From positions 1 through 32,038 of the forward strand of contig JAALOD010000024.1 of assembly GCA_013372845.1 (NCBI GenBank): a stretch of 32,038 nt of DNA, given 5' to 3'. The notes below the pieces were generated by a model. The model was given only the letters and a program-made list of their open reading frames with translations, was not told where the DNA came from and ran no database searches. This document shows, piece by piece, positions 1-32,038 of this stretch (position 1 is the first letter of the stretch; the number at the start of each line of letters is the position of its first letter). Source of the stretch: Candidatus Udaeobacter sp. GTDB lineage: Bacteria > Verrucomicrobiota > Verrucomicrobiia > Chthoniobacterales > UBA10450. The position numbers and the translations under genes were made by a program.

Positions 1-156
<156 letters not shown>

Positions 157-240
157 CACCCCACCGGCGGGCACGCCGAGGCCTGTTCACATCTCCTTTT
201 TCCCTTCGTTTGCTTCTGTTAGCTTTTCGCTAATCGACGG

Positions 241-1885
241 CTACTGACCGCGGCTGGTGGGATCCACGCCGGCAAAGGTGAGAAAGTCGATCATACGAAA
301 GCTTGCCGGTGTTCCGTCGTGTGTGGGCAGCGTTGGAACCCAGTTCGGTTGCACGCTAAGGTAAGAGTCAGGGTCTAGCTGAAGCAGTCCGATGAATACT
401 TCGGCTACGATACGCGCGCCCATAGAGCCGAGACGTAGTCCATCCTCCCTCAACTGAGCTTCTTTCAGGATGTAATAGAAAAGCGGAGTCGATTGACAAA
501 CTCGGGACGAATCGTCTGCAGCTCAGCCAGCTCGGTGTCACTGAGTGGTGGGATGCCCATCTCGCGCGCGATGCGTTGACCGGAGGGAAGCTGCCAAGTC
601 AGACACCTTAATAAATTGCGTTGCATCAGCGAGTCCGGCGGCATCCCATTGAATATCGTCCCCAGCGGAAGGCGGAAGAGTGGCGTCGAAACTATTGTGT
701 CGATCTTTTGTTCGGCGCGCATCGGCACTGAAAGCGCCGCCGAAATCGAAGAAAGTCTGCCAGCCGATAAAGCGCCTCGGAGCTCTCGCGCCGCCACGCA
801 AGTCCACGGGTCGGAGCTACCTTCCCCGCCGGGTCGAAAATCATACCAAAGAATGGCTGTCCATTATCCCCGTGGAGATTGGCGCGGTATGAGGGCCGCA
901 CCATGCTGTGCCCAAATCGGTAGGTGATCTGGAACTCTACCGGAATAAACGCCTGGTTGTGTAACGGGTTATAGAAATGGCGACCATTTGTTAGACATCA
1001 TCATCACCGACTGAGGAGAACGTGTGGCAGGAACTCGTGAACGATCATCCACTGTAGTGCCACACGGTCAGGCGATGGCTTGAAGTAAGCGAATGTCGGT
1101 GATCGATGGATTCTGTGATCGAATGAGATCCACTGCATGGTTATGAAACAAAAGAAAGCCGCATGCAGACCGGCGATCATCATGTTCTCATCGTTCCGTG
1201 GGTCACCGATAATCGCCACGTGGTTAATCGGATCTCGCGGCAAGTCCTCGAACTGGCCACCGTTTTCGATTCGGAATTTGATGGGATCAGCCGGATCGTA
1301 TAACTCCGGGTTACCGCCTGGGCCGCCAGCGTAAACGGAGTCCAGATCAAAGAAGCAAGTGCGAGCGTTTTGTGAAATGATGGGCTGCGTCGGAAATCCG
1401 AGTCGGGACCTCTGGTCAAACGTCATATCATGGTCAAGGAACTGGCCGAAGAACGTCACTCCAGCGGTGTGCGTTGGATTGTTCCGGTTGATCAGACTGA
1501 GATTAGGATCCACGATCAGCGCCACAGGGCCTGCTGCCAGATCGTCGTTCGCATCCATGATCCCGCCCGGACTACCGAGCCCCATAAGAGCGTCGCGAAC
1601 CGCATTCGTTGGCGGGGCGAACGGTGGCAAATTACGGAACATCCGACCAAAATTTCCGGTCAGCGCTGGATCTGGAGGCGGTGCGGCGTTAGTGGCTTGC
1701 GCTTTCGATAAAACCCCAAAGCCGGCGAGCGCGAGGGCGATGAAAAGCCCAAAGCCGCCGAGCAACCCGGCGATTAGTAGATACGTCCCCCGGAGAGGCG
1801 AGCGGTGAATCAAATTTCTGGGGTCAATGTTTGAACCGTTCATGATGTGATTTCCTCCTATTGTTTTGGCCTTCTGGGCATCCAT
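241..1885 (-). pseudogene. Animal-type heme peroxidase family gene, disrupted by several frameshifts
   Basis: N-terminal ORF (1004..1885) carries FFGQFLDHDMTFD, RNDENMMIAGLHAAFF and QWMIVHEFLPHVLL. Homologous sequence continues in other minus-strand frames: MVRPSYRANLHGDNGQPFFG (692..904), TPLFRLPLGTIFNGMPPDSLMQRNLLR (465..797), and a C-terminal piece (241..453). Confidence 0.8.
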
Positions 1886-2164
1886 TGATGTACTTCGTAA
1901 AATTTTCCGACGCGTTACACCGAAAGTGCAAAAGGCTTAAGATCCCTTCGCAGTGGGTCCGGCATGGCAGGCGCGCATATTCGTCAGATTTTGGAGCAAG
2001 GTGGAAGGCACAGTCCTTAACGCTTTGGCAAAATAGATCTGGCTTTGCGGTCTGATATTTGCGCTTTCGGCGACTAATCTGGCATCGTCTTCAGAGAAGC
2101 CGATCCACCTTTGCAAAGCAAATGCGCTGCTACTTAGACCGCCAGGTCGTTGCAGAGCTCGGCC

Positions 2165-4950
2165 TTATTTCGGCGCGAGAGAGGCGACGATTTTTTCGAA
2201 GCATGGATCGCCGCGCAGCGGGTCCCACCACGGCGAGAGTTTCAGGTGGCCATAGGTGGGAGAGGTTGGATAGCGGAGGGCGACCCCAAGCTGTTGGCAG
2301 GCGAGATCCTTGTTGCCAATCCACGCCGCGATCATCGCGAAACACACGACTATGCGCGTGCCGCTAATCGCATCTTTTTGCACAGGAAGCAGCTCGGTAG
2401 CGCCGCGGCCTTCGTGCAGCGCTTCCTCTTTTCGACCAAGTGCGGCGTCGATGAGACCAAGCACGCAAAGAGCGCCAGCGTCATCAGGGCGGGCGCGAAC
2501 CAGTTTCTCCTGCTCTGCGCGCGCAGCAGTAAATGTGGCACGTGCTTTGGCATCGTCTTTTGTCATCCGAGCGATAAGACCTTCTACAATGCGCGGGCTG
2601 TATTTTACTACCTCGTTACCAACGCTGTCCTCGCCTAGCGCCGCTAAAGCATTGACAGCGGCGGTGGGGTCGCGCTCTGCCAGTGCACAGGTAAGCCAGG
2701 TATCGGCCACACTTTGGATTGCACCAGGGTCTTTCGCGCGGAGTTCATCGATCAATTGATGCAACGGCCCGGTATCGGCTCTCGAATCCAATTCTACCTG
2801 CACGCGCTCTAATTTTGTCTCTACATCGTTCGGCGCGATCGCCAATGCGCGGTTCAAGATGGCTTCTTCCTCGGCGTAACGGCGAAGATCGCGATAAGTG
2901 ATGGCGGTCTGCTCTAGCAAGAGGAAGTTGCGCGGATCGAGATCGATTGCGCGCTCGAGATTGCGTAACGCCTCCTCCTCGTTACCGCCTGGGCGGCGAC
3001 GCTCAATATAACCTTTGAGCTCGAATAACCGAGCGTCATTGCGCAGGGTCTGGCGAGCAGTTTCCAGCTCAACCAGAGCGCCGTCGTAATCGCGGTATCC
3101 ACGGTAAAGATGTCCTGCACGTGCTAGATGGGCTTCGCCTGCATGGGGACGGAGATGAAACGCTGCATCAATCGCTGCTTCAGCTAACGCCAGACGTGCG
3201 GGCGTACGGTCCGCACGAAAGTGGTAAAGCTCATCATGGAGCCACGCGGGTTGGCATGCCTGGAAAAAGGTTGGGTCGTGCGCGACACTTGGTTCAGCAA
3301 ATCGGCCGCTTGCGAGAGGTTCCGCTTGTCGCTCTGGAGTGGTGCTAGAAGCTCCAGGCCAGAATGAGATTTCTGGCGCGGCTATAAGTCGAAAGCGGCG
3401 ATATCGGCGGTCGGTGGACGCTCGATAGCTAGCCTTTCAGCGGGCGAGATTTTAACGTGAAGCTGACCAGCGACCTTTGCGCGATCTCGCTCTGGATGGC
3501 AAACATCTCTTCAAATCGCGATCGTATTGTTCCGCCCAGACGTGCAATCGGTGCGCATCGATCAATTGGGCGTTTATGGCGTAGCCAGGCCCCAGTCTTC
3601 CGGACGCTACCTTCCAACACATGAGATACCCAGTTCTTGACCGATCTGGCGCATGTTGTGTTTGTCGCGATATTGCATGACGCTGGTGCGGCTGATCACC
3701 TTTAGATGGGCAATCTTTGCCAGCTTGGTCAGAAGATCGTCCTGACGCCATCGGCAAGAGGAGGCATCCTTCTTTGTCGTTACTCAGATTTTCAAACGGC
3801 AGAACCGAATTCCCGATGGTGGCGAACGTCCAGCTAGTTCGCTCTTCCAAACGATTACACTTACGCTACTGCCAAAGCGACTAACAACGTCAACTTACAG
3901 TGGTCGTTGGATTCCGTCGCACCCACTTTCTTCCACGAGCGAGAACGCCAGTACGTCGGGCTCAAGTTGGTTCATTGCTTTGTGGCGCTCAGGTCTTCGG
4001 CCGGCCGAGAGCGGAAGAGTACGGCGCGGCGGATCTTTCTCCAGACATTTCAGGCAGATTGTGGAAAGATCGCGATCCACTTTGGATTCCACAGGCGCGG
4101 CGGTCGCGGCTCAGCTTCCAGGAGTAACTTGATAGTTTCGTAGCATTTGTTGTTCTATCGCAAAGGCGGATGACAGTTAAAGTTGGTAGCACTGCACTGA
4201 GCCAATGCATCTTGCACTGGTTAACGGCGTTATTACTGGCCGCTTGTTCCGAGCCATGTAACTGGCAGTGGCCCAGGACTTCCAAGGTCAGGGTAACCTG
4301 CTCTCAGACTCGACTAATCAGGCAAGTCCGAAATCGGTAAGATGCGGTTCGCCTTTTGCTCTAACAGAATATCTTCGGCTTGATGTCTCGATGCAAAATC
4401 CCGTGTTCATGTGCGTATGCACGTTCGAGCCACCTTTGCGATGAGCTCCACAGCGTGCCGGATCGACATCGGCGCGTGTTTAACTACTTCTGTCAAGCTG
4501 GCCGCCTTCGACGAACTTCATGCTGAAGTAGCATTGGCCATCCTCCTGCCTACCTCGTAAATGGACGATACAGGGATGGTCGAGATGGCGGCAACTTCTG
4601 CTTGAACGAAAGCGCTTTGAGGTGCTGGTGCCCATGCCCGATCCAAGGCCTTTAATGCAACGATGCGGTTGAGACTTTCTCCTCCGGCGCGGAACACCCG
4701 CTGACACCGCCCGACTTCTTCCGGTAACTCGATCGCTGGCTAAATAGCGTCACGCATCTGCTGTTTGCGCGCTTGCTTCGCTTTGTCGTTTTGGAAGAAA
4801 GTCGCGTGGTCGCATGACTGGCCGTATCGGGAAGATTCTGGGTGCTGTCTCGGAGCACGCGGTGCAAAGTCGCTTCGGTGCGTCGGAAAAGTTTCGCGCC
4901 GCTTTCAGGCAAGCTCTAAGCTACAGTCGCCATTATCGAAGAACGAGACG
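2165..4950 (-). pseudogene. Ser/Thr protein kinase with C-terminal TolB/FlgO-like and TPR regions, broken into many frames
   Basis: Minus-strand fragments in order: CPECGAKLF-like zinc-ribbon start, LDHPCIV...GQCYFSMKFVEGGQL, HGILHRDIKP (minus strand, ~4390-4420), VDRDLSTICLKCLEKDPPRR, SVLPFENLSNDKE, MLEGSVRKTG...FEEMFAIQSEIAQ, then TPR repeats in ORF 2165..2920 (ERAIDLDPRNFLLLEQTAITYRDLRRYAEEEAILNRALAIAPND). Confidence 0.75.
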
Positions 4951-5045
4951 ACGAATCGGCGAAGACAGGAAACGGTGATGTCGCCGTTCGCCGCTTCGCC
5001 GACTCGCCGTTTCATTCCCTTCTCGTTAAGCCCGGACCACAGTGA

Positions 5046-5875
5046 TTAGATGGCGTAAGTTCGTCTTCGACGTCGCCGGGCGTATAACCGTGTGGGCAAT
5101 TTCCTCCTCGCAATAACGATTTGATAGCGCTGCCGAAATCGATGAAAGGCCTGCCTGACCGCGTTCTCAGTCATGCCTAGTTGCGAAGCAATGTCCCGCC
5201 TGTGAGGGAGCGCCGGGTTCGTCCGGTAACAGTTGCACAAAATCAGGTAAACAACGCAGCATTACCGGCTGCGCGGTATTCATCCTTTGATCGGCTAAGC
5301 ACGCGTTCGGGGACCGTAGAAGCCCAGCGACGCTCGTAAATGCTCCTCAGTCATTACTGGGTCTGCAGGGTTCCATTTCGACCGTTCGTGCGTGCTTAGT
5401 TCTTCGAGCGGGATCAGCGTTTGTCCTTTTCCCGCTTAGCATCCACTTATCCGCGACGCCGTTCGTCGGCCAGGAAAATATTTCAGCGCCCCAAGCAGAT
5501 AAGAAGCAAGCGTCCCTTTTCCTTGCGAACGGCAGTCGAAGACTTCTGCTCCAGCAAATCCGCAAGAAACCCTGCGACATCCTCCGGCTTCCTCTATTAT
5601 ACCTGTCGTTGTGCGAAACCATAAATGGGTCGCCAATAAACGCGGCAAAGCTTTTCAGAGCGCTTTTTGTGCCGCAGGCGATTCACTTTGCGCTTCCAAT
5701 ACCACACTCCAATGTGTGGTAGTAAAGGCATCCCTGTTTTGCCCGACGTTTGCCGAACCATTCGCGTTCGACTCGCGAACATCCGACGCCAGGGCGACTC
5801 AGATTCGCCTCTGTCGTGAGCTTTCAGGGTGACAGGAGGGCTCACGCCGCGTGAAGTAAAAACTCGTGCAGACAA
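5046..5875 (-). pseudogene. ECF-type RNA polymerase sigma factor, frameshifted; lies immediately upstream of the kinase remnant
   Basis: Minus-strand pieces in three frames: SEKLCRVYWRPIYGFA (5597..5875), GTLASYLLGALKYF (5436..5648), THARTVEMEPCRPSND (5347..5622), and HRRDIASQLGMTENAVRQAFHRFRQRYQ (5046..5240, sigma region-4-like HTH). Confidence 0.7.
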
Positions 5876-6072
5876 TCAAGCCTGTAAAATCTGCCGACAG
5901 TGCTTTACCGAACATGCCGGGCTAACTGGATGAGAGTGTGGGACTTTGCAAAATTGGCGCTATCTGGTCTGGCTTTCATAGAGCAGAAACCGAGAACTCT
6001 GGAATCTTGAAGCACGAGCCCACCAAATTTATTCTGAGCGAAAATTGACAAGTGCAACTCGCAATTAATTGG

Positions 6073-7002
6073 ATGACGCGCGCACGTTTTTATCGTCAGC
6101 CGACTGCAACGGGGAAATCGAACTGGCAGCGGATGTCGCTCGTGAAAGAGGGCAGAAATCGTGAGCGCCGACGCGTTTCAAGTTTATCGCGGACTCAGTC
6201 TCCTTACAGCGAAACCGGATGCTTTAACGCTAGCCAAGGCTCCGCATCATCTGATTGGCACAACGCCTCTCCACGAAGAGATGAACGCAGAAAAATATCG
6301 GCGCGCGGCGTCTCGCGCCGTTGAAGAAATTCACTCGCGCGGCAAGCTCGCGATTGTTGTTGGCGGCAGCGGGCTTTATATCAAAGCGCTTACCCACGGA
6401 CTAGCGCCGTTGCCCGAATCCGATCCAAAGCTGCGTGAAAGATTGAACGCCATGAGCTTGGACGAATTGCACACCCAACTTGCCGAACTCTATCCCGAAG
6501 CGGCCCAAAAGATCGACCTGAAGAATCGCCGTCGCGTGGTTCGAGCCGTGGAGATTTGCCTGCGCACCGGAAAGCCGGTGTCGGGGGTTGTAGCCGGAGT
6601 CGGTGACTCCGGCCAGCCGGGATCAACGATCCCGGCTACAGGTGTTTTCGTTTTTCGCGACCGGGAAGAGCTTTATGCCCGCATCAATCAGCGAGTAGAA
6701 GCAATGTTCGAGAACGGCGTGATCGAAGAAGTGCGCGCCGCCGGGAAGGTGAGTTCGACTGCATCGCAGATGATCGGCTTTCGCGAAATTCATGAATTGC
6801 TCGATGGCAAAATGTCGATCTCGCAATGTATCGCCGCGATTCAGCAGGCAACCCGCCGATACGCCAAAAGACAGTTGACCTGGTTTCGGCGACAAACTAA
6901 TTTTTCACCGCTGAACTTGTCGCTTCTTACTCACAACGAAGCAATGATTCTGCTCCGAATGCTTTCGGAGCGGCGAAAGGTTTCGGCGGTTCGCGCAAAG
7001 GG

Positions 7003-7006
<4 letters not shown>
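6073..7006 (+). CDS. miaA: tRNA dimethylallyltransferase; intact ORF 6161..7006, with the N-terminal P-loop segment upstream in shifted frames
   Basis: ORF 6161..7006: SADAFQVYRGLSLLTAKP, IVVGGSGLYIKAL, RRRVVRAVEICLRTGKPVS, FVFRDREELYARINQRVEAMF. Upstream PTATGKS, ELAADVARERG and AEIVSADAF occur in three successive frames. Confidence 0.85.
6589..6640. repeat. Palindromic element A1, in frame inside miaA
   Basis: Inverted ends TGTAGCCGG/CCGGCTACA (9 of 9). Internal perfect stems GCCGGAGT-cggtg-ACTCCGGC and AGCCGGGATC-aac-GATCCCGGCT. Confidence 0.85.
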
Positions 7007-8258
<1,252 letters not shown>

Positions 8259-8277
<19 letters not shown>

Positions 8278-8987
8278 CCAACCAGATCGCGGACGCGGGA
8301 CTCAACGCTCTTCGCAATCTGCGACCAGCCCGTCCGATCGTTGGCGGTGGATGGAAACTGAAGCGGATCCCCGATAGCCAACGTGATCGCGACAGGTCGC
8401 GGAATGTTGCGCTCTGGCGGCAGAGCTTCAAAAGTTCCACCAAGACCACACGGCACGACCGGCACATTGGTTTCCGCGACCAACATCCCCAGTCCGTGCT
8501 TGAAAGGCATCATCGATCCATTGCGACTGCGTCCGCCTTCTGGAAAGATGATGAAGATCGCTCGTTCTTCCTGTAATTTCCGGCGCAGATCGGCAAGCGC
8601 GTGTGGGCCGCAGTTCTTCCGCCACATCGGCAAGGCGTTAAGCATGATTGCCGAAAATGTGCTCGTCACTCTCGTATGAAAAAAGACGTCGCCCGCGGCG
8701 ATGGGAAAGGCACGTTCGCGATGGCGGGGAGTGAGCGCCGCTCCGAGAGCCAGTGCGTCGAGATGACTGCAATGATTCGCGGCGAGCACAAACGGCCCGT
8801 GCGGTGGCAGCTTCTCGCGGCCAACGATCGTTAGTCGGTGTCCGATCGCAAAGTAACTTCGCAGCAGCGAAAAACACACCTGATGCGCAAGGCTCTCAAG
8901 AAGCCCGCTTTCGCGCCTCACGCTGCGGAAGCGCTCGCTCGGAGTCAGGCCGGTGTCGTGGGCAGGTTGGAGGTTCCAGGGTTCCAT
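8259..8987 (-). CDS. 1-acyl-sn-glycerol-3-phosphate acyltransferase-like (PlsC family)
   Basis: ANHCSHLDALAL (HX4D) and FPEGGRSRNGSMMPFKHG motifs. Confidence 0.9.
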
Positions 8988-9997
8988 CAGATTTGCCAGC
9001 CGCTGAAAATTTGCTGCGGTTGGCCGACAGCAAAGCCGACAAAATAATTGACGTAGTGAAACACGGCGGGAGCGACAAGAATCAGACTATCGAACCGATC
9101 GAGAATGCCGCCGTGTCCCGGAATGAGTTTCGAGGTGTCCTTGAGACCGAGGTCACGTTTGATTGAGGAAAGCATCAGATCGCCGAATTGCCCCACTATG
9201 CTGACAATGATGCCAAGTCCCAGCAAACGCACCGGTGTGTCGAGGGCTGTTCCGGACCAGATGAAATGCGCGCCGACCGCAACGAGTGGCGTAGTTAGCG
9301 CGATTGCTCCAAACGCACCTCCTACTGTCTTGTTCGGACTCGTGTTCGGGACAAATTTTCGATGACCAAATAGATGGCCACAGATGTAGGCAAAGATGTC
9401 GTTGAGTTCCACGGCGAAGACGATGAGTAGAAGGATCGGGCGATAGTTCCAATCGTTGGCCATGTAGCCAAGGTTGCCGAGTGCGCTTCCGAAAAGAGCG
9501 AAACCCAGCACACCCAGGCCAACGCGCTGGATGTAGCCCTTAGGCTGATCGGGGATTAACCCGCCAATGGCGATCAGCGCGACCGTGAGCGGAAACAAGG
9601 CAACAAAGAGTCGATACCAATTATCTAACGCGGCAAAAGCGATAAAGAGAATACCGATTACCACGATGAGACTGATGGTTCGTTCCCGAAACAATCCTGT
9701 GATGCGGGCATATTCCCGATAACAAAGAAAACTTAGCGTGGCCACTGCCAGTATCGTCCAGAAAGCGCCTGCAAGAACGGGAACCAGGATGAACAGCGCC
9801 AGCCAGATCCAGGACCGATAACGGTCCCAGAGTTCCTTTCTTTTATCGCTGGTGCTGTTAGCCGCGCGCGTTGCGACAAGAATGAGCACCGGCGCTAAGA
9901 GGAACAGAGCGAGAGCAGTCAGAGTGAGGACAACGGTCACGGGATCGTCAAAAGCGTGACGAAATCCGAAGAGTCGTTCGCGCGTAATTTCGCTCAT
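8987..9997 (-). CDS. cdsA: Phosphatidate cytidylyltransferase
   Basis: Multi-TM protein with C-terminal signature FGHRKFVPNTSPNKTVGGAFGA...SSIKRDLGLKDTSKLIPGHGGILDRFDSL. Start taken at MSEITRERLFG; overlaps upstream and downstream genes. Confidence 0.93.
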   Translation of the reverse strand: MSEITRERLFGFRHAFDDPVTVVLTLTALALFLLAPVLILVATRAANSTSDKRKELWDRYRSWIWLALFILVPVLAGAFWTILAVATLSFLCYREYARITGLFRERTISLIVVIGILFIAFAALDNWYRLFVALFPLTVALIAIGGLIPDQPKGYIQRVGLGVLGFALFGSALGNLGYMANDWNYRPILLLIVFAVELNDIFAYICGHLFGHRKFVPNTSPNKTVGGAFGAIALTTPLVAVGAHFIWSGTALDTPVRLLGLGIIVSIVGQFGDLMLSSIKRDLGLKDTSKLIPGHGGILDRFDSLILVAPAVFHYVNYFVGFAVGQPQQIFSGWQI

Positions 9998-10656
9998 TTC
10001 AGCGCGTGTGCGATTCGGCTGAGTCGGCGAATGACCGTGATTATGCAGCCAACAACAATCATGACGAGCCCCAAAGCCATCAGGCCGATCTGCGAGTCGT
10101 TGAACGTAATGATCTGCCAGGAACGTGGCGTGATTGCCGCGTAAACACAGATGAGCGTGATGACCAACATGCGATGTTGTTTTGCCATCGGTCCGCAAAA
10201 CTCGTTAGGTGCGCCGGCGATTTTTCCGGCGGCGCGAACATAAGCGGTGAAGATTGCCAGGATGGTTGCGATGTAGCCGAGTGTAACGTTTCCGCCCCAC
10301 GCGAATCCGGCGCCAATGAAAACTGCAGCGTCCGAAATGCGATCTGGTATTTCGTTGTAAAGCTCGCCAGCTTTCGAGGTGCGACTCGAAGCAATGGCAA
10401 CCATTCCATCGAGCATGTTGGCAGTCAGACGTAACTGCGCGCCAAGCGCGGCGATGAGCCACAAGATTCGGTAATCAGCAATTGAAGTCATGCCGAGAGC
10501 AATGCCCGCGACAATGCATGTAGACATTCCCGCAATCGAAATTGCGTTAGGCGAAACATTTCGTGAAGCGAGCCAGGCCGTTGACGACTGGGCCCATTTT
10601 CGATTGCGCGTTGCGATTGGGCGGCGGTCAATTGAGTTGCTGGGCGCTTGCTCCAT
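9994..10656 (-). CDS. CDP-alcohol phosphatidyltransferase family protein
   Basis: Motif region NMLDGMVAIASSRTSKAGELYNEIPDRISD matches D-G-x2-A-R-x8-G-x3-D-x3-D with variations. Start taken at MEQAPSNS. Confidence 0.82.
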   Translation of the reverse strand: MEQAPSNSIDRRPIATRNRKWAQSSTAWLASRNVSPNAISIAGMSTCIVAGIALGMTSIADYRILWLIAALGAQLRLTANMLDGMVAIASSRTSKAGELYNEIPDRISDAAVFIGAGFAWGGNVTLGYIATILAIFTAYVRAAGKIAGAPNEFCGPMAKQHRMLVITLICVYAAITPRSWQIITFNDSQIGLMALGLVMIVVGCIITVIRRLSRIAHALK

Positions 10657-10726
10657 AACAGTGCTGGCAACCGATAGCAGGTCATCACCGTAATGTGCAG
10701 AATAAAGTGACGGAACCAGTGACGCA

Positions 10727-10780
10727 GGCAATCCCTGTCTGCGGGAACCTCGCGAGGAGTGGACGGACTCCTGTCCGCCT
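10727..10780. repeat. Two-hairpin palindromic element between divergent genes
   Basis: GCAGGCA-atccc-TGTCTGC and GGACGGAC-tcct-GTCCGCC (each with a G-T wobble on one strand). Confidence 0.5.
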
Positions 10781-10847
10781 GAGGCGATAACAAGATTGCT
10801 GGCCTTGAAACTTGCAGACAAGATTGTCTGCATCACATAATGCGCAT

Positions 10848-11525
10848 ATGACTGCGCGCGAGCGGGTGAAAGAATTAATCAAGGCTTTCCCGAAAGTTTA
10901 CCCCAATGCGCACACGGAGTTGAATTTCAAGAACCCGCTCCAGTTACTGGTAGCGACGATTCTTTCGGCGCAATGCACGGACAAGCGGGTCAATATGGTC
11001 ACGCCCGCCCTGTTCAAGAAATATCGCACGGCAAAAGATTATGCAGACGCGCCGCAGGCCGAGTTCGAAAGTGCAATCAAATCGACGGGGTTCTACCGCG
11101 CGAAAACCAAAAGCATTCGCGGGGCCATGCGCGCAATCGCAGAGAAACACGGTGGAAAAGTTCCAGACACAATGGAGGAACTAAACGCGTTGCCGGGTGT
11201 TGGCCGTAAGACGGCGAATGTGGTGCTAGGCAATGCGTTTGGAAAAAACGAAGGCATTGTGGTGGACACGCACGTGATCCGGTTGTCGCAGCGGCTTGGC
11301 CTGACAAAACACAAAGACGCAGAAAAGATCGAGCTGGATTTGATGAAATTCGTGCCGCGCGAGCATTGGACCGACTGGAGCCATTGGCTCATCTGGCACG
11401 GGCGCCGCCGTTGTTATGCGCGAAAACCGGATTGCAGTCGGTGCGAAGTTTTCCGGTTATGTCCTAGCGGCAAAGTTTTCCTGCGCACTGGGCAGGCAAA
11501 AACGACCGACGCGAACGCTGTTTAA
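10848..11525 (+). CDS. nth: Endonuclease III
   Basis: LLVATILSAQCTDKRVN, LPGVGRKTANVVLG (HhH), VDTHVIRLSQRLGL, C-x6-C-x2-C-x5-C FeS ligands (CYARKPDCSRCEVFRLC). Confidence 0.95.
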   Translation: MTARERVKELIKAFPKVYPNAHTELNFKNPLQLLVATILSAQCTDKRVNMVTPALFKKYRTAKDYADAPQAEFESAIKSTGFYRAKTKSIRGAMRAIAEKHGGKVPDTMEELNALPGVGRKTANVVLGNAFGKNEGIVVDTHVIRLSQRLGLTKHKDAEKIELDLMKFVPREHWTDWSHWLIWHGRRRCYARKPDCSRCEVFRLCPSGKVFLRTGQAKTTDANAV

Positions 11526-12004
11526 CGCGTGCGTTCAGCGCTTTCAACAGGCTCGGCGTCACGTGAAGGACTTGTTTCGTCATCCTCGGCTCGTGTGCGC
11601 ATCCGTCGAAATTGTTCCTCGAGCTTCTTCAGCTCTTCGTCGGAAAGATCCTCGAGATCGACGAGTTCATTGCGTGCGTCTTTGATTGCTCGAATCAGTT
11701 CGTCCAATTTCAAATGAACTGCTTTAGCGTCGCGGTTTTGCGTGTTCTGAATCAGGAACACCATCAGGAACGTGATAATGGTCGTAGCAGTGTTGATGAT
11801 CAGTTGCCACGTATCGGAGAAATGAAATGTGGGGCCAGTTAGAAGCCAAACAAGGATGACCAGCACAGCTCCAGCAAATGCCCAGGCGCTGCCGAGTATG
11901 ACGGAGGAACGACGCGCGAAAATTCGGAACGCGTCACTGACGACGCAAAAGAAATCACGTTCCTGCCCGTCTTTCTTCGGTTTTTCGGTCTGGGTCTTGC
12001 TCAA
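11522..12004 (-). CDS. Low-affinity iron permease family-like membrane protein
   Basis: Two to three TM segments with TWQLIINTATTIITFLMVFLIQNTQNRDAKAVHLKLDELI, typical of this family. Confidence 0.8.
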   Translation of the reverse strand: MSKTQTEKPKKDGQERDFFCVVSDAFRIFARRSSVILGSAWAFAGAVLVILVWLLTGPTFHFSDTWQLIINTATTIITFLMVFLIQNTQNRDAKAVHLKLDELIRAIKDARNELVDLEDLSDEELKKLEEQFRRMRTRAEDDETSPSRDAEPVESAERTR

Positions 12005-12129
12005 TGCTACTTTAGTTTTCGCGCGTGAGTCCTAGATTGCGCGCAGAAAACGCGCTGGCTGTTCAGACCTTGTGCAGAGAGCGGGATTGATTTTCCCGCC
12101 GGTTTAGGGAACACTTAGCTCCCGAATTC

Positions 12130-14067
12130 ATGCAGCACAGCCCAGCGTTTTCACGTCTGCAAACTGTCCCGCCTGCGCCGGTCAGCCCGCCCAGGTCGAA
12201 GTTGTGGATACTCGATTCATGGCGTGACCTGATTCTATACGTCGGCACGCCGCTTTTGTTGCTGCCGGCTTTCGCGCTGGCCCAGGCCCGCTGGAGTCCG
12301 CAGGATATTTATCTCTTTGTCGCGGCGTTCGGCGCAATGGGACATCACCTGCCGGGGATGATCCGCGCCTATGGCGATCGCGCTTTGTTCGAGCGGTTCA
12401 AATGGCGCTTTATTCTCGCGCCGCTCTTCCTTCTCGCGGTCTGTACGGCCTTTTTTTGGTGGGACCTGAAAGGAATTTTGCTGGTCGTTTTCTTCTGGGG
12501 CGTCTGGCACGGATTGATGCAAACTTATGGGTTCTGCCGCATCTACGACGCCAAAGCTGGAACCTTCGACGCGCTCACCCGGCGGCTCGATTTCGCAATG
12601 TGCGTAATCTGGTTCGCCACGGCCGTAGCACTTTCACCATATCGGCTGAGTGATACCCTCGATACCTATTACATGTGTGGCGGACCCTTTATCCCGCCAT
12701 CAGTCGTTCAACACGGCCAACAACTGTTCCTTTTCGCGGCCATCACAGTTTCAGTCCTCTTTCTTCTGCATTTTGGACGATTGTGGGTCATAGGGAAGCG
12801 ACCCAATCCCGTGAAGGTTGCTCTGCTCGTGACGAGCATCGCGTTTTGGTGGTACTGCAATAATCTTGTCGCGAATATTCTCGTAGGTATTGCGCTGTTC
12901 GAAGTCTTCCACGACGTGCAATACCTCTCGCTAGTCTGGATCTACAACCGCAACCGAGTGGAAAAAGACAGTAATATTGGTGGATTCATGCGCTTTGTCT
13001 TTCGACGGAGCGGTTCACTCATTGGGCTTTATGTAGGGCTTGTCTTTGCCTATGGCTCGCTGAGCTATTTCAATGCCCATCTCGGGATAGATACGGTTAA
13101 ACGCATCCTTACCGGCGTGGTCACCGCTTCCACGCTGCTCCATTTTTATTACGATGGGTTTATCTGGAAAGTGCGGGAGCGCTCCACGCGCCAATCGCTA
13201 GGGCTTGCGGGTGGAACGGCTGACGTATCACTGGGCGGTTTTCTTCCAGGCTGGGCCTGGCACGGCTTGAAATGGGCTGCAGTATTTGTTTTGCCGTTAA
13301 GCGCGCTCTGGTTTTGGCAGACGCACCTCATGGTTCCAGAGCTCCAACGGCGAGCATGGCTTGTAGCAGATGTGCCGATGGGTGCGAAACAGCATTTTGA
13401 TTACGGCCTGGCGTTGCAAAAAGAAGGCCAATGGGAGCAGGCAGAACAACAATATAAAATCGCGCTCAGCTACAAGCCGGCTGATGCCAAGTCGCATATG
13501 AACCTTGCCACTGCCTTGGCGGCGCAGGCCAGGTACGATGCAGCTGTACCACACGTGGAAGAGGCGTTGCGTCTTCAACCCGACAACGGCGAATTTCATT
13601 TCGGTTATGCCAGCTTGCTCCAGCGACTTGGGCGCGGAGACGAAGCCGGACTTCAATACGAAGCGGCGGCGCGTCTCCTGCCGGACTCGCCGGAAGCGCA
13701 TTACGATTATGCATTAATCCTTGCCTCAGCAGGCAAAGGAAATGATGCCCTGAGGGAGTTGCAGAGGACGGTTCAGCTGAGACCCGATTATGTGGACGCT
13801 CAACTAAAATTGGCCGACGCGCTATTTGCAAAAGGTGATCTTGAAGAGGCCAAAATGCATTATACTACGGCGCTTGGTGCGGATCCCAAGTTGGCAGTCG
13901 CTCACAATAGTTTAGGCAGGCTTTACCTGACTCAGGGGCAAATCTCTCAGGCCATTGTTCAATTCGGTGAAGCGTTGCGCCTGAATCCCGATTACAAAGA
14001 GGCCGAGGAAAATCTGCGCGTCGCCAAAGCAAGCGACGCTCAATTTCTTCGACAAACGCACAATTGA
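12130..14067 (+). CDS. Polytopic membrane protein with His-rich motifs fused to C-terminal TPR repeats
   Basis: N-terminal half has many hydrophobic segments with MGHHLPGMIRAYGD, WGVWHGLMQTYGFCRIYD, FHDVQYLSLVWIYNRNRVE and LLHFYYDGFIWKVRE. C-terminal half has degenerate 34-residue TPR repeats (EQAEQQYKIALSYKPADAKSHMNLATAL...). Confidence 0.8.
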   Translation: MQHSPAFSRLQTVPPAPVSPPRSKLWILDSWRDLILYVGTPLLLLPAFALAQARWSPQDIYLFVAAFGAMGHHLPGMIRAYGDRALFERFKWRFILAPLFLLAVCTAFFWWDLKGILLVVFFWGVWHGLMQTYGFCRIYDAKAGTFDALTRRLDFAMCVIWFATAVALSPYRLSDTLDTYYMCGGPFIPPSVVQHGQQLFLFAAITVSVLFLLHFGRLWVIGKRPNPVKVALLVTSIAFWWYCNNLVANILVGIALFEVFHDVQYLSLVWIYNRNRVEKDSNIGGFMRFVFRRSGSLIGLYVGLVFAYGSLSYFNAHLGIDTVKRILTGVVTASTLLHFYYDGFIWKVRERSTRQSLGLAGGTADVSLGGFLPGWAWHGLKWAAVFVLPLSALWFWQTHLMVPELQRRAWLVADVPMGAKQHFDYGLALQKEGQWEQAEQQYKIALSYKPADAKSHMNLATALAAQARYDAAVPHVEEALRLQPDNGEFHFGYASLLQRLGRGDEAGLQYEAAARLLPDSPEAHYDYALILASAGKGNDALRELQRTVQLRPDYVDAQLKLADALFAKGDLEEAKMHYTTALGADPKLAVAHNSLGRLYLTQGQISQAIVQFGEALRLNPDYKEAEENLRVAKASDAQFLRQTHN

Positions 14068-14070
14068 TTT

Positions 14071-14911
14071 TTGGTTGGCCGCGCTCTTCATTTTAATCTG
14101 GATGACGCGTGGCGGGACGAACCGTTGGGTCTTCCTGTGATTGACGCGCGCGCCTGGGGACCGCGGCTGCGCTTCTCTCGCCGACACGCCTCATCGAGCA
14201 ATTTTATCGCGAACACGAGACAAATCTTGGCGCGCCATTCTTACTTTACGGCTCCGGCGACTTTCATCACCTGACCGCGCTGCGCCCGCGACACATTCCA
14301 GAGCGGATTGTGTTGGTTTCCTTCGATAATCATCCTGATTGGGCTGTTGGTCCGGCCAAGTGGGCATGTGGCGGCTGGGTTAATCGTGCGTTGGAGCTAT
14401 CAAATGTCAGCCGAGTGAGCGTGCTGGGGCTGCGGAAATTTCGAGTGCTGGTGGCCGCATCAAATCTTCGGAACCGTCGGGCCGAACGCGCAGGCGTATT
14501 GGAGAGTTCATCCCTGGGCAGACGATCGCCCCGCGAAAGATCGAGAACGTCGGGGCGCGATATTACACGAGAGATTGGCGCGAGCACTTTGAGCAATTTT
14601 GCAAACGGCAGGCGGGAAAACGTTTACGTCACAATCGATCTTGATTGTCTCGATGCTAGCGAGGCGGTGACAAATTGGGAGGCGGGCCGCTTCACATTGC
14701 AGATCTTGAATGGGCGCTTGGGAAATTGCGTGAGTCGTCGCGCAGATTATTGAGGCGATATTTGCGGCGCCTATTCACCGCCAAACGCCGTTTCAAACAG
14801 CGGTTCGCTGCGGAATTCGATCACCCAAAATCCATTTGCCGACTACCGACCGGATCCACCAGATCAATTTGGCAGCCCTGGAAAATTGTGGCCGTTGCTG
14901 TCGGCGCGTGA
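14071..14911 (+). pseudogene. Arginase-family-like protein, frameshifted
   Basis: Pieces in different frames: ALHFNLDDAWRD, LLYGSGDFHHLTAL (about 14235-14280), RIVLVSFDNHPDW, NVYVTIDLDCLDASEAVTNWE, and a C-terminal FKQRFAAEFDHPK. Confidence 0.6.
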
Positions 14912-15035
14912 ATTTTGAGGGCGACTCCGGAGCCCTGCGTTGCAGAAGCTCCGCCTCCATAAGAGGCCGTGGCTAGCTGAGGAAACGAGCACAATCCCGA
15001 CGCTGATCAGCAACGCGCCAACCGCCAGTCGCGGT

Positions 15036-15314
15036 TTAGCTTCTCTTTAGCGCGACTGCTGCCGTCAGCGTGATGAAGATCACGCTCAAACCTTGGAATG
15101 GATAGAGATAACTCAGGTCGAATCGCTGCAGCAATCCGAGTGTGAGAAAGAAGGAGATCGTCATCAGAATAACGGCGGCGGTGACCTTCCAGACAAACTG
15201 GGCGTCCCGAAAACCTGTCGTTGTGGTGGCCACCATCGCTCGTTTCAGAATGAGCTGAGCCGCGACGAAGCTTACGAGAGAAACAACGATGAAAAAGAAC
15301 GCGAGAAAACTCAC
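15036..15314 (-). CDS. SMR/EamA-type small membrane protein, second gene of a pair, probably truncated by frameshift
   Basis: GTG start overlapping upstream stop (GTGA). VSFLAFFFIVVSLVSFVAAQLILKRAM...LSYLYPFQGLSVIFITLTAAVALKRS*. The expected last TM (VGALLISVGIVLVSSAS) lies just downstream in another frame. Confidence 0.7.
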   Translation of the reverse strand: MSFLAFFFIVVSLVSFVAAQLILKRAMVATTTTGFRDAQFVWKVTAAVILMTISFFLTLGLLQRFDLSYLYPFQGLSVIFITLTAAVALKRS

Positions 15315-15715
15315 AGGCGTTCCTCGATTTGTGCGATCGGTTTCGCGACCAGCGCTAATCCAATAACAACCAACGCAATCCCGCACCAACGCAGTGGCGA
15401 AATCAATTCGCCTAGAAAAATCCAACAGCCAAGCGGAACGAGGATATCGACCACACGCGACAAAGGAAAAGCGATGGTGATCGGAATATATCTCAACACA
15501 TAAAGCCAACTGATAAAGCTGGCGATGATGAGAAGAATCGCCCACCACACCAGCGGCGAAGCCAAACCGTTAACGCCGGTCCAGGACCACGCGCTGTCAG
15601 TGTTCGCCACCTCGGTTGCACCGCGCTTCAAAAGAAATTCAGACACCAGCACGCACGCAACGCTGAGAGTAAGTTGCAGCCAGGGGTTGCGGAAACCGGA
15701 AGGACGATTTTGCAT
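15311..15715 (-). CDS. SMR/EamA-type small membrane protein, first gene of a pair
   Basis: Four TM segments with YVLRYIPITIAFPLSRVVDILVPLGCWIFLGELISPLRWCGIALVVIGLALVA. Confidence 0.78.
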   Translation of the reverse strand: MQNRPSGFRNPWLQLTLSVACVLVSEFLLKRGATEVANTDSAWSWTGVNGLASPLVWWAILLIIASFISWLYVLRYIPITIAFPLSRVVDILVPLGCWIFLGELISPLRWCGIALVVIGLALVAKPIAQIEERL

Positions 15716-15771
15716 CCGTTTTTCTAGCCTTTAGTGATGTCATCGCAACCGATTTCGGCTTCGCAGCGAGC

Positions 15772-15842
15772 CTGTAGCCACCGGCCTGTGGCCGGTTACA
15801 GAGCCGGGACCGCCGAGACGGCCCACAGGGCCGTGGCTACAG
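15772..15842. repeat. Palindromic element A2, intergenic
   Basis: Inverted ends CTGTAGCCAC/GTGGCTACAG (10 of 10). Internal CCGGCC-tgt-GGCCGG and CGGCCC-aca-GGGCCG. Confidence 0.85.
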
Positions 15843-15851
15843 CAGATTCGA

Positions 15852-17023
15852 TCAGAGCTGATCGGCGTTAGGAAACCGCTGTAAAACCGGGTCGTGACGC
15901 GTCGGACCTAGATATTTAATGAGGCGGCGAAAGAGCGGATTGAGCAGCGGACTTGTGTGCATGACGTAGAGATCGAGCGGCACAAGCTCGCAATCCAGAT
16001 GCAGTTTCGGCTCGTAGTTCAGCGGGTTGCTGTAGTAATACTTCAAACCCTGTTCTAGCGCCCAGGAAATGATGTCGCGCAGGGTGTAAAAATAAAGATG
16101 CAGATCGAGCGCGACGCTATAGTCAGTCCAATGCATTCGTCATAAATTTTGTCGTCGCAGACGAGGCAAAAGCTGAATGCGACGATCCTGCCAGCTGGCG
16201 CCAGATGAAAAGCGCGCTCGTTCCGGCATCCGCTGTGCGATTGCGCGAAAATAATCTTTGTCAGCGTCTCGAATTTTAATGGTGAACGCTCGTGGACGGC
16301 GAGATACAGGGGTAGATCTCATCAACAAGAGCCGTGATGTCGCTGACTACTCCATCTCGATCTTGGGTGCACGCTCGGCTTTGCGGAATTTTCGGCGCAG
16401 ATCTTTTCGGTCGCCTTGCTAAGTGTGCGAAAATATTCGTCCCAGTTGTTGTAATGGAGTGAAAGCCGCGTCATCGGCATGCTGGGAATCCGGCATAACC
16501 ATTCGGGAAACGTTTCGAGTTCCGAGCGATAGGTCGCCGGAAAATCTTTCAAAACGATCAGTGAAGCTTTGTTCTGCCTTGCATAAGTCGAAAGGCTCGC
16601 CTGCAAGGCGTTTGCCACCCATGCTTCGTCTCTCTCGTCGCACGCGCTCAGGTCGCCCGTGCCGGCTGCACAGCCAACCATCAAAACGCGCATTGTTAGA
16701 AAGCGCGGGAAAACTTTGCGAACACGATCAACGATCGAACTAATTTTGCCTGGCACGCCTTCGATGAGATTTTGCCGGACGAAGAATACGGGCTGGATTG
16801 CTCGCGCATTGCCGGAACCGTCTTCGAGCAGCAGATAACGGTACTCGAAACCACCCTCGACCGTTTCTTCCACGATCTCGTAGTATCGATGGTCTTTGCA
16901 CTTGTTGTGAAACGCTCGTCGCCAGGCGTCGCAATTGTGCAGCTCGGAGCGTGTGACGATCTTTGCCACCCTTTGGGAAGTTGGAACGCTGCTGCTAGGC
17001 GGCATAGGAACAGGTTTTCGCAA
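15852..17023 (-). pseudogene. FemAB/GNAT-like protein (peptidoglycan-biosynthesis-type acyltransferase), frameshifted
   Basis: N-terminal ORF 16322..17023 (FEYRYLLLEDGSGNARAIQPVFFVRQNLIEG..., LHYNNWDEYFRTLSKAT) continues in other frames: KDYFRAIAQRMPERARF (16140..16328), then YSVALDLHLYFYTLRDIISWALEQGLKYYYSNPLNYEPKLHL (15852..16136). Confidence 0.65.
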
Positions 17024-17138
17024 CCTTGCCGCGACTAAAGTTGGATGGTCGGCTGTTCTGCATTCGGTTTAAGAGCGTGAGACTGGCGTCGATCTTCATT
17101 GAAAAGAAAACGCAAGGTGAACAAACCTGCGAGCAAGT

Positions 17139-18290
17139 TTGTCAAAATTGTTCGCACACCGCGTTTTCGAAGTGAATCGTATTGAAGAGCGTTCCTTGCA
17201 ATCGAAGGTCCTGGCGACGGCCGCAGCTGTCGCGCTGGCAATGGTTCTTGGCGCGCTGGATTATTTTACAGGTCGTGATTGGGCAATATCGGCCTTCTAT
17301 CTGCTGCCGACGTGCCTGGCGGCATGGATGGCCGGCCGGTGGGCGGGATTCGCGGTAGGAGCTTTGTGCACAGGCGCGTGGTTCTTCAGCGATGTGTTCA
17401 ATGGCGCAACATATCAGTCTCCGCTGATTCCCGCTTGGAACGCGACCATGCTTTTTATATTCTTTTTGGTTGTCGTCTGGCTACTCACTGCATTCCAGCA
17501 TTCTCACTACCACCTGGAGCAAACAGTCGAGCAGCGAACAGCCGCGCTGCGGACGGAGATTGAAGAACGAAAACGGCTGGAACAGGCTAAGCTCCAGGCG
17601 GAGCGCCTCGGCGTAGTTGGTGCCATGGCAGCCCAGGTTGCGCATGAAATTCGGAATCCGCTTGGCTCTATCTCGCTCAATCTTGACTTGATCGGGGAGG
17701 AACTTCACGCTTTTGCAAACTCCAGCGGCAGTTCCACTGCCGAATGCGACGTGCTCCTCCGCGAAATGCGTTCGCAGGTATTCCGAATCCGCCAGGTGCT
17801 GCAGGAGTATCTCCGGTTCGCGCGAATGCCGAAGTCCGAGCGTGCCGCGGTTTCGCTGCCCGCCTTTCTTGAAGAAAAACTTAATTTCGTGCAGCCGTTG
17901 CTTGATCAAAAGCACGTGGATTTAAGCAGGACGATTGATCCGAACCTACCACCAGTTCAGGTCGATGCCGAGCAACTCTGGGAAGCCATTTTGAATCTAA
18001 TCAGTAATGCGTTGGATGCGATGCCCGATGGAGGAAACCTGACTGTGAGCGCGCAAAGGCATGGCGCGGAAGCTTTGGTATCGATCAGCGATAACGGTCG
18101 CGGCATGACCGAGGAAGAAGCTCGGCATCTTTTTGTCCCGTTCTTTACCACAAAGAGCGATGGCACGGGCCTGGGTCTCGCATACACGCAGCGGGTCGTC
18201 AACGAACATGGCGGTAAGATTAATTGTGCTACGGCGCGGGGCAAAGGCAGCACTTTTAGCATTCAACTTCCACTTGCTGTCGCTGCATGA
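17139..18290 (+). CDS. Membrane-bound sensor histidine kinase
   Basis: N-terminal TM region, H-box VAHEIRNPLGSISLNLDLI, N-box LWEAILNLISNALDAMP, G boxes DNGRGM and GTGLGLAY. Start codon uncertain. Confidence 0.9.
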   Translation: MSKLFAHRVFEVNRIEERSLQSKVLATAAAVALAMVLGALDYFTGRDWAISAFYLLPTCLAAWMAGRWAGFAVGALCTGAWFFSDVFNGATYQSPLIPAWNATMLFIFFLVVVWLLTAFQHSHYHLEQTVEQRTAALRTEIEERKRLEQAKLQAERLGVVGAMAAQVAHEIRNPLGSISLNLDLIGEELHAFANSSGSSTAECDVLLREMRSQVFRIRQVLQEYLRFARMPKSERAAVSLPAFLEEKLNFVQPLLDQKHVDLSRTIDPNLPPVQVDAEQLWEAILNLISNALDAMPDGGNLTVSAQRHGAEALVSISDNGRGMTEEEARHLFVPFFTTKSDGTGLGLAYTQRVVNEHGGKINCATARGKGSTFSIQLPLAVAA

Positions 18291-18389
18291 CATGACGATT
18301 TCCCTTTTTCAATTTTCCGAGCGCGATTGGGTTTTTGTCGCCGCTGGACGATTTGGCATATCGTCAGGCGTAATTCTTTTGGAACGATT

Positions 18390-18785
18390 ATGGAAAACCT
18401 GAGAAACAAATCTGTTTTAGTCGTTGATGACGATCCGGGAATGCTCCGGGCAATGATGAAAGTGCTTGCCAAAGAAGGCATGCGAGTCACGGGACTCTCT
18501 GATCCAACTGCGGTTGTAACGACGCTTGCGGAGTCTGAACCACGATTCGACCTGGTCATTACTGACCTCCGGATGCCCACGTTCAGCGGGCGCGGGGTTT
18601 TAGCGCTTGCCGGCGCGTTGCCAAAACTGCCAGTGATTATCATCACTGCATTTGGCGGACCTCAGGTCGAAGCTCAGGCGCTCCAATTGGGTGCCTTTGC
18701 CTTTCTCGAGAAGCCGGTTGCCGCCGCCGAATTGGTTGATGTGGTAAAGCGTGCGATCGAAGTGTCGCCGATTCAGGAAGTGTAG
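18390..18785 (+). CDS. Single-domain (receiver-only) response regulator
   Basis: VLVVDDDPGM, DLVITDLRMP, IIITAFGG, FAFLEKPV; no output domain before the stop. Confidence 0.9.
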   Translation: MENLRNKSVLVVDDDPGMLRAMMKVLAKEGMRVTGLSDPTAVVTTLAESEPRFDLVITDLRMPTFSGRGVLALAGALPKLPVIIITAFGGPQVEAQALQLGAFAFLEKPVAAAELVDVVKRAIEVSPIQEV

Positions 18786-18800
18786 CTGGATAGCTCCTTC

Positions 18801-19919
18801 CTAGGGGCTCGATCGTTTCGGCGCTGCAGCCTCAAGGGCTTCCACTTTAAGCACGCCTCCGCGGATGTGGAGATCGCGCTGCGGGAATGGGAATTCAATC
18901 CTGGCTTCGCGGAGTTTCTTTTCGATAGCGAAATTAAGATCGCTTCGGTAGCGGCTCGGACGAGCGCTCATTTCGCTGCTCCACACCACCAGCTTAAAAT
19001 CAATCGAGTTCTCTGCAAATTGTTCCAGCAAAACGCCCGGGGCCGGCTCCTTTAAAGTATGGGGATTCTCGTGCGCCACAGCCAGCAGTAAGTCCCGCAC
19101 CTTGGCGACGTCGCTGCCATAAGCTACGCCCACTGGAATGCGGAACCGGACGCGGCGGTCCCCGTACGTCCAGTTGGTTACCGAGGAATCGATGAATTTC
19201 GTGTTTGGCACGATCATCATGATGTTGTCGTTAGTGCGGATAACCGTGCTGCGCGCTCGGATATGCTCGACTTGACCGGCGATCCCGGCTACTTCGACGC
19301 GATCCCCGATTGTAATCGGCCTCTCCGCCAGGATCACCAGGCCGCTAATGAAATTACTGGCGATATTCTGCAAACCGAACCCCACGCCGACTCCGACCGC
19401 GCCAGCGAAAACCGTTAAAGCCGCGAGATGAATCCCCGTGTTCTCCAAGACAATGAAAATGCCGACCACCAGCACGATGTTGCTGACGACTTGGGCAATC
19501 GCGTACTGGAGCGAACGATCGAGGCCGCTTTGCGCAAGCAGCCGGTTAAAGAGAAAGCGTTTCGTTCTCGAAGAAATCCAAAAAACTGCGATCAAGAGCG
19601 CCACCAACAGGAAAAGCTGAAGCAGGCTCAGCCTGATAGCCGGTAGACCGGCGTTCCAGCCCAGTGGAATCCCAGCGGCGTTAATCGCATTGACCGTAAA
19701 AAAGACGATCGACGCCAGACTCAGGATGGTCGTGACGATCGCGATAAAATTTGTATCGATCTTGAAGCGGCTAAAAAAACGGCGAACGACATCGCTTTGT
19801 AGAAATCGTGCAATGACAAGGCCTGCCACGAAAAAGGCAGCGAACGCAGCCAAGCCGAGGAAAGTGACGTAATGGCCGCCTACGTAAAACAGCGGCCGCT
19901 CGAGAAGCGTCAATTCCAC
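18801..19919 (-). CDS. Mechanosensitive ion channel, MscS family
   Basis: FAGAVGVGVGFGLQNIASNFISGLVILAERPITIGDRVEVAGIAGQVEHIRARSTVIRTNDNIMMIVPN is the MscS pore and beta-domain signature. Confidence 0.93.
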   Translation of the reverse strand: MELTLLERPLFYVGGHYVTFLGLAAFAAFFVAGLVIARFLQSDVVRRFFSRFKIDTNFIAIVTTILSLASIVFFTVNAINAAGIPLGWNAGLPAIRLSLLQLFLLVALLIAVFWISSRTKRFLFNRLLAQSGLDRSLQYAIAQVVSNIVLVVGIFIVLENTGIHLAALTVFAGAVGVGVGFGLQNIASNFISGLVILAERPITIGDRVEVAGIAGQVEHIRARSTVIRTNDNIMMIVPNTKFIDSSVTNWTYGDRRVRFRIPVGVAYGSDVAKVRDLLLAVAHENPHTLKEPAPGVLLEQFAENSIDFKLVVWSSEMSARPSRYRSDLNFAIEKKLREARIEFPFPQRDLHIRGGVLKVEALEAAAPKRSSP

Positions 19920-19989
19920 GTTCCCTAGTGTGAACGCGTTATGGGCCTTCGCAACCCTGGAGCCGCGCCGGTCAAATACACGCGTTGGC

Positions 19990-20067
19990 GTTGTAGTGGC
20001 GTTTGTGTCAAACGCCTGAGCTATACGGGAAAAGATAGGCGCTCGCCGCGGCGAGCGCCTCTACAAC
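19990..20067. repeat. Palindromic element A3, between acpP and mscS
   Basis: Inverted ends GTTGTAG/CTACAAC. GGCGTTTG-tgt-CAAACGCC. Perfect 24-bp palindrome AGGCGCTCGCCGCGGCGAGCGCCT. Confidence 0.85.
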
Positions 20068-20086
20068 ATCAGCAGCGTCCGCCAGC

Positions 20087-20335
20087 TTACTGCTGCTTGG
20101 CGCGCTCTTCGATATACTTGATCACGTCGCCGACTGTCTGCAGCTTTTCGGCGTCTTCGTCCGGGACTTCGACCGAAAATTCTTCTTCAAATGCCATCAC
20201 CAGTTCGACAATATCCAGCGAGTCCGCGCCCAAATCCTCAATGAACGACGCCTGTGGCGTAACCTGCTCGGGGTTAACGCCCAGTTGCTCGACAATGATG
20301 TCTTTAACTTTCTCTTCGATCGATTTTTCCGCCAT
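20087..20335 (-). CDS. acpP: Acyl carrier protein
   Basis: [21 protein letters not shown] phosphopantetheine site. Start at [14 protein letters not shown]. Confidence 0.96.
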
Positions 20336-20485
20336 AAAATTTGTTCGGTTTGTGTTGGTGCGCGTGGAAAAGCCTAAAGCATTTCCGGGCACAGCATGGC
20401 AAGTAAATGAATTAAAGAGGTTGTCAATCATTTTCGGGTTTGGCACTTACACCTTCACGTTTGCTTCCGTTTGCCATTCGAGTAG

Positions 20486-22015
20486 ATGAAGCCGATGACT
20501 TCTTCCACTGTCGAGCCCGCCGACCTGCTCGATCTAAAGCTTCTGCCCGCCTGGGTGAAAGAACCCGTTGAAGCAAAACGTTACGCCGATGTGGAAGGCG
20601 AGCACGATTACGAGCGCCCAGCACGACACCGTGGGGGTACGCCGACGCGCAGGGGAAGACGCTCACCGCTCAGCTCCGATAAATCGCGGGCAGGCGTCCA
20701 ACGCCCAATAACGAAAGCTAGCAGGCACGAGGTAGGGCGCGATCGCCGGGCGCACCGACAACAGGATCGAAGGGGATCTCCGCGTCGAGAAGCCCGTTCT
20801 GAAGTTTCCCGGCCAGTTTTACCCGAGGTCACGATCCGCTTTCTGCCATACTCTGCGCCATTCGAAAATGTTGTTGCGCAAATCAAGTCCGGCTCGGTCG
20901 CGTATTCGCTGTACGCTCTGGCGCGTTTGTTTCTTGAAAAGCCTGAACGCTACGAGGTTCGGTTCACAGGAAAAGCGGAATCGCCGCTTTATCAGCTTGG
21001 CGACAATGGCGCCTTGTCTTTGAATCGAGAATTGCTCGAGCGAAATGCTTTCCGCCTGGCTCAATCCGAGTTCTATAAGATCGACATTAGCGAATCCGAG
21101 CCGATCAAGGGGAGTTTTTCAAATGTGGCGCGATGCCGGTTGAGCGGGACTCTTCTTGGGCCGACGAACCATCACAATTATCAATTACAACTGCGTAGCC
21201 TTTACGAGCAACGCTTTAGCCGCCGGATGAGCTTCTCCGATTATCAACGACAAATCGAGATCGTGAACGATGCGGAGTTGATTGAGCGCTGGAAAGAAGA
21301 GGCTCGGAAGGTGACGACCTATACGACTTCCCGCGAGCAGGTTCCTTCGACTTTCTCTTCCGCGACGGATGCGGAGCGGCATTTCCGATCGCATTATCTG
21401 GAGAGGTTAATTAAGACTCCGGCGGACGCGATCATCGGCGGAGTCGCGAGCCGGCGTTTGCCGGACAGGATCCTCAATCGGGCGGTCGAAGATGCGTGGG
21501 TGCGGGAAACGCGCTCGCCTTCAGCGATGATGCAGGAGTTGGCTGGACGATTTCGACAGAATGGGCTCCACGTTTTCCGGCATCGCCGCGGGATGTTGTT
21601 TGTCTCGCCAATCCGGACACACCGCTTTGTTCACGAACAAGCTGGCGTGTCTCAATCGGTGAATGCGATTCTCGAAGCGCTGGCAGGGACAGCAGTAATC
21701 AATCGCAAACAGCTTTTTGAAAAGTTGATTGGTGATGTGCCAACCGAAGGTGCCGAGCCACGCAAACTCGCATTCGCGTCCGATCTGAGGTGGCTGATCA
21801 ACGAAGGTTACGTGATCGAGTTCAATGATGGCTCGCTCGATCTTCCACGAGGAAAAACCAAGCCGCAGGAGCCCGTACCACAAGAAGGTCCGGCCGCAGA
21901 ACCAATGGAACACAGATCAGCCGAACCGACGGAGCAGACGCTCGCGTTGGCTATTTGGCGCGGACCCTACTCGCCAACGATTCTTAGCGAGGGCGCGCAG
22001 TCGCCTCCTTCGTAA
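20486..22015 (+). CDS. Uncharacterised protein with Arg-rich low-complexity N-terminus
   Basis: Long 509-aa ORF with regular codon usage. About residues 40-110 are rich in R/D/E/P; residues 115-450 look globular. No domain recognised. Confidence 0.75.
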   Translation: MKPMTSSTVEPADLLDLKLLPAWVKEPVEAKRYADVEGEHDYERPARHRGGTPTRRGRRSPLSSDKSRAGVQRPITKASRHEVGRDRRAHRQQDRRGSPRREARSEVSRPVLPEVTIRFLPYSAPFENVVAQIKSGSVAYSLYALARLFLEKPERYEVRFTGKAESPLYQLGDNGALSLNRELLERNAFRLAQSEFYKIDISESEPIKGSFSNVARCRLSGTLLGPTNHHNYQLQLRSLYEQRFSRRMSFSDYQRQIEIVNDAELIERWKEEARKVTTYTTSREQVPSTFSSATDAERHFRSHYLERLIKTPADAIIGGVASRRLPDRILNRAVEDAWVRETRSPSAMMQELAGRFRQNGLHVFRHRRGMLFVSPIRTHRFVHEQAGVSQSVNAILEALAGTAVINRKQLFEKLIGDVPTEGAEPRKLAFASDLRWLINEGYVIEFNDGSLDLPRGKTKPQEPVPQEGPAAEPMEHRSAEPTEQTLALAIWRGPYSPTILSEGAQSPPS

Positions 22016-22362
22016 CGAAGGACTTCATTTTTTTCATCCAAGACCGCAATCCGCGGTGCATGCAATGCCGCTTCTTCGGGTGTGTAGCGCGCAAAACTCA
22101 TGATGGTGAGGCGGTCGCCAATTTTGCCCAGATGCGCCGTGGCCCCGTTTAGTTCGATGATCCCACGCCGCGCTTCGCCGAAAATTGCATAGGTCTCGAA
22201 TCGCTGACCATTGTTCAAATTGCTCACGAGGATTTTTTCATACGGAATCAGGCCAACGAGTTCAGCCAGATCGGCAGAAATCGTCAGGCTACCTTCATAA
22301 TCCAGGCTCGCCCCAGTGACGGTGGCGCGGTGAATCTTTGATTTGAGGAGAGCGAGTTGCAT
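21967..22362 (-). CDS. panD: Aspartate 1-decarboxylase
   Basis: KSKIHRATVTGASLDYEGSLTIS with the G-S self-cleavage site, and NGATAHLGKIGDRLTIMSFA. Confidence 0.95.
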   Translation of the reverse strand: MQLALLKSKIHRATVTGASLDYEGSLTISADLAELVGLIPYEKILVSNLNNGQRFETYAIFGEARRGIIELNGATAHLGKIGDRLTIMSFARYTPEEAALHAPRIAVLDEKNEVLRYEGGDCAPSLRIVGE

Positions 22363-22371
22363 CGATTCGAT

Positions 22372-22423
22372 TTGTAGGGCGCCTGTATCAGGCGCCATGA
22401 CATCTCACAGGGACGCCCTACAA
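22372..22423. repeat. Palindromic element A4, fills the rpmB-panD spacer
   Basis: Inverted ends TTGTAGGGCG/CGCCCTACAA (10 of 10). Internal GGCGCCTG-tat-CAGGCGCC. Confidence 0.85.
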
Positions 22424-22425
22424 CT

Positions 22426-22689
22426 CTAGATGGCGCCGGCTTTTCTGAGCGCCTTATACGCGCCGTGTTTGTTGATTGTCTTCAGACCGCGTGCGGTAAT
22501 GCGAATGCGCACAAACTTCTTTAGCTCAGGCACCCAAATACGCTGATGCCGCAGGTTCGGCGCGAAAATGCGCGGCACATTTTTCGTGATGTGTCGGCCC
22601 ACACCGCCCTTCTTTTTGGCCAGGCCGCGCCGGTGGATGACGCTACCGCGCATGGCTTTCGATCCCGTGATGCTGCAAACTCTGGACAT
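22426..22689 (-). CDS. rpmB: 50S ribosomal protein L28
   Basis: MSRVCSITGSKAMRGSVIHRRGLAKKKGGVGRHITKNVPRIFAPNLRHQRIW. Confidence 0.95.
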   Translation of the reverse strand: MSRVCSITGSKAMRGSVIHRRGLAKKKGGVGRHITKNVPRIFAPNLRHQRIWVPELKKFVRIRITARGLKTINKHGAYKALRKAGAI

Positions 22690-22885
22690 GATATAACCTC
22701 AGAAACAGGCGCGTAAGCTGCCGCGCATCAGTCCAGCGGTCAAGTAGATGTTAAGGTAGCCAACGCGAAGACGGATGCTTCGTCATTGCCTTTATTCATG
22801 GTTGAACGCGCAACTGGCGGAGGCGGTCAAATTTAGCTCGCACAAGGACCAGTCGACTCGGCAAGATCAACATTTCGCGTAACCC

Positions 22886-23929
22886 GTGCACAAAAATAAT
22901 CACAAACTGCGGATTGGGATTGTCGGAGCGGGCAATATCGTTCGTGCTCGCCATTTGCCGGCTTTGAAGAAACACCCGGAGGTCGAGATCGTTGCCGTCT
23001 CTAATTCAACGTACGAAAGCTCGGAAAAATTTTGCCAGGAATACTGCCCGTCAGCCACGCCGATGCGGAATTGGCCCGAGCTACTCGCCCTGCCGGACAT
23101 CGACATTATCTGGATCGGTACGCCGCCGGTAATGCATTCGGCCGTGACTGTTTCGGCGCTTGAGGCCGGCAAACACGTTTTTTGTCAGGCGCGTATGTCG
23201 ATGGACGTGGTGGAAGCCGAGGAAATGCTCGCCGCATCAAAGCGTTATCCCGAACTGGTGACCATGCTTTGTCCGCCCCCGATGGGAATGCGGGCTGATT
23301 TGCTCGTGAAAAAACTCCTGGCCGAGGATTACATCGGCCGTCCGCACCACGTGCGATTGCAAAGTTTTGCCAGCAACTATTTGGATTCGGGCGCTCCGCC
23401 GCATTGGCGGCAGCGGATTGAAATTAGTGGACTCCACGTTCTCACGCTTGGGATTTACGTCGAAGTGTTGCAACGCTGGCTCGGAGACATCAATGGCGTC
23501 TTCGCGCGCGGCAAAATTATTCACCCAATTCGTCAGGGCTACGAAGTCATCATCCCCGATTTGCTCACCGTCCTTTGCGCTTTCGATAACGGCGCCGAAG
23601 GCGTGCTCGAGTTCAGCGGGATCGATGCGCTTGCGCCAAGCGACCGGGTGGAAATTTACGGCAGCGGCGGCACGCTCACTTACGATTTCGGTTCTGATGT
23701 AGTGCAAGCGGGCAAAGTTGGTGATCATGGGCTGCACGTTGTCGAGCTTCCCGCAGAATTGGAAACTGAATGGCGTGTGGAGGAAGATTTTCTAGCCGCA
23801 GTTAAATCCAAGGGCCGCGTGCGTCCGCATCCCAATTTCGAAGATGGCCTTCGCTACATGCGCGTCGTGCAAGCCGTTGCCGATTCCCGGGCCGGCAATG
23901 AATGGGTGGCGATTAAACCCCAAACATAG
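22886..23929 (+). CDS. Gfo/Idh/MocA family oxidoreductase
   Basis: N-terminal Rossmann GIVGAGNIVRARHLPALKKHPEVEIVAVSN, IWIGTPPVMHSAVTVSALEAGKHVFCQARMSMDVVEAEEM. Confidence 0.93.
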   Translation: MHKNNHKLRIGIVGAGNIVRARHLPALKKHPEVEIVAVSNSTYESSEKFCQEYCPSATPMRNWPELLALPDIDIIWIGTPPVMHSAVTVSALEAGKHVFCQARMSMDVVEAEEMLAASKRYPELVTMLCPPPMGMRADLLVKKLLAEDYIGRPHHVRLQSFASNYLDSGAPPHWRQRIEISGLHVLTLGIYVEVLQRWLGDINGVFARGKIIHPIRQGYEVIIPDLLTVLCAFDNGAEGVLEFSGIDALAPSDRVEIYGSGGTLTYDFGSDVVQAGKVGDHGLHVVELPAELETEWRVEEDFLAAVKSKGRVRPHPNFEDGLRYMRVVQAVADSRAGNEWVAIKPQT

Positions 23930-23940
23930 CGCCCGTCGCC

Positions 23941-24540
23941 CTAGGGAGTCATCGTGTCACCCACGAGAAATCGTCTCACCACAAGTGCCCAGACCAGCAG
24001 CGTGATCAGTTGGTACCACGCGAAAAAACGGTCGTAACCCCGCCGGTGGGCAATGAGTCCAGCCCCAGCCAGCACCGCGTATTGACCGATAAAGGGAAGA
24101 TACCAGATCGGATGAAAGATATCGCCGTGAATTGCGGTTTGCGTGATGTCGAGCAAACACATCGCAATGAACGTGGAATAATAGCCTGCCCGGTTCCGTT
24201 CAAAGCGACCCTTGTGTTCTTCTTCTTCCGATAGATCGGGTGGATAAAGGAAAACGGTCAGCATGTAGAGCGTAATGGTCCAAACGATCAGCACGAGGAA
24301 CTTGTCAAAGCTCCAGTTGATCTCGGTATTCCACTTGAACGTGACCCACCATTGCAAAGCCAGCAGCAACAACGTCGCGAGCGTTAGGACAATGTGGACC
24401 TCGTCGAGTGGGTTCTCGTTGCGGCGATAAAACGCCCTGCCGGCGCCAGCAATTAGGTTGGTTACGCCCAGACCGATGATGATCGACATCAGCGCGGCGA
24501 TGAACTCGAAGCTGCTCATGAGGTTCTGCGCATTCTGCAT
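23941..24540 (-). CDS. Hypothetical integral membrane protein
   Basis: 199-aa ORF with about six hydrophobic segments. No family recognised. Confidence 0.7.
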   Translation of the reverse strand: MQNAQNLMSSFEFIAALMSIIIGLGVTNLIAGAGRAFYRRNENPLDEVHIVLTLATLLLLALQWWVTFKWNTEINWSFDKFLVLIVWTITLYMLTVFLYPPDLSEEEEHKGRFERNRAGYYSTFIAMCLLDITQTAIHGDIFHPIWYLPFIGQYAVLAGAGLIAHRRGYDRFFAWYQLITLLVWALVVRRFLVGDTMTP

Positions 24541-24610
24541 GACGGGCCGAGCTTATTCGGGATTGGCTTAGAAAATCGAGCGACAAATGGGAATTCCCGC
24601 ATGCGCGCTG

Positions 24611-24746
24611 GGGAGCGCAGGCTGCCAGCCTGCAGGTGTCGGCAGCTTGCCGAGACCGGGCAAGTTCGCGGCATCTGAAAAATTACATGTGCAAAGATGT
24701 TGCCGGCAGTGCTGCTGGCAACTACAGGCTAGCAGCCTGTGCTCCC
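24611..24746. repeat. Multi-hairpin palindromic element B1, intergenic
   Basis: Inverted ends GGGAGCGCAGGCTG/CAGCCTGTGCTCCC (13 of 14). Internal GCAGGCTG-c-CAGCCTGC, GGTGTCGGCA-gc-TTGCCGAGACC (imperfect), TTGCCGGCAG-tg-CTGCTGGCAA. Confidence 0.8.
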
Positions 24747-24835
24747 AGAAATACGCGAGACGCGTGCGATACCCCACATCCGCACTAGCGCGCACCAGCG
24801 GACTCGTCTTGGCTAACAACCAGCTCAGCGCGTCA

Positions 24836-25693
24836 TTAAATCAGCCAGCGCTGCCCTTCGATCGGATCATTGTGATGAGCGCCGCGTAATGAGATCACGC
24901 GCTTCTCGCCGGCATAAGCATCGACCACGAGCCGGTGATACCGAGCCGGCACGACTTCGTCTTTTTCCGCAAGCAGAAAATCCCGGTGCATGAAGCGCTT
25001 TCGCATTGGCAATGCTGTCGAGGTCTTTCGGAATCTGTAACGCAACAGGACCCGCCAGCAGCCACAGGTTCCACCAGCCAAATCGGCGCAGAATCATTTC
25101 GCGCAATGGCGGAGGATTTTGCAGAATCAATCCGGCAACGGGCGATGCGCCGCGACATGCAGTGCCGCGGTTGCGCCAATGCTGGTTCCAAAAGGGACGA
25201 TTGGACGGTCCACTGCGTGACGTCGCAATTCATCAAATGCTGCAAGCGCAGCCGGCCCGATCTTGGAAAGCCACGCCGGCCCGGTGCTACCGCCGAATCC
25301 GGGATAATTCATTCCCCAGATTTCGACCGCACGGTCATTCCACATCTCGGCCTCTTCAGTGGGCCAACGCTCAGCGCGGTCTGCGTTGCCATAAAAGCGC
25401 AGAACGTACACGTCCGCATTGCCTTTAGATCGCGCCGCCTGGGATTGCGCGATCCATAATTCCAATTGTCCGTTCTCGAATGAAATAGTTTTCCGAGCTG
25501 CACCGCCTGCATTGATCGGTGTTCTTGTTGGAAACAAAATCAGATGATCGGGCAAATGATCGAAAAACATCACGACTAAATATACGACCCCGATTGCCAG
25601 CAAACACCACGGCGGCGGGAGTACTCTTAGCCTCACATCCGTTTGGCCCACGAAACAAGCGGATGACGCGATGATTCCAGGACGGCGTGACAC
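24836..25693 (-). pseudogene. Alpha/beta hydrolase, at least two frameshifts
   Basis: MNYPGFGGSTGPAWL and VPFGTSIGATAALHVAAHRP (nucleophile elbow GTSIGA) in 25127..25693. VAGLILQNPPPLREMILRRFGWWN continues in 24867..25130. LLAEKDEVVPARYHRLVVDAYAGEKRVISLRGAHHND continues in 24836..25081. Confidence 0.75.
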
Positions 25694-25863
25694 TCCCGCG
25701 GGGCGGGGAGGGAACCCGGCCTCGTACCCGCGCCGATGCCCAAAAGTGGCATCAGGTTCACCGCGGCGAGGTCATCCAGCGATGGATCACCACATTCCAA
25801 AGCGGCCTTACTGTGACAAAATTCGTGCCGATTCGTGTTTCAATTCGCGGTTACTAAGGATGT

Positions 25864-26400
25864 TTAGCTTTTCTTTAAATCTGCCAGATCCTTGAGCACT
25901 TGCTCGCTGTGATCGGCGGGCTTCACACCAGTGTATACTTTGGCGATTTCGCCTTTGGGATTAATGATGAAGGTGTTGCGCGCGGCGAGTTTGCTCCCTT
26001 TGTAGTCCATTATCGAACCGTACTCTGTCGAGACCTTCCCGTCAGGATCAGCGAGCAATTTGAAATTAAGTCCTTCCTTCGTGCAAAAATCCTTGTGCGA
26101 TTGAGCGGTGTCCACGCTCACGCCGAGAATGACCACTCCAGACTCTTCGTACTTTGCAAGATCGCGCTGAAAATTGCGCGCTTCCATCGTGCAACCACTG
26201 GTGAAATCCTTCGGGTAAAAATAGAGCACGACCCATTTGCCGTGATAATCCTTGAGGCTCACCTGCGAACCGTCTCCGGTTGTTAGGTTGAAATCCGGCG
26301 CTGGTTTTCCCACTTCCGGTTGCTGCTGAGTTTCCGCTGCCATCAGGCCCAACGTGCCAAGCCCGATGAATGCTGGCAAGATCATGTTTCTAATATTCAT
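25864..26400 (-). CDS. Peroxiredoxin (BCP/AhpC-TSA type) with N-terminal signal-like segment
   Basis: GKPAPDFNLTTGDGSQVSLKDYHGKWVVLYFYPKDFTSGCTMEARNFQRD. Confidence 0.92.
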   Translation of the reverse strand: MNIRNMILPAFIGLGTLGLMAAETQQQPEVGKPAPDFNLTTGDGSQVSLKDYHGKWVVLYFYPKDFTSGCTMEARNFQRDLAKYEESGVVILGVSVDTAQSHKDFCTKEGLNFKLLADPDGKVSTEYGSIMDYKGSKLAARNTFIINPKGEIAKVYTGVKPADHSEQVLKDLADLKKS

Positions 26401-26528
26401 GCCCCAGTTTTCGAGCGCATAGGCAGTTAGTCAAGAAGGGGCGGGTTGGGCTGCCCAACGCCTTGGAGGCTGGTTCCCTGAATTGAAAGCTTGCGCTCAA
26501 TGCCAGGTTTGAGTCAATTGGCTCGCTC

Positions 26529-27512
26529 ATGGCGAGACCGATGGTTGCCGAAAATATTCCGATTAAGCCTGTGCCGCTGATTCTTGGTTTGGTTGCCTGC
26601 TTGGGACTTGTCTTCACAATCTTCACTCTCTTGTTTGGTTTCACCTCGATCCCGGCAAACTCCGTAGGGGTGAAGACGCGCTTTGGCGCTTATCACGATG
26701 TCGTCAATCCCGGCCTCGCTTACGCTATTCCGTATATCGACGAGATACACGTCGTGCCAACCCAGCGCCTGCTAAAACTGGAGTTTGGTTTTACTACGCC
26801 GAACGCCACCAACGCTTACCAAGGCGACATGGAACCGGAGGAAACCGAGACCATGATCACAGGCGATCTAAATACCGCCCTTGTGCCGTGGGTTGTGCAG
26901 TATCGAGTTACCGATCCGAAAACGTACCTGTTTGGAGCACGCGAACCGGAGAAAACATTGCGCGATCTTTCCGAGAGCGTGATGCGCGAGGTGATAGGCG
27001 ATCGCACCGTGGACGAAGTGCTCACGGTTGGGCGACACGACATTGAATCATCGACTTTGAAACGTCTGGCCGACCTTTGCTCGCAGTACGGCTTGGGAAT
27101 TCAGATTCAGCAAGTGCAACTCGCAACCGTGCGTCCGCCGCCAGCCGTGCAGGCTGCCTTTAACGAGGTCAACCAGGCGCAACAGGAAAAGCAAACCGCA
27201 ATCAATCAAGCATGGGCCGTGTATAACGATGCGGTGCCAAACGCGCGCGGCCAGGCGAAGGAGCGGGAGAAACAGGCCGAAGCGTACGCCTTCCGCCGGG
27301 TCAATGAAGCAAAGGGCGAAGCGCAAAAGTTTTCATTGTTGCTGGCCGAGTACCGGAAAGCGCCGGAGGTGACGCGGCGGCGCCTTTATCTCGAAGCGAT
27401 GCAAGCCATCCTGCCTAATTTGCAAAGGAAAATCATCGTGGATGACAGCTTGAAGAACATCCTCCAGACGTTGCCGCTACTGCCAGCCGATCAACCTAAG
27501 GCTTCTCAATGA
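26529..27512 (+). CDS. hflK: SPFH/band-7 protein, HflK-like
   Basis: N-terminal TM, SIPANSVGVKTRFGAYHDVVNPGLAYAIPYID, VQLATVRPPPAVQAAFNEVNQAQQEKQTAINQA. Directly followed by an HflC-like gene with ATGA overlap. Confidence 0.85.
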   Translation: MARPMVAENIPIKPVPLILGLVACLGLVFTIFTLLFGFTSIPANSVGVKTRFGAYHDVVNPGLAYAIPYIDEIHVVPTQRLLKLEFGFTTPNATNAYQGDMEPEETETMITGDLNTALVPWVVQYRVTDPKTYLFGAREPEKTLRDLSESVMREVIGDRTVDEVLTVGRHDIESSTLKRLADLCSQYGLGIQIQQVQLATVRPPPAVQAAFNEVNQAQQEKQTAINQAWAVYNDAVPNARGQAKEREKQAEAYAFRRVNEAKGEAQKFSLLLAEYRKAPEVTRRRLYLEAMQAILPNLQRKIIVDDSLKNILQTLPLLPADQPKASQ

Positions 27513-28546
27513 GCGTGATCGATGTCACTCCTCGACCCGCCGCCGTTTCCAGCGTCGTGCGCTTTTTGCAGAGCCGGGTGATGTCGATCCTGGGAATTCT
27601 TTTCATTTTGACGGCGCTCAAGTGGGGAGCCCTGCTGTTCGTTGTCCATCAATATGAAACTGTGATCATCACGCGTTTCGGTAAAATCGTTCGCACGGTC
27701 ACAAACCCTGGATTGAAGATCAAGCTGCCCATCATCGACAACGTGCACCGTTTCGATAAGCGCATCCTCGCCTGGGATGGCCCGCCGACCGAGTGTCCGA
27801 CTAAAGACAAGCTCTACATTATTGTCGATTGTTTCGCGCGGTGGCGTATCAGCGATCCGTTTCTCTACTACAATCGTCTCAATGACGAGCGCAGCGCACT
27901 CTCGCGCCTGGATGATATTCTGGGCAGCGAAACGCGAACCGCTGTCGCTGCGCACGATCTGGTAGAGATTATCCGGGTAACCAAAGGACGAAAACCGTTG
28001 CGCGATGAGGAGCTGGAAAAAAGCGGTACCGTACTACCCAGCACGATTCCGGAAATCGAACTCGGTCGCGGTGAGATCGAAAAACAAATCACCGAGCGCA
28101 CTCGCCAGAAGATTTCCGATTTCGGAATTGAACTGCTCGACGAACGGTTCAAGCGCAGCAAATACAATCCGGCGGTCGCTGAGAAAATTATTGAACGCAT
28201 GTCGAGTGAACGGCACCAGATCGCGGCCCGTTTTCGCTCCGAAGGACGCGGCGAGGCGGCGAATATCAGCGGCCAAAAGGAAAGCGACGTCGCCTCAATC
28301 AGTTCCACCGCAACGAAGAATGCCCTTGAAACTGAAGGGAAGGCTGACGCCGAGGCGGCTTCCATCTATGCCGCGGCATTCAGTCCTCCTGACGCGCAAG
28401 AACTTTATACGTTTCTTCGGAGCCTTGACGTGATGCGCGCCGCGTTTCAAAAAGACACCACCGCAGTCATCTCGACCAACAGCGATCTGGGCCGGATGCT
28501 CAAGTCGATGGCTGAGGCGGTCGCTCCACCAAAAGCGGCACATTAA
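27509..28546 (+). CDS. hflC: SPFH/band-7 protein, HflC-like
   Basis: FVVHQYETVIITRFGKIVRTVTNPGLKIKLPIIDNVHRFDKRILAWDGPP, FGIELLDERFKRSKYNPAVAEKIIERMSSERHQIAARFRSEGRGEAANI. Confidence 0.92.
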   Translation: MSVIDVTPRPAAVSSVVRFLQSRVMSILGILFILTALKWGALLFVVHQYETVIITRFGKIVRTVTNPGLKIKLPIIDNVHRFDKRILAWDGPPTECPTKDKLYIIVDCFARWRISDPFLYYNRLNDERSALSRLDDILGSETRTAVAAHDLVEIIRVTKGRKPLRDEELEKSGTVLPSTIPEIELGRGEIEKQITERTRQKISDFGIELLDERFKRSKYNPAVAEKIIERMSSERHQIAARFRSEGRGEAANISGQKESDVASISSTATKNALETEGKADAEAASIYAAAFSPPDAQELYTFLRSLDVMRAAFQKDTTAVISTNSDLGRMLKSMAEAVAPPKAAH

Positions 28547-28568
28547 AGAATTTTCGGACGAAGTCCCT

Positions 28569-28648
28569 TGGAGTGCGATGCGTCCTCGCATCGCTTTCTT
28601 ACGACGCTATGGACGCAAAAGCGACGCGAGGACGCGTGCGCACTCCCA
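28569..28648. repeat. Palindromic element B2, between hflC and the DUF488 gene
   Basis: Inverted ends GGAGTGCG/CGCACTCC. Internal GCGATGCG-tcct-CGCATCGC and GCGACGCG-agga-CGCGTGCGC (one bulge). Confidence 0.8.
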
Positions 28649-28726
28649 AAGCTTGCGCGAAACAAGATAACGCCGCCCGGCCATCAGAGTTGCTTGGAGA
28701 GTAATGTAATCTCATGTTTTTAAGCC

Positions 28727-29254
28727 ATGAAAATCTGCACGATTGGTCATTCGACGCGAACGATTGACGAATTCATTTCGTTGCTTCAGGCGAATCAAAT
28801 CAGGTTGCTCGTCGATGTTCGAAGCTTGCCCGGGTCGAAGCGCTATCCACAATTTAACAAGGAGGCACTGGCGGACTCGTTAGGCAAAACAGGAATTCGT
28901 ACGAGCATTTTCCTGAGCTTGGCGGGCGACGAAGGCAAAGCCGGAATCAAAAATGCCGCTTGGCGAAATGCGTCATTTCGCGGTTACGCCGATTACATGG
29001 AGACAGAGGAGTTCCGCAAAGGTGTTGAGCGCCTTCTCGATCTTGCTGCCGGCGCCGGACCCACTGCGATCTTGTGCGCAGAAGCCGTGTGGTGGCGTTG
29101 TCATCGGTCGCTGATTTCTGATTACCTTAAGGCGCGTGGCATCGAGGTTCTGCACATCATGGACGCAAAAAAAACCGAGTCGCATCCATATACATCTGCC
29201 GCGCGGATCGTGGATGGGAAGCTAAGTTACGGAGCAGACAGCACACTGCTGTAG
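28727..29254 (+). CDS. DUF488 family protein
   Basis: CTIGHSTRTIDEFISLLQANQIRLLVDVRSLPGSKRYPQFN, ILCAEAVWWRCHRSLISDYL. Confidence 0.9.
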   Translation: MKICTIGHSTRTIDEFISLLQANQIRLLVDVRSLPGSKRYPQFNKEALADSLGKTGIRTSIFLSLAGDEGKAGIKNAAWRNASFRGYADYMETEEFRKGVERLLDLAAGAGPTAILCAEAVWWRCHRSLISDYLKARGIEVLHIMDAKKTESHPYTSAARIVDGKLSYGADSTLL

Positions 29255-29362
29255 CGGCGGTCTGTGACCGTCGAGTCTGGGAGCGGTGGTTTCGTAACTA
29301 CCGGGGCCGATTTGGAAATCACCCTTCCGCGTTTTTTCGGCGCTCGCAGATCACCGCTACAG
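29249..29362. repeat. Palindromic element A5, between convergent genes
   Basis: Inverted ends CTGTAGCGG/CCGCTACAG (9 of 9). Internal CGGCGGTC-tgt-GACCGTCG. Confidence 0.75.
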
Positions 29363-29866
29363 TTATTTCCAATCGCGATGCGCAATATGTGCTGGCACAG
29401 GCGGCGACAATTTCTCGCGTTCCATCATTCGCTCCGCTAGCCATTGTACCCATTCGAAATATGTCTCTCGTTGAGCATCTCTGCGCAGTTCTGAGATGTA
29501 GCGGGATAGCTTTCGCCATGTGACAACAATTGGGCCACTGAAAAAGTCATCGATAAGATCAATAGTAACTTCTTTTCGGTATAGAAGAATGCCGAGAGCT
29601 TCCCAGCTCGTTAAAAGGGCATAAACATGATCCTCGCCATCTGGACCGAGCAGCGCCGGAATCTGCTCGCGTGCAACGTTATCTGGCAAAGAGCTAACGC
29701 GGCGCAACGAATGCGCGAAAGATGGAGTTTGAAATGATCGAACGAGGGCGGACATCGAATCGTGGTGTCGCTGTCCGCGATAATCCCTAATTTGCACCGC
29801 TGCGAAGATGACGCCGGCCGTCACAGCAAAAGCATTGACTAAATTTGCCAGAGTCGAGAGGTCCAT
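29363..29866 (-). CDS. Hypothetical protein with N-terminal TM; weak resemblance to DUF4760-type proteins
   Basis: 167-aa ORF, N-terminal hydrophobic segment followed by soluble helical-looking region. Confidence 0.6.
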   Translation of the reverse strand: MDLSTLANLVNAFAVTAGVIFAAVQIRDYRGQRHHDSMSALVRSFQTPSFAHSLRRVSSLPDNVAREQIPALLGPDGEDHVYALLTSWEALGILLYRKEVTIDLIDDFFSGPIVVTWRKLSRYISELRRDAQRETYFEWVQWLAERMMEREKLSPPVPAHIAHRDWK

Positions 29867-29867
29867 T

Positions 29868-31139
29868 TCAGCGCGGATCTGTCACCCGACCGAGAAAAAG
29901 ACAAACGCCGCTGCGGACGTGCTGAATGGCATAAGTGAATGGGCGATCGACTTTCACTTCGATCGGTGGCGGTTTTGGACCTCGAATCGCCGTTGCCCTC
30001 ATCATCACTACTGCGGTGGCTGCGGCTGCTTCGGTTCCTTTTTCGTCAACGGCAATGAAGGTCTTGTGAAAGACATTGGAGATGTAGAGGTAATCATTCG
30101 GCTTCCGCGGCGCGATCTTATCGAAATTCGCGCTGCCTTGCGGAATATCGAATGCGCTCTTCATTCCAAGCGCCTGAAGTTTTTCTGCGAGCGCGATCGT
30201 CGGCGGTTCGAGTTTGAACTTTGGCAAATGCAGATCGACTTCCGTCGCTTCGAGCTTTGCGCATTCTGCCAAAACGTGCTCGGCGAGCTTCGATTCCAAC
30301 GCGCGCAGACCTTCTACGTCGTCGGGAAGAAGAACGAGAAATTGGAGATCGTCGCCGGCATAAGGAAGGCTGACGGCGGTAAAGCCTTCGCGCTTGGCGT
30401 AACCAAATCGTGCCGTCTTCCGCATCATCGGAAGATTGACCGGCGCGCCGCCGCGAACATGAAATGGTTCCGGCTGCGTTGTTTTCTCGGAAAATGGATC
30501 CGCCCACGGTGCTTTGAGATAAAGGGCGTTCGCCAGGACGAGCCGCGTCAATTTGTTCAGTGCGTCCGCAGGAATGAGATCACGAATCTTGTCGCGCGTC
30601 TGGTCTGCCACCCATTTATTGATATGCTGTGCAGCTGCTGCAGGATTGACGGTGAAGTCGATCGGCTCGAATGCGGCGCCATAATCTTGCTTTACTAGCA
30701 ACAAAAAATCCTGACGAAAATCGTAGTCTTTTTGAGCAAAGAGGCGATTGGCGATGTTTAGTGTGATCGGCTCGCTCGGACCCCCGAATTCCTTGGATTT
30801 CTTCGCCAGGTCGGCTGTCTTCGCGCTCATTTCTTCCAGCGAATGTTGAAGCGAAGCGAACGAGGCTGCGTTGCTCGAGTCACTCGGAAAATGCAGTACG
30901 CGCGCCATCTGCGCGCGCGTCTCGCCATCCGCTCCCGCAAACGTCATGGCGAGGGCGCTCTCGATTGAGTAGGGAGAAACACAAAGATTGTCGTTACCTG
31001 TGGCGAGCTGCCGGTGGAGATCGACGGCGAGGCCGTTCGTCGCCTTTGCCGCCAGATCGAAGTTCGTTGCGGCGTGCGCCATTGCAGCTACTAACGCGCC
31101 AAATACCTGCAACATCAAAAGCCGTTTCATGCCAGCCAT
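29868..31139 (-). CDS. Serpin family protease inhibitor with predicted signal peptide
   Basis: NLCVSPYSIESALAMTFAGADGETRAQMARVLHFP, NRLFAQKDYDFRQDFL, LANALYLKAPWADPF, FHKTFIAVDEKGTEAAAATAVVM (inhibitory-type hinge), DRPFTYAIQHVRSGVCLFLGRVTDP. Confidence 0.95.
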   Translation of the reverse strand: MAGMKRLLMLQVFGALVAAMAHAATNFDLAAKATNGLAVDLHRQLATGNDNLCVSPYSIESALAMTFAGADGETRAQMARVLHFPSDSSNAASFASLQHSLEEMSAKTADLAKKSKEFGGPSEPITLNIANRLFAQKDYDFRQDFLLLVKQDYGAAFEPIDFTVNPAAAAQHINKWVADQTRDKIRDLIPADALNKLTRLVLANALYLKAPWADPFSEKTTQPEPFHVRGGAPVNLPMMRKTARFGYAKREGFTAVSLPYAGDDLQFLVLLPDDVEGLRALESKLAEHVLAECAKLEATEVDLHLPKFKLEPPTIALAEKLQALGMKSAFDIPQGSANFDKIAPRKPNDYLYISNVFHKTFIAVDEKGTEAAAATAVVMMRATAIRGPKPPPIEVKVDRPFTYAIQHVRSGVCLFLGRVTDPR

Positions 31140-31265
31140 GAAATACTGAAATCGTGGAGCTTGCGACGCTAAATTGGCGCGTTTACTTCAGGATTGACAG
31201 CTTGTCTCAAGATTATGCGAGGTTCGATTCGTTGAAGAGAGCGCGTTCCGTGTGACAATTTCCTC

Positions 31266-32038
31266 ATGGACGAAACGAAAATCCCAACTCGTGCTGATAT
31301 TTCCAACTCTGATAAGTGGGACCTGACGCATGTTTTTGCCGATGTTGGCAAATGGCAGGAGGATTTTGCCTGGCTGCAGCGGACGTATCCAAAGCTTCAG
31401 GATTGGAAGGGTAGAGTAGGGGAGTCGGCGCAGACACTGGCAGAAGTGCTTGAGTTCGAAAAGTCGCTCGATTTGAAGATTGAGCGCGTCTATCACTACG
31501 CGTCGCTGCAACTGGCGGAGGACAGCACCAACAACCAATACCTTGCGCGGATTGGGCAGGTTCAGAACCTGCTCACAAAGATCGGCGAAACGGCGGCGTT
31601 TCTTGTCCCCGAAATTCTGGCGATCGGCGACGAAACGTTTGCCAAATTCGTTGCCGATCCGGCGCTCGCCGAGTGGCGAATCAAGTTGCACAAGATTCGG
31701 CGGATGAAACCGCATGTGCTCACGGTGCCCGAGGAACGTCTTCTCGCGCTGGGAAGTGTCGCGCTGAGCGGTTACGACGACACGTTTTCGCAATTGACCG
31801 ACGTTGATATGAAGTTCGGCGTATTGGTCGATGAGAAAGGGCGTGAAAGACCGCTTACCCAAAGCTCGTTCAGTTCGTTTTTGGTGAAGCGCGATCATGA
31901 GCTGCGCAAACACGCTTTCCATCAATTCTATGCAGAATTTCGCGATCATCAGTACACGCTGGCCGCGTCACTTGCATACGCCGTCAAGGCAGATGTCTTC
32001 CACGCGCGAGCAAGACATTACTCATCTGCTCTCGAGGC
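31266..32038 (+). CDS. pepF: Oligoendopeptidase F-like M3 peptidase, N-terminal part (truncated by window end)
   Basis: SDKWDLTHVFADVGKWQEDFAWL, GRVGESAQTLAEVLEFEKSLDLKIERVYHYASLQLAEDSTN, KRDHELRKHAFHQFYAEFRDHQYTLAASL...ADVFHARARHYSSALEA. Confidence 0.9.
   Translation, partial: MDETKIPTRADISNSDKWDLTHVFADVGKWQEDFAWLQRTYPKLQDWKGRVGESAQTLAEVLEFEKSLDLKIERVYHYASLQLAEDSTNNQYLARIGQVQNLLTKIGETAAFLVPEILAIGDETFAKFVADPALAEWRIKLHKIRRMKPHVLTVPEERLLALGSVALSGYDDTFSQLTDVDMKFGVLVDEKGRERPLTQSSFSSFLVKRDHELRKHAFHQFYAEFRDHQYTLAASLAYAVKADVFHARARHYSSALE

Follow-up and report, generated by a model that had tools for sequence, protein, structure and literature searches.

How did the stop codon of a gene come to lie inside a repeated element, and what has the element done to the proteins encoded on either side of it? 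The question is raised by a tail-to-tail gene junction in the window, by which we mean the whole stretch of 32,038 nucleotides analysed here (GCA_013372845.1, contig JAALOD010000024.1, positions 1-32,038, forward strand; Candidatus Udaeobacter sp.). A preliminary description had proposed that a palindromic element fills the gap between two convergent genes, supplies the stop codon of one of them through its inverted end, directly abuts the stop codon of the other, and may have replaced the original 3' ends of both. The junction is composed of the following features:

28727-29254, plus strand: DUF488-family gene (PF04343)
29249-29362, no strand assigned: whole element, CTGTAG...CTACAG, 114 nt, a head-to-head GTAG-REP dimer (BIME-like), supported by its fold and by homologous dimers at the orthologous site
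29251-29273, plus strand: left REP unit, GTAG-CGGCGGTC-TGT-GACCGTCG, 23 nt, preceded by CT
29252-29254, plus strand: TAG stop of DUF488, within the GTAG of the left REP
29274-29337, no strand assigned: spacer between the REPs, 64 nt, including a further inner hairpin
29338-29360, minus strand: right REP unit, GTAG-CGGTGATC-TGC-GAGCGCCG, 23 nt, with a decayed stem and preceded by CT on its own strand
29363-29365, minus strand: TAA stop of DUF4760 (TTA on the plus strand), host sequence adjoining the CTGTAG of the right REP
29363-29866, minus strand: DUF4760-family gene (PF15956), convergent with DUF488

First, the geometry of the junction is as the preliminary description had it, with exact coordinates. 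The DUF488 reading frame ends in ACA CTG CTG TAG. The element opens with CTGTAG (29249-29254), and the CTACAG with which it closes (29357-29362) is followed immediately by the TTA of DUF4760, so that the entire convergent gap is occupied. The palindrome itself is real and 114 nt long, but it is made up of two 23-nt REP units and a 64-nt spacer and is not one simple palindrome. In the left REP an 8-bp stem with one G-T pair encloses a 3-nt TGT loop; the right REP has a TGC loop and a stem with one mismatch and one G-T pair, and is found intact as a CGGCGCTC-type unit in relatives. The single strand of the element folds at -61.6 kcal/mol, compared with -41.7 +/- 3.9 for shuffled versions (z = -5.1), and none of 200 shuffles was as stable. 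An Rfam covariance-model search of the region left the element unmatched at E values up to 1, and further copies of the spacer were found in the sequence searched only in genomes G015 and G047, at the orthologous site. A second, unlike palindromic repeat lies at 28560-28660, in the gap that separates DUF488 from the SPFH gene upstream; it has partial copies on contigs C1, C69, C99 and C141 of the window's genome and is missing from the SPFH-DUF488 gap of G020.

Second, the element is not a chance palindrome, because its GTAG-hairpin architecture recurs both in the window and genome-wide. We scored each of the 256 tetranucleotides, over 353 kb of stretches from the window's genome, for a hairpin of 7 bp or more with a 3-4 nt loop directly after it, and GTAG ranked first (33 of 1252, or 2.6%, against a median of 0.16%); detection was strict and misses decayed copies, including, at a stricter cut-off, the left stem of the window's own element. 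These 33 hairpins comprise several stem types, are dispersed over the 353 kb, are preceded by TT or CT in 28 cases and, according to home-made gene calls based on a dicodon score, are extragenic or at gene edges in 27. Other GTAG-hairpin units or pairs in the window lie at 6588-6641, 15772-15842, 19991-20066 and 22374, among them the following dimer:

15772-15842, no strand assigned: second head-to-head GTAG-REP dimer, stems ACCGGCC / ACGGCCC with TGT loops, of the REP type that borders the C111 RAYT of this same genome

The pair at 6588-6641 (stems CCGGAGTC / CCGGGATC) apparently sits inside a predicted gene, 6161-7006, again by a home-made call. Across the genus, the stem family of the left REP was recovered in 35 of 35 genomes with one mismatch allowed, and a reversed-pattern control gave 0. 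This CGGCGGTC family is low-copy, with about 1-17 strict copies per genome and four close copies in G000, and its head-to-head heterodimer with the CGGCGCTC type occurs also at C58 and in G001.

These properties place the element in the GTAG REP superfamily as described by Di Nocera et al. (2013; PMC3733652), for which a GTAG end, a stem of 6-9 bp, a short loop, head-to-head pairing with spacers of 20-100 bp and a bias towards gene 3' ends and the gaps of convergent genes are given. In the window, GTAG directly precedes the hairpin at both ends, the stems of 8 bp with TGT and TGC loops and the inverted arrangement around a 64-bp spacer fall within these ranges, and the units are dispersed, multi-copy, mainly extragenic and located at gene 3' ends. 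The same study lists Verrucomicrobia (O. terrae) as rich in GTAG REPs; the stem sequences of the window element and its Udaeobacter-type host genus differ from what is described there, and none of the papers searched combines Udaeobacter with palindrome terms. The REP of the S. maltophilia REPtron (group 3 TnpA-REP) measures 23 nt, with a perfect 8-bp stem, a 3-nt loop, a 5' GTAG tag and a CT cleavage dinucleotide (PMC8266576), and the window REPs resemble it in size, stem length, loop, GTAG and CT, although their stem differs and is slightly decayed and their host is another one. Similar to E. coli REP/BIME elements, they form inverted pairs of two slightly differing REPs (here of the CGGCGGTC and CGGCGCTC types) at gene 3' ends; the E. 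coli units differ in their longer loop and in the bulge of their stem.

Third, genes for REP-associated tyrosine transposases (RAYTs) were found next to GTAG REPs. Four proteins score above the cut-off for NCBIfam NF047646 (REP_Tyr_transpos), all with HxH and the conserved Tyr, and the closest solved structure to the RAYTs by sequence is that of TnpA-REP (4ER8). Three of these RAYTs are encoded in the window's genome, and each is flanked by GTAG hairpins that have a stem type of their own. One more, of 156 aa (L083:1450-1920), on contig C68 of the congener G004 (102 bits; cut-off 80), was located by matching stem-pattern positions with Y1_Tnp positions, and has the CGGCGGTC stem family on both sides, including the exact left-REP sequence; the link between this REP family and a RAYT runs through this congener. 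In the window's own assembly, which is 83% complete, none of the RAYTs found is bordered by the CGGCGGTC stem family. Most of the 30 Y1_Tnp loci examined in the genus resemble ordinary IS200-type transposases without GTAG hairpins.

We are therefore highly confident that the element is best explained as a GTAG-type REP dimer, or BIME, in a soil Verrucomicrobiota genome, a copy inferred to have been moved by a RAYT to the DUF488-DUF4760 junction, where it closes the reading frame with its own TAG. A RAYT/TnpA-REP would recognise GTAG together with the hairpin, cut at the neighbouring CT, and copy and move REPs as single-stranded DNA. TnpA-REP enzymes cut single-stranded REPs at CT (PMC8266576), and this dinucleotide precedes both GTAGs of the element. 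The dimer was probably spread by a domesticated transposase, with one copy ending up between the two gene tails. Because GTAG starts every REP, a copy that enters a reading frame in phase would bring a TAG, mostly in the form YTG-TAG (Leu-stop), thereby closing that frame harmlessly. In relatives that carry this dimer its two TAGs end both genes, and in the window's lineage a TAA lies a few bases ahead of the second.

The convergent position and the very stable hairpin would also suit an intrinsic transcription terminator that arose in situ and acts in both directions, but we consider this very improbable: there is no terminator-like site on either strand, the sole T-run lies inside the hairpin, and units of this type are found across the genome in non-convergent settings, some even within genes, and flank RAYT genes. 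A search of both strands of the element for a GC-rich hairpin followed by a T-run found none, and an intrinsic terminator or promoter at the element was rejected, as none was found. If the hairpin directly after the stop has any role, it would probably be that of a post-transcriptional 3'-end structure, which might slow terminating ribosomes or shield mRNA ends. REPs at most 15 nt from a stop are reported to lower translation in E. coli (summarised in PMC12306157), and since the hairpin begins right after the DUF488 stop, lowered translation of this gene is possible.

Whether the element has changed the two proteins can be judged from the orthologous site. The same dimer, in varying states of decay, occupies the DUF488-DUF4760 gap of G015, G047, G009, G040, G020 and G007. 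G009 and G040 end each of the two convergent genes in an intact GTAG, one per REP, an arrangement for which we found no description in the passages of PMC3733652 consulted. In G007 decay of the left GTAG has produced GTAA, which still serves as the stop; unlike in G009 and G040, the DUF4760 frame of the window stops at a TAA immediately before the right CTGTAG. In six element-free congeners (G012, G022, G024, G008, G018 and G048) the DUF488 and DUF4760 genes share an overlap of 4 bp, and DUF4760 is longer by about 14 residues. These genes could suggest that the element inserted and truncated both neighbours, replacing longer native C-termini. We regard this as highly unlikely, since paralogues, other genera and G053, a member of another genus without any element, share with the window the HR-D/N-W-K/R position at which DUF4760 terminates. 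Because other genera and distant paralogues, which have no REP at this stop, end where the window does, the long DUF4760 tail is a derived state, and therefore the element replaced no original DUF4760 3' end; moreover, the TAA lies outside the element. On the DUF488 side, most element-free congeners end about 1-4 residues away and a few up to 5 earlier, and G053 has the same LL-TAG without a REP. Hence, when C-termini were compared with those of element-free orthologues, DUF4760 kept its terminal residue and DUF488 differed by at most a few residues, and the suggested replacement of original 3' ends finds little support; for DUF4760 we reject it, as outgroups share the terminal residue. Support in the DUF488 and DUF4760 gene trees was too weak for gain and loss to be polarised. 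Element-free junctions with the 4-bp overlap and the long DUF4760 tail include loci L015, L019, L024 and L025.

A further question is whether the TAG came with the REP. It could predate it at DUF488, because G053 has LL-TAG (CTG-TTG-TAG) without a REP, directly adjoining the DUF4760 stop, and excising 108 bp from the window yields the same layout. The TAG would then be native to DUF488, with REPs lodging later and using the existing GTAG as their tag, and the stop would not be element-supplied. Other relatives carry REPs with at least five different stems at this DUF488 stop (for example AGCGACG, GGCGTCT, TCCGCTG and GCGGCCG), which would fit such an order of events and suggests repeated landing or turnover. 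However, while G053 may have a native TAG at a site that is empty, its junction could equally be what is left of a REP, and evidence from other genes makes a native TAG rather unlikely. The 353 kb of the window's genome contain 336 genes predicted by the home-made calls, of which 29 end in GTAG; 6 of these 29 run directly into a REP-like hairpin, compared with 1 of the remaining 307 (Fisher p = 1.6e-6). One of these six is itself a RAYT gene (L006:1357-1845; G000:C78), whose stop is the TAG of its flanking REP. Genome-wide, stops in the context GTAG number 29 against 28 for ATAG, 22 for CTAG and 20 for TTAG, without an excess beyond the REP-bearing ones. In addition, two further genes end in CTG-TAG or TTG-TAG (K-L*, LL*) in congeners with a REP or a likely REP remnant, and mostly in TGA or unrelated stops, at about equal length, in REP-less congeners, and therefore REPs do bring their TAG. 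On these comparisons REPs are a recurrent source of stop codons in the window's genome and its congeners, which supports the proposal that the end of the element supplies the stop of DUF488.

That GTAG REP termini often provide a TAG stop, and that convergent GTAG REPs lie within 20 bp of the 3' ends of both genes, is stated by Di Nocera et al. (2013; PMC3733652). Stop supply by such repeats is thus already published and the junction is a new, well-documented example of it; because the general point is known, the gain lies in such a case from an abundant, hard-to-culture soil lineage. The orthologues and counts show how a repeat of a domesticated transposase can settle harmlessly at gene ends, its built-in TAG becoming the stop, and annotators are cautioned that, where a hairpin follows a Leu-stop YTG-TAG, the gene end may derive from a repeat. 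More tentatively, and less likely than not, gene 3' ends could be favoured and re-used landing sites for REPs because the GTAG of a REP seals its own insertion; unrelated stems would be swapped at one stop, and a dimer could close two convergent genes. If this holds, the DUF488-DUF4760 junction would preserve a natural record of REP re-landing in bacteria of the Udaeobacter type.

Finally, the tract from about 29100 to 29820, which holds the element and DUF4760, is roughly 90-98% identical to G015, against about 70-80% in its flanks, and DUF4760 of G047 is similarly close to that of the window. This pattern probably reflects a recent homologous exchange in which the element was carried along.
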